In this document: positions 1 to 64,000 of the stretch, piece by piece
Numbering within the stretch: position 1 is the stretch's first letter
Layout: every line of letters starts with the position of its first letter
From: Sporomusaceae bacterium
GTDB taxonomy: Bacteria; Bacillota; Negativicutes; UBA1444
DNA: 64,000 nt
Assembly: GCA_018434355.1 (NCBI GenBank)
Contig: JAHDPL010000014.1
Span: 62,001-126,000 of the forward strand
Direction of reading: 5' to 3'
Made by a program: the position numbers and the translations under genes
The notes under the pieces: generated by a model
Told to the model about the DNA's origin: nothing
Databases searched by the model: none
Seen by the model: the letters and a program-made list of their open reading frames with translations, nothing else

Positions 1-57
1 ATATCGTGGTACAATAAAACGCATCTATAATAATATAGCTTCGGGAGGCTTTTGCGG

Positions 58-654
58 TTGAAAACGAAGGTACGGCTAATCTTGTCTTTCATTCTAATTT
101 GTTTCGTTTTGCTTGTTGTTGAAACCCCTGCGCTTGCTGCATCTGATAATACTTCCGATAAAACGCTTCCTAAATGGGTGCATTACAAAAATGTTGATTA
201 CCAGATTCAAATTAGTCACCCAGCCACATGGAAAACACTTGAAAACTATGCCGGCTCGATTGTTGCCGTGTATGCACCGCCAGACTCTCCCGACGATCAA
301 TTTGCCGAAAATCTCAACATTGTTTTCGAAGACATCTCCAGTTTTCCCGAGATCACACTTGAACAATATACAGAAAAAGGCAAAGAGGTCCTGGGAAAAA
401 TGCTCACAAAGTTTTCCCTGCTCAAGAACGAATCAACAACCATTTCCAATATCAATGCACGAACATTGACGTTTACTGCAACGCAAGGAATCTATCGTCT
501 GAAATTCAAACAGACTTCACTAATTGTAAACAAGCGGGCGTATGTCATAACATTCAGCGCGGAAGAAAATAAATTCGCCAAATATGAAAATACAGGCGCA
601 AGCATCATCAATTCTTTTAGGATTATCACGCCTACTCTTTATCAAAGTCTATAA
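58..654 (+). CDS. Secreted PsbP-like protein
   Basis: Small exported protein of 198 residues. A basic N-terminus, a hydrophobic core and an AxA-type site (residues about 1-28, ending PALAAS) form a signal peptide. The mature part (WVHYKNVDYQIQISHPATW onward) is a beta-rich domain resembling the PsbP/DUF1795 fold used by many bacterial envelope proteins of unknown role. The start is taken as TTG at 58, because GGGAGG at 43-48 lies 9 nt upstream; the in-frame TTG at 52 would leave only 3 nt. A TATAAT-like hexamer lies near 26-31, so the gene may have its own promoter. The family is a fold-level guess and no function can be assigned. Confidence 0.7.
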   Translation: MKTKVRLILSFILICFVLLVVETPALAASDNTSDKTLPKWVHYKNVDYQIQISHPATWKTLENYAGSIVAVYAPPDSPDDQFAENLNIVFEDISSFPEITLEQYTEKGKEVLGKMLTKFSLLKNESTTISNINARTLTFTATQGIYRLKFKQTSLIVNKRAYVITFSAEENKFAKYENTGASIINSFRIITPTLYQSL

Positions 655-722
655 TTCTCATCTTTGTAGACAACCCAAAGAACAATAATCAAATGACTCA
701 AGCCCAGGAGGATGATCTATCT

Positions 723-1262
723 ATGGAGCAGTCACCTGAAAACAGTTCTGACCTGGATATAGCCATTGATAAAATCTGCAACCTGTTCGGAAATCCGCCG
801 CAATGGATGATCGGTCCGCGCCAAACGCCGCTGCCCGGATCGGATCGTCCCCATGTATTTCATATATTCCAATCCACAGAGTTGGCAAGCATCACAACTG
901 CGCTGGAAGTTGCCAAGATTGGCTCCGTCGCCATAATCGGTATCACTCCCATAGCGGTTTCCGTCGGACTGGCGCTAAAGCGGCTTCAGTTCAAAGTTTC
1001 ATTGATTGCCTCTGGGCTGGAATCGTCTTTTGTAATGGAGCAGCTGCAAACAAACGCAGTGGCATCGTTTTTCGAATACCACGGGATTATTGTTCATCCC
1101 TACCCCGCTAAATCAATTCGCGGCTCGCAGGTCCACTGTCAGAGCGGTTACTGCGGCTTCGTCTGTGAAGGCCGTTTCATTAAGGAAAGCGACGAAGTTG
1201 GCTGCATAATAACCGGGCGCGGTAATGTTTACGCCGATGCAGCAATTATTGTTGAAGCTTAA
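723..1262 (+). CDS. Orphan Rossmann-fold protein, NAD-binding-domain-like
   Basis: Protein of 179 residues. The middle segment (SVAIIGITPIAVSVGLALK) has the beta-alpha-beta pattern of the NAD-binding domain of pyridine nucleotide-disulfide oxidoreductases, but the expected GxGxxG is degraded to GITPIA. The flanking FAD domains and redox-active cysteine pair of that family are absent. The C-terminal part has four Cys, three in HCQSGYCGFVC, and could bind a metal or form a disulfide. AGGAGG at 706-711 is 11 nt before ATG 723; the upstream in-frame ATG at 693 has no ribosome site. It may be a relic of a larger reductase or a small regulatory domain. Cofactor binding is doubtful. Confidence 0.6.
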   Translation: MEQSPENSSDLDIAIDKICNLFGNPPQWMIGPRQTPLPGSDRPHVFHIFQSTELASITTALEVAKIGSVAIIGITPIAVSVGLALKRLQFKVSLIASGLESSFVMEQLQTNAVASFFEYHGIIVHPYPAKSIRGSQVHCQSGYCGFVCEGRFIKESDEVGCIITGRGNVYADAAIIVEA

Positions 1263-1278
1263 TATACAATGTCACAAG

Positions 1279-1314
1279 AAAAAAAGGCATCTCCGACAAT
1301 TTGCGGAATGCCTT
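1279..1314 (-). terminator. Terminator of the tRNA-Glu/tRNA-Val transcript
   Basis: On the minus strand AAGGCAT-TCCG pairs with CGGA-ATGCCTT and is followed by a run of T. It lies directly 3' of tRNA-Val. The same stem sits just after the stop codon of the plus-strand gene and could help stop that transcript too. Confidence 0.7.
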
Positions 1315-1323
1315 AATTTGCGT

Positions 1324-1399
1324 TGGTGGGCGATGACGGGCTCGAACCGCCGACATCTTGCTTGTAAGGCAAGCGCTCTCCCGGCTGAGCTAATCGCCC
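1324..1399 (-). tRNA. tRNA-Val (anticodon UAC)
   Basis: A 76-nt cloverleaf on the minus strand: acceptor GGGCGAT/ATCGCCC, anticodon stem CTTGC/GCAAG with loop CTTACAA (anticodon TAC), T arm GGCGG-TTCGAGC-CCGTC. CCA is encoded. It lies 5 nt downstream of tRNA-Glu in the same transcript. Confidence 0.97.
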
Positions 1400-1404
1400 G
1401 GGAT

Positions 1405-1479
1405 TGGTGACCCGTGGGGGAATCGAACCCCCGATACCGCCGTGAAAGGGCGGTGTCTTAACCGCTTGACCAACGGGCC
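1405..1479 (-). tRNA. tRNA-Glu (anticodon UUC)
   Basis: A 75-nt cloverleaf on the minus strand: acceptor GGCCCGT/ACGGGTC with one G-U pair, anticodon stem CCGCC/GGCGG with loop CTTTCAC (anticodon TTC), T arm GGGGG-TTCGATT-CCCCC. CCA is encoded. It is first in the two-tRNA transcript, directly behind the promoter at 1494-1522. Confidence 0.97.
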
Positions 1480-1493
1480 TCAAATGCTTTTTT

Positions 1494-1522
1494 ATTATAA
1501 AGGACCGACAGCAAAAAATCAA
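1494..1522 (-). promoter_or_regulatory. Sigma-A-type promoter of the tRNA pair
   Basis: Minus strand: -35 TTGATT (1522-1517), 17-nt spacer, perfect -10 TATAAT (1499-1494), about 15 nt before tRNA-Glu. It is divergent from the aminopeptidase gene. Confidence 0.8.
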
Positions 1523-1569
1523 TGCCCTGTGCTATAATTATTTTATCTTTATTTCCTTGGAGGTTAAAC

Positions 1570-2682
1570 ATGGACGCTCACACTGTGCAATTAGCGCAAA
1601 ATCTGATTCGTTACTCCACCGACTTGCAACCTGGCGAAAATATCCTGATTGAGATGTTTGACGATGCCCTGCCACTGGCGCAGGCGCTCGTCGATGAAGC
1701 GTACCGGGCCGGCGGCGTACCGTTCCTGTCGCTTAAAAACAACCGGTTGCAACGCAAACTCCTGTCCGGTGCATCCAGCGCGCAACTGCAAGCCATCGCC
1801 GGTTGGGAATCGGCCAGGATGAGCGCTATGCATGCGTACATCGGCATCCGAGCCAGCGAAAACATCAGCGAACTATCTGATGTACCGCCGGAAAGACTGC
1901 AAATGTATCAACAAGACTGGTTCAAACCAGTCCATTCGGAAATCCGGGTCAAAAAAACCAAATGGTGCGTATTGCGTTGGCCCAATCCCTCAATGGCGCA
2001 ACTAGCAGGTCTGAGCAGCGAAGCCTTTGAATCTTTCTATTATAATGTGTGCAATCTCGACTACGCCAAAATGGACCGCGCGATGACGCCACTAGTCGAA
2101 CTGATGGAAAAGACCGACCGCGTCCGTATCATAGGCCCCGGCACCGACCTCAGTTTTTCGATCCAAGCGATTCCTGTTGTCAAATGCTCCGGTCTGCGCA
2201 ACATCCCTGACGGCGAAGTCTACACTGCACCGGTGCGCGATTCCGTCAATGGCGCCCTTACCTATAATACCCCCTCGATTTTTCAGGGCGTGACCTACGA
2301 GAACATCTGCTTCCGCTTTGAAAACGGTCGCATCTTCGAGGCCACCGCCAATCTGGGCGAGCGTCTCAACAAGGTGCTCGACACGGATGACGGCGCACGT
2401 TACATCGGCGAGTTTGCGCTTGGGGTCAACCCCTATATCCTCAAGCCGATGAAAGACACCCTGTTTGACGAAAAAATCCAAGGCAGTTTCCATTTCACCC
2501 CCGGAAACGCATATGAAGAGGCGGACAATACCAACCGCTCGGCAATCCACTGGGACCTGGTCTGCATCCAGACTCCCGAATATGGCGGCGGTGAAATCTG
2601 GTTTGACGATGTGCTGATCCGCAAAGACGGTCGATTCATCCCTGCAGAATTGGCGCCGCTCAATCCGGAAAATTTGAAATAA
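1570..2682 (+). CDS. M29-family metalloaminopeptidase
   Basis: Cytoplasmic aminopeptidase of 370 residues, the usual size of the AmpS/aminopeptidase T (M29) family, which removes N-terminal residues using two metal ions. The family's C-terminal ligand region is present: the EFALGVNP segment, FHFTPGNAYE and the IHWDLV motif carrying the His and Asp ligands. The start is ATG 1570, with GGAGG at 1559-1563; the longer in-frame start at 1522 would add a hydrophobic stretch that overlaps the tRNA promoter. The gene stands alone between the divergent tRNA promoter and a strong terminator, and is probably a housekeeping peptidase in peptide turnover. Confidence 0.9.
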   Translation: MDAHTVQLAQNLIRYSTDLQPGENILIEMFDDALPLAQALVDEAYRAGGVPFLSLKNNRLQRKLLSGASSAQLQAIAGWESARMSAMHAYIGIRASENISELSDVPPERLQMYQQDWFKPVHSEIRVKKTKWCVLRWPNPSMAQLAGLSSEAFESFYYNVCNLDYAKMDRAMTPLVELMEKTDRVRIIGPGTDLSFSIQAIPVVKCSGLRNIPDGEVYTAPVRDSVNGALTYNTPSIFQGVTYENICFRFENGRIFEATANLGERLNKVLDTDDGARYIGEFALGVNPYILKPMKDTLFDEKIQGSFHFTPGNAYEEADNTNRSAIHWDLVCIQTPEYGGGEIWFDDVLIRKDGRFIPAELAPLNPENLK

Positions 2683-2699
2683 ATTCAACAATCGTCAAA

Positions 2700-2734
2700 A
2701 AAGAGGAGGTTGTCCTGGCGACAGCCTCCTCTTT
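2700..2734. terminator. Bidirectional terminator
   Basis: AAAGAGGAGG (2700-2709) pairs perfectly with CCTCCTCTTT (2725-2734), extended inward by TGTC/GACA. A-rich flank on the left and T-rich on the right suit both the aminopeptidase gene and the convergent spermidine synthase gene. Confidence 0.85.
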
Positions 2735-2763
2735 GCATATAGTGCTTTAAACTTGTCTTGCCC

Positions 2764-3597
2764 CTATTTCAGCAAATCCGATGCGAAGTTCGGCAAGCTG
2801 AAGCAGCTGCGGTGAAGCGCCAAATTGTAGTACCGGGTATCAAACGGCATTTTGGCCGGCAAAGCGCAAGTCTCGGGATCGACCTGTTTCGAACCCATCG
2901 TAAAGCTATGCACTCCGCCCGGGTAAAGCGGGATATTGGCCAGGTACATCTTGGCAATCGGGAACAGGTCGCTGATATCCCGATAGATTCGCCGGATCAA
3001 CGGTTGATGGTAAAACGGCGATTCGGTCTGCTGGACAAACAGTCCATCCGGTTTCAACGCCTTAAAAACATCCTGATAAAACTCGCGACTAAATAAACCT
3101 TCCCCCGGCCCGATCGGGTCGGAGCAATCGACCAGAATCACGTCATAATGATTTTCCACCGCGTTCATGTGCGCGATACCATCGCCGATCATCAAATTGA
3201 GCTTGGGGTGACCGTCCCGCATCGTGCAGCTAATCTCCGGCAGATATTTTTTGCTGGCCTCAACTACCATGCCGTCGATTTCAACCATTTCAACGCTTTC
3301 CACCGCTGCATGTCTCACCACTTCGCGCACCGCGCCACCGTCGCCGCCGCCGATCACCAGCACTTTCTTGGGCGCCGGGTGTGTAAACAACGGTACATGG
3401 GCAATCATTTCGTGATAGACAAATTCATCAAAAATCGAAGTCTGAAACACATCATCCAGCACTAGCATCCTGCCAAACTCAAATGAATCGGCTACAACCA
3501 CCTTCTGATACTCAGATTGCCCGACATATAAAGTTTCGCGAATCCGGCAAGACATGCTCAGATTCTCCGTCTGTTTCTCCGTCAGCCATAGTTTCAT
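2764..3597 (-). CDS. speE: Spermidine (polyamine aminopropyl) synthase
   Basis: A 277-residue cytosolic enzyme that transfers the aminopropyl group of decarboxylated S-adenosylmethionine to putrescine. It has the family's nucleotide site VIGGGDGGAVRE, the acidic VEMVEID and the catalytic loop DCSDPIGPGEGLFS; its length is normal for bacterial SpeE. The start is ATG 3597 with AGGAGGG upstream. That ribosome site lies around the stop codon (3602-3604) of the preceding zinc-ribbon gene, so the two are probably translationally coupled. No speD is visible in the window. The product could be spermidine or a related triamine. Confidence 0.93.
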   Translation of the reverse strand: MKLWLTEKQTENLSMSCRIRETLYVGQSEYQKVVVADSFEFGRMLVLDDVFQTSIFDEFVYHEMIAHVPLFTHPAPKKVLVIGGGDGGAVREVVRHAAVESVEMVEIDGMVVEASKKYLPEISCTMRDGHPKLNLMIGDGIAHMNAVENHYDVILVDCSDPIGPGEGLFSREFYQDVFKALKPDGLFVQQTESPFYHQPLIRRIYRDISDLFPIAKMYLANIPLYPGGVHSFTMGSKQVDPETCALPAKMPFDTRYYNLALHRSCFSLPNFASDLLK

Positions 3598-3601
3598 GAT
3601 G

Positions 3602-4255
3602 TCACCCTCCTGCTTTGGCGCCGCACTCCGGACAAAACTTGGCGCCGGGAGTCAATTTCCCGCCACACTGTGCACAAAACGCCACTTGTTTTATCTTTGC
3701 CCCGCACTCCGGGCAAAATTTCACGTTATTTGCCAGCGGCGCCTCGCATTCAGGGCAAGTTGCCCTGATCCCTTCGCGCCAATCCTGCTCCGACAAATGC
3801 TTGTCTTCTTCCGCCATCTGTGCGTGGGCCCAGACTTCCTCGACCGACTTGCTGGCCTGCGCCGCCGCCATTTCCACTCCCAGATCCGGAGCGCATTCCT
3901 TGCATAGTCCTTTTTTATTGTTCCAACAGCTCCGGCGGCAAACCCAGGACGAGCAGCGCGGACACTGGATAAAATCGGGTTGGAGTTCGTTGATTGCATC
4001 GATAAATGCTTCGTCACGAGCCTGCTGCCAGCCGGCTGAGCGAACCCGTTCACTGACATCGGCTGCCTGCCCAAACAATCCGCCAAAAATACTGCCGGCC
4101 GTATCAAGCGCCTCGGTCAGCATTCCGGTGGCGGAGGACTTGAATTTTGTCCGGAATCCGGTTCCGCAACGGTCACAGCAAAACTCAAACTGGAATCCTT
4201 TGTTCGTGCTCAAGTCATTGTAATTACGGGTAAATTGAAAATGGTCGCTCACCAA
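3602..4255 (-). CDS. Multi-zinc-ribbon protein
   Basis: About 217 residues with several CxxC knuckles: CCDRCG near the N-terminus, a central CPRCSSWVCRRSC...CKEC block, and two tandem C-terminal ribbons of the type CPECxxx..FCPECG (DZANK-like). The middle is Ala/Glu-rich and helical. No catalytic domain is seen, so a structural or nucleic-acid/protein-binding role is likely. GAGGAG ends at 4262, directly against the longest possible start (TTG 4261); TTG 4255 (6 nt) or GTG 4252 (9 nt) are more plausible. It precedes and is probably coupled to speE. No known link between such proteins and polyamine synthesis comes to mind. Confidence 0.75.
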   Translation of the reverse strand: MVSDHFQFTRNYNDLSTNKGFQFEFCCDRCGTGFRTKFKSSATGMLTEALDTAGSIFGGLFGQAADVSERVRSAGWQQARDEAFIDAINELQPDFIQCPRCSSWVCRRSCWNNKKGLCKECAPDLGVEMAAAQASKSVEEVWAHAQMAEEDKHLSEQDWREGIRATCPECEAPLANNVKFCPECGAKIKQVAFCAQCGGKLTPGAKFCPECGAKAGG

Positions 4256-4335
4256 ATGCAACTCCTCTCCAAAATATCACGATATCACGCAAAGCTGTAT
4301 TGAATGCTCTTCGTCGCAAGCTGCAGGAAATCCTG

Positions 4336-5565
4336 CTAAAAAAATCCGTAGCGAAGCAAAACCATGCCGACCATCATTGCTTCCATTACAGCAATCGGTT
4401 TCATGCTACCGGCAAAATCAGCGCCAAAATAACGGATCGAGACCAAAAAACACATATGCATCGGCGACAGCATCTGCCCAGCCGTGCCCAGGATAAAACC
4501 CACCGCCACGGCAGACACGTCGCCTGGCGACAAAACCACGATGATCGGCATTGCCAGCGCGACAAACCCAGAGGAGCTACCGGTGAGAAGCCCGCCGGCA
4601 AACGCCAGAGCCCCCGCGACAATTAGCGGCGAAACCGGATAGGCATCCAACAGACGAACCACACCGTTCAAAACAGCTGTATCCTGCAAAACCCTTTGGA
4701 ATAGCAAAACGCTGGCGATTCCCCACAGTAATTTGCGATCCATGCCGTGCCTGAGCATCGCCTTTATATCAGACGGACCCTGCCGCAGCACGATCATCAT
4801 CAGCGCGACTACAATCGTCATCGATAGCGACGCAGACAAATGCAACGCCACGACAAGAAAAATATTCAGCAAAATCGGTCCAGACGTAAACAAAAATGGA
4901 TTTAGGCTGCGACGCGGCGGAACGAATTCACAGCCCGACTCGTCATGCACTTCGACGGGTTGCGACTCAGCCGACTCTTTTACTCCTGCCAGACAAACCA
5001 ACCAACCAATCGCAATGGCCCCGACCACAAATCCAGCCATCGTCTGAATCAACAGCGGCAGCATGATTCCGGTAATCTGGCCGGCCAACAACAACCCCGG
5101 GTTTATCGGATTGACATATTCCCAGATATGTCGAAACCAATAGTTTACCGCAGTCTTTTGTTCCGGCGTCATATTGTAGCGACGACTGGCATTGTCCACC
5201 ATCGGCGCGGAAAACAGAGCACCGCCGATCGACGGCAAAAAACCCAGAAAAGCCGGCATGCCGGCCAGCAGCATTTTATCGCTGATCAATCTGGCCCGGG
5301 CAGCTGCCATCACATCGTCGAGCAATCCGCTGGTACGCAGCTGGTATTCCAGACACATGACAAAATACAAGGCGATCAGGATTTCCCAAGTGTTCGGGTG
5401 TAACGCGGTTGCGACCACTGAGTTGACAAACGCTAGCGGCGGCGAAAGAGTCAATACCGTCAACAACAACGACCCGGCGAGCATCGCATGGCCAATTTCG
5501 ATTTTTCTGTGCAATAGGATAATAACCACAGCAAGTGTCAATATAATCACCAATACAGAATGCAC
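4336..5565 (-). CDS. DUF401-family integral membrane protein (putative transporter)
   Basis: Very hydrophobic protein of about 409 residues with some ten membrane segments and a polar loop near the middle (ESQPVEVHDESG). The overall pattern, including GGLLTGSSSGFVALAMPII and GTAGQMLSPMHMC, matches the DUF401/AF0261 family, distant relatives of the GntP/citrate-type ion transporters; the substrate is unknown. GTG 5589 opens the longest frame, but GAGAGGGG sits about 7 nt upstream of GTG 5565, which then places a membrane helix at the very N-terminus. The gene is upstream of and codirectional with the zinc-ribbon and speE genes. It is transcribed divergently from gap. Confidence 0.8.
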   Translation of the reverse strand: MHSVLVIILTLAVVIILLHRKIEIGHAMLAGSLLLTVLTLSPPLAFVNSVVATALHPNTWEILIALYFVMCLEYQLRTSGLLDDVMAAARARLISDKMLLAGMPAFLGFLPSIGGALFSAPMVDNASRRYNMTPEQKTAVNYWFRHIWEYVNPINPGLLLAGQITGIMLPLLIQTMAGFVVGAIAIGWLVCLAGVKESAESQPVEVHDESGCEFVPPRRSLNPFLFTSGPILLNIFLVVALHLSASLSMTIVVALMMIVLRQGPSDIKAMLRHGMDRKLLWGIASVLLFQRVLQDTAVLNGVVRLLDAYPVSPLIVAGALAFAGGLLTGSSSGFVALAMPIIVVLSPGDVSAVAVGFILGTAGQMLSPMHMCFLVSIRYFGADFAGSMKPIAVMEAMMVGMVLLRYGFF

Positions 5566-5640
5566 AATAAGGCCCCTCTCTTTGATCACCCAACCGCCGC
5601 AACAGTCAGTCTCTGTTTATTTTCCCAGATTATGCTACAA

Positions 5641-5668
5641 TTGTCCAATTTGTCTTACTATAGATAAT
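5641..5668 (+). promoter_or_regulatory. Candidate promoter of the glycolytic operon
   Basis: -35-like TTGTCC (5641-5646), 16-nt spacer, -10-like GATAAT (5663-5668). Transcription from here would give a leader of about 150 nt before gap. TTGTC occurs both in the -35 element and in the spacer (5650-5654). Confidence 0.5.
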
Positions 5669-5753
5669 ATAGAAGGAAAGGCAGGAATATGCAGGGCAAT
5701 GGTGAATAAGTACAATGAAATTTGGTGCAATTTAGTATTTCAGCAGGAGAACA

Positions 5754-5799
5754 GACAAGTTTGTCGAATTTTCGCAAATAAAGCTAAATTGTCCGACAA
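5754..5799 (+). promoter_or_regulatory. Paired TTGTC/GACAA dyads in the gap leader
   Basis: Two short palindromes, GACAA-gt-TTGTC region (5754-5765) and TTGTC-c-GACAA (5789-5799), lie just upstream of the gap ribosome site. With the two copies in the promoter they make six copies of one pentamer. They look like an operator or a leader RNA structure; no cggR-type repressor gene is next to gap. Confidence 0.4.
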
Positions 5800-5810
5800 G
5801 AACAAAATGA

Positions 5811-6833
<1,023 letters not shown>

Positions 6834-6845
6834 GAGGAACCGGCC

Positions 6846-8030
6846 TTGAACAAAAAAACAATCCGCGATCTTTCCTTTAAAGGTAAGCGGGTTTTTGTCC
6901 GCGTTGATTACAACGTCCCGATGGACAAGGCAGGTAAAATTACCGACGATACCCGGATCAGCGCGACACTGCCGACCCTGCGCTATCTGCTCGAACAAGG
7001 CGCTTCGCTGATTCTCGGCGCACACTTCGGCCGGCCCAAAAACGGGCCGGCGCCCGAATTTTCACTTGCGCCGGTCGCGAATCACCTGTCTTCCCTATTA
7101 GGCAAAGAAGTGAAATTCGCCAGCGACTGCGTCGGGCCGATTGCCGAGACAGCCGCTGCCGCCCTGCAACCGGGCGAGGTACTGATGCTGGAGAATCTGC
7201 GATTTCACCCGGAGGAAGAAAAGAACGATCCGGGTTTTGCCAAGGGGCTTGCCGTTTTGGCCGATGTTGCGGTAAACGATGCGTTCGGAGTATCGCACCG
7301 GGCCCATGCCTCGGTCGAAGGAATCACCAAGTTCCTGCCGGCAGTCGCCGGTTTCCTGATGGAAAAAGAACTGGATTTTCTCGGTCGCGCGGTGACCACT
7401 CCCGAACGCCCCTATGTGGCGATCATTGGTGGCGCAAAAGTATCAGACAAGATCGGGGTCATTGCCAATTTGCTGACCAAGGTCGATTCCCTGCTGATTG
7501 GCGGCGGCATGGCCAACACCTTCATTGCGGCCCAAGGCTATAGCGTGGGAAAATCCCTGGTCGAACCCGATAAAATCTCTCTGGCTAAAGAACTGATTGA
7601 AAAGGCGAAAGCACGTGGAGTTCAGTTGCTTCTGCCTTCCGACGTCGTAGTCGCCGAAAAATTCGCCGCCGATGCAGCGCACCGCGTGGTTGCTGCCTCT
7701 GCAATCGGCTCGGAAGAAATGGCTCTCGACATCGGCCCAGCCTCTGCCGCCGCCTTTGCCGAAGCTCTTAACACAGCCAAAACCATCGTCTGGAACGGTC
7801 CGATGGGCGTATTTGAAATGGATGCCTTTGCCAAAGGCACCGAAGCAGTTGCCCAGGCCGTAGCCCATTCCCAGGCGGTCAGCATCGTTGGCGGCGGAGA
7901 CTCGGTAGCGGCGCTGGAAAAAGTCGGCCTGGCCGATCAAATCAGCCATATTTCGACAGGTGGCGGCGCATCGCTTGAGTTTCTCGAGGGCAAAGTTCTG
8001 CCGGGCGTTGCGGCATTAGCGGATAAATAA
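6846..8030 (+). CDS. pgk: Phosphoglycerate kinase
   Basis: A 394-residue kinase forming ATP from 1,3-bisphosphoglycerate. Visible family motifs are RVDYNVPMD near the N-terminus, HFGRPK, the hinge-region [26 protein letters not shown] and the nucleotide-binding [11 protein letters not shown] near the C-terminus. Translation starts at TTG 6846, preceded by AGGAGG that overlaps the end of gap, so coupling with gap is likely. The length is standard and nothing is missing. Confidence 0.98.
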
Positions 8031-8062
8031 CCGACAACAAAGCAAGTTAGGATGTGTTTTCC

Positions 8063-8836
8063 ATGCACAGCAAACGAAAGCCGGTCATTGCCGGCAACTG
8101 GAAAATGTTCAATACCACTAGTGAAGCTGCTACGCTGGTCAACGAACTCAGCTCCCTGGTTGCACGGTTTAACGACAGAGAAATCGTAGTCTGTCCGCCA
8201 TTCACCGCACTAGCAGCAGTCAGGCCGATACTGGACGAAACTGGTATCAAGCTGGGCGCGCAAAACGTCCACTGGGAAGAAAAAGGCGCTTTCACCGGAG
8301 AAATCTCGCCCGCCATGCTCAAGGACGCCGGTTGTGATTACGTCATCCTTGGCCACTCGGAACGTCGGCAATTCTTTGCCGAAACTGATGAAAATGTCAA
8401 CCGCAAGCTGAAGTCCGTACTCAAAGCCGGACTGATTCCTATCGTCTGCGTCGGGGAGTCGCTCTCCGAGCGGGAGGCAGGCATCACCTCGACGGTCGTG
8501 AGCCGTCAGATCAAAATCGGTCTGGATGGAATTGACGCAGAAAGCGCCAAAAAAATCATCATCGCCTACGAGCCGATCTGGGCGATCGGAACCGGGCGAA
8601 CCGCTTCGGCTGCAGACGCCAATGCCGTATGCGCGTTCATCCGCCTGACTTTGACCGGTATGCTCGGCACTCCCGTCGCCGATGCGATACGTATTCAATA
8701 TGGCGGCAGCGTCAAGCCGGACAACGTCGATGAATTGATGGGTTCCTCCGATATCGACGGGGCGCTGGTCGGCGGCGCCAGCCTGAAAGCCGACGATTTT
8801 GGCAGAATCGTTGGTTTTACCGCCACAAGCAAATAA
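8063..8836 (+). CDS. tpiA: Triosephosphate isomerase
   Basis: A 257-residue TIM barrel that interconverts dihydroxyacetone phosphate and glyceraldehyde 3-phosphate. The catalytic Lys is in AGNWKMF, the His in GHSERR and the Glu in AYEPIWAIGTGRTAS; the phosphate-binding GGSVKPDN and GALVGGASL are also present. ATG 8063 gives the canonical N-terminus (MHSKRKPVIAGNWKM). The in-frame GTG at 8054 is possible but not favoured, and the ribosome site here is weak (TTAGGATG). It is the third gene of the operon. Confidence 0.97.
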   Translation: MHSKRKPVIAGNWKMFNTTSEAATLVNELSSLVARFNDREIVVCPPFTALAAVRPILDETGIKLGAQNVHWEEKGAFTGEISPAMLKDAGCDYVILGHSERRQFFAETDENVNRKLKSVLKAGLIPIVCVGESLSEREAGITSTVVSRQIKIGLDGIDAESAKKIIIAYEPIWAIGTGRTASAADANAVCAFIRLTLTGMLGTPVADAIRIQYGGSVKPDNVDELMGSSDIDGALVGGASLKADDFGRIVGFTATSK

Positions 8837-8852
8837 TAAGGAGATTAAGATT

Positions 8853-10394
8853 TTGGCGCAGTTACATTCGCCGATTCTACTCACAATTTTGGACGGATGG
8901 GGCATCGGACGCTGCGATGACCCATCCAACGCCATTATACAAGCCGGCACGCCGAATATATCAAGACTGATGGAACAGTATCCCTGCACTGCTTTAAAAT
9001 GTTCAGGCGAAGCGGTCGGTTTGCCGGATGGCCAGATGGGCAATTCAGAAGTCGGTCATCTTAACATCGGTTCCGGTCGAATCGTATACCAAGAATTGAC
9101 CAGAATCTCCAAAGCCATCCGTGACGGAGATTTCTTCGCCAACCCGGTGCTGGTGCAAACTATGCAACAGGTGAAGCAGGCCGGAACCGCCCTGCACCTC
9201 ATGGGTTTGTTGTCTGACGGTGGCGTGCATAGTCATATCGATCATATCGTAGCCTTAGTCGAACTGGCGAAACGGCAAAACATCGAAAATGTATACATTC
9301 ATGCCTTTCTGGACGGGCGCGACACTGCCCCTGCTTCGGCCAACATCTTCGTAGATCAGTTGGAAAACAAAATGAAGCAAATCGGCGTCGGTCGCATCGC
9401 TACCGTCATCGGGCGTTACTATGCCATGGACCGCGACAAGCGCTGGGATAGAACTGAGCAGGCCTATGCGGCTCTGGTTTACCGGGAAGGTCTGCAAACA
9501 ACCACTGCCCGCGAGGCCGTTGAAGCCGCCTATGCCCGTGGCGAAACCGACGAATTTGTCAAACCGACGGTAGTGTCTGCCTGCCCCGCCTGCGGCATCA
9601 AAGAAAACGACGGAATTATCTTCTTCAATTTCCGACCAGACCGGGCCCGTCAGTTGACTCGCACATTCATCCTGCCGGATTTTGTCGACTTTCCTCGTCG
9701 CAACGGCTATTTTCCGGTCCATTACGCCTCGCTCACCCAGTATGACGAAACGTTCGATGTGCCTGTCGCCTACCCGCCGCAATATCTGAACGACACGTTG
9801 GGTGAAGTGTTCAGTCGCGCCGGCTATCATCAGCTACGCGTCGCAGAAACCGAAAAATACGCCCATGTCACTTATTTTTTCAACGGCGGCGAAGAAACGC
9901 CGTTCCCCGGCGAAGACCGTCAGTTAATCCCCTCGCCAAAAGTCGCCACTTACGATTTGCAGCCGGAAATGAGCGCGCCGGAACTAACCGAGGCGCTCCT
10001 GACCGCGATCCGTTCCCGCCAATTCGATCTGATCGTTTGCAACTTCGCCAATGGCGACATGGTCGGGCATACCGGCGTAATGCCTGCTGTGATAAAAGCG
10101 GTCACGATGGTGGATGAGTGTGTCGGCCGGATTGCCGAACTCGTTCTGGCGCAAGGCGGTGCAATGCTGATCACAGCCGACCATGGCAACGCGGACATGA
10201 TGCGCGATCCCGTAAGCGGCGAACCGTTCACGCAGCATACAACCAATGAAGTTCCATTCACTCTGGTTGCAGCGGCGCACCAGAACCGCCAATTGCATCC
10301 GGGTATCCTGGCCGATATCGCCCCAACAATCCTCGACCTGGCTGGATTGCCAAAACCGCCCGCCATGACGGGATGCAGCCTGATTATCAAATAA
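8853..10394 (+). CDS. gpmI: 2,3-bisphosphoglycerate-independent phosphoglycerate mutase
   Basis: A 513-residue Mn2+-dependent mutase of the alkaline phosphatase superfamily, interconverting 3- and 2-phosphoglycerate. The N-terminal metal motif is LTILDGWGIG, the phosphorylated Ser is in GNSEVGHLNIGSGR, and the second metal-binding cluster includes TADHGNADMM. The start is TTG 8853, after AAGGAGA at 8838-8844; a longer frame reaches back into tpiA and is not credible. It stands between tpiA and eno, as in many Firmicutes. Confidence 0.97.
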   Translation: MAQLHSPILLTILDGWGIGRCDDPSNAIIQAGTPNISRLMEQYPCTALKCSGEAVGLPDGQMGNSEVGHLNIGSGRIVYQELTRISKAIRDGDFFANPVLVQTMQQVKQAGTALHLMGLLSDGGVHSHIDHIVALVELAKRQNIENVYIHAFLDGRDTAPASANIFVDQLENKMKQIGVGRIATVIGRYYAMDRDKRWDRTEQAYAALVYREGLQTTTAREAVEAAYARGETDEFVKPTVVSACPACGIKENDGIIFFNFRPDRARQLTRTFILPDFVDFPRRNGYFPVHYASLTQYDETFDVPVAYPPQYLNDTLGEVFSRAGYHQLRVAETEKYAHVTYFFNGGEETPFPGEDRQLIPSPKVATYDLQPEMSAPELTEALLTAIRSRQFDLIVCNFANGDMVGHTGVMPAVIKAVTMVDECVGRIAELVLAQGGAMLITADHGNADMMRDPVSGEPFTQHTTNEVPFTLVAAAHQNRQLHPGILADIAPTILDLAGLPKPPAMTGCSLIIK

Positions 10395-10410
10395 ACTGAA
10401 GAGGTGATAA

Positions 10411-11697
<1,287 letters not shown>

Positions 11698-11731
11698 CGC
11701 AAACTGCTATTTCTTCGCAAATAGCGTCGTT

Positions 11732-11764
11732 GCAGGCCGATAGAAATATCCGGCCTGCTTTTTT
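11732..11764 (+). terminator. Terminator after eno
   Basis: GCAGGCCG (11732-11739) pairs with CGGCCTGC (11751-11758), followed by TTTTTT. It closes the glycolytic operon. Confidence 0.9.
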
Positions 11765-11788
11765 ATTCAAATTTTGTCGGCAAATCGA

Positions 11789-11818
11789 TTGTCAAGCCGA
11801 AAGATGCTGTGATAAAAT
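11789..11818 (+). promoter_or_regulatory. Promoter of secG
   Basis: -35 TTGTCA (11789-11794), 18-nt spacer, -10 TAAAAT (11813-11818), about 30 nt before the secG start. A second TTGTC lies at 11774-11778. Confidence 0.6.
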
Positions 11819-11848
11819 GTAGCAGTAAAGTTGGGGGGTGCCGAAATA

Positions 11849-12079
11849 TTGCTTACATTATTGATGGTTCTTGAGGCTATCGTCTGTATCGCGCTGATTG
11901 CAGCCGTTGTTCTTCAGTCCGGAAAAAGCGCCGGATTGTCCGGTTCAATCGCCGGTGGAGCGGAAACGCTGTTTGGCGGCAAGAAAAAAGGTCTGGATGA
12001 AATGTTGGCGAAAGCCACAATGGTATTGGGTGTTTTGTTTGGAGTCATCACCATGTCGCTTGTCCGCATGATGCAGTAG
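11849..12079 (+). CDS. secG: Preprotein translocase subunit SecG
   Basis: A 76-residue protein with two membrane helices (about residues 2-21 and 55-74) joined by the Gly-rich loop LQSGKSAGLSGSIAGGAETLFGG typical of SecG, the auxiliary subunit of SecYEG. The start is TTG 11849, 8 nt after GGGGGGTG; the longer in-frame TTG at 11831 is part of that ribosome site. Its place after eno, ahead of the esterase-rnr-smpB-ssrA block, is a common Firmicute arrangement. Confidence 0.93.
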   Translation: MLTLLMVLEAIVCIALIAAVVLQSGKSAGLSGSIAGGAETLFGGKKKGLDEMLAKATMVLGVLFGVITMSLVRMMQ

Positions 12080-12101
12080 CTCGGTTTCTCTGTTTCAGAA
12101 A

Positions 12102-12130
12102 GTGGCGGTGCAATCGTGCCGCCGCTTTTT
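12102..12130 (+). terminator. Terminator after secG
   Basis: GTGGCGG (12102-12108) pairs with CCGCCGC (12119-12125), one G-U pair included, then TTTTTT. The remaining stretch up to 12241 holds no feature I can name; a promoter for hppA must lie there or read through. Confidence 0.8.
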
Positions 12131-12255
12131 TGCAGACGCAATAGGTTGCATATTTCCCTAAACCGTTTGTTTGGAGTACCCTATATCACCCATTTATCAC
12201 AGTTCTTTTACTGTTTTTTCTAAATTATTCAGCCAATTTAAAGGAGGATGCAATT

Positions 12256-14277
12256 TTGGACAAGTACTTGATCCTGGCCACTTTGTCAGGCGCCGCCGCA
12301 CTACTGTTTGGTTATATTCTCAGCTCCGGCATCAGCAAAATGGATGCAGGCAACAAGCGGATGCAAGAGATTGCCGGCTACATTCACGAAGGCGCGATGG
12401 CGTTCCTGTATCGTGAGTATCGTTACCTTGCGGTCTTCATTTCTTTGGTTTTCGTTATTCTTACCATTTTCATCAGCTGGCAGGCAGCCATTTGCTTCCT
12501 GGGCGGCGCTTTCTGCTCTCTATTGGCCGGGTTCTTCGGCATGCAGGTGGCCACCAAGGCCAATGTACGCACAGCGGCAGCTGCGCAACACGGGATGTCG
12601 CAGGCGCTGCGCATCGCTTTCTCCGGCGGCGCGGTTATGGGCATGTGCGTTTCCGGTCTGGGCATGCTTGGTTTGGGTATATTCTTCCTGGCCTTTGGCC
12701 AGAACGTCGAACATGTCACAGGCTTTAGCCTTGGCGCCAGTTCGATCGCCCTGTTCGCCCGCGTAGGCGGCGGCATCTACACCAAAGCGGCCGACGTCGG
12801 AGCCGACCTGGTCGGTAAAGTCGAAGCCGGAATTCCAGAAGACGACCCCCGCAATCCTGCGGTTATCGCTGACAACGTCGGAGACAATGTCGGTGACGTG
12901 GCCGGTATGGGCGCAGACCTGTTTGAGTCCTATGTCGGATCGATCATCGGTGCTTTCACACTCGGCGCGCTGATTTACAAATCCGGCGAGGGCGTGTTGT
13001 TTGCCTTCTCGATCTGCGGTATCGGCTTGATGGCTTCGATCCTCGGCATCCTGGTCAGCCGCGAAAGCAAAGCTGCCAATCCGCAAAACGCATTGAATAT
13101 CGGAACATATGTTGCAGGTGCAATCACCGTCATCGCCGCCGGTATACTCAGCCAAACGATCTTTGGCGATCTGCGCGCCTTTGGCGCAGTCAGCGCCGGT
13201 TTGATCTGCGGTATGGCGATCGGCAAGTTGACCGAAATCTATACTTCCGGTGATTATAGCCACGTCAAGAACATCGCTCACCAATCTGAAACCGGCCCGG
13301 CAACCACGCTGATTTCCGGTATGGCGGTCGGCATGTATTCCACCGTCTGGCCGTCGGTTTTCATTGCGTTCGGCATGTTGGTGTCCTATTACATCATGGG
13401 TGGCGCTGGAAATGCGCTGCTTGGCCTGTACGGAATTTCGCTGGCTGCGGTCGGCATGCTGTCCACGACCGGTATCACGGTGGCAGTTGACGCCTATGGA
13501 CCGATCTCCGATAACGCCGGCGGAATCGCCGAAATGTCCGAACTGCCGCACAGTGTGCGTGAAATCACCGACAAACTGGACGCAGTCGGCAACACCACCG
13601 CTGCGATTGCCAAAGGTTTTGCCATCGGCTCTGCTGCCCTCACTGCACTCGCTTTGTTCGCCTCCTATGCCCAGGTCGTAAAGCTGGAAGTCATCAACCT
13701 GCTTAATCCACTGACTCTCGCCGGTGTTCTGCTTGGCGCGATGATCCCGTTCCTGTTCTCCGCTCTGACCATGGAAGCTGTCGGTGACGCTGCGAATGAA
13801 ATGATCGAAGAAGTTCGTCGTCAATTCCGCGAGATTCCCGGCCTGATGGAAGGCACCGGCATTCCCGAACATGCGAAATGCGTTGACATCTCCACTGCGG
13901 CAGCGCTGAATAAAATGTTGCTGCCCGGCTCCCTGGCAGTTGTCCTGCCCCTGATGATGGGCCTGTTCCTCGGCGCGGATGCGTTGGCGGGCTTTATCGC
14001 TGGTGCGCTCGTCACCGGCGTACTGATGGCCATCTTTATGGCCAATGCTGGCGGCGCCTGGGATAATGCCAAAAAATACATCGAAGGCGGCGCACACGGC
14101 GGCAAAGGCGGTTTCGCTCACAAAGCGGCTGTCGTTGGCGATACCGTAGGTGACCCTTTCAAAGATACCTCTTCTCCGGCCATGAACATTCTGATCAAAC
14201 TGATGACCGTTGTTTCTCTGGTCTTTGCCCCGGTCATTTACCAACATGGCGGACTGTTGCTCAAGCTGATCAAATAA
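12256..14277 (+). CDS. hppA: Membrane-bound ion-pumping pyrophosphatase, K+-dependent type
   Basis: A 673-residue protein with about sixteen membrane helices that couples PPi hydrolysis to outward H+ or Na+ pumping. The PPi/Mg site [20 protein letters not shown] and the C-terminal [17 protein letters not shown] are intact. In the [10 protein letters not shown] segment the position that is Lys in K+-independent enzymes is Ala, so the K+-dependent subclass is indicated. H+ versus Na+ specificity cannot be settled by eye. TTG 12256 follows AGGAGG by 8 nt. The gene converges with a soluble CBS-domain pyrophosphatase on a shared terminator, so PPi handling is concentrated here. Confidence 0.96.
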
Positions 14278-14311
14278 AGCAGCCGGCAACATATCATAAG
14301 GTCTTGATCCA

Positions 14312-14349
14312 AAAACGAAAGCCCCGGCGCACGCCGGGGCTTTCGTTTT
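14312..14349. terminator. Shared bidirectional terminator
   Basis: A perfect inverted repeat with 18-bp arms (14312-14329 and 14332-14349) and a 2-nt centre: a GC-rich core flanked by AAAACGAAA/TTTCGTTTT. It serves both hppA and the convergent pyrophosphatase gene. Confidence 0.95.
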
Positions 14350-14362
14350 AGACACCACTGGT

Positions 14363-16000
14363 CTATTCTTCCTGACGGGCCGCTTCGACGAGCGGCGGCA
14401 CCACTTGCTTCTTTCGCGACAATGTTCCTGGCAGGACAAACACCGCAGCGGCATCTTCCTCGCCAAAGGCGCTCCGCAACAATCCCACCGGCTTCCCAGC
14501 GTACAGCAGATGAGTTGTTTCATTCAATACATCCGTCAGCATCAACAGCGCCAAATCAAAGCCGTCCTTTTGCCGGACGCCGGCCAACGCAGCCTGCAGG
14601 CTCTCCACCCGCTCGACCAACAGCTCGGCTGCGCCCATCACCGACACTTGGCTAATCGACACCCGGTATTCACCGATCTGAAACTCCTTCAAATCATAAC
14701 GAATGATTTCTTCCGGTTGCATATCGGTAAACCGCGACCCTGCCCGAAGCACCTCCATGCCGAACGCCTGCAGCTCCACCCCGGCGATGCCGGCCAGCTT
14801 TTCCGCGGCGTTCCGGTCCTGCGCCGTGGCGGTCGGTGAACGGAAGAACAACGTGTCCGAAATCACCCCAGCCAGCAGCAAGCCTGCAATCTGCGGCGGA
14901 ATCTCCACATTGCGGTGCCAGTGCATAAAAGCGACGATTGTCGAGGTGGACCCCACCGGGTCATGCCGGATGAAAATCGGCTCGCCGGTCTCCAGCCCGC
15001 CCAGTCGATGATGGTCGATGATTTCAACAATGTGGGCTTCTTCGATTCCTTCGACCGCCTGCGTCTTTTCATTGTGGTCGACTAGCACCACCCGCTCGCG
15101 CTCCGGCACAATCAGACGGTCACGGTTGATCATGCCGATGATCTTGCCGTTTTCCGCCACCGGATAGTTGCGAAACCTCGTCCGCACGGTGATGTCGCGA
15201 ATATCGCTGACCAAATCGGCCGGTTTGAATGCCACCACATTTTGCTGCATAATCGAACGCACTGGGATGCTTTGATTCACCAGACGGGCAGCCGTATAGG
15301 TGTCGAACCGGGTGCGGAAAATCAAAGCGCCGCGCTCCGCCGCCGCCGCTCGTACAGAATTGCTGGCATTGGCGTTTCCGGTAATGACCAACAAATCGAT
15401 GCCGCACTCAATCAATGTCAACTGTTCTTCTTCACGGTCGCCGACCAACGCGATATCACCGGCTTTGATCAATCTTTTGAAGGTTTCCGCTTTCGCCGCC
15501 GCAATCCAGATTTTTCCCCGGACAATCTTGTCGATTTCCCCGGCGACTTCGATTTTTCCATTCAGTACTTTCAGGATTGCCCGCAGCGACACTCCGGCCG
15601 AGGCCAAATCCGGCATCTCCAGTTCTTCAAAATAACGCTTGGCTAAATCACCAAGCGAAACCATGCCTAGCAATAGCCCTTTCTCATCGACAACCGCCGC
15701 CGATTTTGCTTCGCTTTCCTTCATTCGTTGCCCCAGTTCCTGCAACGTTTCATCCGGCAACAGCGTAATCGCGACCGGCGACATGATATCTTTGGCCCGA
15801 GGATACAAATCGGCGATCAGTATCGGAATCTCTACGCCGAATTTTTCCAGCACAAAGCGGGTTTCACTGTTGATCTTGCCAGCCCGGGCCGGAACGGCCA
15901 ACTCACCGAGCGCCTGTTTCAGATGGGCATAGCCGATTGCCGAACAAATCGAGTCGGTATCCGGATTTCGGTGCCCGATCACATAAAGTGGCCTTGACAT
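14363..16000 (-). CDS. Mn-dependent inorganic pyrophosphatase with CBS and DRTGG domains
   Basis: A 545-residue soluble family II pyrophosphatase. Residues 1-60 and about 300-540 form the split DHH-DHHA2 catalytic part: GHRNPDTDS at 9-17 and EIIDHHRLGG are metal-binding motifs, and SRKK near the C-terminus is the substrate-binding loop. Between them sit two CBS domains (starting at IMSPVAITL and IMQQNVVAF) flanking a DRTGG domain. In studied homologues CBS pairs bind adenine nucleotides, so activity is probably tuned by energy charge or diadenosine polyphosphates. The start is ATG 16000 with GGGGGG upstream. It is convergent with hppA. Confidence 0.95.
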   Translation of the reverse strand: MSRPLYVIGHRNPDTDSICSAIGYAHLKQALGELAVPARAGKINSETRFVLEKFGVEIPILIADLYPRAKDIMSPVAITLLPDETLQELGQRMKESEAKSAAVVDEKGLLLGMVSLGDLAKRYFEELEMPDLASAGVSLRAILKVLNGKIEVAGEIDKIVRGKIWIAAAKAETFKRLIKAGDIALVGDREEEQLTLIECGIDLLVITGNANASNSVRAAAAERGALIFRTRFDTYTAARLVNQSIPVRSIMQQNVVAFKPADLVSDIRDITVRTRFRNYPVAENGKIIGMINRDRLIVPERERVVLVDHNEKTQAVEGIEEAHIVEIIDHHRLGGLETGEPIFIRHDPVGSTSTIVAFMHWHRNVEIPPQIAGLLLAGVISDTLFFRSPTATAQDRNAAEKLAGIAGVELQAFGMEVLRAGSRFTDMQPEEIIRYDLKEFQIGEYRVSISQVSVMGAAELLVERVESLQAALAGVRQKDGFDLALLMLTDVLNETTHLLYAGKPVGLLRSAFGEEDAAAVFVLPGTLSRKKQVVPPLVEAARQEE

Positions 16001-16104
16001 GGGAACCCCCCTACATGCTATTTTATATATTATACTATACTCATGGCAGGGTTTGAGAGCTCTGTTGTGGAATCCTTGAACTAGAGACTATGGAGGAGCT
16101 GCCA

Positions 16105-16872
16105 TTGAGCGACGCAAACGACCGAAGCAAACTGCTGAAAGGCGCCGAACCGTTCCTGCTAAAAGGCGGACCGCGCGGCGTATTGTTGGTGCACGGCTTC
16201 ACCGGGTCGCCGGGAGAAATGCGCCTACTGGGTGAACACCTCGCCCACCTGGACTATACCGTACTGGCGGTCCGACTGCCTGGCCACGGCACTGTCGTGC
16301 AGGACATGGAGCCAACCAACTGGCGGCATTGGTACGGATCGGTCGTCGACGGCTGGCACCTTCTCGGCGGACTGTGCAGTGAAATCAATGTGGTCGGGTT
16401 GTCTATGGGCGGCTTGCTGTCGTTGAAACTTGCTGCCGAGTACCCGGTGCATCGTCTGGTCGCGCTGAGCACGCCGATTTACCTGGCCAACCGTCAAGTC
16501 CCCTTGCTTCCGCTGTACCGGCTGTTTCGTCGGTTCGTGCCGAAGAAGCAACGCGGATACGATGTCGAGCCGCATTATATCGCTGGTTATGACCAAACCC
16601 CCTTGTCCAGTCTGTCGAGTCTGCTCGATCTGATCGAATTGGTCAAGCTGGATCTGCCTCGCATCCACTGCCCGACCCTGCTCGTCCAGTCGCGCCGCGA
16701 ACATACCGTCCGGCCAGAAAGCGCCACTTATCTCCACGAGAACCTGGGCGCCTCAGAAAAAGAAGTGTTCTGGCTGGAAAAATCCGGCCATGTCGTCACG
16801 CTGGACATTGAACGCGAAACCGTGTTCAAACAAGTTAGTGCTTTTTTAGCCCGCAATACCAAGGAGGAATGA
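16105..16872 (+). CDS. Carboxylesterase, Est30/YvaK type
   Basis: A 255-residue alpha/beta hydrolase acting on short-chain esters. The oxyanion region is HGFTGSPGEM, the nucleophile elbow GLSMGG and the catalytic His region SGHVVTLD. At the acidic position, where Est30-type enzymes have Asp (ARHDE), this protein appears to have Glu (SRREH). The start is TTG 16105, 6 nt after GGAGGAG; the ATG at 16090 overlaps the ribosome site. In Bacillus the orthologue lies between secG and rnr, as broadly here. Confidence 0.9.
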   Translation: MSDANDRSKLLKGAEPFLLKGGPRGVLLVHGFTGSPGEMRLLGEHLAHLDYTVLAVRLPGHGTVVQDMEPTNWRHWYGSVVDGWHLLGGLCSEINVVGLSMGGLLSLKLAAEYPVHRLVALSTPIYLANRQVPLLPLYRLFRRFVPKKQRGYDVEPHYIAGYDQTPLSSLSSLLDLIELVKLDLPRIHCPTLLVQSRREHTVRPESATYLHENLGASEKEVFWLEKSGHVVTLDIERETVFKQVSAFLARNTKEE

Positions 16873-16881
16873 GACCTGATC

Positions 16882-17946
16882 ATGCCAATACTTCATCTGT
16901 TCAGACAGTCAGCGCTGGTGTTCACCTGCCTGCTTCTATTATGCCTGGTACCGGCGGTGGGGTTCGCTGCAAAAAAACCGGCAAAGCCCGCTGCCCCGGT
17001 CGCGGCTGAAGCGCCGTTTACGCTGGAGCAACCGGCGAACTGGCAATTTCATCAGGCCGGAGAATGCGATACGTTGACCCTGTTCCTGCAAAACAACAAC
17101 GATCCGCTGCAACAACTCTTCTTCTTTCCCCGCTTCGGCCCTGTCTACATGAGCCAAGAGCAAAAAGCGAGCGACCTTCAGTACGAGTCGATGAGCGGTC
17201 AATCACTTAGCCGCCGTGACATGCCGGTGGTAAAACCGATGACAGCCGAGAACTTTGTCCGGTTCATGCCGCAAATTCTCCAAATGCAGACGATACGGGA
17301 CTTTTTCCCGAATCGGCCTGGCCTGCGCGTTGTCGAAACGATTGCTGTCACACCGCAAAAAAAAGCTCTCGACTATCTCGATACACAGTCGGCAATCATT
17401 CGGATTCTATTTGTTCAGGATAACCGACTGGGGGAAGGACTGATTGCGCTAACCACCGTCCCTGCTGCTGAATTCCGCAGCGCCCCCGGCGGTGGAATCG
17501 GCATGGGATTCCTGCTTTACGGACTAACGGCGCCGAAAGGCAAACTGCATGAGCAACTGCCGGAACTGCTAAAAATCGGTCGTTCCTTCAAACTGTCGAC
17601 CAGCTATGAAAAGAAATGCAAAAAAGACCGAGCCGAAGACTCGCCGGCACTGCTGAGCCCCGGCAACTCGCTGAAACCGGTATTGGACGCAATGGCGCTG
17701 GTCTGGGAAAAACGAACGCCGGCAGAAGACATGCTGGCAGAAAAGCGCGCCGACGAACTGCAAGGACTGGAGCGGTTGCACCGCCCTGCGACCGGTGAAG
17801 TCTATGCGGTCGCCAAAGGCTTTTCCGCACAATACCTTGCCAGTCCCCAATCCTACAACATCAGCGACCTGCGCCCATTGCCGGACGACCCAGTTCTTTG
17901 GCTCAAATCGGCGTTAAATGGAACACAGGCTATCACCAAAAAATAA
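16882..17946 (+). CDS. Secreted protein of unknown function
   Basis: A 354-residue exported protein. Residues 1-30 form a signal peptide (LLLLCLVPAVGFAA), followed by a Lys/Pro/Ala-rich linker and then a beta-rich region starting FTLEQPANWQFHQAGECDTLTLFLQ, loosely reminiscent of PsbP-like domains. Two Cys (in GECDT and KKCKK) could form a disulfide. No catalytic motif is recognised. AGGAGG lies 14 nt before ATG 16882, a long but usable gap, and overlaps the end of the esterase gene, suggesting one transcript. No family is assigned. Confidence 0.7.
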   Translation: MPILHLFRQSALVFTCLLLLCLVPAVGFAAKKPAKPAAPVAAEAPFTLEQPANWQFHQAGECDTLTLFLQNNNDPLQQLFFFPRFGPVYMSQEQKASDLQYESMSGQSLSRRDMPVVKPMTAENFVRFMPQILQMQTIRDFFPNRPGLRVVETIAVTPQKKALDYLDTQSAIIRILFVQDNRLGEGLIALTTVPAAEFRSAPGGGIGMGFLLYGLTAPKGKLHEQLPELLKIGRSFKLSTSYEKKCKKDRAEDSPALLSPGNSLKPVLDAMALVWEKRTPAEDMLAEKRADELQGLERLHRPATGEVYAVAKGFSAQYLASPQSYNISDLRPLPDDPVLWLKSALNGTQAITKK

Positions 17947-17959
17947 AAGGAGAATTTTT

Positions 17960-18385
17960 ATGGATACAATCATACCCCCCGCCGATGAAAGAGATGAAAG
18001 AAACCAGTGGTGCTTTGCATGTGGCCCGAAAAATCCGTTTGGCCTGAAACTGAGTTTTCGCGAGCAGGATGACACCTATCTTAGTGAATTTACCGGTCAG
18101 CAACAACACCAGGGCTACGATGGCATCATGCACGGCGGCATTGTCAGTACCCTGCTCGACGAAATCATGGCACGCTATCTTTATGCAAAAGGCATGAACG
18201 CAGTGACCGCCCGTCTGGAAGTCCGCTACAACAAACCGACGCCGATCGGCGTGCCGCTGCTGCTCAAAGGCCGCATCACCAAAAACAAAGGCCGCATCTA
18301 CGAAACGGAAGGAACGATAGAACTGCCGGACGGCACCGTCACCGCGCAGGGAACGGCAAAAGTTTTCATCATTGATCCGTCATGA
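17960..18385 (+). CDS. PaaI/YbgC-like hotdog thioesterase
   Basis: A 141-residue hotdog-fold protein. CFACGPKNPFGLKL is the N-terminal signature of one PaaI-like group, and GIMHGGIVSTLLDEIMA carries the HGG turn and the acidic residue that usually act on acyl-CoA thioesters. ATG 17960 follows AGGAG; upstream in-frame starts run into the preceding gene. The stop codon overlaps the start of rnr (ATGA), so translation is coupled. The acyl substrate is not predictable. Confidence 0.88.
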   Translation: MDTIIPPADERDERNQWCFACGPKNPFGLKLSFREQDDTYLSEFTGQQQHQGYDGIMHGGIVSTLLDEIMARYLYAKGMNAVTARLEVRYNKPTPIGVPLLLKGRITKNKGRIYETEGTIELPDGTVTAQGTAKVFIIDPS

Positions 18386-20454
18386 GAACGCCGCGAAAGC
18401 AAGTCGACAATTTGATCGAAGGTCGACTGCAAGTATCAGGCAAGGGGTTTGGGTTTGTCATCTCACCCGACCCGGTCGTAGCCGATGTCTATATTCCGCG
18501 CGAAAAAATGCTCGATGCGATGCATGGCGATACAGTACAAATTCGCCTGCAGGAGCGCCAGTTTTCAGATGGTCGCAAAGCCGAAGGCGAGATCGTAAAA
18601 ATCCTCGAGCGCGCCAACACTCATGTCGTCGGCACGTTCAGCGTCAACCCGCGCGGTCTGGGCCTGGTACAGCCAGCCGACAGCAAACTGGCCGCCGAAA
18701 TCATCATTCCGAAAAAATCCTTCGCCGCGGCGCGCCCCGGCGATCAGGTCGTCGTAGAACTCACCCGCTGGCCCAAACAGGAGAAAAAAGCCGAAGGCCG
18801 TATCACGCAAATCCTTGGCAAGCTGGGTGAGCCGGGCGTCGATGTGCTGACCGTCATGGCGATGCATCAATTGCCGACCGATTTTCCGCCGGCAGCTGCG
18901 CAAGAAGCGGATAAAATTGCTACAACGATCCAACCGGATGAACTGACCGGACGGCGTGATTTGCGCGATCTCTCCGTTGTAACCATCGACGGGGAAGACG
19001 CCAAAGACCTGGACGATGCCGTGCATGTCGAGCAAATCGGCCCCGGCCTGTTCCGGTTAGGCGTGCATATCGCCGATGTCAGCCACTATGTGCGGGAAAA
19101 CCGCCCGCTCGATCTGGAAGCGCGTCAACGTGGCACCAGCGTCTATCTGGTGGACCGGGTCATCCCGATGCTGCCGCACCGCCTGTCGAACGGCATCTGC
19201 AGCCTCAATCAGGGCGAAGACCGGCTGACACTCTCGGCAGTGATCGATATTGACAGCAGCGGCAGGGTCGTCAAGTATGAATTGTTCCCCAGTGTGATCC
19301 GCGTCCGCACCCGCCTGAGTTATACGATTGTCCGGCGGATTCTCGCCGACAAGGATGCCGCTTTGCAGGAGCAATATGCGCCATTGGTTCCGATGCTGAA
19401 AACAATGGAAACCCTCGCTGCCGCCCTGCGACAAAAAAGATTCCGCCGCGGCGCGATCGACTTTGACCTGCCGGAGCTGAAAATCAAGCTCGATGAAAAG
19501 GGCGTGCCGATCGCCATTGAAAAACGGACCCGCTCGGTCGCCGAATCAATCATTGAAGAATTCATGCTGGCTGCCAACGAAACAGTCGCCGAACATATGG
19601 ACCGACGCGAAATCCCCTTTGTCTTCCGCGTCCACGCCGATCCCGACCCGGAAAAAATGGCCAAGCTGGCCGACCTGTTGCGCGGCCTTGGTCAACGTAT
19701 CGGCGCCTGGACCAACGTCAGCCCGATGGATCTGCAAAAAGCCCTCGCCGGGATGGAAGGCAAGCCAGAGGAAAAAATGGTCTCCACCCTGATGCTGCGC
19801 TCGCTGAAACAGGCCCGTTATGAGGCGGAAAACGCAGGCCACTTCGGCCTGGCCGCCAAATACTATACTCATTTCACTTCGCCGATCCGCCGCTACCCCG
19901 ACCTGATCGTCCACCGCCTGCTGCGCGAAACATTTGCCGGTTCGCTGTCACCCCGGCGCATCGAGCAGCTTCAGTCACTGCTGCCGCAGATCGCCTCGGA
20001 CTGCTCCGACCGCGAACGCGCTGCCACCGAAGCCGAACGGGAATCAGTCGACATGAAAGTCGCCGAATATATGCAGCAATTCATCGGCGATGAATTCCCG
20101 GCGATCATTGCCGGAGTCACCGGGTTCGGCTTCTTTGTCGAACTGGAAAACGGCGTGGAAGGCCTGGTCCATGTTTCGTCGCTGCAAGACGATTACTATC
20201 AGTATCTGGAGGACCAGCACTGCCTGATCGGCGAACGACTGAAAAAACGCTTCCGCCTAGGCGACGCCGTGACGGTAGAACTGATCAAGGCCAGCCCGGC
20301 TGATCGCAACCTGGACTTTATACTGGCCGGCGGCGCCAATCCAACCACGCGAAAATCAACCGCTGCCCCCGGCAAAAGAAAAGCAAAACATAAAGAGGTG
20401 AACCCCCTTGGCGGGAAAAAATCAAAGCATAAAGATCGTCGCCGAAAACCGTAG
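18382..20454 (+). CDS. rnr: Ribonuclease R
   Basis: A 690-residue 3'-5' exoribonuclease that degrades structured RNA and works with tmRNA-SmpB in quality control. The order is cold-shock/OB domains (about 10-150), an RNB catalytic domain with [12 protein letters not shown] at 202-213 and [15 protein letters not shown], an S1 domain (about 570-650) and a Lys/Arg-rich tail. It is shorter at the N-terminus than the E. coli enzyme, which has an extra helix-turn-helix region. It overlaps the thioesterase gene by ATGA and its last 47 nt overlap smpB. Confidence 0.97.
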
Positions 20455-20881
20455 GGCCCGGCACGAATACCATATTCACGAAACATTTGAAGCCGGCATC
20501 GTGCTGACCGGAACCGAAATCAAATCACTGCGGGGCGGTCGGGCCAACCTGACCGACTCCTACGCCAAAGTCGAAAATGGCGAACTGTTTCTGATCAGCG
20601 CCCACATCAGCCCCTACGAGCAAGGCAACCGGTTCAATCACGAACCGCGCCGCAACCGCAAACTGCTGATGCACAAGTCGGAAATCCTGCGTCTGCTCGG
20701 CAAGACCCGTGAAAAAGGCTATACCCTCGTTCCGCTGAAACTGTACCTGTCGCACGGACTGGCCAAAGTGGAGCTGGCGCTGGCCAGCGGCAAAGACCTG
20801 TACGACAAACGCCAGGCTGCCGCCGAGCATGACTCCAAGCGCGAAGTCGAGCGCGTACTGCGCGACCGCCAGCGCCAATAA
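20408..20881 (+). CDS. smpB: SsrA-binding protein SmpB
   Basis: A 157-residue tmRNA partner that loads tmRNA onto stalled ribosomes. It has the conserved [12 protein letters not shown] start, [46 protein letters not shown] and a basic C-terminal tail. The start is TTG 20408 with GAGGTGAAC 8-13 nt upstream, inside the 3' end of rnr, a classic coupled arrangement. The ssrA RNA follows 1.4 kb downstream. Confidence 0.97.
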
Positions 20882-20892
20882 GAGGTGTAACC

Positions 20893-22269
20893 ATGACTGA
20901 TCAACTGCGCACACAGGCCCTCGACTGGCAACTCTATGAGCAAGCCAAGAACTACGCACTGGATTATATGCAGACTGTACTGGATCGCCCCGTCTTTCCC
21001 GAAGCGGAAGCGATCATAAATCTGGCTGCATTCCGCGAAAAATTGCCGGATCAACCGGTAGACCCCTATCGTGTACTGGAAAAACTGCATCAGTTTGGCT
21101 CGCCGGCCACCGTGGCCCAGACCGGCGGCAGATACTTCGGCTTTGTCAACGGCGGCATCGTTCCCACCGCGCTCGCGGCAAAATGGCTGGTCGATGCTTG
21201 GGACCAAAACGCCGGCCTGTATGTGATGTCCCCTGTCGTATCGGTACTGGAAGAGGTATGCGAAAAATGGTTGGTCGATCTGCTGGATCTGCCGCAAAAT
21301 ACGGCGGCGGGGTTCGTCAGCGGCACATCGACTGCCAGTCTATGCGGTTTAGTCGCTGGACGCGACTACCTGCTGCGGAAAAACGGCTGGGATGTCAGCT
21401 CTCGCGGACTGTTCGGCGCACCGGAGATTCGCGTCGTACTCGGCGCCGGCGCTCACTCCACCGTATACAAAGCCCTGTCCATTTTAGGTCTGGGCAAAGA
21501 TCGCCTGATCCAAGTGCCGACCGACGAACAGGGACGGATGAGGGCAGACCTATTACCCGAACTGGACAGCAACACATTGTTGATCCTGCAGGCAGGCAAC
21601 GTGAACTCCGGCGCTTTCGACCCGTTCGTTGAAATCTGCAGCAAAGCCCGTGCGGCTGACGCCTGGGTCCACATCGACGGTGCATTTGGTCTGTGGGCCG
21701 CCGCATCGCCGCGCCTGAAACATCTGACGGCAGGCATCGAACTGGCTGACTCCTGGTCGGTCGACGCCCACAAAACCCTGAACGCCCCGTACGACTCCGG
21801 GCTGATTCTGTGCCGCCACCGCGACGCGCTGACTCAGGCTTTGCACATGACCGGCTCCTACATCATTTACAGCGAAAACCGCGACGGCATGCTGTACAGC
21901 CCCGATATGTCGCGCCGGGCCAGAGCCGTGGAACTGTGGGCAACCTTGATGGCGCTCGGACGCTTCGGCGTGGCGGCGCTGATCGAAGAGCTGCAGCAGA
22001 AAGCGGTGTACTTTGCCGACTGTTTGCGTCAGGCAGGCTTCACCGTCCTGAACGAAGTTTGTTTCAATCAAGTTCTGGTCTCCAGCGGCGATTCCGCGCA
22101 AACCAAAGAACTGCTAAAACTGATTCAGGCCTCCGGTGAATGTTGGTGCGGCGGCGCCAGTTGGCACGGCAACGATGTGATCCGAATCAGCGTCTGCTCC
22201 TATCGGACGACGCGGCAAGACATCGACCGATCGGTACAGGCTTTCGTGGCGGCCCGTCTTGTGTTATAA
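20893..22269 (+). CDS. PLP-dependent group II decarboxylase family protein
   Basis: A 458-residue fold-type I PLP enzyme related to aromatic-L-amino-acid and glutamate decarboxylases. The Schiff-base Lys is K294 in SVDAHKTLNAPYDSG, D262 in HIDGAFG contacts the pyridine nitrogen, and H188 in GAGAHST is the ring-stacking His. The length is normal. The start is ATG 20893 with AAGAGGTG upstream, 11 nt after smpB. Its insertion between smpB and ssrA is unusual. The substrate cannot be read from sequence. Its stop codon lies inside the -10 element of the ssrA promoter. Confidence 0.9.
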   Translation: MTDQLRTQALDWQLYEQAKNYALDYMQTVLDRPVFPEAEAIINLAAFREKLPDQPVDPYRVLEKLHQFGSPATVAQTGGRYFGFVNGGIVPTALAAKWLVDAWDQNAGLYVMSPVVSVLEEVCEKWLVDLLDLPQNTAAGFVSGTSTASLCGLVAGRDYLLRKNGWDVSSRGLFGAPEIRVVLGAGAHSTVYKALSILGLGKDRLIQVPTDEQGRMRADLLPELDSNTLLILQAGNVNSGAFDPFVEICSKARAADAWVHIDGAFGLWAAASPRLKHLTAGIELADSWSVDAHKTLNAPYDSGLILCRHRDALTQALHMTGSYIIYSENRDGMLYSPDMSRRARAVELWATLMALGRFGVAALIEELQQKAVYFADCLRQAGFTVLNEVCFNQVLVSSGDSAQTKELLKLIQASGECWCGGASWHGNDVIRISVCSYRTTRQDIDRSVQAFVAARLVL

Positions 22270-22270
22270 T
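22242..22270 (+). promoter_or_regulatory. Candidate ssrA promoter
   Basis: Weak -35 TTTCGT (22242-22247), 17-nt spacer, perfect -10 TATAAT (22265-22270), overlapping the end of the decarboxylase gene. The mature RNA would begin about 50 nt after this, consistent with RNase P trimming of a precursor. Confidence 0.55.
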
Positions 22271-22322
22271 AAATATTGCAAACGTGCAGCGATTCGTTTT
22301 TGCCAACCGTCGACCCTCACTC

Positions 22323-22672
22323 GGGGGCGTACTGGTTTCGACAGGGGCAGTTGTGGCATGGTAAGCGAGCCGGGATCCCACCAGCCCGCAATACGGTGGA
22401 ACTTGCTAACTGCAAACAACGAATACGCTTTAGCAGCTTAGTCTGTTAACGTTCTGCCCCCGCCCTTCCCGCGGCAGGGGACCAGGGCGCCACAATGCGG
22501 GATACCTAAAGGCCTGACTCCTGGAGGGCTGACAGGGAAACTTTACTAGGATAGTGGAACCGAAGCTTGTCTGTGGGCGTCGGGACTGCAAAATTTAAAT
22601 CACTGACTGCGCTCGGAGAAGGCCATGTGGCGATGCTTTTGGACAGGGGTTCGATTCCCCTCGCCTCCACCA
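22323..22672 (+). ncRNA. ssrA: Transfer-messenger RNA
   Basis: A 350-nt one-piece tmRNA. The 5' GGGGGCG pairs with 3' CGCCTCC to form the alanyl acceptor stem, the T arm has GGTTCGATTCC, and CCA is encoded. The tag reading frame (22412-22441) is GCA AAC AAC GAA TAC GCT TTA GCA GCT TAG, giving the tag (A)ANNEYALAA. Pseudoknot-like GC-rich segments follow. It is preceded by smpB and one enzyme gene, and followed by a terminator. Confidence 0.97.
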
Positions 22673-22697
22673 ATCAAATCCACCCAAAATTGAGAAG

Positions 22698-22732
22698 GAA
22701 GCCTTATCCTATATGGATTCGGCTTCTTTTTT
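22698..22732 (+). terminator. Terminator after ssrA
   Basis: GAAGCC..ATCC (22698-22709) pairs with GGAT..GGCTTC (22715-22726) across a small internal loop, followed by TTTTTT. Confidence 0.85.
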
Positions 22733-22742
22733 GTTTGGGCAG

Positions 22743-22869
22743 AAAATCTTGCAGGAAATGCCTCTAAAAAGCGTCGGATGCCCGAATCTGCACTTTCATG
22801 CGTTTCATGCATTATGACTCGCTCACCTTGGGTATACGCGCTTTTTACGAGGCGTTCCTGCAAGATCTT
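22743..22869. repeat. Inverted-repeat intergenic element
   Basis: A 127-bp segment bounded by 31-nt imperfect inverted arms (22743-22773 and 22839-22869) sharing ATCTTGCAGGAA, GCCTC and TAAAAAGCG with one gap each way. It lies directly between the ssrA terminator and the truncated GGDEF gene. It has the shape of a small non-autonomous element or a long RNA hairpin. No transposase is present and no target duplication is obvious. Confidence 0.55.
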
Positions 22870-22898
22870 ACGCAAAGATTTTATTCCCGCTTGCCCAC

Positions 22899-23996
22899 AT
22901 GTTTAAAACCCGGGTGATGATAGCCGTCTTTGTTCTTTCTCTGGCGATAGCTGTTGGCGGTACATTCTACCTGATGGCCAGATTGCTAAAACCGCTGAAT
23001 GAACTGGCTGCTATTACTGCCGCCTTGGGACAGGGCTGTTTTGACGAGCGCATAGGGATGGAAGCCGAAGATGAATTTCGCGAGCTATTGCACAGTGTGA
23101 ACCAAATGGCGGAAAACATTGAAAATCTTAATGCCAACATGGAACAGATGGTGGCGGAACGAACCAACGCCTTGGAGTTGGAAAAAGTCCGGTTTGAAAA
23201 ATTCTTTGAGAACAGTCCGGAATGCATTCTTATTTTTAACGGAGAACTGCAGGTTTTGAATGTCAATCCGGCCTTTACCCAATTTTTCGGTTATACCTGG
23301 GAGGAAATGCGAGGGGTGCTGAGCCCTAATTTTTTAAACACGGATCCTTCTGAGATTAAGGAAAAACTGAAGCTATTAGGTGAAGGCGCAGCTTATCGGG
23401 AAGAGGCTATTCGCCGCACTAAAACCGGCGAGTCAAAATGGGTTTCGATCATTAAATTTGCATTCAGGCAATACGACGGAGAAACCATATATTACGCCAT
23501 ATACAGCGATATATCCGAGCGTAAGAAAAATGAAGAAAAGCTTCAATTTTTGAGTTTTTACGACAGCCTTACCGGGCTCAAGAATCGCACGTATTTTGAG
23601 TTGGAAATGGGCAAGCTGCAACAGACGGGACAGGCTTGTGGCATCATCGTCTGTGATGCGGACGGCCTAAAACTGATTAACGATACCTTGGGTCATAGCG
23701 CCGGCGACCAGTTGCTCAAAACGGTTGCCCAAAGGCTTAAAAAAGCGGCAGGTATCGAGCAGCCCGCCAGAATAGGCGGCGATGAATTTGCGATTCTGCT
23801 CCCCGGAGCTTCCCAAGATGAAATTGCAAAGATTGTAGCAGCAATAAATTTTGAACAGGAGCATGACACGACAGAAAGAGAATATTCCGTATCAGTATCC
23901 GTCGGCTATGCGTACCGCGCAGACCATAGTGTCAGTATGGCAGAACTTTTCTCCAGGGCTGATTCCATGATGTATGCTGACAAAAGGCTTCAATAA
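22899..23996 (+). CDS. HAMP-PAS-GGDEF protein, probably 5'-truncated
   Basis: Diguanylate-cyclase-type protein of up to 365 residues: one membrane segment (about 6-27), HAMP (about 28-80), coiled coil, PAS (about 97-205) and GGDEF (about 215-365). The active-site GGDEF and the preceding DADGLKLINDTLGH are intact, so cyclic-di-GMP synthesis is possible. A normal protein of this type has an N-terminal membrane helix and an extracellular sensor domain before the HAMP-linked helix; here both are missing. No ribosome site precedes ATG 22899. The frame begins 30 nt after the inverted-repeat element, so the gene looks like the 3' part of a larger one. It may be a pseudogene, or expressed from an internal start. 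Confidence 0.7.
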   Translation: MFKTRVMIAVFVLSLAIAVGGTFYLMARLLKPLNELAAITAALGQGCFDERIGMEAEDEFRELLHSVNQMAENIENLNANMEQMVAERTNALELEKVRFEKFFENSPECILIFNGELQVLNVNPAFTQFFGYTWEEMRGVLSPNFLNTDPSEIKEKLKLLGEGAAYREEAIRRTKTGESKWVSIIKFAFRQYDGETIYYAIYSDISERKKNEEKLQFLSFYDSLTGLKNRTYFELEMGKLQQTGQACGIIVCDADGLKLINDTLGHSAGDQLLKTVAQRLKKAAGIEQPARIGGDEFAILLPGASQDEIAKIVAAINFEQEHDTTEREYSVSVSVGYAYRADHSVSMAELFSRADSMMYADKRLQ

Positions 23997-24111
23997 ATAT
24001 TAACAACTCCTTTCTTTTTATCCCGATTTATGTTATTAATAGATTAATCCCGCCAATGTACTGCTGTTCTGAGAATCCAAAACGGCATTGTGGAAAGGGG
24101 CTGAATTTGAT

Positions 24112-24879
24112 ATGGAAAGTGCAAGTCTTACAAACAGCAATCCAGAAAACAAAGGGATAGCGAAAACAATTATTCTAAGTCTTTCGCTACTGATCGGTCT
24201 TTGTTTGTTGGGTTATTTTATTTTCCAGGGGCTAAAAACTTTCAGCGACAAAGATCGTGTAGTGACCGTAAATGGATTGGCCGAAATGGATATGAAGGCG
24301 ACTTCGGCAACGATTGTCTTAAACTTTTCGCTTTCAGGTGATGATTTTCAGAACCTAATCAAGCAAACGGAAAATAAACGAAGCGCCATTATTGATTATT
24401 TAGCTAGTACTGGATACAACAAAAATGACATCACCGTAAGCAACCTCGAGGTAACCGACCGACAAAAATATTACGAAACCCGCATGCAAAACGGAGTACC
24501 GGTACAAGTAAAAATAGACCGCTATACCGTTGGACAAAGCCTGACCGTTAAAGCTAAAGACGTTGAAACGATCGAAAACGTTGCAGCTCAAATGAACTTG
24601 GCTCTGGTTACCAAAGATTTAACAGCTTATATAAGAACTGTCTATACTTATCCTGAATTAAACTCGATAAAGCCGAAATTAATTGCTGAAAGCACCAAAA
24701 ACGCACGAATCGCCGGTCAGCAATTTGCCGACGATTCACAAGCAAAATTAGGCAAAATTAAAACCGCTTCACAAGGGCAAATTTCTCTATCTGAGTATTA
24801 TCACTCTAATCCAGGCGGCGGAAAACAAAAAATTCAAAAAGCCAGAGTCGTAAGCGAGATCGTTTTTTTCCTGGAATAA
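24112..24879 (+). CDS. Membrane-anchored SIMPL-domain protein
   Basis: A 255-residue protein with an N-terminal membrane anchor (about 20-40) and an extracytoplasmic SIMPL (DUF541) domain, recognised from VVTVNGLAEMDMKATSATIVLNFS, the IVNYL-like segment, DITVSNLEVTDRQKYY and the closing KARVVSEIVFF. Bacterial members are envelope proteins, some linked to oxidative stress, without a defined reaction. ATG 24112 is about 12 nt after AAAGGGG; ATG 24088 has no ribosome site. It appears monocistronic with its own terminator. Confidence 0.85.
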   Translation: MESASLTNSNPENKGIAKTIILSLSLLIGLCLLGYFIFQGLKTFSDKDRVVTVNGLAEMDMKATSATIVLNFSLSGDDFQNLIKQTENKRSAIIDYLASTGYNKNDITVSNLEVTDRQKYYETRMQNGVPVQVKIDRYTVGQSLTVKAKDVETIENVAAQMNLALVTKDLTAYIRTVYTYPELNSIKPKLIAESTKNARIAGQQFADDSQAKLGKIKTASQGQISLSEYYHSNPGGGKQKIQKARVVSEIVFFLE

Positions 24880-24884
24880 CAGAT

Positions 24885-24911
24885 AAAAGCCCGCGAAATT
24901 CGCGGGCTTTT
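24885..24911 (+). terminator. Terminator after the SIMPL gene
   Basis: Perfect arms AAAAGCCCGCGAA (24885-24897) and TTCGCGGGCTTTT (24899-24911). Confidence 0.92.
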
Positions 24912-25052
24912 GCTATGCAGGGAAAAGGCGACAAAACATATTTTTCCCTCGAAAAAGCAGGATTTTTTGCGCCACCATAGAAAGAGTTACGCAATCAGGG
25001 AAATGCGAAAATATTTCGACAATTATTTTCAAAACGTTGGGAGGGACGAACA

Positions 25053-25730
25053 ATGAAACGCCAGAATTTAAAAGTCATCTTCACGCTTCTGACACTGGCA
25101 CTCCTGCTGCTAAGCTCATGCATCGCTGCTGCGGCAACACCAGGCATTACGTTCACTGCACCCAGGCAGTCCGATTCGATTACACCAGGCTCCCGTGCAA
25201 CGGTTACTTGGACTTGGAATGGCGATCCCGGACCGCTTAAGTTTGAAATGATGGAAGTCAACGGCTCCGTCAAGGACTACATTGTCAACGATGTGCGCAA
25301 ACCGCAGAACAACCTGGCCTGGACGGTCCGCGTGCAAGAATACAACTGGCACTCCCGCTTCAAAATAGTAGCACGCACCGTTTCTGGAAACAAAATTGTT
25401 GGCGAATCTGCACATTTTACCATCAAAGCACCCGAGTTCAGCGCCACTTTGTCGCTAAGAGGTCCCGTCTGGTCGGCCGGTGTTGTCAATAATATCCGAT
25501 GGTCACCCAGTAATCTGGCTGGTGATGCCAAAGTAGAACTTGTGCGAAAATCCGATAACCAAGCGGTGCATGTCATAACAGCTTCAGTCCCCTTCCAGCA
25601 AGGAAATCTAAATTGGGCGCCGCCAAAAACTCTGCCTGCCGCCTATGATGGCAAGGAGTTCTTCATCAGGGTCTGGAATAACAAAGTTGGCACTTGGGCA
25701 GACACGTACGCCTTCAAACTCGACCTTTAG
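25053..25730 (+). CDS. Secreted protein with two Ig-like (Kre9/KNH-type) domains
   Basis: A 225-residue exported protein. A hydrophobic leader ends either at a lipobox (LSSC, Cys 23) or just after it at an Ala-rich site, so lipoprotein or soluble secretion are both possible. Two tandem beta domains (about 30-125 and 135-225) each contain a WxW/W-P pattern (TVTWTWNGDPGPLKFEM; NNIRWSPSNLAGDAKVEL) and close with a FxI/FxL strand. This resembles Ser/Thr-rich GPI-anchor (Kre9/KNH) domains, which are common in bacterial surface proteins. GGGAGG precedes ATG 25053. The next secreted gene starts 17 nt downstream. Confidence 0.75.
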   Translation: MKRQNLKVIFTLLTLALLLLSSCIAAAATPGITFTAPRQSDSITPGSRATVTWTWNGDPGPLKFEMMEVNGSVKDYIVNDVRKPQNNLAWTVRVQEYNWHSRFKIVARTVSGNKIVGESAHFTIKAPEFSATLSLRGPVWSAGVVNNIRWSPSNLAGDAKVELVRKSDNQAVHVITASVPFQQGNLNWAPPKTLPAAYDGKEFFIRVWNNKVGTWADTYAFKLDL

Positions 25731-25747
25731 AAAAAGAGGTGATAGAA

Positions 25748-26152
25748 ATGCGCTATGAAAAAATAGTTTTTGCTCTTGTTGTTCTATTCTTGTGTTTCAC
25801 TGCCTTTACTGCTGAATCCGCCCCCTCGACCTCCCCTGGCAAAGTGACACGCGTTTCAGTTTCGGCCAGTTCACCAATTCCCATTGACAATAGCGAGTTG
25901 AGGTATGATTTGACAGGATCGATCACTGTGGATGGTCCGGCTACAGTAAATTATTACTGGCTTCGCAGCGGAGTAAAAGCTCCTACGGCCAATCGAATCA
26001 GCTTCAGTTCGGCCGGATCGCAAAATGTCACGAGCCACCTGAATGTCGTCAAAACCTCACAGGTTCAACGGTTATGGGTGCAAATCAAAATCACCAGCCC
26101 AAATCAGATCATCTCAAAACAACTTGAAATTATTGTCCCCGCAGCGAAATGA
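25748..26152 (+). CDS. Small secreted beta-domain protein
   Basis: A 134-residue exported protein with a signal peptide (residues 1-24, ending AESA) and one beta-sandwich-like domain (VTRVSVSASSPIPIDNSELRY to the C-terminal KQLEIIVPAAK). No Cys or catalytic motif is seen. The start is ATG 25748, after GAGGTGAT. Closely following the Kre9-like gene, it probably shares its transcript. Function unknown. Confidence 0.65.
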   Translation: MRYEKIVFALVVLFLCFTAFTAESAPSTSPGKVTRVSVSASSPIPIDNSELRYDLTGSITVDGPATVNYYWLRSGVKAPTANRISFSSAGSQNVTSHLNVVKTSQVQRLWVQIKITSPNQIISKQLEIIVPAAK

Positions 26153-26213
26153 ACATCTGAACCACGACCGACGACATAAGTCCCGTAACGCGCTGTGCTG
26201 GGCGGTGGATTTT

Positions 26214-27308
26214 ATGCTCAAGGATACTACTTGTCCAAACGGAGATGTATCAAAAGTTTCCGTTGAGCTCCAAAGATTAGATTATCTTGATAACATTAAA
26301 TGGGTGTTGTCGGTTTTGGTCATTCTTCATCATGCCGCTGCTGTTGCGGGTCTTGACGCCTTCCCGCTGAATTTACCTCTGGTAATAGAATCTGAACACT
26401 ATCAATACAGGATTCTCAGTCAATTTCAGGCTGCCAATCAGGGGTTTTTCATGGGGTTGTTCTTTTTCATCTCCGCTTATTTTGTTGTTCCGTCGTACGA
26501 GAAAAAGGGAAAGTGGTGCTTTTTGCAGGACAAATTTATCCGCTTAGGCATTCCCCTGCTTCTGACAGTATTCATCATCGACCCCGTCGCGATATATATA
26601 GTCGATGATTATTCATTCCTGCGGTCGCTACAGAATAGCTTCCACTTATATGGCGAGATGCTGCGCTCTTTCAATATGCTGTTGGGCGTTGCCTGGTTTT
26701 GTTGGACACTGATAGTATTTAACATTGGATACATGCTTTACAGAGAATTGAGTCCTAACAATGAGAAAATACTGCATCCTCTTCCAACAATCCTGGAGAT
26801 GGTATCTTTTGCAGCAGCGATGATCCCGTTATATTATTCGGGCTTGTTGTTAATGAATATTTTAGGAAAAGACTTTTTGGGATTCCATTTATTGCAAAAC
26901 TTCCCTATGTATATTGCGATGTACTGTTTTGGCATCAAAGCTTATAACAATCGCTGGTTAGGACAGATCACGCACAAAAGCGCCTTTATTTGGATTATCA
27001 TTTGGATATTTGCAATGATTTTTCGACTGGTTTCCTTTGAGACAATCGGTATGAGTATTTTTTTGCTCTTCCATTTCAAGATATTTTTCAACACGAAAAA
27101 TCGATGGACTACAATGATGTCGCGGTCTGCATATGCGGCTTATATTATTCAAGTGATCCCGCTATGTTTTGTGGGAAAATTGCTACAGCCACATATGTCG
27201 CAACTTCCGATTGTGAATTTTTTAGTTGTTGGCATTCCTTCAGTTGCCCTCTCGTTTATAGCAGGATACTATCTGAGCCGGCTTCCTGTATTGAAAAAAA
27301 TACTTTAA
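26214..27308 (+). CDS. Membrane acyltransferase, acyltransferase-3 (OafA/YrhL) family
   Basis: A 364-residue polytopic protein with about ten membrane helices. The family hallmarks are near the N-terminus: RLDYLDNIKWVLSVLVILHHA, with the His pair used in acyl transfer, and FFFISAYFVVPSYEKKG with the Arg/Lys-rich loop after it. Such enzymes move acetyl or other acyl groups onto surface polysaccharides or small molecules. The frame is open to 26043, but that overlaps the upstream secreted gene; ATG 26214 has GGTGGA 5 nt upstream. The region is AT-rich compared with the glycolytic part, and the neighbours are small secreted proteins. Confidence 0.85.
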   Translation: MLKDTTCPNGDVSKVSVELQRLDYLDNIKWVLSVLVILHHAAAVAGLDAFPLNLPLVIESEHYQYRILSQFQAANQGFFMGLFFFISAYFVVPSYEKKGKWCFLQDKFIRLGIPLLLTVFIIDPVAIYIVDDYSFLRSLQNSFHLYGEMLRSFNMLLGVAWFCWTLIVFNIGYMLYRELSPNNEKILHPLPTILEMVSFAAAMIPLYYSGLLLMNILGKDFLGFHLLQNFPMYIAMYCFGIKAYNNRWLGQITHKSAFIWIIIWIFAMIFRLVSFETIGMSIFLLFHFKIFFNTKNRWTTMMSRSAYAAYIIQVIPLCFVGKLLQPHMSQLPIVNFLVVGIPSVALSFIAGYYLSRLPVLKKIL

Positions 27309-27332
27309 AAAAAATATGGGGGAGGTTTCTTT

Positions 27333-28076
27333 GTGAAAACTGGCGTTAATTTTCGAATTGTAGTTCTGTCCGTTCTGTCGTTTTTTATGATTTTGAATAC
27401 TGGCTACGCAGCCGAAAACGGTCTCCTGGCCCACTACAAATTCAAGACAGACTTCAATGACGCATCCGGCAATGGCTTCAACGGGTCAATCGTAGGCGCC
27501 GTGTCGCTGGCTGAGGATGATGTCGTTGGAAAACACGCGGTATTTAATGGCGGCTATATCAGCATTCCCAACGGATCAGCCCTACAGCTGCAAAACACTT
27601 TCACGCTTTCTGTCTGGGTTCTGGTCGATTCCGCCAAAAGCGGCAACAAAGCCCAGTCCATTTTTTCCAAAATGAACGACGCTGGCACGCATAACATCGT
27701 TCATGCCTTTACCCGCGGCGCTTTCGGCGCCAGAATGGATGTGAATTTCGGCAAGGCCGGCAATGTCCTGGTCACCGGTGGATCTTACGATAATTATGGA
27801 ATGGGCAACAACTGGACCCATTTGGCATTTTCCTGCGATGGCAGCAAGCTCCATCTTTATGTCAACGGCATGTTGAAAGGCTCTTCGCGCGCTATTCCAG
27901 CCGGAATGTCCATCGTTCCATCCAATGGAAAGGTTCGGATAGGAACCGGCAACGACACAAGCAACCAAGGTCTTTTCTTTATGGGAAAAATGGCTGATTT
28001 TCGCCTATATAGCAGAATATTGGGGCCGGATGAAATCCAGGCCCTGCATCAAGCTGGCGCAAACAGCGCCGATTAA
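27333..28076 (+). CDS. Secreted LamG/concanavalin-like domain protein
   Basis: A 247-residue exported protein: signal peptide (1-26, ending GYAAEN) and one LamG-type jelly-roll domain. Recognisable strands are GLLAHYKFKTDFNDASGNGFNG, FTLSVWVLVDS, WTHLAFSCDGSKLHLYVNG and ADFRLYSRILGPDEIQALH. These domains usually bind carbohydrate or Ca2+ at the surface; no catalytic domain is attached. GTG 27333 follows GGGGGAGG. Its last four bases overlap the stop of the convergent hydrolase gene. Confidence 0.85.
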   Translation: MKTGVNFRIVVLSVLSFFMILNTGYAAENGLLAHYKFKTDFNDASGNGFNGSIVGAVSLAEDDVVGKHAVFNGGYISIPNGSALQLQNTFTLSVWVLVDSAKSGNKAQSIFSKMNDAGTHNIVHAFTRGAFGARMDVNFGKAGNVLVTGGSYDNYGMGNNWTHLAFSCDGSKLHLYVNGMLKGSSRAIPAGMSIVPSNGKVRIGTGNDTSNQGLFFMGKMADFRLYSRILGPDEIQALHQAGANSAD

Positions 28077-28774
28077 TTAAGGTGCTTACCTAACCACTTG
28101 CGATAAATGTTCAGTTGTTTAGTGGTATGGAAATAGTGTTCTCCCTTTTCCATTATTTCCAGCTCACAGGCAAATCTTTCTGCGAAAGCAGATACTACTT
28201 CAAACTCGCACAGGTTGTCCTTGCTGCCATACAATATGGCAGTGGGGCTTTGCCATCTAACCACCGGGTTGTCCCTGACATAGCAATAATAATCCCAGTA
28301 AAGTGTAGGTCCTGCCGGCGTTGTGACCTCTTGTTCCTCCTTCAGTCTTTCTTTGCTCACTTGGAACCAATTCATCATATTTTCGATAATACGGCCCATG
28401 TCAACAACCGGCGACAAAAACAAACTTTGGCGCAAGCCGACATCGCGATAGGCAAGCAGGCTAAAATAAGCGCCCATGCTACAGGCAAACAGACTTACCT
28501 CTTTTGCGCCCTGTCGAACATAGTTCATAATCGTCCCAAGATCATGAACGCAGTTTTGCACCTTGCACGGAGTAGGTTCCTTTTTTCGATCTCCATGTTG
28601 CGGCAAGTCGAAGCTCAGCACCTGATAGCCTGATGGAATCGCCGCCTCCGCCAGCAGAGCGATTGTTTCGTCGTCTTTGCTTGACATGTTCCCATGCACA
28701 GCCACCATGATTTTGTCCGTTTCTTCTCCCCATAGTATTGCCGGGATATTCTCGATATACAAATTTTGTCTCAT
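28073..28774 (-). CDS. Alpha/beta hydrolase family protein
   Basis: A 233-residue cytosolic alpha/beta hydrolase. The oxyanion-side motif is VAVHGNMSS, the nucleophile elbow is ACSMGAY (Ala in place of the first Gly), the acid is probably D in YGSKDNL, and the His is in GEHYFH. It resembles peptidase- or esterase-like serine hydrolases of the YqiA/S9-like sort. ATG 28774 follows GGAGGG. It is convergent with the LamG gene. Substrate unknown. Confidence 0.8.
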   Translation of the reverse strand: MRQNLYIENIPAILWGEETDKIMVAVHGNMSSKDDETIALLAEAAIPSGYQVLSFDLPQHGDRKKEPTPCKVQNCVHDLGTIMNYVRQGAKEVSLFACSMGAYFSLLAYRDVGLRQSLFLSPVVDMGRIIENMMNWFQVSKERLKEEQEVTTPAGPTLYWDYYCYVRDNPVVRWQSPTAILYGSKDNLCEFEVVSAFAERFACELEIMEKGEHYFHTTKQLNIYRKWLGKHLN

Positions 28775-28858
28775 CCTAGGCCCTCCAATAATATACATTT
28801 TTTATCAAGCCCGACTTTACATCGCCATCCTATTTTTGTCAACTTATCAGCCTGATTC

Positions 28859-28887
28859 TTGAATTTCAAAAAATGACATGATATAGT
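28859..28887 (+). promoter_or_regulatory. Promoter of the Lsa leader and gene
   Basis: -35 TTGAAT (28859-28864), 17-nt spacer, -10 TATAGT (28882-28887), about 30 nt before the leader peptide start. It fits a transcript with a leader of roughly 260 nt. Confidence 0.65.
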
Positions 28888-28917
28888 ATTCACGAAAAGA
28901 TTATGGGAGTTGAAAAG

Positions 28918-28938
28918 ATGAAAATTCTTTCTTGCTAA
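28918..28938 (+). CDS. Leader peptide MKILSC upstream of the ABC-F gene
   Basis: Six codons (ATG AAA ATT CTT TCT TGC) and TAA, preceded by GGGAG at an 8-nt distance, a better ribosome site than many full genes here. The codons TTCTTTCTTGC (28925-28935) are perfectly complementary over 11 nt to 29017-29027 in the leader RNA, the arrangement used by ribosome-stalling attenuators. It lies 218 nt upstream of the ABC-F start. Confidence 0.75.
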   Translation: MKILSC

Positions 28939-29016
28939 AAACTAAAGGCATAATGGAAACCATCGACGGTAATTGAGCCGCTAATGACGATTGCCGGATT
29001 GTTTTGTTATGCATAT

Positions 29017-29138
29017 GCAAGAAAGAAACAAATTCTTTTCCCGCAAATAGCATATGTAGATCAGGCCTTCTGATCGGGCTTGGTTTGACTCTATTGTTAT
29101 GGGCTGCAAGAATTGACTTTCTTTCAGCCCATTTTTTT
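29017..29138 (+). promoter_or_regulatory. Transcription attenuator of the ABC-F gene
   Basis: Segment 2 (29017-29037, GCAAGAAAGAA then AATTCTT) can pair either with the leader-peptide codons (segment 1) or with segment 3 inside the terminator (AAGAATT 29108-29114 and TTTCTTTC 29118-29125). The terminator is ATGGGCTG (29099-29106) with CAGCCCAT (29125-29132), an upper stem AAGAA/TTCTT and a T run to 29138, ending just before the ABC-F ribosome site. A ribosome held on the leader would free segment 2 to disrupt the terminator. The remaining leader (28940-29010) has its own hairpin, GCATAA...TTATGC. Confidence 0.75.
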
Positions 29139-29155
29139 GTGCAGGAGGAATCATC

Positions 29156-30634
29156 ATGTCACTGATCAACGTAACAAATCTTACTTTTTCCTATGAAGGC
29201 AGCTACGACAATATCTTTGAAAATGTAAGTTTTCAGATTGACACCGACTGGAAGCTCGGCTTTACCGGCCGTAACGGTCGCGGCAAGACCACCTTTCTCC
29301 ATTTGCTGCTTGGAAAATATGAATACCGCGGTGCAATTTTTGCAAATGTGTCCTTCGAGTATTTTCCATTTACGGTACCGAACGCAGATGACAACACACT
29401 CGCTGTCATCAAAAATATTCATCCTGGTTGTCTGCAGTGGCAGCTTGTGCGTGAACTTTCACTGCTGCAAGTTGGCGAAGACGCTTTATACCGCCCATTT
29501 TCCACCCTCTCTTCCGGCGAACAGACGAAAGTACTGCTGGCGGCCCTTTTCCTGAAAGAAAACCGGTTTCTGCTGATTGACGAGCCGACGAATCATCTTG
29601 ACCTGAGCGCTCGTTACACCGTCAGCAACTATCTAAGCACCAAACGAGGCTATATCCTAGTATCCCATGATCGAAGCTTCCTGGACAACTGCATCGATCA
29701 TATCCTGGCGATCAACAAGACCAATATCGAAATTCAGAGAGGCAATTTCTCATCTTGGTGGGCAAACAAAAAAATTCAGGACGAATTTGAGCTCGCCGAA
29801 AACGAAAAACTGCGCAAAGACATTGCCCGCTTAACCGCTGCCGCCAAACGGACGGCAGACTGGTCGGACAAAGTGGAGAAAACAAAACGGGGCGTAAAAA
29901 ATTCCGGAATCAAACCAGACACAGGATTTCTGGGACATAAAGCCGCCAAAATGATGCAGCGTTCCAAATCGTTAGAACAAAGACGGCAATCAGCTATCGA
30001 CAGCAAATCTAGATTGCTAAAAAACATCGAAAGCAATGACGGATTGAAAATGTCGCCTGCTCAGCACCATGCCAAGCAGTTGCTCGAACTGAGAGACCTG
30101 TCGCTCTTCTATGGGGAAAAAAGGATCTGTGATAATGTCAGTTTCACAATTGCACAAGGCGATAGGATCGCGCTATGCGGCAAGAACGGATCGGGAAAGT
30201 CCAGCCTGATCAAGCTGATTTGCGGCGAGCCGATTGCCTATACCGGTGCATTTCACAAAGCCAGTCAGCTCAAAATATCTTATGTGTCCCAGGATCCCTC
30301 TGGCCTACACGGTAGTTTGTCCGACTTTGCCGCCGCAGCCGCGATCGACGAAACGCTCTTCAAAACTTGCCTGCGTCAGCTCGATTTCGCGCGGATTCAG
30401 TTTGAAAAAGATATGGCGGACTTCAGCGCTGGTCAGAAGAAAAAAGTCCTGCTCGCTAAAAGCCTCTGCGAAAAAGCTCATCTATTTGTTTGGGACGAAC
30501 CGCTGAACTACATTGATGTGATCTCTCGAATGCAAATTGAAGAACTGCTGCTCAATTATTCGCCGACGATGTTGTTTGTCGAGCATGACCGTGAATTTTG
30601 CCAAAACATCGCAACCAAGCTGATTGAACTTTGA
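29156..30634 (+). CDS. Lsa-family ABC-F ribosomal protection protein
   Basis: A 492-residue soluble protein with two ABC domains and no membrane part. Walker A GRNGRGKTT and GKNGSGKSS, signature-type LSSGEQTK and FSAGQKKK, and Walker B LLIDEPTNHLDL and FVWDEPLNYIDV are present. The linker between domains is Lys/Arg-rich (about 200-290, DTGFLGHKAAKMMQRSK). These features match Lsa/Vga-like ABC-F proteins, which bind the ribosomal E site and displace lincosamides, pleuromutilins and streptogramin A. AGGAGG precedes ATG 29156. The upstream attenuator fits antibiotic-induced expression. The actual drug range is not predictable. Confidence 0.92.
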   Translation: MSLINVTNLTFSYEGSYDNIFENVSFQIDTDWKLGFTGRNGRGKTTFLHLLLGKYEYRGAIFANVSFEYFPFTVPNADDNTLAVIKNIHPGCLQWQLVRELSLLQVGEDALYRPFSTLSSGEQTKVLLAALFLKENRFLLIDEPTNHLDLSARYTVSNYLSTKRGYILVSHDRSFLDNCIDHILAINKTNIEIQRGNFSSWWANKKIQDEFELAENEKLRKDIARLTAAAKRTADWSDKVEKTKRGVKNSGIKPDTGFLGHKAAKMMQRSKSLEQRRQSAIDSKSRLLKNIESNDGLKMSPAQHHAKQLLELRDLSLFYGEKRICDNVSFTIAQGDRIALCGKNGSGKSSLIKLICGEPIAYTGAFHKASQLKISYVSQDPSGLHGSLSDFAAAAAIDETLFKTCLRQLDFARIQFEKDMADFSAGQKKKVLLAKSLCEKAHLFVWDEPLNYIDVISRMQIEELLLNYSPTMLFVEHDREFCQNIATKLIEL

Positions 30635-30649
30635 TTTAACGCGCAAAAA

Positions 30650-30679
30650 GCAAAGGATCACGGCCTCGTGATCCTTTGC
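30650..30679. terminator. Bidirectional terminator between ABC-F and lysA
   Basis: Perfect 13-bp arms GCAAAGGATCACG (30650-30662) and CGTGATCCTTTGC (30667-30679). On the minus strand it is followed by TTTTT, so it mainly suits lysA, and it probably also stops the ABC-F transcript. Confidence 0.88.
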
Positions 30680-30708
30680 TTACAAATCCTATTCTCGCTT
30701 TTTGCCAG

Positions 30709-31950
30709 CTAAATGTTTAAGGTCGCCAGATAATCGTCGATGGTCTCGGCGCGGCGGATCATCTCCACCTTGCCGTCAGGCTTCAACAGTAATTCGGCTG
30801 AACGCAACTTGCCGTTATAGTTGAATCCCATCGCAAATCCATGCGCCCCTGCATCATGGATCACGATGATATCGCCGATATCAATCGCCGGCAACGCCCG
30901 GTCAATCGCGAACTTGTCGTTGTTTTCGCACAGCGAGCCTGTCACGTCGTAGACATGGTCGCATGGCAGATGCTCCTTGCCGACCACCGAGATGTGGTGA
31001 TAGGAACCATACAGCGCCGGACGCATCAGGTTGGCCATGCAGGCGTCAAGACCCACGTAGTTTTTGTAAATGGCTTTCTTGTGAAGCACCGTCGAAACCA
31101 GATACCCGTAAGGACCGGTAATCATGCGACCGCATTCCATCGCGATACGCAGTGGATGTAGCCCATTGGCGACGATTTTCTCCTCGTACGCCTGCTTGAT
31201 TCCTTGCCCGACGCGAGCCAGGTCGACCGGCTGTTGTTCCGGTTTGTAGGGTATGCCGATGCCGCCGCCCAGATTGACAAATTCGAAGGAGATCCCCAAC
31301 TCTTGGCTAAGTTCGATGATCAGGTCAAACATCATGTTCGCGGTACCGACAAAGCTGTCGCTATTGAGTTCGTTCGAAATCACCATCGTGTGAATGCCAA
31401 AGCGCTTGACGCCTTTATCCCGCATGATGCGGTAAGCAGAGTGTATTTGCTGCCGCGTCAGTCCGTATTTTGCGTCTTCAGGGAAACCGATGATCGTATT
31501 GCCGCTTGCCATCAAGGGCCCCGGGTTGTAGCGGAAGGAAATAACTTCCGGAATCCCGGCCTGTTTTTCCAAAAAATCAATATGACTGATATCATCAAGG
31601 TTGATGATCGCGCCGAGTTGCCGTGCTTTTATAAAATCTTCCGCCGGAGTATCATTCGATGAAAACATAATCTCTTCACCGACGATACCGCTCCGCTCAG
31701 CCAGAATCAATTCGGCCAGCGAGCTGCAATCCGCGCCGACGCCTTCTTCTTTCAGCACTTTGAGCAGGGTTGGATTTGGCGTCGCTTTAACGGCAAAATA
31801 CTCTTTAAAGGCTGGCGCCCAGGAAAATGCTGAGATGAGATTACGAACGTTTTGCCGGATTGCCGCTTCATCATAAATATGGAATGGGGTGGGAAACTTT
31901 TTAATGACCTCGCGCAGCTGCGCTTCGGACAATGGAATTTTTTTCTCCAC
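30709..31950 (-). CDS. lysA: Diaminopimelate decarboxylase
   Basis: A 413-residue fold-type III PLP enzyme that makes L-lysine from meso-diaminopimelate. PLP Lys is K55 in EYFAVKATPNP. NLGGGIGIPY binds the cofactor phosphate, CENNDKFA carries the catalytic Cys of the second subunit, and HDAGAHGFAMGFNYNG is the C-terminal signature. GTG 31950 follows AGGAGG by 9 nt. The other family members of this fold (ornithine/arginine or carboxynorspermidine decarboxylases) fit less well by motif. It has its own promoter (31988-32016); the 80-nt gap is too short for a lysine riboswitch. Confidence 0.92.
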   Translation of the reverse strand: MEKKIPLSEAQLREVIKKFPTPFHIYDEAAIRQNVRNLISAFSWAPAFKEYFAVKATPNPTLLKVLKEEGVGADCSSLAELILAERSGIVGEEIMFSSNDTPAEDFIKARQLGAIINLDDISHIDFLEKQAGIPEVISFRYNPGPLMASGNTIIGFPEDAKYGLTRQQIHSAYRIMRDKGVKRFGIHTMVISNELNSDSFVGTANMMFDLIIELSQELGISFEFVNLGGGIGIPYKPEQQPVDLARVGQGIKQAYEEKIVANGLHPLRIAMECGRMITGPYGYLVSTVLHKKAIYKNYVGLDACMANLMRPALYGSYHHISVVGKEHLPCDHVYDVTGSLCENNDKFAIDRALPAIDIGDIIVIHDAGAHGFAMGFNYNGKLRSAELLLKPDGKVEMIRRAETIDDYLATLNI

Positions 31951-31987
31951 AAATCGTTGCCTCCTATTTCCTTTCAGGTAAAAATAA

Positions 31988-32016
31988 TGGTAACCCAGTC
32001 AAACTATGATGTCAAT
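31988..32016 (-). promoter_or_regulatory. Candidate lysA promoter
   Basis: Minus strand: consensus -35 TTGACA (32016-32011), 17-nt spacer, weaker -10 TACCAT (31993-31988), about 40 nt before the lysA start. Confidence 0.6.
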
Positions 32017-32029
32017 AAAAAACCTCGCT

Positions 32030-33436
32030 TCAAATATGCAATTTCTCATGGTTGTTCATCGAGTAGCCGCCCCGCTCGACATCATAAACATCCAGGAGCT
32101 TCTCTTTGATTTCAACCGGGTTCAGTTTTTTCACCGCTCCGTAGGCTTCGTTTAGCGAAAGTTTTTCGCTACGCCCCGAAAGAACCCATAAAGTTTTATA
32201 ACCTCTGGGGACGGTTTGCAGCTGCTCCTCTCCCTTGCCGTCAGTGAAGTAAATCAGCAAATCGATTCTTTGGGCGTTGGCATACTCGAACACCGGAGAA
32301 AACCTTGTTCCTCCGCGCATATGCATTCTCTCCCTGACATCACTGGCCGATTTCACCTTATATGCTCGCTGGATTTTGTTGTCGCATTCGACAATCTCCA
32401 CCTCATGGCGATAGTTCTTTACAATATTGAACACTTCCTGTATGGCCAGCAAAAACTCTTCGTCGGAAATACTGCCGCTGATATCGAGCGCGACCACCAC
32501 CTTAGCTTTGTGACTGCGCAATTCGCCGCGAATGTCCAGTCTGTCGGGTTGCCGTCGGTTTCGGCGGGTGATGGTTTTCTTTGGCTGACTGGCGACCGAC
32601 CCCATCAAGCGTTGCAGATACAGGTTCCATGGCAACGCGGGCTTGCTGTTGCGCAGCGCTGCAATCAAACTTTCCAGATAGTAAGGGACGCTGCCTTTTT
32701 GGGCGGCGTCAATCATTTTTTCGGTAAATTCGCGTTGCGTCCGTTCGTCGGTCTCACTGGATTCCTGCCAGATTTCATGTGTGGTAGCCGGGTCGAACTC
32801 TGTACTGGCAGCGTCATTTTCAGAATCATCCTGCTCAGCCGACTCTGCCGTTTCTTCCAGCAGATCCAGGGCTGCCTGAATTCGCTCCGCATAGTATTCA
32901 AACGATTCAAAGGGATGCAATTGCAACGAGTGATTGAGGTTTACCCATTCCAGTGTGGTCGCGTACGGCGGCAAATAATCCAGATAGGCGTTGACCACGA
33001 CATCCATCGCCATGTTCAGGGCGAGCGGACTATACCTGGAACGGAGTTCAGCAGCCCGCAGCAAGTGCAACGAACAGATATGGAGAATTTCGTGTTTGAT
33101 CGTAGTGGCCATCTGTTGCTGCGTCAACGTCAAGAAAATGACCGGATTGAAGTATAAAATGTATTTTGCCTGTTTGAAGTGCGTCGCCGTGGGACTGCTG
33201 ATGTCAAAGCGGATTTCACGCTGCATTTGGAACAAAAAATATCCATAGAAGTTATCATTATCCTCAAGAAGTATCGTGTTAACGTGATCGATAAGCTGGA
33301 AAAACTCAGCCGCAAACGCCTGCGGGATTTGCAACCTGGCGCCGCTTGCTTGCCGTTTGTCCCGCAAAAAAGCATCGATGATGCGATAGGCTTCGTTGTA
33401 TAGGCGTTGCGTACGTTGCTCGAAAGAAGTATCCAT
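32030..33436 (-). CDS. Metallopeptidase-like/VWA protein (DUF2201 type)
   Basis: A 468-residue cytosolic protein with two parts. The N-terminal domain (about 1-190) carries HEILH at residues 115-119, a zinc-protease HExxH, followed by CSLHLL. A Glu/Asp/Ser-rich acidic linker (about 195-235) leads to a VWA-like domain (about 310-440) with the metal-binding DISGS at 318-322 and a later GGT (MRGGTRFSP). This is the layout of the DUF2201 putative metallopeptidase-VWA family, which usually accompanies MoxR ATPases, as here. The MoxR stop is 5 nt upstream of ATG 33436. It probably acts as the adaptor or effector of the ATPase; peptidase activity is inferred from one motif only. Confidence 0.85.
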   Translation of the reverse strand: MDTSFEQRTQRLYNEAYRIIDAFLRDKRQASGARLQIPQAFAAEFFQLIDHVNTILLEDNDNFYGYFLFQMQREIRFDISSPTATHFKQAKYILYFNPVIFLTLTQQQMATTIKHEILHICSLHLLRAAELRSRYSPLALNMAMDVVVNAYLDYLPPYATTLEWVNLNHSLQLHPFESFEYYAERIQAALDLLEETAESAEQDDSENDAASTEFDPATTHEIWQESSETDERTQREFTEKMIDAAQKGSVPYYLESLIAALRNSKPALPWNLYLQRLMGSVASQPKKTITRRNRRQPDRLDIRGELRSHKAKVVVALDISGSISDEEFLLAIQEVFNIVKNYRHEVEIVECDNKIQRAYKVKSASDVRERMHMRGGTRFSPVFEYANAQRIDLLIYFTDGKGEEQLQTVPRGYKTLWVLSGRSEKLSLNEAYGAVKKLNPVEIKEKLLDVYDVERGGYSMNNHEKLHI

Positions 33437-33441
33437 CGTTA

Positions 33442-34569
33442 TTAGCGGGTCGCGCCGTATGAAGCGAAACAGGCTTCGACAAAGGCGTCATTATAGATGG
33501 CACGATCATAAATGACGGGATAACTGCTTTTGATGTCCTTCATGATGCCAACCCGCAGGTCAACCGGGTACAGCTGCAAAAAGTCGATCAGCCGATCCAG
33601 TTTTGCGTTTGTATCGTCCTGACCCTGCTGAAACTGGTCGGACAGGATTTTCAAGATGTTCTTGGCCGCCAGATATAGCCGGGTATGACTTTCCTGCCGC
33701 ACTTTTTCGGCCAGCGACACCGGCAGTGAATCCCCGGCAAATACCTCGGCAAAATGAATCAGCGCCCGTTGCTCGGTTTCGACAAAGTTGGCAAATTCTT
33801 CAGCTATCAGCCTGCCGACATTGCCACGCACTACATTGAGAAAGACCGACTTCGGCACAACGTCCTTCCGTTGCCGATAAACTTTGTAAAGGCTGGAAAT
33901 ACGTTCGTAACTGCGCGGTGTTGCCCGCACATCCTCCTCGTTGATTTTCAACAGATATTCGGGAAATGTCGAAATAAACTCGATCACCTTCGGCTCCAGC
34001 CCAACCTCGACCGCCCAGTCCAACCACTGCAGATAATCCGGCTCCATATACAGCCAGACAAACCGATTTTCCTGCGCGACATCCATATCGACCACCTGAT
34101 AGTCAAAATCCGAGCCATATTTGCTCGACGGATTCATCGCCGCAACAATCTTGACTCCCGCCGGCAACGTATAACCATTGATTTCCCGGTTCAGTATCAG
34201 GTTCATCAGTTCCTGCTGCACGGTATGTTCGCAGCGGTTGATTTCGTCAATAAACAACAACACGGTCCGGCCTCGGGCGATCTCAGCATCAATTTCCCGC
34301 AGTTTATGGTGCACGGCATAGACCGTGGCCTTTTTTTCAACTTTTTCGCCTTTGCGGTTCAGCCTCGTATACGGTTCTATCGTTGGCAAACCACCGATTT
34401 CGCCTTCTTTCAGCAGATTTCCGTCAATCACGATCAGGCTCCAGTCGTTAGTATCGGCCAGTTCTTTTGCCAGAGCCGTCTTGCCGATTCCAGTCTCGCC
34501 GACGATTAACGGGACTTCACCGGTTGCCAAAACCAAATCGACGCTTTTGAGTGTATCGGAGTAATTCAT
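33442..34569 (-). CDS. MoxR-family AAA+ ATPase
   Basis: A 375-residue AAA+ protein: Walker A GETGIGKT (24-31), Walker B LLFIDE (104-109), sensor-1 region VAAMNPSSKYG and a helical lid. MoxR ATPases work as chaperone-like remodelers together with VWA-domain partners. ATG 34569 follows GGGAGA; the upstream repeat protein stops 12 nt before. It is the middle gene of the operon 35391 to 32030. The target is unknown. Confidence 0.9.
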   Translation of the reverse strand: MNYSDTLKSVDLVLATGEVPLIVGETGIGKTALAKELADTNDWSLIVIDGNLLKEGEIGGLPTIEPYTRLNRKGEKVEKKATVYAVHHKLREIDAEIARGRTVLLFIDEINRCEHTVQQELMNLILNREINGYTLPAGVKIVAAMNPSSKYGSDFDYQVVDMDVAQENRFVWLYMEPDYLQWLDWAVEVGLEPKVIEFISTFPEYLLKINEEDVRATPRSYERISSLYKVYRQRKDVVPKSVFLNVVRGNVGRLIAEEFANFVETEQRALIHFAEVFAGDSLPVSLAEKVRQESHTRLYLAAKNILKILSDQFQQGQDDTNAKLDRLIDFLQLYPVDLRVGIMKDIKSSYPVIYDRAIYNDAFVEACFASYGATR

Positions 34570-34581
34570 TGTATCTCCCGC

Positions 34582-35391
34582 CTATTTCATTTTTAGTTTT
34601 TCATCAATCGCGATCCGCTTCGCCTGCCTACTGCCATAGCGGTATAGGAACATGAGCTTGTCCATGGGAAACTGTTCGCTATGTTTATCAATACAGTTGC
34701 AGTTCAAAAAATCCCGGATGTATTTTTCCGGCGTTGCCTCGTCCGCCAGGACCTGTTGCAATACTTTCTCCAACTCCGCCTGCGTTACCTCCGGTTGATG
34801 AACCACATAATTCAGCACAAGGATGTTCTCTTTCAGCAGCATCAATAATTTGGCCTTGTCCAAATCGTTGACGAGCCGAATCGCCTGCTCATTCTGTCGG
34901 ATCGCAAGTTTTTCAGTCTCAGGCGACGGCGCTTTGATATAGCGCAACGCTTCGTAACTCTGCATTACGGCCGCCTGTTGGACTTTTTCGCTCGGGTTGG
35001 CGATGAACCGAATGGCATCATAATTCTTGCCAACCGCTAGCAACTGCAGTTCTTCGCTGGGTTCCGGGGCATATTTGATCGCCCAGCCCGCCTGGCTGAC
35101 CGCCAGTTTCAACAAATCATCCGGTGGATTCTTGATGTACTCCAGATTGATCCAACCATCCATAATCGCCTTTGTCATCATCTCTGGCGTTGGATCGGCG
35201 ACAAACTGGATCGCCCGGGCGTTATTCTCTATTGCAGCCAGCTGCATCTCACGACTAGGTGAATTGATGTGCTGCAACGTCAATCCATTCTTGCGGAGCG
35301 CCAACAATTTCATCTCGTCGGTCGGTTGCGCGATGTGGGCGATCGCGTGAGGATTGATGCGGATAATCTCCAGCACTTTTTCCTGTTCCAT
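34582..35391 (-). CDS. Tandem-repeat protein of the MoxR-VWA operon (DUF4116-like)
   Basis: A 269-residue protein built of about eight or nine 22-residue helical repeats with consensus near AIxxIxxPSxExQLxAVxxN; examples are AIQFVADPTPEMMTKAIMDG, AIKYAPEPSEELQLLAVGKN and AIRFIANPSEKVQQAAVMQS. A short C-terminal region (about 215-269) with CNC follows. The repeats resemble DUF4116 helical repeats and suggest a solenoid for protein or peptide recognition. It is first in the operon, ahead of the MoxR and metallopeptidase-VWA genes. No enzymatic motif is seen; substrate recognition for the ATPase pair is an inference from context. Confidence 0.75.
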   Translation of the reverse strand: MEQEKVLEIIRINPHAIAHIAQPTDEMKLLALRKNGLTLQHINSPSREMQLAAIENNARAIQFVADPTPEMMTKAIMDGWINLEYIKNPPDDLLKLAVSQAGWAIKYAPEPSEELQLLAVGKNYDAIRFIANPSEKVQQAAVMQSYEALRYIKAPSPETEKLAIRQNEQAIRLVNDLDKAKLLMLLKENILVLNYVVHQPEVTQAELEKVLQQVLADEATPEKYIRDFLNCNCIDKHSEQFPMDKLMFLYRYGSRQAKRIAIDEKLKMK

Positions 35392-35438
35392 GTTGCTACA
35401 TCCCTCTGCGTTATTTCCGATTCCGTCTAAATAAAATA

Positions 35439-35469
35439 ATTATACCACTGCTTATTGCCAATAGTTCAA
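35439..35469 (-). promoter_or_regulatory. Promoter of the repeat-MoxR-VWA operon
   Basis: Minus strand: -35-like TTGAAC (35469-35464), 19-nt spacer, extended -10 TGGTATAAT (35447-35439), about 48 nt before ATG 35391. The wide spacer is offset by the extended -10. Confidence 0.6.
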
Positions 35470-35485
35470 GCGAACTACACGCAAA

Positions 35486-35508
35486 AAGTCCCGCAGAATG
35501 CGGGACTT
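35486..35508 (-). terminator. Terminator of the GH64-like gene
   Basis: AAGTCCCGCA (35486-35495) pairs with TGCGGGACTT (35499-35508); on the minus strand TTTTT follows. Confidence 0.88.
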
Positions 35509-35578
35509 AACAGCAGATTTCCGGCGTTGAACATCCCGACTGCCGCAACTTGCCGCATTCGGGTTTATTGCAGCCACA

Positions 35579-36457
35579 TCATTTATAAGGATATACAGTA
35601 ACCGTCATGGTGTTGGAATTTTGCAGATTGGTGAATTCGGCTTGAGCATCTTTGGGGAAGATATAGAAACCATGCTTCTTATTCCTGTCGACTGACGAAT
35701 TGGATAGAAGCGCCTTGGAATATCCAACAGTCATCAAACGTGGCTCCACTGGCACGCCAAACCCGGTAATCTGGGCATATTTTTGCCACACCTCGTTATT
35801 TTTGTTTGGCGAGAAGAGTTGCGTTCCATCAGGCGGATAGGCATTATAGAATGTTCGAAGATTGGTTGGCAGGGATTCGGGAACTGAAGTCCAGACAAAA
35901 CTGGGTCCAAAAATCCTATAGATCTTTTTCGGGCCGTATTCTTTCCAAACTAACTGATTCCACGGATTTCCCGCATTTGTCAAAGCGTTTGCGACATGGT
36001 TGAAGCTTTTGAATCCATACTCAAAGTCCTTTACACAGATATTGGAATCATCTGCTTTGAATTTCAACGTGATGGGATAAGAAAAATAATCCACATAGGA
36101 CAGGTCAATGGTGAATTTATCTCCTGTTACGGTGTATTCAAAAAAGCTGAACATTACTCCTGCGTCAGCATTTGTATCGAACGGGCTCGGCTGTCCGCCT
36201 GATTCGACTGTTTTCAGATGGTCGGAAGCGACCCATATCCTGCGTCCTGCCGCAGAAGCCAGGGTATGATTGGTAAGCGTTTTTCCATCCGCCAGCACAA
36301 TGGGGGTTTGGGTACTGCCACCTGTATCGTAAATATAAATCGGGCCGCCGGAAAGATTCACTATATTGACAGCTGGATTTGCCAACGCTATGGAACAACC
36401 AAACACCAGAACCAGGCAAACAACCAGACAAATCCTGATTTTGCTTACAAAATTCAT
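35579..36457 (-). CDS. Secreted GH64/thaumatin-like (beta-1,3-glucanase-like) protein
   Basis: A 292-residue exported protein with a signal peptide (1-26, CSIALANPA). The mature domain begins with VNIVNLSGGPIYIYD and includes GRRIWVAS, FSFFEYTVTGDKFTIDLSYVDYFSYPITLKFK and a later GFGVPV segment, the pattern of GH64 beta-1,3-glucanases and their thaumatin-like fold. In the FTIDLSYVDYFSYPI stretch the Asp and Tyr of the family are visible. I could not verify both catalytic acids, so activity is open. ATG 36457 follows GGGGG by 8 nt. Monocistronic. Confidence 0.75.
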   Translation of the reverse strand: MNFVSKIRICLVVCLVLVFGCSIALANPAVNIVNLSGGPIYIYDTGGSTQTPIVLADGKTLTNHTLASAAGRRIWVASDHLKTVESGGQPSPFDTNADAGVMFSFFEYTVTGDKFTIDLSYVDYFSYPITLKFKADDSNICVKDFEYGFKSFNHVANALTNAGNPWNQLVWKEYGPKKIYRIFGPSFVWTSVPESLPTNLRTFYNAYPPDGTQLFSPNKNNEVWQKYAQITGFGVPVEPRLMTVGYSKALLSNSSVDRNKKHGFYIFPKDAQAEFTNLQNSNTMTVTVYPYK

Positions 36458-36741
36458 TCCGATACCCCCTTAATATTTGAGTTCCCTGATTTCTTGCACC
36501 TGCAAAAGCCAAGTCTATCCCTTGATTAGTTGCATTAGCGCATTTGTCATTATCAGTCCCCCTCCGCGCATCATCCTAAAACCGCCTTAGTGATTTAAGT
36601 CTCCACAATGCCTTTCGTGATTCAGCGACAAATTCCTGCATCTCAATCATGTTTTTTTATTTGCAGGAAACAGCCAGTAACAGCGAGAACTAATGGAATA
36701 TTCACATGCCAGAAAAATCATGCGGGGGAGCAAAAGCAACA
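36458..36741. other. Divergent intergenic region with one hairpin
   Basis: No gene is seen. TTCCTGCA (36633-36640) and TGCAGGAA (36662-36669) form an inverted repeat around an AT-rich loop. It separates the GH64-like gene from the export operon and should hold both promoters; I see no convincing hexamer pair. Confidence 0.4.
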
Positions 36742-39138
36742 ATGGGAGTATTGTGGCGGAGGCTCATGCGGTCCATCGGCGAAACCGCCGGTCAGTTCAT
36801 CGCAATGCTCACCCTTATTGCTTTGGGTGTTGGTTGCTACTACGGCATGAATCTCGCCCTGCTCAACCTGGTCAGGGTGCAGACAGATTTTTATCAGGAC
36901 ACGCGAATAGCCGATCATTACTTTCAGGTGCAACGTGCTCCTGTAACACTGCTGCCGCAAATCGAAGCAATTCCCGGCGTAGCACAGGCCACCGCGAGGA
37001 TTCAGGCCGATTTCAAAGTCCTGGACAATGGGAATCCGATCAATTTTGGGCGTCTGCTGAGTCTTGATCCCGATGATCCTGCTCCAATCAATGCCCTGCA
37101 GGTCATTGCCGGTCCTCCGGTCTCACGGCAAAGCCTGCAAGCCGACTTTGGCATCAGCGCGTATATCGATTCGCAGTACTTTTCCGAACATCGTTTGCGT
37201 GTCGGATCCGCTTTGGAAATTCTGACCCAAAAGCGACAGACGACCGTGGTTGTTACAGGCGCAGTCGCCACTCCCGACTATCTGTTCAAAATGCGCGACA
37301 ATCGTCAATTTCCTGATCGACGCGATTTTATCATCCTTCACATATCTCGTCGCAGCGCCGAAAAGTTACTGGACATGGAGGGCCTGGCCAATCAGTTCCT
37401 GATCCGTTATTCACCTGCTGCCAACCGCCTGTTTGTCCGCGAGCGTATTCAAACCTTACTGGAACCTTATGGCCTGACCGCGAGCTATCCGCAACAGGAT
37501 CAACCCAGCGTGAAACAGGTCGCTTCCCAGATTGACGGACTCAAATCAAGTTCTGCTTTGCTACCGACCGGCTTTTTTATCGCTGCAGTCGGCATCTTTT
37601 ACATTATCCTGCACCGTTTCATCGGTTTACAGCAACATCAAATCGGCATTTTGAAAGCGATTGGTTGCAGCACGCGCGATGTAACAATGCACTACGCGGC
37701 TTATGCTTTGGCCGTGACCCTGGCTGGAACGCTGCTGGGGCTATTGGCAGGTTCGTTCCTGGCTGCAGACGCTTTTACTACCTTCGCAGGGTTGCTTTCG
37801 TTGCCGACAAACTATGAACCGTTAGCAGCTTCCTTGTTTGCACTTACCATGCTGGGATCCGTTCTCGCCGGCCTATCCGTCAGTTTTTTCTCGGTGCGCC
37901 GCATTGCTTGTCTGAAACCGGCCGAGGCCCTACGAACCGCTGCGGCTTCCGACGCACTTGCTGAAGCGCCGCCGGATTCACCTTGGCAGCATGGCCTCGT
38001 TAGTTCATGGAAAATGACGTTGCGTTCGTTGCGCCGCAACCCAGGGCGGTTTGTCGTCACGTCAACCGGATTGACCATGACGGTCGCGATGCTGGTACTT
38101 GCCTTTTGTTATCTCGATTCACGCCACGATCTCAATCGGCGTTTTTTTGTCCTGGAACACCGCTACGACTACTACGCCGGCTTGGATAACGTCTACAAGT
38201 CTGACGAAATTGCTTATTTACGCGACGGTTCCGATATAAGCGGCCTGGAATCGTTGTTGGAAATCGCCGTCGAATTCAGTCCGGTAAATGAAAACGGCTC
38301 AAGCACCTATCCGAAGGAAGGAGTATTGTTGGGCGTAATGCCGGATGGCCGACTGCTTCAGCCCTTTGATGCGTCAACACAACCATTGCGCATTCCGGCG
38401 GAAGGAATCCTGCTCGATGCCAGGGTAGCCGAAAAACTCAAACTGTCCGTCGGCAAAAGGGTTCAGGTCAAAACACTGCCAGTTCGTGGAGTTTCTTACC
38501 AAGAGTCTTTCCCGATTGTTGGCATCGCCCGCCAGGATATGGGCGGCGGCTCGTTTGTTTCGCTTGAAACCGCGCAACGACTGATTCGTGAACCAGACGC
38601 AATCAACGCGGTTTTGCTGAAAACCGACTCGCCGCATTTGCCTGAACTGCCGCAACGGCTACTGGAAATCCCGGCGATTTCCCATGTTCAAAGCAAGGCG
38701 GTTTGGGCGGATATTTTCAGTCAACTGGTCGGCAGTATGACTTATTTTACGTATGTTATGATTGCAACCGCCGGACTGCTGGGTGCAACCATCGTTTTTC
38801 TTACTTCCCTGCTCAATTTCAGCGACCGTCGGAGCGAGCTGGCAACCTTGCGCGTTGTCGGCTGGAGTCTGAATCAGATTTCTCTGCTTCTGTTCAACGA
38901 AATCTTTTTATCAGCAGTTTTGGCTATATTGATGGGGTTCCCGTTGGGTAGGCAAGCCGGTTTTTCTTTTTTGACGGCGGCAAGCAACGAATCCTTCACC
39001 TGGCCGCATGTCATCTACCCGACCACTTTTCTATTGGCCGCTGGTCTGACGCTTTCGTTTGCTTTGCTTGGCCATTTGTTCGCGATGCTCCGAATTGGAA
39101 AGCTCCCCTTGGTGGAAGTACTCAAAAACCGCGAATAA
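36742..39138 (+). CDS. ABC exporter permease with two FtsX domains
   Basis: A 798-residue membrane protein. One N-terminal helix (about 15-38) and a large extracytoplasmic domain precede a three-helix FtsX block (about 265-400). A second helix, a second extracytoplasmic domain and a last FtsX block (about 660-790) follow. This is the ABC3/MacB-like duplicated layout used by exporters of lipids, peptides or lipoproteins. GGGGGAG lies about 11 nt before ATG 36742; the longer start at 36706 has no ribosome site. It is the first gene of an operon with a fusion protein and an ATPase, so it probably forms a tripartite-type exporter. Confidence 0.9.
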   Translation: MGVLWRRLMRSIGETAGQFIAMLTLIALGVGCYYGMNLALLNLVRVQTDFYQDTRIADHYFQVQRAPVTLLPQIEAIPGVAQATARIQADFKVLDNGNPINFGRLLSLDPDDPAPINALQVIAGPPVSRQSLQADFGISAYIDSQYFSEHRLRVGSALEILTQKRQTTVVVTGAVATPDYLFKMRDNRQFPDRRDFIILHISRRSAEKLLDMEGLANQFLIRYSPAANRLFVRERIQTLLEPYGLTASYPQQDQPSVKQVASQIDGLKSSSALLPTGFFIAAVGIFYIILHRFIGLQQHQIGILKAIGCSTRDVTMHYAAYALAVTLAGTLLGLLAGSFLAADAFTTFAGLLSLPTNYEPLAASLFALTMLGSVLAGLSVSFFSVRRIACLKPAEALRTAAASDALAEAPPDSPWQHGLVSSWKMTLRSLRRNPGRFVVTSTGLTMTVAMLVLAFCYLDSRHDLNRRFFVLEHRYDYYAGLDNVYKSDEIAYLRDGSDISGLESLLEIAVEFSPVNENGSSTYPKEGVLLGVMPDGRLLQPFDASTQPLRIPAEGILLDARVAEKLKLSVGKRVQVKTLPVRGVSYQESFPIVGIARQDMGGGSFVSLETAQRLIREPDAINAVLLKTDSPHLPELPQRLLEIPAISHVQSKAVWADIFSQLVGSMTYFTYVMIATAGLLGATIVFLTSLLNFSDRRSELATLRVVGWSLNQISLLLFNEIFLSAVLAILMGFPLGRQAGFSFLTAASNESFTWPHVIYPTTFLLAAGLTLSFALLGHLFAMLRIGKLPLVEVLKNRE

Positions 39139-39163
39139 TCTCGTGAAATGAGGAGTGCCCGGG

Positions 39164-40354
39164 ATGTTTGCCGAAGACAAACAAGAAAGCCGCCTATGGG
39201 TTCGCTACAAAAAAACCTTGACCGGACTCGTTCTAGCATTCGTGTTAGGTCTGTTTTACATGTTTTGGGCCGGCGCTGCAGAAGTGCATACAGTACGGGC
39301 TACACGCGGCAATATTGCGGTTACGGTCGACGAGATCGGCTATATTCAGGCGGATGACGAATATGACGTGCTGGCGCCGGTCAGTGGTTATGTCGGTCGC
39401 CTGACCACTGAGCGCGGTCATATTGTTCAGCCGTTGCAGGAGATTCTGCTGCTCGACTCGCCGGAAACCGACTCCCTGACAGAAACCATTCAGGCGGAAG
39501 TCAACCGGGTCGCCGCATCGCTCAACGAAGCAGCCAGCAATAACCAAATCGCCCTGCATGAACTGGCCGATGCGGAAAAAAAACTGAGCCAGAAAAAAAC
39601 CTTGCTGGCGGTCGGCGCGATCAGTCAACAGGAATATGATGATGCCCGACTTGCCTTGGACCGCCTGCGTAGCCGTGCGACGTCCACCGGCGAAATCATC
39701 GTCAATCTGCAGCGGCAGCTGGCGGCATTGCAGAAGCAACATCATTCCACAGACCGCAAACGAAACCAGCTGAGCGTCAAAAGCCCGGTTGCCGGAACGG
39801 TAATCTACCTGTTGCCCAAGCAGGGCGAGTATGTTGCTCACGGAACCATCGTCGCCAAGATCGGCAAAACCGGCCGAACCCGCGTCAATGTCGATGTGCT
39901 GAGCGATAACATGGGCCAGGTCGCGCTCGGTCAAAAAGTGACCGTCAACTCACCAGTCCTGCCAAGTCCGGTTTCAGGCATCATTAGCACGATTTATCCT
40001 CAGGCGTTTGAAAAAATATCGCCGTTGGGCGTTAACCAGCGCCGGGTTCGGGTGATTGCCGATCTGCCGGAATGGGGCAACCTGAAATCGGGCTACGAGG
40101 TGAGAATCTCCATTCTCAGCCAATTCAAGCAAGATGCCTTGCTGATTCCGCGGCAGGCGCTCAATCTCTCACCGCAGGGAGACTATGAAGTTTGGCTTGT
40201 AACGGCAGGCAGGGTGGAACGTCGCAAAGTCATGGTCGGACTAAAAAACCGACTCCATGTGGAAATCCTGAAAGGACTGGAGCCGCAGGACCAGGTGGTT
40301 ACCGTCAGCAAGACCGCTTTAAACGATAAGATGCGTGTTCGCAGTGTCGACTGA
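39164..40354 (+). CDS. Membrane fusion (HlyD/RND-type adaptor) protein
   Basis: A 396-residue periplasmic adaptor. One N-terminal membrane anchor (about 14-34) is followed by the first lipoyl half (YDVLAPVSGYVGRLTTERGHIVQ), an alpha hairpin (about 100-205, Ala/Gln/Lys-rich coiled coil), the second lipoyl half (LSVKSPVAGTVIYLLPKQGEYV) and beta-barrel and membrane-proximal domains. ATG 39164 is 9 nt after AGGAG; GTG 39155 overlaps that site. Its presence implies an outer membrane or thick envelope to cross, in line with a diderm host. It lies between permease and ATPase. Confidence 0.92.
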   Translation: MFAEDKQESRLWVRYKKTLTGLVLAFVLGLFYMFWAGAAEVHTVRATRGNIAVTVDEIGYIQADDEYDVLAPVSGYVGRLTTERGHIVQPLQEILLLDSPETDSLTETIQAEVNRVAASLNEAASNNQIALHELADAEKKLSQKKTLLAVGAISQQEYDDARLALDRLRSRATSTGEIIVNLQRQLAALQKQHHSTDRKRNQLSVKSPVAGTVIYLLPKQGEYVAHGTIVAKIGKTGRTRVNVDVLSDNMGQVALGQKVTVNSPVLPSPVSGIISTIYPQAFEKISPLGVNQRRVRVIADLPEWGNLKSGYEVRISILSQFKQDALLIPRQALNLSPQGDYEVWLVTAGRVERRKVMVGLKNRLHVEILKGLEPQDQVVTVSKTALNDKMRVRSVD

Positions 40355-40355
40355 T

Positions 40356-41495
40356 ATGAGCGGAGAATACAGCAGCGAGGGACTCCTTTCCATTAACTTG
40401 CAGGGCAAAATCTGCGTATTCAATCCAGCTGCCGCAGAAATTCTGGAAATGCAGCAGGACGAAGTGCTAAACCAGCCATTTGCACTCCATTTCTTCGACT
40501 ATGCAGAAAACGATGAATTCAACCAGATCATCCTGAATTTCTTTCTCCAGCAGTATGCCGGCGACATGTTTGTCGTCCCCTATTTCACCGGGCAAAGCCG
40601 CAAACTGCTGTTTCTGAAATGCAGTCTGGTTTATTCGCAGGAAACGGAAATTCCCGAAAAGATCGGCATGCTAGCTACGTTCCGCGATGTCAGCCATATC
40701 GCAGAAATTCGCAATGCGATACAGACCTCGGCTGAATGGAAAGTGCGGGAAAGCAGCGTAAAGACAGGGCTGGCCCAGCAAATAATCAACGCGACTCCTC
40801 TGATCTCATTGAAGTCTGTCAGCAAAACCTATCGGTCAGGTGAGCTTCCGTTTCAAGCTCTTCAGGCGACCAGCCTCGACATTTTCACCGGTGAGTTGGT
40901 TGTGATTCTGGGTCCAAGCGGTTGCGGCAAAAGCACACTGCTAAACCTGATTGGCGGTATGGACCAGCCCTCGTCGGGAGAAATCACCTATTGCGGCATC
41001 GACCTGGCCACAGCCGGCGACCGCCTATTGACCCGCTACCGCCGCAAGGAGGTCGGTTTTGTGTTTCAGTTCTACAATCTGATTCCCGACCTGACGGCAG
41101 GCGAAAACATCCTACTGGCCGCGGAATTGTCAGAAAAACCGCTGCCGCTCGGCATGGTGTTGGAAGAAGTCGGCCTAGCCGATAAGGTCAACCATTTCCC
41201 CGCGCAGCTGTCCGGCGGTGAGCAACAAAGGGTATCTATCGCCCGCGCCCTAATTAAACAGCCGAAATTGTTACTTTGCGACGAACCGACCGGTGCGCTC
41301 GACAGCAAAAATGGCAAAATCATCCTTGAACTGCTGGAACATCTTTCGCGACAGAGTAACCGCACTGTGGTGATCGTCACCCATAACACGGCGATTGCCG
41401 CCATTGCTGACCGTATATTCAAAATGCGCAATGGTCAATTGGTGGAAAGTTACCGCAATCCATTCCCGATTTCCGTCAAACAAGTTGAATTATAA
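40356..41495 (+). CDS. ABC ATPase with N-terminal PAS-like domain
   Basis: A 379-residue fusion. Residues about 8-117 look like a PAS sensor: GLLSINLQGKICVFNPAAAEILEMQQDEVLNQPF, then KLLFLKCSLVYS and IGMLATFRDVSHIAEIRN, the usual PAS ending into a helix. After a linker (118-148) comes a MacB/LolD-type ATPase: Walker A GPSGCGKST (186-194), signature LSGGEQQR (285-292), Walker B LLLCDE (305-310). It pairs with the FtsX permease and adaptor. The start ATG overlaps the end of the previous gene (TGATATG) with no clear ribosome site, so coupling is likely. The PAS domain could gate export by ligand or redox state; this is inference. Confidence 0.88.
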   Translation: MSGEYSSEGLLSINLQGKICVFNPAAAEILEMQQDEVLNQPFALHFFDYAENDEFNQIILNFFLQQYAGDMFVVPYFTGQSRKLLFLKCSLVYSQETEIPEKIGMLATFRDVSHIAEIRNAIQTSAEWKVRESSVKTGLAQQIINATPLISLKSVSKTYRSGELPFQALQATSLDIFTGELVVILGPSGCGKSTLLNLIGGMDQPSSGEITYCGIDLATAGDRLLTRYRRKEVGFVFQFYNLIPDLTAGENILLAAELSEKPLPLGMVLEEVGLADKVNHFPAQLSGGEQQRVSIARALIKQPKLLLCDEPTGALDSKNGKIILELLEHLSRQSNRTVVIVTHNTAIAAIADRIFKMRNGQLVESYRNPFPISVKQVEL

Positions 41496-41513
41496 TGGCG
41501 ATATGAGGTGCGA

Positions 41514-42581
41514 ATGGAGTTAAGGCAAAACGTCGACTGGAACGATTATATTGAATTGCTCCGGCAAGTCTACCGGCCTTTTTCACAGTACCGCGATAAC
41601 AACGCGCAACTCGTTCGCGAAATTGTTGGCGATGCCAGTTTGTTTAGCCGAAATATCGCGAAATCCTGGGTCGGCGTTTACGATCACGGGAAACTGGCGG
41701 CGGCAGCCGTGTTGATCTGCAGCAGACAAAAGCCAGACTACCTCAGCCTGGCGTTTTTTGAGGCGCTAAATTCGCCGACGGCGATTCATCTATTGCTGGA
41801 CCATGCAAAACAGCTTGCTGCGAAGTGGCAGGTTCCCAAAGTCGTGGCCGGCCTTAACGGTCACATGAATTACGGGATGGGACTACTTTGCGACAACTTT
41901 GATCAACCGGTGTCCTTCTGGTCCTCATTCAATCCGCCTTATTACTATGATATTTTAAAACAGACTGCCGAACAGGAATTCGCTCTCACTTCGTTTGTTT
42001 TTGACCTGAACAGTTTGGATTTCGACAAATTTAAGGCTTTGTTCTCTCGGCTTGACAGAAGGTTTGTCTATCGTATAGCCAATTTGAAAAAACTCAATCA
42101 GGAGATGACCGTGTATACAGACCTGATCAACGGCTGTTTTGTTGATCATCCGTTTTACTGGCAACGAACCGAGGCGGAAAATCTTGAAATGGTCGATGCG
42201 CTGCTGCCTTTCCTGCGGGGAGAAAACCTGATTGTCGCTGAAGAAAATGGCCAAGCCGCCGGTTACATCCTATGGCATCCAGATTTCAACCAACTGCTTT
42301 CCCCGGGTCAGTCTCTCGGCTTTGCCGCACTGCTGAAATATCGAATCGGTTGGCCAAAGATCCGTCGCTTCAAAATTGCCGAAATCGGCGTCTTACCAAA
42401 ATACAAGGGGTCTGGCCTCATTTTCGGCCTGCTGCGCGAGTGTTTCCGGTTGGCCATGAGTCGATACCAGAACTGCGAAAGTGGTTGGATCATGGAGGAT
42501 AATTTTCTCTCGAAAAACCTATGCAGTCACTTTGCCGGGCAGGAGTACAAACACTACAAAGTCCTTGAATATCGTATTTAA
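41514..42581 (+). CDS. GNAT-like acetyltransferase-fold protein of the export operon
   Basis: A 355-residue soluble protein. The N-terminal part (WVGVYDHGKLAAAAVLI) and the C-terminal part (ENLIVAEENGQAAGYILWHP, then IAEIGVLPKYKGSGLIFGLLREC) show the strand and acyl-CoA loop pattern of GNAT domains. The second has an R/Q-x-x-G-x-G/A-like loop (PKYKGSGL). It may modify the exported substrate or a self component. GAGG is 5 nt upstream of ATG 41514, 18 nt after the ATPase gene. No closer family is recognised. Confidence 0.65.
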   Translation: MELRQNVDWNDYIELLRQVYRPFSQYRDNNAQLVREIVGDASLFSRNIAKSWVGVYDHGKLAAAAVLICSRQKPDYLSLAFFEALNSPTAIHLLLDHAKQLAAKWQVPKVVAGLNGHMNYGMGLLCDNFDQPVSFWSSFNPPYYYDILKQTAEQEFALTSFVFDLNSLDFDKFKALFSRLDRRFVYRIANLKKLNQEMTVYTDLINGCFVDHPFYWQRTEAENLEMVDALLPFLRGENLIVAEENGQAAGYILWHPDFNQLLSPGQSLGFAALLKYRIGWPKIRRFKIAEIGVLPKYKGSGLIFGLLRECFRLAMSRYQNCESGWIMEDNFLSKNLCSHFAGQEYKHYKVLEYRI

Positions 42582-42632
42582 TTCTTCTATGCAAAAAAAT
42601 CGCACGTTGCGTGTATCGATTCGAGGTGAAAA

Positions 42633-43571
42633 ATGAAACGAAACAACGTCTTGCTCGGGTTAATTTTTTTGCTCGCTGTGTTTCTCGGCTGGCTGAGTTA
42701 TTGCAGACTTGAGTCAACTGATCGGGAAAACTACCTTGACTTCAGAAAAGTCGCCGCAACGCCGATTGCCTCGGCCTTATCCAATGACAAGCAAGCGCTT
42801 CGCATCGTTGTGTTTTCGATTCTGTTGCCACAGGATACAATTGTCCACTACCGAACAATTGCCAACTACCTGGGCGAAAAAGTCCAGCGACCGGTAATTT
42901 TGATTCAACGCAAGAGTTATGCTGAAATGGCCGTGTTACTACTTAACGGCGGCGCTGATCTGGCATTTTTTTCTTCCGGTGGCTACAACAGTTTCCGAAA
43001 TGTTGGTGAAATGGAAGTCCTTGTCAGCCAACAACGCATGGGGCAACCTTACAATCAGGGATTTTTACTTGTGGCAAAAGATAGTGATGCCAAAACTCTG
43101 GCCGATCTGCGGGGCAAGACGATTGCATTCTCTGACCCGCTAAGCTATTCCGGCTATAGCTTTTTGGCGGAAATGCTGAAAGAACAACAGGAAACTCCGG
43201 AAACTTTTTTTGGTCGTTATATTTATACCTACAATCACGAAAAATCTTTCCGGGCGGTCGCGACCAAACTGGTCGATGCAGCAGCCGTAACCAGCTTGAT
43301 CTATTACCGGGCCCAACAGAAAACGCCTGAACTCGCCGATGCGGTAAAAATCATCGCACTATCGCCGCCGTTTGGCGCCGGTCCTGTGGTTGTCGGAAAA
43401 AGTGTCAATCTTGCGCAGCGCGATGCTTTGCGTAAAAGTTTGTTGACGATGCATGAAGATCCCCGCGGAAAAGCAGCCTTGGCAGGATTGATGATCGATA
43501 AATATATCCCGGCAAATCTGGACTATTATGAACCGAAGCGCGGCACTGGCTTTGCCCGGATAAAACCATGA
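42633..43571 (+). CDS. PhnD-like periplasmic binding protein
   Basis: A 312-residue exported protein with an N-terminal membrane segment (about 7-22) as anchor or signal. The fold markers of PhnD-type phosphate/phosphonate-binding proteins are present: ALRIVVFSILLPQDTIVHYRTIANYLGEKV, YAEMAVLLLNGGADLAFFSSGGY, LADLRGKTIAFSDPLSYSGYSF and a late VGKS. GAGGTG precedes ATG 42633. The last 4 nt overlap the histidine kinase start (ATGA). No PhnC/PhnE genes follow, so it probably senses a ligand for the kinase rather than feeding a transporter. Confidence 0.9.
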   Translation: MKRNNVLLGLIFLLAVFLGWLSYCRLESTDRENYLDFRKVAATPIASALSNDKQALRIVVFSILLPQDTIVHYRTIANYLGEKVQRPVILIQRKSYAEMAVLLLNGGADLAFFSSGGYNSFRNVGEMEVLVSQQRMGQPYNQGFLLVAKDSDAKTLADLRGKTIAFSDPLSYSGYSFLAEMLKEQQETPETFFGRYIYTYNHEKSFRAVATKLVDAAAVTSLIYYRAQQKTPELADAVKIIALSPPFGAGPVVVGKSVNLAQRDALRKSLLTMHEDPRGKAALAGLMIDKYIPANLDYYEPKRGTGFARIKP

Positions 43572-45037
43572 AACACTTGCTTAGTCGAATTTCCATCTAC
43601 CATCGCATTTTGGCTACCATATTATTGATCATCGTGATTTTAAGCAGCACGGTAGGTTTGGTTGTCTGGGATTCGATGAACAAATTCGTTTCACAGCAGT
43701 TGACCAAACAAGGTATTGATACGGCAACCAACCTCGCATTGAGCAGCAGCAACGTCATATTGCTGGATGACTTTTATCAGTTGCACGAACTGGTTTCGCA
43801 AGCAGCTGCAAGCAGTGAAGATATCCGTTACATCATGGTATTTGATGCGGGAAAGCGCTTGCTTGCCCATTCTTTTCAGGGCGGGGTTCCGCAGGCAATC
43901 CTTTCATTTGATACGCCGGCGATGTCAGCGTCTGAACAAGTCAGACTGTTTAATTCAAATGAAGGAAGGATTCATGACATCATAGTGCCGATTGAGCACG
44001 GCGCAGTGGGTTTTGTCAGAATCGGCATGACCGAAGCGTTTGTCAAGCGGTTGTTGCTGCAACATATCGGCAATATCGCCGTAGCCTTCCTATTGGTGGG
44101 CATACTAGCGGTTTTTCTCTCGAGCGCCATTGCAAAAAAAATCACCCGCCCGATCGATGCATTGGTACAAACGGCGGAAGCGATTACACAAGGGAATCTG
44201 GTTGTCCGGTCCAATATCGGAGAGCAGGGCGAAGTCGGCAAACTGGCCAAAGCCTTTGACGAAATGACCCATAGTTTAATCAGTGCAACGAAGGAAAAAG
44301 AAGGTCTGCTCAAAGAACTGATTGAAAAAGAACAGCTGCGCAATCAACTGATTCAGAAGTTGATCACGGCCCAAGAGGATGAACGAAAAAGGCTATCGCG
44401 GGAATTGCATGACCAGACGAGCCAGGCCCTGACCTCACTGATGCTGACAATGCGTATCCTGGCCGAGGATGCGACAACCGAGAGCCAAAAAGAAGCCTTG
44501 CGCATTGGTCGTGATGTTACGGCCGGCCTGCTGAAAGAAGTGCGGGAAATGGCGATCGAGCTCAGGCCGCCGGTTCTGGACGATTTGGGCTTGATTCCGG
44601 CGGTGAAAAAATATATCGCCCCATTTTCGGAGCGGCATCAATTGGAAATCCAGTTTGCCGCCAATGACAATGGCGCCCCGATCGAAGGCAATACAGCCAT
44701 TGCTGTATATCGCATCCTGCAGGAAGCACTGAACAACGTTGTGAAGCATTCCGGCGCTAGCCGCGTGCGAATTGTTTTAAACAATGATAGCGACAATATT
44801 GCGATTACGATTGCGGATGACGGTTGTGGCATTTCAGCCGATGATCTGGCAAGAGCGATGCAAAATAACAGGATCGGTTTGTTTGGCATGCGGGAAAGAG
44901 TGGAGTTGTTGTTTGGTCGGTTTGAACACAACGTTTCGGCCGAAGGCGGCGTGGAACTGATGATTACGATTCCGCATCAACATCGGGAAAGGAGACCTTT
45001 TCTTGGAGCAGAAGACAACGATTTTATTGACGGATGA
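43568..45037 (+). CDS. Membrane sensor histidine kinase, NarL-type partner
   Basis: A 489-residue kinase: membrane helices at about 13-34 and 167-188 around an extracytoplasmic domain of about 130 residues, HAMP (190-240), HisKA_3 dimerisation domain with the phosphorylated His at 281 (SRELHDQTSQ), and an HATPase_c domain with ALNNVVKHSGA, DDGCGI and GLFGMRERV. It follows the PhnD-like protein in an ATGA overlap, and the response regulator starts inside its 3' end. A sensor complex of binding protein and kinase is likely. Confidence 0.93.
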   Translation: MKHLLSRISIYHRILATILLIIVILSSTVGLVVWDSMNKFVSQQLTKQGIDTATNLALSSSNVILLDDFYQLHELVSQAAASSEDIRYIMVFDAGKRLLAHSFQGGVPQAILSFDTPAMSASEQVRLFNSNEGRIHDIIVPIEHGAVGFVRIGMTEAFVKRLLLQHIGNIAVAFLLVGILAVFLSSAIAKKITRPIDALVQTAEAITQGNLVVRSNIGEQGEVGKLAKAFDEMTHSLISATKEKEGLLKELIEKEQLRNQLIQKLITAQEDERKRLSRELHDQTSQALTSLMLTMRILAEDATTESQKEALRIGRDVTAGLLKEVREMAIELRPPVLDDLGLIPAVKKYIAPFSERHQLEIQFAANDNGAPIEGNTAIAVYRILQEALNNVVKHSGASRVRIVLNNDSDNIAITIADDGCGISADDLARAMQNNRIGLFGMRERVELLFGRFEHNVSAEGGVELMITIPHQHRERRPFLGAEDNDFIDG

Positions 45038-45701
45038 TCATCAATTGCTTCGTGCCGGACTGAAACTGCTGCTGCAGCGTTACACCGAACTCGAAGTGAT
45101 CGGTGAAGCGGCGGATGGAGAAGAAACGCTTGCTTTTTTCAGCCAGCGGCAACCGGATCTCTTGCTGCTGGATTTGTCGATGGCCAAAATGAATGGCCTG
45201 GAGTGTATGAAAGAAGTAAAAAGCCGCTACCCAAAAACAAAGATCATCATCCTATCGATGCATGAAGACGAAACCTATATCAAGGAGGCGATGATGTCAG
45301 GCGCGGCGGCCTATGTGCATAAAAGCGCAGCAGATACCGATCTGTACAAAGCAATATGTACCGTACGCAGCGGCGGATTCTACCTCGCCCAAAAAGACTC
45401 CGATATTCTGCTGCATGCCTTGATTCATGCTGAAAAACCTGTGCCGGATGAAAACGAACCTTTTACGCTGCTCAGTCCGCGCGAAAGAGACGTAATGCGT
45501 CTGATTGTTCGCGGCCATTCCCTGTCGGAAGTAGCGGCTAAACTCTGCCTTAGCATCAAGACAGTGGACACATATAAAGTCAGGATCATGGCGAAGATCA
45601 AAGCGACGCGCAAAAGTGACCTGGTAAATTACGCGATTAAATACAAAATGTTGACAGATGCCGATACGACAGAAACCGACATTCCTACAACCAAGGTGTA
45701 A
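45003..45701 (+). CDS. NarL/LuxR-family response regulator
   Basis: A 232-residue regulator: receiver domain with acidic pair DD (11-12), phospho-acceptor D57 (LLLLDLSMA) and K after LSMHEDE..; C-terminal LuxR helix-turn-helix (LLSPRERDVMRLIVRGHSLSEVAAKLCLSIKTVDTYK). TTG 45003 follows AAAGGAGA by 8 nt and overlaps the kinase gene by 35 nt. The importer genes 135 nt downstream are the natural target. Confidence 0.95.
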   Translation: MEQKTTILLTDDHQLLRAGLKLLLQRYTELEVIGEAADGEETLAFFSQRQPDLLLLDLSMAKMNGLECMKEVKSRYPKTKIIILSMHEDETYIKEAMMSGAAAYVHKSAADTDLYKAICTVRSGGFYLAQKDSDILLHALIHAEKPVPDENEPFTLLSPRERDVMRLIVRGHSLSEVAAKLCLSIKTVDTYKVRIMAKIKATRKSDLVNYAIKYKMLTDADTTETDIPTTKV

Positions 45702-45751
45702 TAAATCCGACATAAGTATTCTGGATTCTTCCGCTATCAATCCGTTGCGAC

Positions 45752-45804
45752 TTGTGCGACAATTAAGTAAATTGACGGTTACCATCGAATGCAATCGATG
45801 GTAA
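45752..45804 (+). promoter_or_regulatory. TGCGAC direct repeat and hairpin before the importer operon
   Basis: TTGCGAC-TTG-TGCGAC (near 45745-45760) gives a direct repeat with 9-nt period. TTACCATCGA (45779-45788) and TCGATGGTAA (45795-45804) form a perfect 10-bp inverted repeat with 6-nt centre, without a T run. These may be response regulator or metal-regulator sites; a promoter is possible (TTGCGA, 17 nt, TAAATT). Confidence 0.4.
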
Positions 45805-45835
45805 AAAGCTAAATGCAAGGGAGGAAATTGGCAAA

Positions 45836-46873
45836 ATGAGCAAGAAAATCGCACTCCTATTGGCAATCATGATGGTCTCGATGCTACTGATCGCAGGTTG
45901 CGGCGGCGGTGACAAAAAACCTGCAACCCCTGCGGCCCCGGCAGCAGGCGGCAACAAACTGATCATTTACACTTCCATGAAAGAATCGTTAATTGGCGGA
46001 ATCGTGGAAGGCTTCAAAAAGAAAAACCCCGGTATCGAAGTGGACTATCAGTCAGCCGGAGCTGGCAAACTGATGGCCAAAATCGCAGCCGAACGGCAAA
46101 GCGGCAAAATCCTGGCCGATATCATCTGGACCAGCGAAGTGCCTGATTTCTACAATATGAAAAAAGAAGGCATGCTGGAACAATACAAAACCCCGCTGAT
46201 CAAAGAAATTCTCAATCCATTTGACGACTATGACGGATACTTTACCGCAGCCCGGCTCGGCACGTTGGGTATCGCCATCAACACCGACAAAATCAAAACC
46301 CCACCCACGCAGTGGTCCGACCTGTTCAAACCCGAATACAAGGGTGCTTTCGGCATTGCCGATCCTGCCCTGTCGGGAACCGCCTATATGAGCGTTGCCC
46401 TGTTGGAAAAACAGTTTGGCTGGCCGTTCTTTGAAAAACTGCGTGCCAATCAGGCCCGCATCGGCAAAGGCTCAGGTCAGGTCGTCGATGATACCGCCTC
46501 CGGTGAACTGGCTGCCAGCCTGGCGGTGGACTATATCACCTATGACAAAATCAAGAAAGGCGCCCACATTGCGCTGTACTATCCGCCGGAATTGCTGATC
46601 GCTCCCAGCCCTGTAGCGATTTTCAAGGGTGGTAAAAACATCGATGCAGCAAAAAAATTCGTTGATTATCTGTTGAGTAAGGAAGCACAGGTGCTGATTG
46701 CCGGTGAAGGTACGCTGTCTGTCCGAAAAGACGTCCCCAGCCCGGAAAAACTGAAGCTGCCACCGGCGGAAGAAGCGCTGAAGCGGGCCATCAAAATTGA
46801 TTATGTAAAAATGCAGGACTCCAAGAAAACCGTAATCAAACAATTCACCGACACGTTGCAAGGCAAGAAATAA
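45836..46873 (+). CDS. Lipoprotein binding component of an AfuA/FbpA-type ABC importer
   Basis: A 345-residue lipoprotein: lipobox LIAGC with Cys 22, a short Pro/Ala linker, then a type II binding domain starting KLIIYTSMKESLIGGIVEGFKKKNPGIEVDY. This is the Fe3+ / 2-aminoethylphosphonate / sugar-phosphate binding group. The Tyr-pair expected for direct Fe3+ chelation is not clear to me, so an organophosphate substrate is as likely as iron. GGGAGG precedes ATG 45836. It begins the importer operon that follows the two-component genes. Confidence 0.9.
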   Translation: MSKKIALLLAIMMVSMLLIAGCGGGDKKPATPAAPAAGGNKLIIYTSMKESLIGGIVEGFKKKNPGIEVDYQSAGAGKLMAKIAAERQSGKILADIIWTSEVPDFYNMKKEGMLEQYKTPLIKEILNPFDDYDGYFTAARLGTLGIAINTDKIKTPPTQWSDLFKPEYKGAFGIADPALSGTAYMSVALLEKQFGWPFFEKLRANQARIGKGSGQVVDDTASGELAASLAVDYITYDKIKKGAHIALYYPPELLIAPSPVAIFKGGKNIDAAKKFVDYLLSKEAQVLIAGEGTLSVRKDVPSPEKLKLPPAEEALKRAIKIDYVKMQDSKKTVIKQFTDTLQGKK

Positions 46874-46967
46874 TATCTAACCTTGCATCCTGCTGGATAT
46901 GGCGGGACGGCGCAGTTCGTTCCGCCTTTTTTCGTCGATCAAACTGATGAGTAAGCGAGGGGCGAAT

Positions 46968-48056
46968 ATGGATATAATCCGTGTGGAAGGTCTGGCAAAA
47001 AGCTATGACGGTCATCAGGTTCTCAAGGATCTTACGCTCTCGATCAAAAAAGGCGAGTGCTTCACCCTGCTTGGTCCGTCAGGCTGCGGAAAAACAGTGC
47101 TGCTGCGATTGATTGCCGGTTTTGAAACGCCTGATGCCGGGCGAATCTTGATTGACGATCAGGTGGTATCGGACCCAGCCGCGGGAATTAACGTTTCTCC
47201 CGACATTCGCGGCATTGGCGTGGTTTTTCAGGATTACGCGGTTTGGCCGCACATGAGCGTGTTTGATAACGTCGGGTTTCCGCTGAAAATAGCCAAGCGT
47301 CCGGCAAACGAATTAAAAGACCGTGTGATGGAAACGCTCGAACTGGTTGGCATGGCTAATCTGGCGCATCGCCTACCCTCGGAACTATCCGGCGGCCAGC
47401 AACAACGGGTGGCACTAGCCCGCGCCATTGTGGCCAATTCATCGTTGATGCTGCTGGATGAACCATTGACCAATCTAGATGCCAACCTGCGCGAAGAGAT
47501 GCGGTTTGAAATCAAAGAGCTGCAACGCAAACTGAATATCACCGTTCTTTATGTGACGCACGACCAGGAGATTGCTCTGGCCTTGTCGGACCGTATGGCC
47601 ATCATGGATAATGAGGGCCACATCCGGCAGATCGGCAATCCATGGGAAATTTTTGAACAACCGGTCGATTCTTTTGTCTTCAATTTTATGGGTATCGCCA
47701 ACTTCATGCCGGTCCGACAGCTCGGCGAATCCTATCGGGTTGGCAACGGCGAACAAATCGTTCCCTGGGAAGCGCCACAGGGAAATGCAGCCAATTGGGT
47801 TGCCGGTTTTCGCCCCTCCGATGTTCAGCTCGCCCCGCAAGGCCCTGGCCTGCGCGGAAAAGTAAAACGCGCCAGTTTTTTGGGCTCGATGATCGATTAT
47901 CTCATTGAGATCGACGGGGCTCACCTGCGCACCAGTGTAGAGACCCACGAAGCCATGTCGAAAGGACTTTTATTCAAAGAGGACGAAACCTGCGCAATCA
48001 GCTTCCGTGATCTGCATTGGTTCGATGCTGACAGTCTGGCGGAGGTGAAGAAATAA
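46968..48056 (+). CDS. ABC importer ATPase 1
   Basis: A 362-residue ATPase of the FbpC/PotA group: Walker A GPSGCGKTV, signature LSGGQQQR, Walker B MLLDEP, switch His in YVTHDQ, and a C-terminal TOBE-like regulatory domain (about 240-362). ATG 46968 follows GAGGGG; the frame is open to 46899 but without a ribosome site. It ends in a TAATG overlap with the permease gene. Confidence 0.93.
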   Translation: MDIIRVEGLAKSYDGHQVLKDLTLSIKKGECFTLLGPSGCGKTVLLRLIAGFETPDAGRILIDDQVVSDPAAGINVSPDIRGIGVVFQDYAVWPHMSVFDNVGFPLKIAKRPANELKDRVMETLELVGMANLAHRLPSELSGGQQQRVALARAIVANSSLMLLDEPLTNLDANLREEMRFEIKELQRKLNITVLYVTHDQEIALALSDRMAIMDNEGHIRQIGNPWEIFEQPVDSFVFNFMGIANFMPVRQLGESYRVGNGEQIVPWEAPQGNAANWVAGFRPSDVQLAPQGPGLRGKVKRASFLGSMIDYLIEIDGAHLRTSVETHEAMSKGLLFKEDETCAISFRDLHWFDADSLAEVKK

Positions 48057-49747
48057 TGAGCGCGCTCAAACCAAAAAGCAGTTTTGGCACCGCACAGATC
48101 ATCCTGTTTTTTTCGATTGCGATCCTCGTCATTGTTGTTGCCGTTCCGGTTCTGCTGATATTCTTCAATGCCTTTTGGGTAAACGGCGAATTCAATGTGG
48201 CCGATGTCGCCAAGATAATTCTGGAACCAGAAACTTACCAGGCTCTCGTCAATTCATTGATTATTGCCACTGGCACCACGATTGGCAGTACGATTGTCGG
48301 CACTTTTTTCGCCTGGCTGGTAACGCGCACCGATCTTCCTTACAAAAGCTTCATGAAATCGATGTTCTTGGTTCCTTTCATGTTGCCATCCTTTATCGGC
48401 GCCCTGGCCTGGAAGATGCTTCTGTCGCCGAATGCCGGTTTTATCAACAAGTTCTTCATCAACAACTTTGGTTTTGACGGACCGATTTTCAACATTTACA
48501 GCTATCTGGGGATCGTTTTGGTCGAGATCATGTATTTGTTCCCCTTCGTCTTTATTCAGGTCTGCGGCGCACTGGAACGCATGGATCCGACGCTGGAGGA
48601 ATCGGCCCGCATATCGGGGGCGGGACTTTTCACCATCACTCGCAAAATCACGATTCCACTAGTGTTGCCCAGTATCCTTTCCGGTTCATTGCTGATCATG
48701 CTGTACTCTATGGCGCATTTCGGCACGGTTGCCGTACTCGGCATTGAAAACGGCATATTCAACATCCCGACCCTGATCTACCAACGAATCCATCAAAGCG
48801 CCGGCAGTTTCGACTCGATCCGTACCGGTACGGTACTGGCCACAGTGCTGGTTGTCACGGCGGCTCTTATCATCTGGCTGCAGGGAAAAATCCTCAGCAA
48901 AGGCAAGTATCAGATTATCGGCGGCAAAAGTTTCCGGCCGATGGAACTGAAATTGCGCGCGCTGCGGATTCCGTTACTTATCCTCTGCATTTCATACATC
49001 GGCTTTACGATCGTGCTGCCTACCGTCGTCATCTTTCTAGTCGGCGGCCTAAAGACCTACGGCCTCGCCTTCACCTGGAACAATCTCTCCCTCGACAACT
49101 ACAAATTCATCCTGTTTGACTACAAACTGACCAAGGACGCGATCTGGAACAGCGTCACGCTGGGTCTGGGCGCCGCACTGATCACCATGTTTGCCGGCGT
49201 AATGATTTCCTATGTCATCGTCAAGATGAAAGTGCGCGGCAAAGGAATCCTGGAGTTTCTCGGTATGTTGCCATTCTCGGTTCCCGGCTCGGTTATCGCC
49301 CTCGGCGTCATACTGGCCTGGAGCGGCAAATATGGCATCAATCTCTACAATACCGTCTGGATCATCCTGGTCGCTTACATCGCCCGTTACATGGCCTTTT
49401 CTCTCAAAGCAAACTCGGCGGCGCTGGAACAGGTGCACGATTCGTTGGTGGAAGCGGCCCGATCCTGTGGCGCGAGCATGTGGCAGACTCTTCGCTATAT
49501 CGTTCTGCCCTTGGTGCGTCCGGGGATGTTGGCGGCATTCTTCCTGATTTTCCTGCCATCGCTGCGGGAACTGACGGTCTCGATCATGCTCTATGCACCA
49601 ACCACCCGTACCATTGGCGTGGCGATCTACACATTGAACGAAGACGGTGAAACCGTTGTTTCGGCTGCGTTGGCAGGCATCGCACTGATCCTGATCATCG
49701 TGGGGCAAACGCTAATCAACCGTTTCACCAAAAAGGCAGGTGCATAA
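48056..49747 (+). CDS. Double-domain importer permease, FbpB type
   Basis: A 563-residue permease with about twelve helices, formed by two fused BPD transmembrane domains. Each has the EAA-type cytoplasmic loop: EESARISGAGLFTITRKI in the first half and VEAARSCGASMWQTLRYI in the second. One protein therefore supplies both membrane halves of the importer. It is flanked by two ATPase genes. The start overlaps the stop of ATPase 1. Confidence 0.94.
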   Translation: MSALKPKSSFGTAQIILFFSIAILVIVVAVPVLLIFFNAFWVNGEFNVADVAKIILEPETYQALVNSLIIATGTTIGSTIVGTFFAWLVTRTDLPYKSFMKSMFLVPFMLPSFIGALAWKMLLSPNAGFINKFFINNFGFDGPIFNIYSYLGIVLVEIMYLFPFVFIQVCGALERMDPTLEESARISGAGLFTITRKITIPLVLPSILSGSLLIMLYSMAHFGTVAVLGIENGIFNIPTLIYQRIHQSAGSFDSIRTGTVLATVLVVTAALIIWLQGKILSKGKYQIIGGKSFRPMELKLRALRIPLLILCISYIGFTIVLPTVVIFLVGGLKTYGLAFTWNNLSLDNYKFILFDYKLTKDAIWNSVTLGLGAALITMFAGVMISYVIVKMKVRGKGILEFLGMLPFSVPGSVIALGVILAWSGKYGINLYNTVWIILVAYIARYMAFSLKANSAALEQVHDSLVEAARSCGASMWQTLRYIVLPLVRPGMLAAFFLIFLPSLRELTVSIMLYAPTTRTIGVAIYTLNEDGETVVSAALAGIALILIIVGQTLINRFTKKAGA

Positions 49748-49754
49748 TCCGATT

Positions 49755-50825
49755 ATGTCGCATGTACGCTTATTGAATGTCACAAAACGATTCGGCGATG
49801 TTACTGCGGTGAATTCACTGAACCTGGAAATTGGAAAAGGTGAATGCTTCTCGATGCTTGGCCCGTCTGGCTGCGGCAAAACCACCACCCTGCGCATGGT
49901 TGCCGGATTCGAGGATTTGAGTGAAGGAGAGGTATACGTCGGCGATCGTCTGCTTTCCTGTCCCCAGCGCAATTATTACCTGCCACCGGAAAAGCGCAAT
50001 TTCGGCATGGTATTCCAGGCCTTTGCCGTCTGGCCGCATCTGTCGGTATACGACAATGTCGCTTTTCCGCTGCAGATCCGCAACTTCCCTACCGAGGAAA
50101 TCGATAAACGGACCAAAGACGCTTTGCGGTCCACCAATCTGCTGAATGTGGCCGACAAGAGCCCGGCCGACCTGTCCGGCGGCGGTAAACAACGGGTGGC
50201 ACTGGCCCGGGCGCTCGCGATCAATCCTGATGTCATGCTGCTTGACGAGCCGCTTTCCAGTCTCGACCCGCACCTGCGCGAGGAGATGCGGTTTGAAATT
50301 AAAGACCTGCAACGCAAATACGGATTTTCCATCATCTACGTGACGCATGACCAGGCGGAAGCGATGGCGTTGTCTGACCGCATCCTGGTGATGAAGTTGG
50401 GAGTAGTGCAACAGATTGACACACCCTTTGATGTCTACAACAAACCTGCCAATAAATTTGTTTTCAGTTTCATCGGACTCTCCAACTTTCTCGATGTGGT
50501 CTGGTCCGACGACAAGGCTTATGTTCGCGGCGAAACCACAGCCCTGCCGCTCAGCCTGTTCCCGCCCGAGTCCATGCGCGGCAGCGAAGGTCTATCACTG
50601 GCTAGCCGCCCTTCGGAAATCGATTTTGTTTCAGACGAAGAAGCAGACGTGCTGCAGGGAGTTGTCAGTCGCAAAGCATTTCTCGGCGAAATCGTCGATT
50701 ATCAGGTCAAGATTGGCGACCAGGAACTGCGCATACAGAAAGGTCGTCGCACCCGCGGCCCCGAACTGGGAGAAAACTGCCGCCTGCGTTTCTCTCGACC
50801 ATTCTGGTATAGCGGCAACGCGTAA
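49755..50825 (+). CDS. ABC importer ATPase 2
   Basis: A 356-residue ATPase paralogous to ATPase 1: Walker A GPSGCGKTT, Walker B MLLDEP, His switch YVTHDQ and a C-terminal TOBE-like part. The signature is LSGGGKQR, with GK instead of QQ, but the key SGG is retained. GTG 49740 and ATG 49755 are both possible starts; the ribosome site (AGGTG) is poorly spaced for either. A heterodimeric ATPase pair with one permease would be unusual for this family but fits the operon. Confidence 0.9.
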   Translation: MSHVRLLNVTKRFGDVTAVNSLNLEIGKGECFSMLGPSGCGKTTTLRMVAGFEDLSEGEVYVGDRLLSCPQRNYYLPPEKRNFGMVFQAFAVWPHLSVYDNVAFPLQIRNFPTEEIDKRTKDALRSTNLLNVADKSPADLSGGGKQRVALARALAINPDVMLLDEPLSSLDPHLREEMRFEIKDLQRKYGFSIIYVTHDQAEAMALSDRILVMKLGVVQQIDTPFDVYNKPANKFVFSFIGLSNFLDVVWSDDKAYVRGETTALPLSLFPPESMRGSEGLSLASRPSEIDFVSDEEADVLQGVVSRKAFLGEIVDYQVKIGDQELRIQKGRRTRGPELGENCRLRFSRPFWYSGNA

Positions 50826-50826
50826 A

Positions 50827-50875
50827 TAATAAGGCAGAAAAACCCGCGACAATCGCGGGTTTTTCTGCCTTATTA
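50827..50875. terminator. Long bidirectional terminator after the importer operon
   Basis: Perfect 23-bp arms (50827-50849 and 50853-50875) around CAA, containing AAAAACCCGCGA and its complement with TTTTT. It separates the importer from the convergent diphosphohydrolase-like gene. Confidence 0.95.
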
Positions 50876-50892
50876 AGCAAGCTGCGACAATC

Positions 50893-51240
50893 TTATTCTT
50901 TCGGCGACATTCTGGTCGGAATATCCTGCATATCCGGACGATTCTTCTCCATCCAGATTGCAAAGGCAATATTCCATAACGCGGCCCGCAGATGCGGTTC
51001 GTCTTTCATGCCGCGCAGATAGCAAGACAAATGCCGAATCGCGCTGTCAATCAGCGAATGCATCGGTATCCCTTTTTCACAGTTCCGTTCGCCGTATTTT
51101 TTTGCCCCTTGTTCACAGTGTATCGCCAGTTCATGAATCGCATCCCAGGGGATCAAATCATAGCGCCCCTTCCCTTCGTGCCAGTCTCGGACCGCACCGG
51201 TGCCAAACTCCGTCCTGTTGCCGCTGTCTTTGATATCCAT
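50893..51240 (-). CDS. dATP/dGTP diphosphohydrolase-like protein (DUF5664)
   Basis: A 115-residue protein with the segment TGAVRDWHEGKGRYDLIPWDAIHELAIHCEQGAKKYGERNCEKG, followed by SAIRHLSCYLRG and a helical end. This matches the small all-alpha dGTP/dATP diphosphohydrolase N-terminal family (MazZ/DUF5664), seen mostly in phages and prophages. The Glu, Lys and Arg/Asp positions of the nucleotide site look intact. ATG 51240 follows GGTGGAG. There is no phage gene next to it. It may clean the nucleotide pool or be a relic of phage DNA. Confidence 0.8.
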   Translation of the reverse strand: MDIKDSGNRTEFGTGAVRDWHEGKGRYDLIPWDAIHELAIHCEQGAKKYGERNCEKGIPMHSLIDSAIRHLSCYLRGMKDEPHLRAALWNIAFAIWMEKNRPDMQDIPTRMSPKE

Positions 51241-51306
51241 GCTCCACCGCCCGTCGAAGTATTGCCTGTTGATTGCCGTTCTGCAATTTTATTCTGCAGA
51301 CGCGCC

Positions 51307-51337
51307 GTTTTTCCTTCTTTCGTGCGGAAGGAAAAAC
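51307..51337. other. Hairpin between divergent genes
   Basis: GTTTTTCCTTC (51307-51317) and GAAGGAAAAAC (51327-51337) are perfect 11-bp arms with a 9-nt loop, in the 164-nt gap that must contain promoters for both flanking genes. Role unknown. Confidence 0.5.
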
Positions 51338-51404
51338 ACCATGCATGCAGAAGTTTGATGCATAGGCGTTGTTATTAATTGCATCTTTGGGAAGGTGAAG
51401 CCAA

Positions 51405-52160
51405 ATGATCATCGATGCCCATGCACACGCAGATGAATACAAACTGTTCGGCTGGATCGACCCGCCTGAACGGGTAATCGGCCTGATGGACCGGGCCGGC
51501 ATAGATATTTCCATCGTCACGACCTACGCGGAAGCGCCGTTTAATCCCGCAGCCGTGGATAATCTGGTCAACTATGTCAACCGCTTTCCTGACCGCTTGC
51601 TGGGATTCGTCCGGATCGACCCCAAAGGAGCCGAAGAAGCGGTTCGCGTGTTCGAGCACACGCTCCGCACCCAGCCTCGGATCAAAGGGATGAAACTGCA
51701 TCCGATCTCCAATCTGATCAAGCCGTATTCACCGTTTTGCACCAACTTGCTGCGTAGCGCCGCCAAACTCGACGTGCCTGTCTTTATCCACTGCTGCGAC
51801 AAACCGTTGGCGCAACCGCTACAGATTGGCAAAGCCGCCGAAGTCTGCCCGGAGACCACAATCATTTGTCACATGGGCGGATTTTTCCGTGGTGAAGAAA
51901 TCATCCGGGTTGCCCAAAAGCATAGCAATATTTTTCTCGATACCTCTTCGATTCCTTATCCAAGAATCATCCTGCAGGCGCTTGAGGCCATCGGACCGGA
52001 CCGGATCGTGTTCGCTTCCGACAATCCCGCCGGCGATCCTGTTTCCGAGTTGGCAAAAATCCGCAATTTAAACTTATCGCCGGAAATCGAGGAGAAAATT
52101 CTCTGCAAAAATATCGCCCGCCTCTTAAAGCTGGATCTGGCAGGAGGACGACTGAAATGA
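51405..52160 (+). CDS. Amidohydrolase-family TIM-barrel hydrolase (amidohydrolase 2)
   Basis: A 251-residue metal-dependent hydrolase. All expected ligands are visible: HAH at residues 6-8, KLHP around 97-100, H129 (FIHCCDKP), H156 (ICHMGG) and D206 (FASDNP). The family includes decarboxylases and lactonases. GGAAGGTGAAG precedes ATG 51405. Its stop overlaps the start of a paralogue (ATGA). Two STAS-domain genes follow in the same operon, an unexpected partnership. Substrate unknown. Confidence 0.9.
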   Translation: MIIDAHAHADEYKLFGWIDPPERVIGLMDRAGIDISIVTTYAEAPFNPAAVDNLVNYVNRFPDRLLGFVRIDPKGAEEAVRVFEHTLRTQPRIKGMKLHPISNLIKPYSPFCTNLLRSAAKLDVPVFIHCCDKPLAQPLQIGKAAEVCPETTIICHMGGFFRGEEIIRVAQKHSNIFLDTSSIPYPRIILQALEAIGPDRIVFASDNPAGDPVSELAKIRNLNLSPEIEEKILCKNIARLLKLDLAGGRLK

Positions 52161-52888
52161 TCATTGATGCCAATATTTTTGTTGGGGAATCGTTGCTGAG
52201 AAATTCAGTTTCCGTCGCGGACCTTGATTCGATGATGCGTCAAAACCATTTGGACAAAGCCGTAGTTCGCCCACTGAAACCGGTCGATCACGACTATGAC
52301 AGAGCCAACCAAATGGTTGCCCGATTGCAGGAGAAAAATCATCGGATTATTGGCTTCGGTCGGGTCAATCCCTGGGAAATCAAAGCGCCCGAACTAATTT
52401 TCCGAGCTATCCGGGAATATGGATTAAAAGGGATCCATCTGCATCCCTGGGAAGAGAATTTTTCAATTAATGCGCCGCTGGTCCATGATGTGATGGACGC
52501 CATCGCCGAATTAAACGTCCCCGTTTACATCAACGCCGGGTATCCGATCGTCTCGGAATCGCTGCAGATTCTCGAACTGATGGAATGTTACCCCCAGGTC
52601 ACCGCGATTACCACCCATGCCTGCCAACTCGATATCAGCGGTCTCAGCTTCGACGACGCGCTGATTGTCGCCGAAGCCAAAAATATAAAATTCGACATTT
52701 CCGGCGTATACCGGCGTGATTTCATCGAATTGCTAATCAACAAAGCCGGGGTGAATAACGTGTTATTCGGCAGTTGCGCCCCCTATATGGACATCTCGCT
52801 GGAAATTGAACGCATCAAAGCCGTGCAGATCGCCGACACGATCAAAGAAAAGATTTTCTATAAAAATATTGAAGAATTGGTATTTTAG
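52157..52888 (+). CDS. Amidohydrolase paralogue lacking most metal ligands
   Basis: A 243-residue paralogue of the upstream gene by fold and order (MIIDANIFVGE; KGIHLHPWEE; ITTHACQ). HxH is replaced by N6-x-F8, the third His by N126 (VYINAG) and the catalytic Asp by C207 (FGSCAP); only H154 remains. It is probably non-catalytic, perhaps a regulatory partner or ligand sensor for the active enzyme. It overlaps the upstream gene by ATGA and lies 2 nt before the first STAS gene. Confidence 0.85.
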   Translation: MIIDANIFVGESLLRNSVSVADLDSMMRQNHLDKAVVRPLKPVDHDYDRANQMVARLQEKNHRIIGFGRVNPWEIKAPELIFRAIREYGLKGIHLHPWEENFSINAPLVHDVMDAIAELNVPVYINAGYPIVSESLQILELMECYPQVTAITTHACQLDISGLSFDDALIVAEAKNIKFDISGVYRRDFIELLINKAGVNNVLFGSCAPYMDISLEIERIKAVQIADTIKEKIFYKNIEELVF

Positions 52889-52890
52889 AC

Positions 52891-53457
52891 ATGGAAATAA
52901 CGGTAAACAGCCACGGCTCGACAAAAGTGGTCAACATTCCGCTCGCGGTGGAGAGCGATACGGTCTTTCTGGTTGAAACCGTTCTGCGACGGTTGATTGC
53001 CGAGGAGACCCGCAATATCGTGTGCAACTTTACGCAGACCGAAATCGTATCGGAAGCGGGACTCGCCATGTTTATCGCAGTGCTCAAGGATCTGCACCGA
53101 TTGCAGGGCCAGATGGTTTTTTGCCTGCTCAAACCGGACCTGCGAGAGATTTTTGCTGCGGCAGGGCTGACAAACCTTTATCATTACTACGAACAGGACG
53201 AAGCCTTACAGACTGAGATTCTGCGCGAACTATCGGCGCATTTCGATGAATACGCCGATTTTCATGCGGTTCGGCTGCGTCGCGACGAAAGTAAACTCTA
53301 CATCGAGATTTTTCTCGAATTTGATCCGGAGCAAAAAATGCGCCAGGTCCAGCAGAGCATCAACAGGATCAAACGTCAGTTGGAAACCAAAATCAAGAAC
53401 AGCGAAGTATTGATCATCCCCACCATGCACGAAGGAGCAGGCGTTACATGCAATTGA
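52891..53457 (+). CDS. STAS domain fused to a cation-efflux-dimerisation-like domain
   Basis: A 188-residue protein. Residues about 1-110 are a STAS (anti-anti-sigma) domain. At its switch loop the sequence is VSEAGLAMF, so the position of the phosphorylated Ser is E55, a natural phosphomimic. Residues about 115-185 (VRLRRDESKLYIEIFLEFDPEQKMRQVQQSINRIKRQL... EVLIIP) look like the C-terminal dimerisation domain of cation-efflux transporters. The gene starts 2 nt after the amidohydrolase paralogue and overlaps the next STAS gene by 10 nt. Confidence 0.8.
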   Translation: MEITVNSHGSTKVVNIPLAVESDTVFLVETVLRRLIAEETRNIVCNFTQTEIVSEAGLAMFIAVLKDLHRLQGQMVFCLLKPDLREIFAAAGLTNLYHYYEQDEALQTEILRELSAHFDEYADFHAVRLRRDESKLYIEIFLEFDPEQKMRQVQQSINRIKRQLETKIKNSEVLIIPTMHEGAGVTCN

Positions 53458-53915
53458 TGGAAATGGACGGTATTCATAGAATTGAAATTGCCGGACGGGT
53501 CGATGTGAACTCCGCACCGGCTTTGGAGCAACTCTGCAATCAATTGCTCGATGGCGGTCACAATAGAATCATCTGCGATTTTTTCCGTAATGAGTATGTG
53601 TCAAGCGCCGGACTGCGCGTATTTCTCTCCGGCCTGAAACGCTGCCGGAAATCCGGCGGAAACATGGTGCTTTGCCGTTTGAAACCGGGGATCTTGGAGA
53701 TTTTTGATATGACCGGTTTTACCAGCCTCTTTCCACTGTTTGATTCGCTGGAAGCCGCCCACGAATTTTTCCGGGTTTCCTCGTCAAAACTTGAACTGAA
53801 AACTGTCTCCAGACCTGACGAAGTCGGGGAAATCCTGATTGAAAAGCCGACCAAGGAAGCTGCGCAGGCCTATGCAGCCGCGGCCCGGCAAATCCGCATG
53901 GACGAAAAGGCATAA
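53448..53915 (+). CDS. STAS-domain anti-anti-sigma-type protein
   Basis: A 155-residue protein with a normal STAS switch loop YVSSAGLRVFL, whose second Ser, S53, is the expected phosphorylation site. A C-terminal tail (about 110-155) follows, rich in Glu, Lys and Ala. Homologues bind and are phosphorylated by GHKL kinases/anti-sigma factors; no RsbW-like gene is in the window. It follows the Glu-bearing STAS gene in overlap. Its last 46 nt overlap the convergent hydrolase gene. Confidence 0.85.
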   Translation: MQLMEMDGIHRIEIAGRVDVNSAPALEQLCNQLLDGGHNRIICDFFRNEYVSSAGLRVFLSGLKRCRKSGGNMVLCRLKPGILEIFDMTGFTSLFPLFDSLEAAHEFFRVSSSKLELKTVSRPDEVGEILIEKPTKEAAQAYAAAARQIRMDEKA

Positions 53916-54793
53916 CTCCGTTCCGTCCATACGCTCGTTTGAGAGATTAATCCGAGTTGCTGCAAAAAATCATGCACCTCGTCCAACCAGTTGTCTTGCC
54001 CCCGCAAGAAAGAGGAGTGCCCGTCCTCCCCCAGTGCCGGCAACGAAATAAACGTCGCTTTCGCGCCGCCTGCCTGAAATGCCTTCAGAAATTTTTGCGC
54101 CAAATCCGGACCGAAATAATGGTCATTCTCCGAATAAAGCCACAGGGTCGGAACACGAAACGTCTTCCCATAAGTCCGGAACGAGTCGACCAGGTTGACT
54201 TCGTCGCGAATCTCATCCGGGCCGGTGGATCCTCTGCCGCCTGCAAAATTGATTACTCCCGCCACACCGGGAAGGTTAAGCGAACCTGTTGCCAGGACGC
54301 TATGACCGCCGGTTGACTGCCCAAGCAAAACAATCCTGGTTTTGTCGACAAACGGCTGTGCCTGCAGATACTGCACCGCCGCACCGAGATCCTTGGCAGC
54401 CTCCAGTCCGTCCTGCGTGTAGTTTCTACCTCCATTCGGATACTTGTTGAACTCGCTGTACGGCCCGTCAGAAACGCCAAAACCCCGTCGCACGACAAAT
54501 AGAACGACGAGTCCCATATCTACGAATGTTCGGGCGTTCTTAACGTAATATTCATCTGCGGCGATTTTCTGTCTGTCCGCAACTTTGCGCGAAGTACCGT
54601 GCGTCATAACCATGGCGGGAAACGGACCGTCGCCTGCCGGCTTATAGATCATCGCATCCAGTTCCAGTGTTTTCCCCTGTAATTTCAGCGGAACATCAAT
54701 CCGCTCCGCAGTCACCGCTGCGACCGATACAATCGGAAATAACGAAACCAGACAAATTAAAGCCAGATAAATTAATAATCTGTTTATTCTCAT
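53870..54793 (-). CDS. Secreted dienelactone-hydrolase-like alpha/beta hydrolase
   Basis: A 307-residue exported hydrolase with signal peptide (1-26). Catalytic elements: nucleophile GQSTGGHS, acid in YSENDHYF and His in GEDGHSSF. The best match is the dienelactone hydrolase/acetylxylan-esterase-like group. AGGGAGG precedes ATG 54793. The last 15 or so residues (WTERSYAFSSMRICRAAAA) are read antisense to the STAS gene, so the natural C-terminus may lie earlier or the stop has moved. Substrate unknown. Confidence 0.85.
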   Translation of the reverse strand: MRINRLLIYLALICLVSLFPIVSVAAVTAERIDVPLKLQGKTLELDAMIYKPAGDGPFPAMVMTHGTSRKVADRQKIAADEYYVKNARTFVDMGLVVLFVVRRGFGVSDGPYSEFNKYPNGGRNYTQDGLEAAKDLGAAVQYLQAQPFVDKTRIVLLGQSTGGHSVLATGSLNLPGVAGVINFAGGRGSTGPDEIRDEVNLVDSFRTYGKTFRVPTLWLYSENDHYFGPDLAQKFLKAFQAGGAKATFISLPALGEDGHSSFLRGQDNWLDEVHDFLQQLGLISQTSVWTERSYAFSSMRICRAAAA

Positions 54794-54893
54794 CTATAAA
54801 CCTCCCTATACTAACTGCTTATATCGATTCGCCTTTATCGACCGTTTCCCTGCCGCGATGATCTATCGCGAGCCTGTTGATCGGAGTTGCCTG

Positions 54894-56321
54894 ATGCTTG
54901 GATTAAGCCCGGAAATATCCCTGGCATTGGTTGGCCTGGGTTATGACGATTTGACCGAGGTGCAACAGGCAGTGATTCCTGCCGTACTGGCCGGGAACGA
55001 CCTTATTGTCAGTGCGCCGACTGGAAGCGGCAAGACAGCCGCCTTTGCCATACCTGTCTGCGAACAGGTTACCCTTACCCTGCGGCAGCCGCAGGCCTTG
55101 GTACTGACACCAACCCGGGAATTGGCTCTGCAAGTGCAACAAACTTTCAGCCAAATCGGTCGGTTCAAAAAAATTCGTTGCGCAGCAATTTTGGGCAAAC
55201 AACCAGTGCTGCAGCAACGCAATGAACTCCGGCAAAGAGTGCATATCGTTGTCGGTACGCCGGGTCGTACATTCGACCATCTGGAAAAAGGCCATCTGGA
55301 TTTATCACAGGTTCGTTGGCTGATTCTCGATGAAGCGGATAAGATGCTGGAACTCGGCTTTCTCGAACAAGTCACGGCCATCATCGAACGATTGCCGCAA
55401 AACCGGACCACGTTGGTTTTCTCGGCCACTATGCCTGAGTCGGTCGAACAGTTGTGTCAGCAACATATGCGAACATCGAGGCGAATCGCCATTTCGGCTT
55501 CCAAACCGCTGCAGGAAAAAATTCGCCAATGCTGGATCGCGGCAGCAGATAACGACAAATTTCAGCTGGCAACGCAGATATTGGATAAACTTCAACCGAA
55601 ACGTTGCATCCTGTTTTGCAGCACCCGCGAACGTGTCGCTGCGTTGACTCATGAATTGCAACAAAAACTGCCTCACCTCAGGTTGTGCAGCTTGCATGGA
55701 GGCATGGAGCAAAACCAACGTTTGCAAACCATGCGTGATTTCAAGCGCGGAATATTTTCCGTTCTGGTCGCGACCGACGTGGCGACCCGCGGTATTCATG
55801 TCGATGACGTTACTCTCGTTATGAATGTTGACATGCCCCAAGACAAGGAGAGCTACATTCATCGCATCGGCAGAACCGGCCGACTGGATACCGAGGGATT
55901 TGCCATCAGTCTCGTTACTGTATCTGAACAGCCTTTTCTGGCAGAACTAGCCGAACATCTGCAATTCCCTATTCTCCGGCAGGATTTAGCTTCGCTAGAG
56001 CGACAAGAAAACGGGCCGGGTGCACAAGCCCCACAACTTCCTCGCAGCGTGATAGCATCCCATCGGCTGAACCGGGATATCTCCCGCATCCGCATCAATG
56101 CCGGCAGAAAGGACAAATTGCGGCCAGGCGACATTTTGGGCGCCATCACCGCCATTCCCGGCGTAACCGCTACCGATACCGGCATCATTGACATCCAGGA
56201 CAGCTGTAGCTATGTTGAACTATTCCATGGCAAAGGAAACCTTGTGCTGGAAGCACTGGCAACCGCCAAAATCAAAGGTAAGAACCGGTCGGTTCGCAGT
56301 GTCGGATTTAGAGAAACATAA
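54894..56321 (+). CDS. dbpA: DEAD-box RNA helicase, DbpA type
   Basis: A 475-residue helicase with all core motifs: APTGSGKT (Walker A), PTRELA, DEAD (LDEADK), SAT, HRIGRTGR. The C-terminal region (about 395-475, RIRINAGRKDKLRPGDILGAITAIPG) is the DbpA RNA-binding domain that targets 23S rRNA hairpin 92 in studied members. ATG 54894 follows GGAG by 8 nt; the longer frame from 54858 has no ribosome site. Likely role is 50S ribosome assembly. Confidence 0.9.
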   Translation: MLGLSPEISLALVGLGYDDLTEVQQAVIPAVLAGNDLIVSAPTGSGKTAAFAIPVCEQVTLTLRQPQALVLTPTRELALQVQQTFSQIGRFKKIRCAAILGKQPVLQQRNELRQRVHIVVGTPGRTFDHLEKGHLDLSQVRWLILDEADKMLELGFLEQVTAIIERLPQNRTTLVFSATMPESVEQLCQQHMRTSRRIAISASKPLQEKIRQCWIAAADNDKFQLATQILDKLQPKRCILFCSTRERVAALTHELQQKLPHLRLCSLHGGMEQNQRLQTMRDFKRGIFSVLVATDVATRGIHVDDVTLVMNVDMPQDKESYIHRIGRTGRLDTEGFAISLVTVSEQPFLAELAEHLQFPILRQDLASLERQENGPGAQAPQLPRSVIASHRLNRDISRIRINAGRKDKLRPGDILGAITAIPGVTATDTGIIDIQDSCSYVELFHGKGNLVLEALATAKIKGKNRSVRSVGFRET

Positions 56322-56359
56322 GGAACCTCTTGGCAAGAAAACATTGGGGAGGGGATCTC

Positions 56360-57340
56360 GTGAAAACTGCCAGAAAAGTCGTGCTCACTGAGTTTGGCCC
56401 GCCGGAAACAATGAAGTTGGAATCTGTCGGATTGCCGGAACCTGCCGCTGGCGAAGTACAATTGAAACAAACTGCGATTGGCCTGAATTTCATCGATATT
56501 TACCAACGCAAAGGCGTCTATCCGATTCCGCTGCCGACCGGTCTGGGACATGAAGCGGCCGGTGTTGTCGAAGCTGTCGGTCCGGGCGTCGAAGGCTTCA
56601 AGCCAGGCGACCGGGTTGCCTATATGAATGCAGGATTGGGCGCCTATGCGGATTACCGCAACGTACCCGCCGACAAACTAGTATCAATTCCGCCGGGAGT
56701 CAGCGAAGAGCAAGCTGCCGCCTTGCTGTTTAAAGGCATCACGGCTCAGTATTTGCTAAAGAAAACGCACGCCGTTAAACCGGGAGAAATCGTGCTTGTA
56801 CATGCCGCCGCCGGCGGCGTTGGTCAAATCCTCTGCCAATGGGCCAAAGCACTGGGTGCGTTCGTCATCGGCACGGCCGGTTCGCCGGAAAAATGCGCCA
56901 TTGCCAAAACAGCCGGCGCGGATATTGCGATCAATTATTCGCAGGAGGATTGGCCGTCTGCTCTGCTGGAAGCAACCGGCGGCAAAAAAGCTGCGGTAGT
57001 GTATGATTCCGTCGGCAAAGCGACTTTCCTGAAGTCGCTCGATTGCGCCGCCCCCTTCGGTCTGGTCGTAGTTTTCGGCGCCGCATCCGGACCTGCTCCG
57101 GCTATTGAACCGGAACTGCTGAATAAAAAGGGCTGCCTGTTTTTGACACGTCCGTCAGTTTTTCCTCATAACGCAACCCCGGAAGTATTTCGGGAAAATG
57201 CAGCCGATTTGTTTTTCGCCATCCATTCTGGCATGGTAAAAGCGAGCATTGGTGGTCGCTTCCCGCTTGATCAGATCGCAACCGTTCACCATATTGCCGA
57301 GTCACGCGCCACGCAAGGCGCCACCCTGATTATTCCCTAA
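56360..57340 (+). CDS. NAD(P)H:quinone oxidoreductase, zinc-independent MDR family
   Basis: A 326-residue medium-chain reductase. GLNFIDIYQRKGVYP and GHEAAGVVEAVGPGVEGFKPGDRV are the quinone-reductase signature; the nucleotide motif is HAAAGGVGQIL. The zinc ligands of alcohol dehydrogenases are absent. GTG 56360 follows GGGAGGGG. It lies upstream of cydA with about 100 nt between them, and could supply or detoxify quinones. Substrate not assigned. Confidence 0.9.
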   Translation: MKTARKVVLTEFGPPETMKLESVGLPEPAAGEVQLKQTAIGLNFIDIYQRKGVYPIPLPTGLGHEAAGVVEAVGPGVEGFKPGDRVAYMNAGLGAYADYRNVPADKLVSIPPGVSEEQAAALLFKGITAQYLLKKTHAVKPGEIVLVHAAAGGVGQILCQWAKALGAFVIGTAGSPEKCAIAKTAGADIAINYSQEDWPSALLEATGGKKAAVVYDSVGKATFLKSLDCAAPFGLVVVFGAASGPAPAIEPELLNKKGCLFLTRPSVFPHNATPEVFRENAADLFFAIHSGMVKASIGGRFPLDQIATVHHIAESRATQGATLIIP

Positions 57341-57364
57341 CTGTCAAATTTACCAGGAGAGCAG

Positions 57365-57397
57365 GAAAATCATTTTTGTTATAGAATAATTATTTTC
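57365..57397. promoter_or_regulatory. Inverted repeat upstream of cydA
   Basis: GAAAATCATT (57365-57374) and AATTATTTTC (57388-57397) match at nine of ten positions as an inverted repeat with 13-nt spacer, in the AT-rich region before cydA. It could be an operator for oxygen or redox control. It is not a clean Rex site. Confidence 0.35.
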
Positions 57398-57443
57398 ATC
57401 AAGGGTTTCTGCCTGACTCGCTATGGTTGAAAGGGGTGTTGTT

Positions 57444-58829
57444 ATGGGAGACGTCTTGTTGGCCCGCTGGCAATTCGGTATCACTTCCGTCTATCATTTC
57501 CTGTTTGTGCCACTGACTCTAGGCTTATCCGTCTTGGTTGCCATCATGGAAACTTTGTATGTACGGACCGGCAATGAACTTTACAAAAGAATGGCCAAGT
57601 TTTGGGGCAAGCTATTTCTGCTCAACTTTTCCCTCGGCGTTGTCACCGGATTGGTCCAGGAGTTCCAGTTCGGCATGAACTGGTCCGAATACTCACGCTT
57701 CATGGGTGATATTTTTGGCGTGCCACTGGCGCTGGAAGCACTGACAGCCTTTTATCTGGAGTCGGTCTTTATTGGCCTGTGGCTGTTCGGTTGGGACCGT
57801 TTATCCCGCAAAACCCACCTGGCCTGCATCTGGTTGGTCGCTTTCGCCTCCAATCTCTCAGCACTGTGGATTTTAATTGCTAATTCGTTCATGCAGGCGC
57901 CGGTCGGCTATGTGCTGCGAAATGGTCGTGCGGAAATGACCGATTTCTTTGCCCTGCTCACCAACTCCTATGTGCTGCGCCAATACCCCCATACCCTGAT
58001 GGGAGGACTGATTACGGCCGGAGTGTTTGTAATGGCAATCAGCGCTTACCATCTGCTGCGGAAAAATCAATTCGAATTCTTCCGAACCTCGCTGCGTCTC
58101 GGCCTGACTTGCGCCCTGATCGCCTCTGTATTGGCGGCCGGCACCGGTCATATGCAAGCCCAGCACGTCGCCAAAGCGCAACCGATGAAACTGGCAGTCA
58201 TGGAATCACTGTGGGAAACGGCCAACCCTGCCCCCTATCTTCTGTTTGCTTCCATTGATCAAGACAAGCAGCAAAACTCATTGGAAATCAGCGTCCCCGG
58301 CGCTCTCTCCTTGCTGGTTTACGGGTCTCTTGACGGTGAAATCAAAGGAATTAAGGAGTTGCAGACCCAATACGCTCAGCAATACGGTCCCGGCAATTAT
58401 ATACCGGATATTTTCCCCGTATTCTGGAGTTACCGGATTATGATCGGAGCAGGTATGTGGCTGCTGGCGCTAACCGCATTCGCTTTCTTCCAGTTGCGGC
58501 AAAATCGACTGGAACAAACTCCCTGGCTGTTGCGAGCCATCTTTTGGTCATTGCCTGTTCCCTATCTGGCGAACTCTGCCGGCTGGATCGTCACGGAAAT
58601 GGGCCGACAACCCTGGATTGTATTCGGACTGCAACGAGTCGAACAAGCAGTTTCACCGAATGTTTCTTCCGGCGCCGTCTGGATCTCGCTGATCGGATTT
58701 ACGGTTCTGTATGGCTTGCTTGCAGTAGTTGGCGTTCATCTCTTGAAAAAATTCGCCCGCCAGGGCCCTGAACCAGCAAACTCCGACAATGTCGCAACAA
58801 CGGCAAAGGAGGCGACACTATGGAACTGA
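57444..58829 (+). CDS. cydA: Cytochrome bd ubiquinol oxidase subunit I
   Basis: A 461-residue, nine-helix haem subunit of the bd oxidase, which reduces O2 with quinol electrons. The haem-ligand segments are visible: H in SVYHFLFVPLTLG, H in QYPHTLMGG, and GWIVTEMGRQPW with the Met ligand. EFQFGMNWSEYSRFMGD carries conserved Glu residues. The quinol loop is short, giving 461 residues instead of about 520 in E. coli. AAAGGGGTG precedes ATG 57444. An anaerobe would use it to scavenge oxygen. Confidence 0.96.
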   Translation: MGDVLLARWQFGITSVYHFLFVPLTLGLSVLVAIMETLYVRTGNELYKRMAKFWGKLFLLNFSLGVVTGLVQEFQFGMNWSEYSRFMGDIFGVPLALEALTAFYLESVFIGLWLFGWDRLSRKTHLACIWLVAFASNLSALWILIANSFMQAPVGYVLRNGRAEMTDFFALLTNSYVLRQYPHTLMGGLITAGVFVMAISAYHLLRKNQFEFFRTSLRLGLTCALIASVLAAGTGHMQAQHVAKAQPMKLAVMESLWETANPAPYLLFASIDQDKQQNSLEISVPGALSLLVYGSLDGEIKGIKELQTQYAQQYGPGNYIPDIFPVFWSYRIMIGAGMWLLALTAFAFFQLRQNRLEQTPWLLRAIFWSLPVPYLANSAGWIVTEMGRQPWIVFGLQRVEQAVSPNVSSGAVWISLIGFTVLYGLLAVVGVHLLKKFARQGPEPANSDNVATTAKEATLWN

Positions 58830-59824
58830 ACGTGATATGGTTCATTTTACTGACGGTTTTGTTCATCGGATTTTTCTTCCTGGAAGGATTCGACTACGGC
58901 GTTGGCGCCTTGCTGCCATTCCTGGGCAAAACCGACCTGGAAAGACGGATTGTGATCAATACGATCGGACCGGTCTGGGACGGCAATGAGGTCTGGATGA
59001 TTACGGCCGGTGGCGCAATGTTTGCGGCATTCCCCCATATGTACGCCACCTTGTTCAGCGGGTTCTATCTGGCGCTGTTCCTGATGCTGGTCGCCCTAAT
59101 CGGCCGCGGCGTCGCCTTTGAGTTCCGCAGCAAGGAAGAATACCCTCAGTGGAGGGCCACCTGGGATTGGCTGATCTTTTTCGGCAGCGTCATCCCTGCT
59201 GTGTTGTGGGGCGTAACCGTGACCAACCTGATTCAAGGCGTGCCAATCGATGCGAAAATGCACTTTGTCGGCACCTTTTTCGACTTGTTGAGCCCTTATA
59301 CGCTGGTTGGCGGCGTTACCTTCCTGTTTGTGTTCATCTTTCACGGCGCAATTTATCTTAATCTGAAAACGGAAGGCGAATTGCGGATACGTTCCCGGCA
59401 GGCCGCTCTAACATCCGGCATAATAGCTGCTGTGTCGTGTTTGACGTTGGTCGGCCTGACCTATGCAAAAACGGACCTGTTTAAAAGCGCGGCCGCCGGC
59501 GGCGCCCTGTGCGCCGCGATCGCCACATTCCTGGCAGCCTATGCACTGGTGAAACTGAATCGGTCTGGTTGGGCTTTTGGGCTCAGCGGATTGACCATCC
59601 TGCTCACGACTGCCGGTTTTTTCCTTGGTCTGTTTCCCCGTGTCCTCGTATCTTCGCTAAATCCCGCCTGGAGTCTGACGATACATAACGCAGCCTCCAG
59701 CCCCTATACCCTCAAGCTGATGACTGTCGCCGCTTTCATCCTGGTTCCGGTCGTTCTGGCTTATCAAGCCTGGTCATACTGGGTGTTCCGGCAACGCATC
59801 TCTGGAAAACATTTGGAATACTAA
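58820..59824 (+). CDS. cydB: Cytochrome bd ubiquinol oxidase subunit II
   Basis: A 334-residue subunit with about eight helices that partners CydA. Conserved are LEGFDYGVGALLPFLG near the N-terminus, GPVWDGNEVWMITAGGAMFAAFP and the WATL-type middle region. ATG 58820 follows AAAGGAGG and overlaps the end of cydA by 10 nt. It is followed 12 nt later by cydD. Confidence 0.96.
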   Translation: MELNVIWFILLTVLFIGFFFLEGFDYGVGALLPFLGKTDLERRIVINTIGPVWDGNEVWMITAGGAMFAAFPHMYATLFSGFYLALFLMLVALIGRGVAFEFRSKEEYPQWRATWDWLIFFGSVIPAVLWGVTVTNLIQGVPIDAKMHFVGTFFDLLSPYTLVGGVTFLFVFIFHGAIYLNLKTEGELRIRSRQAALTSGIIAAVSCLTLVGLTYAKTDLFKSAAAGGALCAAIATFLAAYALVKLNRSGWAFGLSGLTILLTTAGFFLGLFPRVLVSSLNPAWSLTIHNAASSPYTLKLMTVAAFILVPVVLAYQAWSYWVFRQRISGKHLEY

Positions 59825-59836
59825 GCAGGAGGCGCA

Positions 59837-61510
59837 ATGTTTCAGGCGCTGCTTTGGCAAGAACTTCGTTCACAAGCCCGGCTTATGGCTGGGCTCTTTG
59901 TTGTCAGCAGCTTTAGTTGCCTGTGTATCATCGTTCAGGCTTACTGTTTTGCCGCCATTGTGAATGGTGCTTTTTTGTCGGGCTTGTCGCTGGCCGGTCT
60001 GACACCTTTTTTTGCAGCAATGCTTGCAGCGGCATTGGGAAAAGCATTCACACACCGGGCCAATGAAGAATTGGGCTTTCGACTGGCTGCAGCCATCAAA
60101 ACCTCCTTGCGGCAAAAAATATTAACGCATCTGTTTGACGCCGGTCCGGCGGCGGTTCCCCGTCATCGGACCGGCGAATTGTTGCAACTGATCGGCGACG
60201 GAATGGATGGCATTGATGACTATTGCGGCAAGTATCTGACACAATTCAGCTATATATTGGTCATTCCGCCGGTCATGCTGGCCATCGTGTTCTCGATCGA
60301 CTATACCGCCATGGCCATCTTGTTTGTCACTGCACCGCTCATTCCCCTATTCATGATTCTGATTGGGCGATGGGCTGAACAAATTCAGAGCCGGCAGTGG
60401 AAATTACTGCGATTTCTCGGCGGCCATTTTCTCGACGTATTGATTGGTCTATCCACATTAAAAGCCTGGGGCCGCAGCGAAGAACAGGCGTTGGTGATCG
60501 CCCGGCTTAGCGATAAACTGCGCAGTTCGTCGCTTTCAGTCTTGCGTGTGGCTTTTTTGTCAGCATTGACGCTCGAGCTGCTGACCACGCTCGGCACAGC
60601 CGTGATTGCCGTTACGGTTGGTCTCAAATTGCTATTCGGACAGTTGGCGTTTCAACAGGCATTATTCATTCTGCTGCTCGCGCCGGAATTTTATCTGCCG
60701 TTCCGGCAACTCGGCGCGCATTACCATGCCGGTCTGGCCGGCGTCGATGCAGCGGAGCGGATTGACGCGCTACTCGTTGCTGCGCCGGATCGAACGACTG
60801 TTGCCGGAACAAAGGATTGGTTACTGCAAAAACCGCCAGCCATTGCGTTTAATAATGTAAGTTTTTCTTATTCTGCAGACCGGCCGCCAGCGCTACGAAA
60901 CATCAGCTTTTCCGTTTCTGCTGGCGAACAGGTTGCATTGATTGGTCCGAGCGGTTCAGGCAAAAGCACTCTGTTTGACTTACTGCTGAAATTCATCCAT
61001 CCCGACTCCGGTGAAATATTGATTGACGGGCATAGTCTGTCTTCGCTGCCTACTGAGCAATGGCGCAATTGCATCGCCTATGTTCCCCAGTTTCCCCATT
61101 TATTTCAAGGCACGCTGCGTGACAATATCAGTTTTGGCACGATACCCAGCCCGGGACAGGTTGAACTGGCGGCTGCCAGGGCCGGGCTGGAAAACTGGAT
61201 CGAACAATTGCCTGCCGGTTACGATACTGTGATCGGCGAAGGCGGTCGTGGCCTGAGCGGTGGCGAAGCAAAACGCATTGCCATTGCCCGGGCTTTTTTC
61301 CGTGACGCCCCCTTGTTATTGCTGGACGAAGCGATGACCGCGCTGGACCCGCGCAACGAAAACGCAATTCAGCAAGTGATTCGCGAACTCCAAAAGAACC
61401 GTACCGTGTTGGTGATTGCGCATCGGATAAGCACTGCTCGAAGCGCTGACCGAATTATTGCTCTGCATGATGGACAATTGATCGAAGCAGGAGATTTCAT
61501 GCCATGCTAG
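59837..61510 (+). CDS. cydD: ABC exporter subunit CydD
   Basis: A 557-residue fused exporter half: six helices (about 15-300) and an ATPase with Walker A GPSGSGKST, signature LSGGEAKR and Walker B LLLLDEA. CydDC exports cysteine and glutathione and is needed to assemble bd oxidase. AGGAGG precedes ATG 59837. Its last 7 nt overlap cydC. Assignment as CydD rests on position after cydB and motif similarity. Confidence 0.93.
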   Translation: MFQALLWQELRSQARLMAGLFVVSSFSCLCIIVQAYCFAAIVNGAFLSGLSLAGLTPFFAAMLAAALGKAFTHRANEELGFRLAAAIKTSLRQKILTHLFDAGPAAVPRHRTGELLQLIGDGMDGIDDYCGKYLTQFSYILVIPPVMLAIVFSIDYTAMAILFVTAPLIPLFMILIGRWAEQIQSRQWKLLRFLGGHFLDVLIGLSTLKAWGRSEEQALVIARLSDKLRSSSLSVLRVAFLSALTLELLTTLGTAVIAVTVGLKLLFGQLAFQQALFILLLAPEFYLPFRQLGAHYHAGLAGVDAAERIDALLVAAPDRTTVAGTKDWLLQKPPAIAFNNVSFSYSADRPPALRNISFSVSAGEQVALIGPSGSGKSTLFDLLLKFIHPDSGEILIDGHSLSSLPTEQWRNCIAYVPQFPHLFQGTLRDNISFGTIPSPGQVELAAARAGLENWIEQLPAGYDTVIGEGGRGLSGGEAKRIAIARAFFRDAPLLLLDEAMTALDPRNENAIQQVIRELQKNRTVLVIAHRISTARSADRIIALHDGQLIEAGDFMPC

Positions 61511-63258
61511 CCATTTTTCACACGCTACTGCTGCCAATCTGGCCGGTAATCTTCCTCTCTGCCGCCTGTTCCCTGGCAGCAATCTTTGCCAATGTCGGGT
61601 TGATGGCAACTTCTGCCTATCTGCTTTCCCTGGCTGCACTCCAGCCACCTCTGGCTACGCTGTCGACAGCAATCGTCGGTGTGCGTTTTTTTGGCCTGAG
61701 CCGGGCGATTTTTCGCTATCTGGAGCGTTACACCGGACACGATGCCGCTTTGCGGCTGTTATCGGCGCTGCGTGTTCGCTTCTTCCGTTCACTTGAACCT
61801 TTGCCTGCTACCGAATTGTATAAATACGCCGCTGCTGATCTGTTCAGCCGGATGGTCGCCGACGTGGAAACTCTGAAATTTTTACCGGTACGACTCATCA
61901 TTCCACTACTTGCTGCGCTTGTCAGCTTCATCGCAATAACTGTCTTGTCGGCCGTATTGCACTGGCAACTCAGCCTAATTATTTTTATCGGCATTCTTCT
62001 AATGGGGGTCCTTGTCCCCTGGCTATTTTATAGACAGGGGCAGGGCGCTTGGGAATCACTTGCCCTGCGGCGGGCGGATTTTCATGCCGCTGTGGTTGAA
62101 AACGTTCGCGGTATACGCGATGCAGCAGTGTATGACATTTCCGGTCTGCTTCGCCAACGATTCGTTGCTGCAAACGCCGGATTGATCCGCGCCGCTTATG
62201 CTTCACAAACTGCAGTTGCCGGTTGTGATGCCGCAGGGTTGTTCATTGCTCAGGCAGCATTGCTCGGCGGGTTGGCACTGTTGGTCGTTCTGGTGGACCG
62301 GGGCGATTTGGCCGGAGTGTACCTCGCAGCCTGGGCATTGCTGGTGCAAAGCAGCTTTGAAGCTTTCTTTCCATTATCAGCTATGCTTCGCTTCCTGGAA
62401 GAAATTCGCGCTGCTGTCATTCGTCTAATGGAACTGCCGCCACCACGACCGATCGCCGCCTTCGCGTCGACGCATCCTTTACCTCCGCCAATTCAGTTGC
62501 TTGCAACGAATATCAGTTGCCGCTACTCCGCCAGTGGTCGGTTAGTGCTAAACCAAGTCAGTCTTCAGCTGCACCCCGGCAGGCATATTGCCGTGGTCGG
62601 GCCCAGCGGAGCCGGAAAGAGCACCCTGTTATCGATATTGGCCGGACTGCAACGGCCTGATGAAGGATTGTTGCGGTTGAACGGTCACGATTTGTATCAG
62701 ATTGAAGCATCGCAGCGAAACAGCTACCTGGGATTGGTGCTGCAACACGACCATCTGTTTCATGCAACGATTGCCGACAATTTGCGTCTGGCCCGCCCCT
62801 CCGCTACCGACGGGGAACTTTGGCAATCCCTCGAACAGGTTTTTCTCGCCGATGCGATCCGTCAGTTGCCACAGCAACTGACCACCAATCTTGGCAGCGA
62901 TGGACACGGGTTGTCGGGCGGCGAACGGCGGCGGTTGTCACTTGCCCGGTTATTGTTAAAAGACTCGCCAATCTTGCTGCTGGATGAACCAACCGCCGGT
63001 CTTGATCCGCTATTGTCGGGGAGATTGCTCGCCAAAGACGGCCCCTTGCTCCGCCAGGACCGTGCCTTATTGCTGGTAACACATCAATGGGATGCCCTGG
63101 CAGCGATGGATGAAATATTGGTGCTGGACTGCGGCAGTGTAGTCGAACGGGGAAGCCTGCCTGACTTACTGAACCAACGAGGCCTGTTTCATGACATGTG
63201 GAACTTGCAGCACGATCAGTTCGATTTTTCGGCAGACATTTGGCAGAAAACTAAATAA
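61504..63258 (+). CDS. cydC: ABC exporter subunit CydC
   Basis: A 584-residue partner of CydD, again with six helices and an ATPase: Walker A GPSGAGKST, signature LSGGERRR, Walker B ILLLDEPTAGLD. ATG 61504 overlaps the cydD stop, so the two are translated together. It ends the cydABDC operon; a weak hairpin (CAGGAT/ATCCTG near 63293) follows without a strong T run. Confidence 0.93.
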   Translation: MLAIFHTLLLPIWPVIFLSAACSLAAIFANVGLMATSAYLLSLAALQPPLATLSTAIVGVRFFGLSRAIFRYLERYTGHDAALRLLSALRVRFFRSLEPLPATELYKYAAADLFSRMVADVETLKFLPVRLIIPLLAALVSFIAITVLSAVLHWQLSLIIFIGILLMGVLVPWLFYRQGQGAWESLALRRADFHAAVVENVRGIRDAAVYDISGLLRQRFVAANAGLIRAAYASQTAVAGCDAAGLFIAQAALLGGLALLVVLVDRGDLAGVYLAAWALLVQSSFEAFFPLSAMLRFLEEIRAAVIRLMELPPPRPIAAFASTHPLPPPIQLLATNISCRYSASGRLVLNQVSLQLHPGRHIAVVGPSGAGKSTLLSILAGLQRPDEGLLRLNGHDLYQIEASQRNSYLGLVLQHDHLFHATIADNLRLARPSATDGELWQSLEQVFLADAIRQLPQQLTTNLGSDGHGLSGGERRRLSLARLLLKDSPILLLDEPTAGLDPLLSGRLLAKDGPLLRQDRALLLVTHQWDALAAMDEILVLDCGSVVERGSLPDLLNQRGLFHDMWNLQHDQFDFSADIWQKTK

Positions 63259-63371
63259 ACCGGTTTGTATTCTGTATTCAAGATAAAATTCAGCAGGATT
63301 TATCCTGAATATAGCCAATATATATAAACGTTGTGAATTTTTTCTCTAATTGTTGATGCTTTGTTTCACTT

Positions 63372-63441
63372 CACAGGTTCGGTACGAGGAACCTGTGCAA
63401 AATAGAACCGGGCAAAATTTCTGATTGCCCTATTACGGTTC
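63372..63441 (+). promoter_or_regulatory. Structured leader of the following transporter gene
   Basis: Hairpin 1: CACAGGTTC (63372-63380) with GAACCTGTG (63389-63397). Hairpin 2: GAACC (63405-63409) with GGTTC (63437-63441), stacked on GGGCAA (63410-63415) with TTGCCC (63425-63430), leaving the bulge TATTAC. It sits 10 nt before the ribosome site. It could be a riboswitch or protein-binding leader. No match to a class I can name. Confidence 0.5.
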
Positions 63442-63465
63442 CAGTGATTTAAGGGGGAGTATCAA

Positions 63466-64000
63466 TTGAAAGTATCTTGTTTCTCTGCGTTCAGTCGGCG
63501 TACCGTCCTCGCGTTAACAATCCTGCTCGGCATCTTCCTGATTCCTGCGTTTGATACAGTTGCTTTGGCCGCCGAAGCAGCTGGCGAAGCGCCCGATCTT
63601 GGCAAAATATTGCCGGTGTGGATGGTGATGCCGTTCGTTGGCATTCTTTTATCCATCGCTCTCGGCCCATTGGTCAACGTACACTGGTGGGAGCATAATC
63701 AGGCAAAGGTCAGTCTGTTCTGGGCTATGGCATTTTTTCTGCCTTTCTCTCTCCTGCTGGATTTTTCGTCAGGAATCTACTATTCACTGCATGTCTATAT
63801 CATCGACTATATCCCGTTCATCATCCTGTTAGCCAGCCTGTTCGTCATCTCAGGCGGAATCATCATCCGCGGTTCGCTGAAAGGGACACCGCTGTTCAAT
63901 TCAGGCCTGATTTTACTCGGCACGCTACTGGCCAGCTGGATTGGCACGACCGGTGCATCAATGCTGCTGATCCGGCCGATCATACGGGCCAATGAGTTCC
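63466..64000 (+). CDS. Ion-transporter-superfamily membrane protein (5' part)
   Basis: First 178 codons of a gene that runs off the window. The start is TTG 63466, 6 nt after AAGGGGGAG. The product has an N-terminal signal-like helix (about 12-36) and then helices consistent with NhaD/CitMHS transporters. LPVWMVMPFVGILLSIALGPLVN, GGIIIRGSLKGTPLFNSG and SWIGTTGASMLLIRPIIRANEF resemble Na+/H+ antiporters of the NhaD type. Substrate is not settled. It was missed by stop-to-stop frame calling because no stop is present in the window. Confidence 0.75.
   Translation, partial: MKVSCFSAFSRRTVLALTILLGIFLIPAFDTVALAAEAAGEAPDLGKILPVWMVMPFVGILLSIALGPLVNVHWWEHNQAKVSLFWAMAFFLPFSLLLDFSSGIYYSLHVYIIDYIPFIILLASLFVISGGIIIRGSLKGTPLFNSGLILLGTLLASWIGTTGASMLLIRPIIRANEF

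Follow-up and report, generated by a model that had tools for sequence, protein, structure and literature searches.

A PAS domain fused to the ATPase of a type VII (MacB superfamily) ABC exporter in a Sporomusaceae bacterium

RESULTS AND DISCUSSION

An exporter operon with a PAS-bearing ATPase

The window, by which we mean the whole 64,000-nucleotide stretch of a Sporomusaceae contig analyzed here, carries a four-gene operon encoding a permease, a periplasmic adaptor, an ABC ATPase with an N-terminal PAS domain, and a GNAT-family acetyltransferase (Table 1). The FtsX permease and adaptor reported in the first-pass annotation are borne out by domain profiles: the first gene combines FtsX/MacB units with the periplasmic core domain, as in type VII (MacB superfamily) systems, and the second scores 129.6 bits against TIGR01730 (cut-off, 94.9). 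Hydropathy gives the permease a 1+3, 1+3 transmembrane (TM) pattern, about 8 TM in all. A role in substrate modification or in regulation is possible for the GNAT enzyme. The operon has no TolC gene, and TolC-like proteins are encoded elsewhere in the genome, so export across an outer membrane is possible.

Directly 3' of the GNAT gene, at 42633 to 45701, lie consecutive genes for a PhnD-like binding protein, an sCache-HAMP-HisKA_3 kinase and a NarL-type regulator, which may together form a two-component system assisted by the binding protein. A Glyco_hydro_64-like secreted protein is encoded divergently from the exporter genes, on the reverse strand at 35579 to 36457.

Table 1. Genes of the exporter operon and domains of the fusion protein, in window coordinates
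Feature	Position	Strand	Length	Details
Permease, first operon gene	36748..39138	+	796 aa	Two FtsX/MacB units; two PF02687 stretches, PF12704 (MacB_PCD)
Periplasmic adaptor, HlyD/MacA-like, RND_mfp	39155..40354	+	399 aa	One N-terminal TM; TIGR01730
PAS:ABC ATPase fusion	40356..41495	+	379 aa	Single uninterrupted ORF; start ATG at 40356, 1 base 3' of the adaptor stop (TGA T ATG)
PAS domain	40377..40691	+		Residues ~8-112; PF00989, AlphaFold2, alignment with relatives
C-terminal PAS helix and linker	40692..40799	+		Residues 113-148; weakly conserved; helix 113-146 in the model
ABC ATPase domain	40803..41492	+		Residues 150-379; ABC_tran; every catalytic motif present
GNAT-family acetyltransferase, fourth gene	41508..42581	+	357 aa	Possibly tandem GNAT; PF00583, 26.6 bits

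The proposal that a PAS segment precedes the ATPase in one frame holds at the level of the open frame, the Pfam matches and the predicted fold. The Pfam PAS profile PF00989 (cut-off, 22.6 bits) scores 23.0 bits on the whole protein and 25.3 bits (E = 1.7e-5) on residues 1 to 145, so the N-terminal PAS passes the profile check suggested for it; the ortholog in a second genome, G314 (see below), scores 19.6 bits, slightly under the cut-off. AlphaFold2 with 20 homologues predicts a PAS fold for residues 9 to 111 and, after it, a helix (residues 113 to 146), with a mean pLDDT of 87. The model has the five-strand sheet of a PAS domain with helices between strands 2 and 3 (strands 9-14 and 18-22; helices 24-63; strands 71-77, 82-94 and 101-111), and its top PDB matches in Foldseek are PAS/LOV chains (E ~1e-6 to 1e-5), with no solved structure close to the domain by sequence. 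Residues ~8 to 112 are thus a genuine PAS domain. The full-length model gives no confident placement of the PAS domain relative to the nucleotide-binding domain (NBD), with pLDDT below 50 at residues 12 to 52 and 127 to 142.

As for the sensor chemistry, a LOV photosensor was considered and rejected: the GxNCRFLQ motif is absent, and the sole cysteines within residues 1 to 148 are C20 and C89. Nor does the PAS sequence offer an obvious candidate for a haem ligand.

The ATPase domain matches ABC_tran (122 bits in the whole protein) and retains all its motifs: Walker A (GPSGCGKS, 186), Q238, LSGGEQ (285), LLLCDEP (305), the D-loop (313) and H343. Structurally, it is closest to MacB and MJ0796 by Foldseek, with 42% identity to the ABC domain of Escherichia coli MacB (5lj9), and its fold also matches YbbA (9ge8). 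A MacB/LolD-like NBD with intact catalytic motifs is, like the permease, characteristic of type VII systems. Two residues set apart the fused ATPases of the window and G314: position 190 in Walker A (window 40923-40925) is Cys in both but Ser in 98% of stand-alone relatives, and both have Leu in place of the C-terminal Trp typical of the family.

A transporter that is neither MacB nor Lol

The earlier label "MacB/LolD-type" applies to the ATPase fold but not to the whole transporter, which is neither MacB nor Lol: its ATPase and its duplicated permease are separate proteins, an arrangement shared with YbbAP, and it includes a MacA-like adaptor. E. coli YbbAP likewise pairs a separate ATPase with one ~800-amino-acid permease of two FtsX/MacB units, but it differs in lacking the MacA-like adaptor and the PAS-bearing ATPase found here. 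No TesA-like gene, as in YbbAP-TesA, is present among the neighbors scanned, and YbbAP has 10 TM compared to ~8 in the permeases of both the window and G314, a figure from hydropathy, which is a crude test. MacAB-TolC shares the MacA-like adaptor and MacB-type ATPase, whereas here ATPase and permease are separate chains, the ATPase carries a PAS domain, the permease is duplicated, and TolC is not in the operon; the score against the one-chain MacB model PRK10535 is 200 bits, far under its cut-off of 966. LolCDE was tried and rejected, with 210.7 bits against TIGR02211 (LolD; cut-off, 307.75) and 33 against 362 for lolCE.

Distribution and selection of the fusion

The permease family is widespread, occurring in 107 of 398 sampled genomes of the phylum (matches at E up to 1e-60). 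We examined 40 loci from named genomes and 60 further neighborhoods, partly overlapping and together covering ~90 distinct permeases. Wherever the ATPase gene of these relatives was found, it carried no PAS domain, and the ATPases are mostly 230 to 260 amino acids long. Gene order is ATPase-permease-adaptor in 85 of 91 relatives, while the fused pair has the ATPase gene in third place instead of first. In the permease tree, the two fusion operons group together with full support, on a long stem within a large clade of Clostridia-type exporters, and the ATPase tree requires a single change of state to account for the fusion.

The four longer ATPase ORFs that were checked (280 to 337 amino acids) have no Pfam domain ahead of the ATPase. 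The 70 to 107 extra N-terminal residues of the ORFs L148:8692-9702 and L156:7822-8721 contain no Pfam domain and may be start overcalls. In a Syntrophomonas MAG (L053:3797-5992), an ATPase of this exporter family lies in frame behind a multi-TM segment of ~500 amino acids, 731 in total; this ORF is either another odd fusion or a MAG error.

A first scan of genome contigs with the PAS sequence gave 0 matches. A PAS query over 380 genomes of the class located the same fusion in two, the window's genome and G314, a member of another family. The first-pass annotation had called for such a search in other genomes, and the G314 protein matches from end to end (72% identity over 379 amino acids). Its operon has the same four genes (permease 62%, adaptor 66%, PAS:ATPase 72% and GNAT 63% identical). 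The rest of the fetched G314 stretch has no further gene matching the window, so the four-gene block is the shared part. On plasmids, the PAS query returned four E. coli AtoS-type matches at ~25% identity and no close relative. The architecture, suspected to be rare, is rare within this exporter family (2 of 380 class genomes, against ~90 PAS-free relatives), the survey having covered this PAS subfamily and this phylum.

Between the two fusions, pN/pS is 0.18 for the PAS domain, 0.20 for the ATPase and 0.54 for the linker, whose residues 113 to 148 are 46% identical. Since synonymous sites are near saturation in this pair, the low value for the PAS domain indicates that it is maintained by selection; purifying selection on it is as strong as on the ATPase.

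Origin of the PAS domain

PAS domains are small sensors that most often belong to signaling enzymes. The closest relatives of the fused PAS domain come from one genus of the class (17 genomes) and from two further genomes, G421 and G679. All proteins of that genus that were read through are PAS-GGDEF proteins, as is the G421 relative, and the G679 relative is a PAS-class III cyclase. The fused PAS shares motifs such as END.FNQ and TG..K with these cyclase-type relatives in the alignment and lacks an N-terminal helix present in the PAS-GGDEF proteins.

The gene run in G421 (L082:5770-6720 and 6870-11127) comprises an ATPase-permease-adaptor set of the exporter family studied here, followed ~150 bases on, on the same strand, by a PAS-GGDEF gene, which thereby occupies the position held by the PAS:ATPase gene in the window. 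This adjacency, one case among ~90 relatives and found after the fact, links the exporter family with the PAS subfamily. The G421 domain is not specifically nearest to the fused PAS in the tree of PAS domains. The arrangement is a lead and does not prove descent.

A possible route to regulated export and its alternatives

Type VII ABC systems, which include FtsEX, LolCDE, MacAB and YbbAP, run on ATP-driven mechanotransmission. We consider it moderately probable (about 0.62) that the operon encodes a PAS-tuned YbbP/MacB-superfamily exporter with a MacA-like adaptor, its PAS domain having been acquired from a pool of cyclase-controlling sensors, and we infer that a cytosolic signal biases NBD closure. 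The ATPase would have gained its N-terminal PAS from sensors whose usual outputs are diguanylate and class III cyclases. YbbAP has two ATPases per duplicated permease (PMC12646458), and by analogy two PAS:ATPases on one duplicated permease would place two PAS domains at the flanks of the NBD dimer. In MacB-type systems, reversible NBD dimerization is coupled to periplasmic motion (PMC5985334). A cytosolic ligand, cofactor or redox state could alter PAS packing, the helix linker would relay this change to the NBDs, favoring or hindering ATP-dependent closure, and mechanotransmission and export would thus be set in real time.

Direct gating of export by a cytosolic signal, as originally suggested, is plausible in light of the strong purifying selection on the PAS domain, the cyclases driven by its sister domains and the two PAS domains that two ATPases would provide. 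More tentatively, a cyclase-type PAS sensor might have been moved onto the ATPase of a type VII exporter, and the cytosolic signal to which a nucleotide cyclase responds in other settings would then gate the pump directly. On this view, the PAS-GGDEF gene beside the exporter genes of G421 would represent this sensor and exporter joined in trans.

PAS domains commonly dimerize. The PAS domain could therefore be a structural dimerization or assembly module that senses nothing but holds or stabilizes two ATPases on an asymmetric duplicated permease. The loosely conserved linker is as compatible with a tether as with signal relay, and MlaFB offers a precedent, its ATPase dimerizing through a C-terminal tail and requiring a STAS partner to be stable (PMC7367683). 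Such a role is unlikely given that the nearest PAS relatives read sit on signaling enzymes and that the core motifs END.FNQ and TG..K are kept from the cyclase versions. Rather less probable is a PAS domain serving as a docking site for another protein, such as the GNAT enzyme or a signaling partner, with control by protein contact instead of a small ligand. The GNAT gene adjoins the fusion in both genomes, and the putative transporter Rv1747 has an FHA domain with which the universal stress protein Rv2623 interacts (PMC5549992), but the GNAT enzyme might just as well modify the substrate that is exported.

The small number of carriers (two genomes) and the shift of the ATPase gene from first to third place would also suit an accidental, functionless fusion left by rearrangement, which is very improbable, as the PAS amino acids are as conserved as those of the ATPase at near-saturated synonymous sites, the fold is confident and the same fusion occurs in two families. 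A frame-fusion or assembly artefact joining two genes, named in the first-pass annotation as grounds for abandoning the idea, can be dismissed, because an independent genome (G314) has the fused protein right behind the same adaptor gene.

Relation to other transporters with regulatory domains

On the preferred reading of a PAS-tuned exporter, the natural PAS-ATPase fusion would be a built-in handle for switching a type VII machine by a cytosolic signal, and whether such an exporter is controlled directly at the post-translational level would become testable with purified components. The fusion also lends support to the idea that regulatory domains are plug-in parts which transporters recruit. 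No PAS-ABC exporter or PAS-type VII ATPase fusion was found described in the open literature, which was the scope of our search, subscription papers lying outside it. Judged by that literature, PAS on a type VII exporter ATPase is new, and regulatory domains on other ABC ATPases and PAS on major facilitator superfamily (MFS) transporters are already known.

Among ABC proteins, the Mycobacterium tuberculosis putative exporter Rv1747 has FHA domains, and both a kinase and a stress protein regulate it (PMC5549992, PMC3908365). It resembles the present case in that the chain with the ATPase also bears a fused signaling domain, but differs in the domain (FHA instead of PAS), the transporter type and the mode of control, which there involves phosphorylation and the binding of a partner. 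MetN, ModC and OpuA have a cytosolic regulatory domain or feature added to the ABC ATPase (reviewed in PMC10710835); in contrast to the fusion described here, these are importers, the additions are non-PAS, and in MetN and ModC the domains are C-terminal. The same review lists MFS transporters fused to PAS, CNBD or UspA domains, and the MFS-PAS fusions share with the present ATPase the recruitment of PAS as a plug-in domain, although they are secondary transporters and not ABC ATPases.
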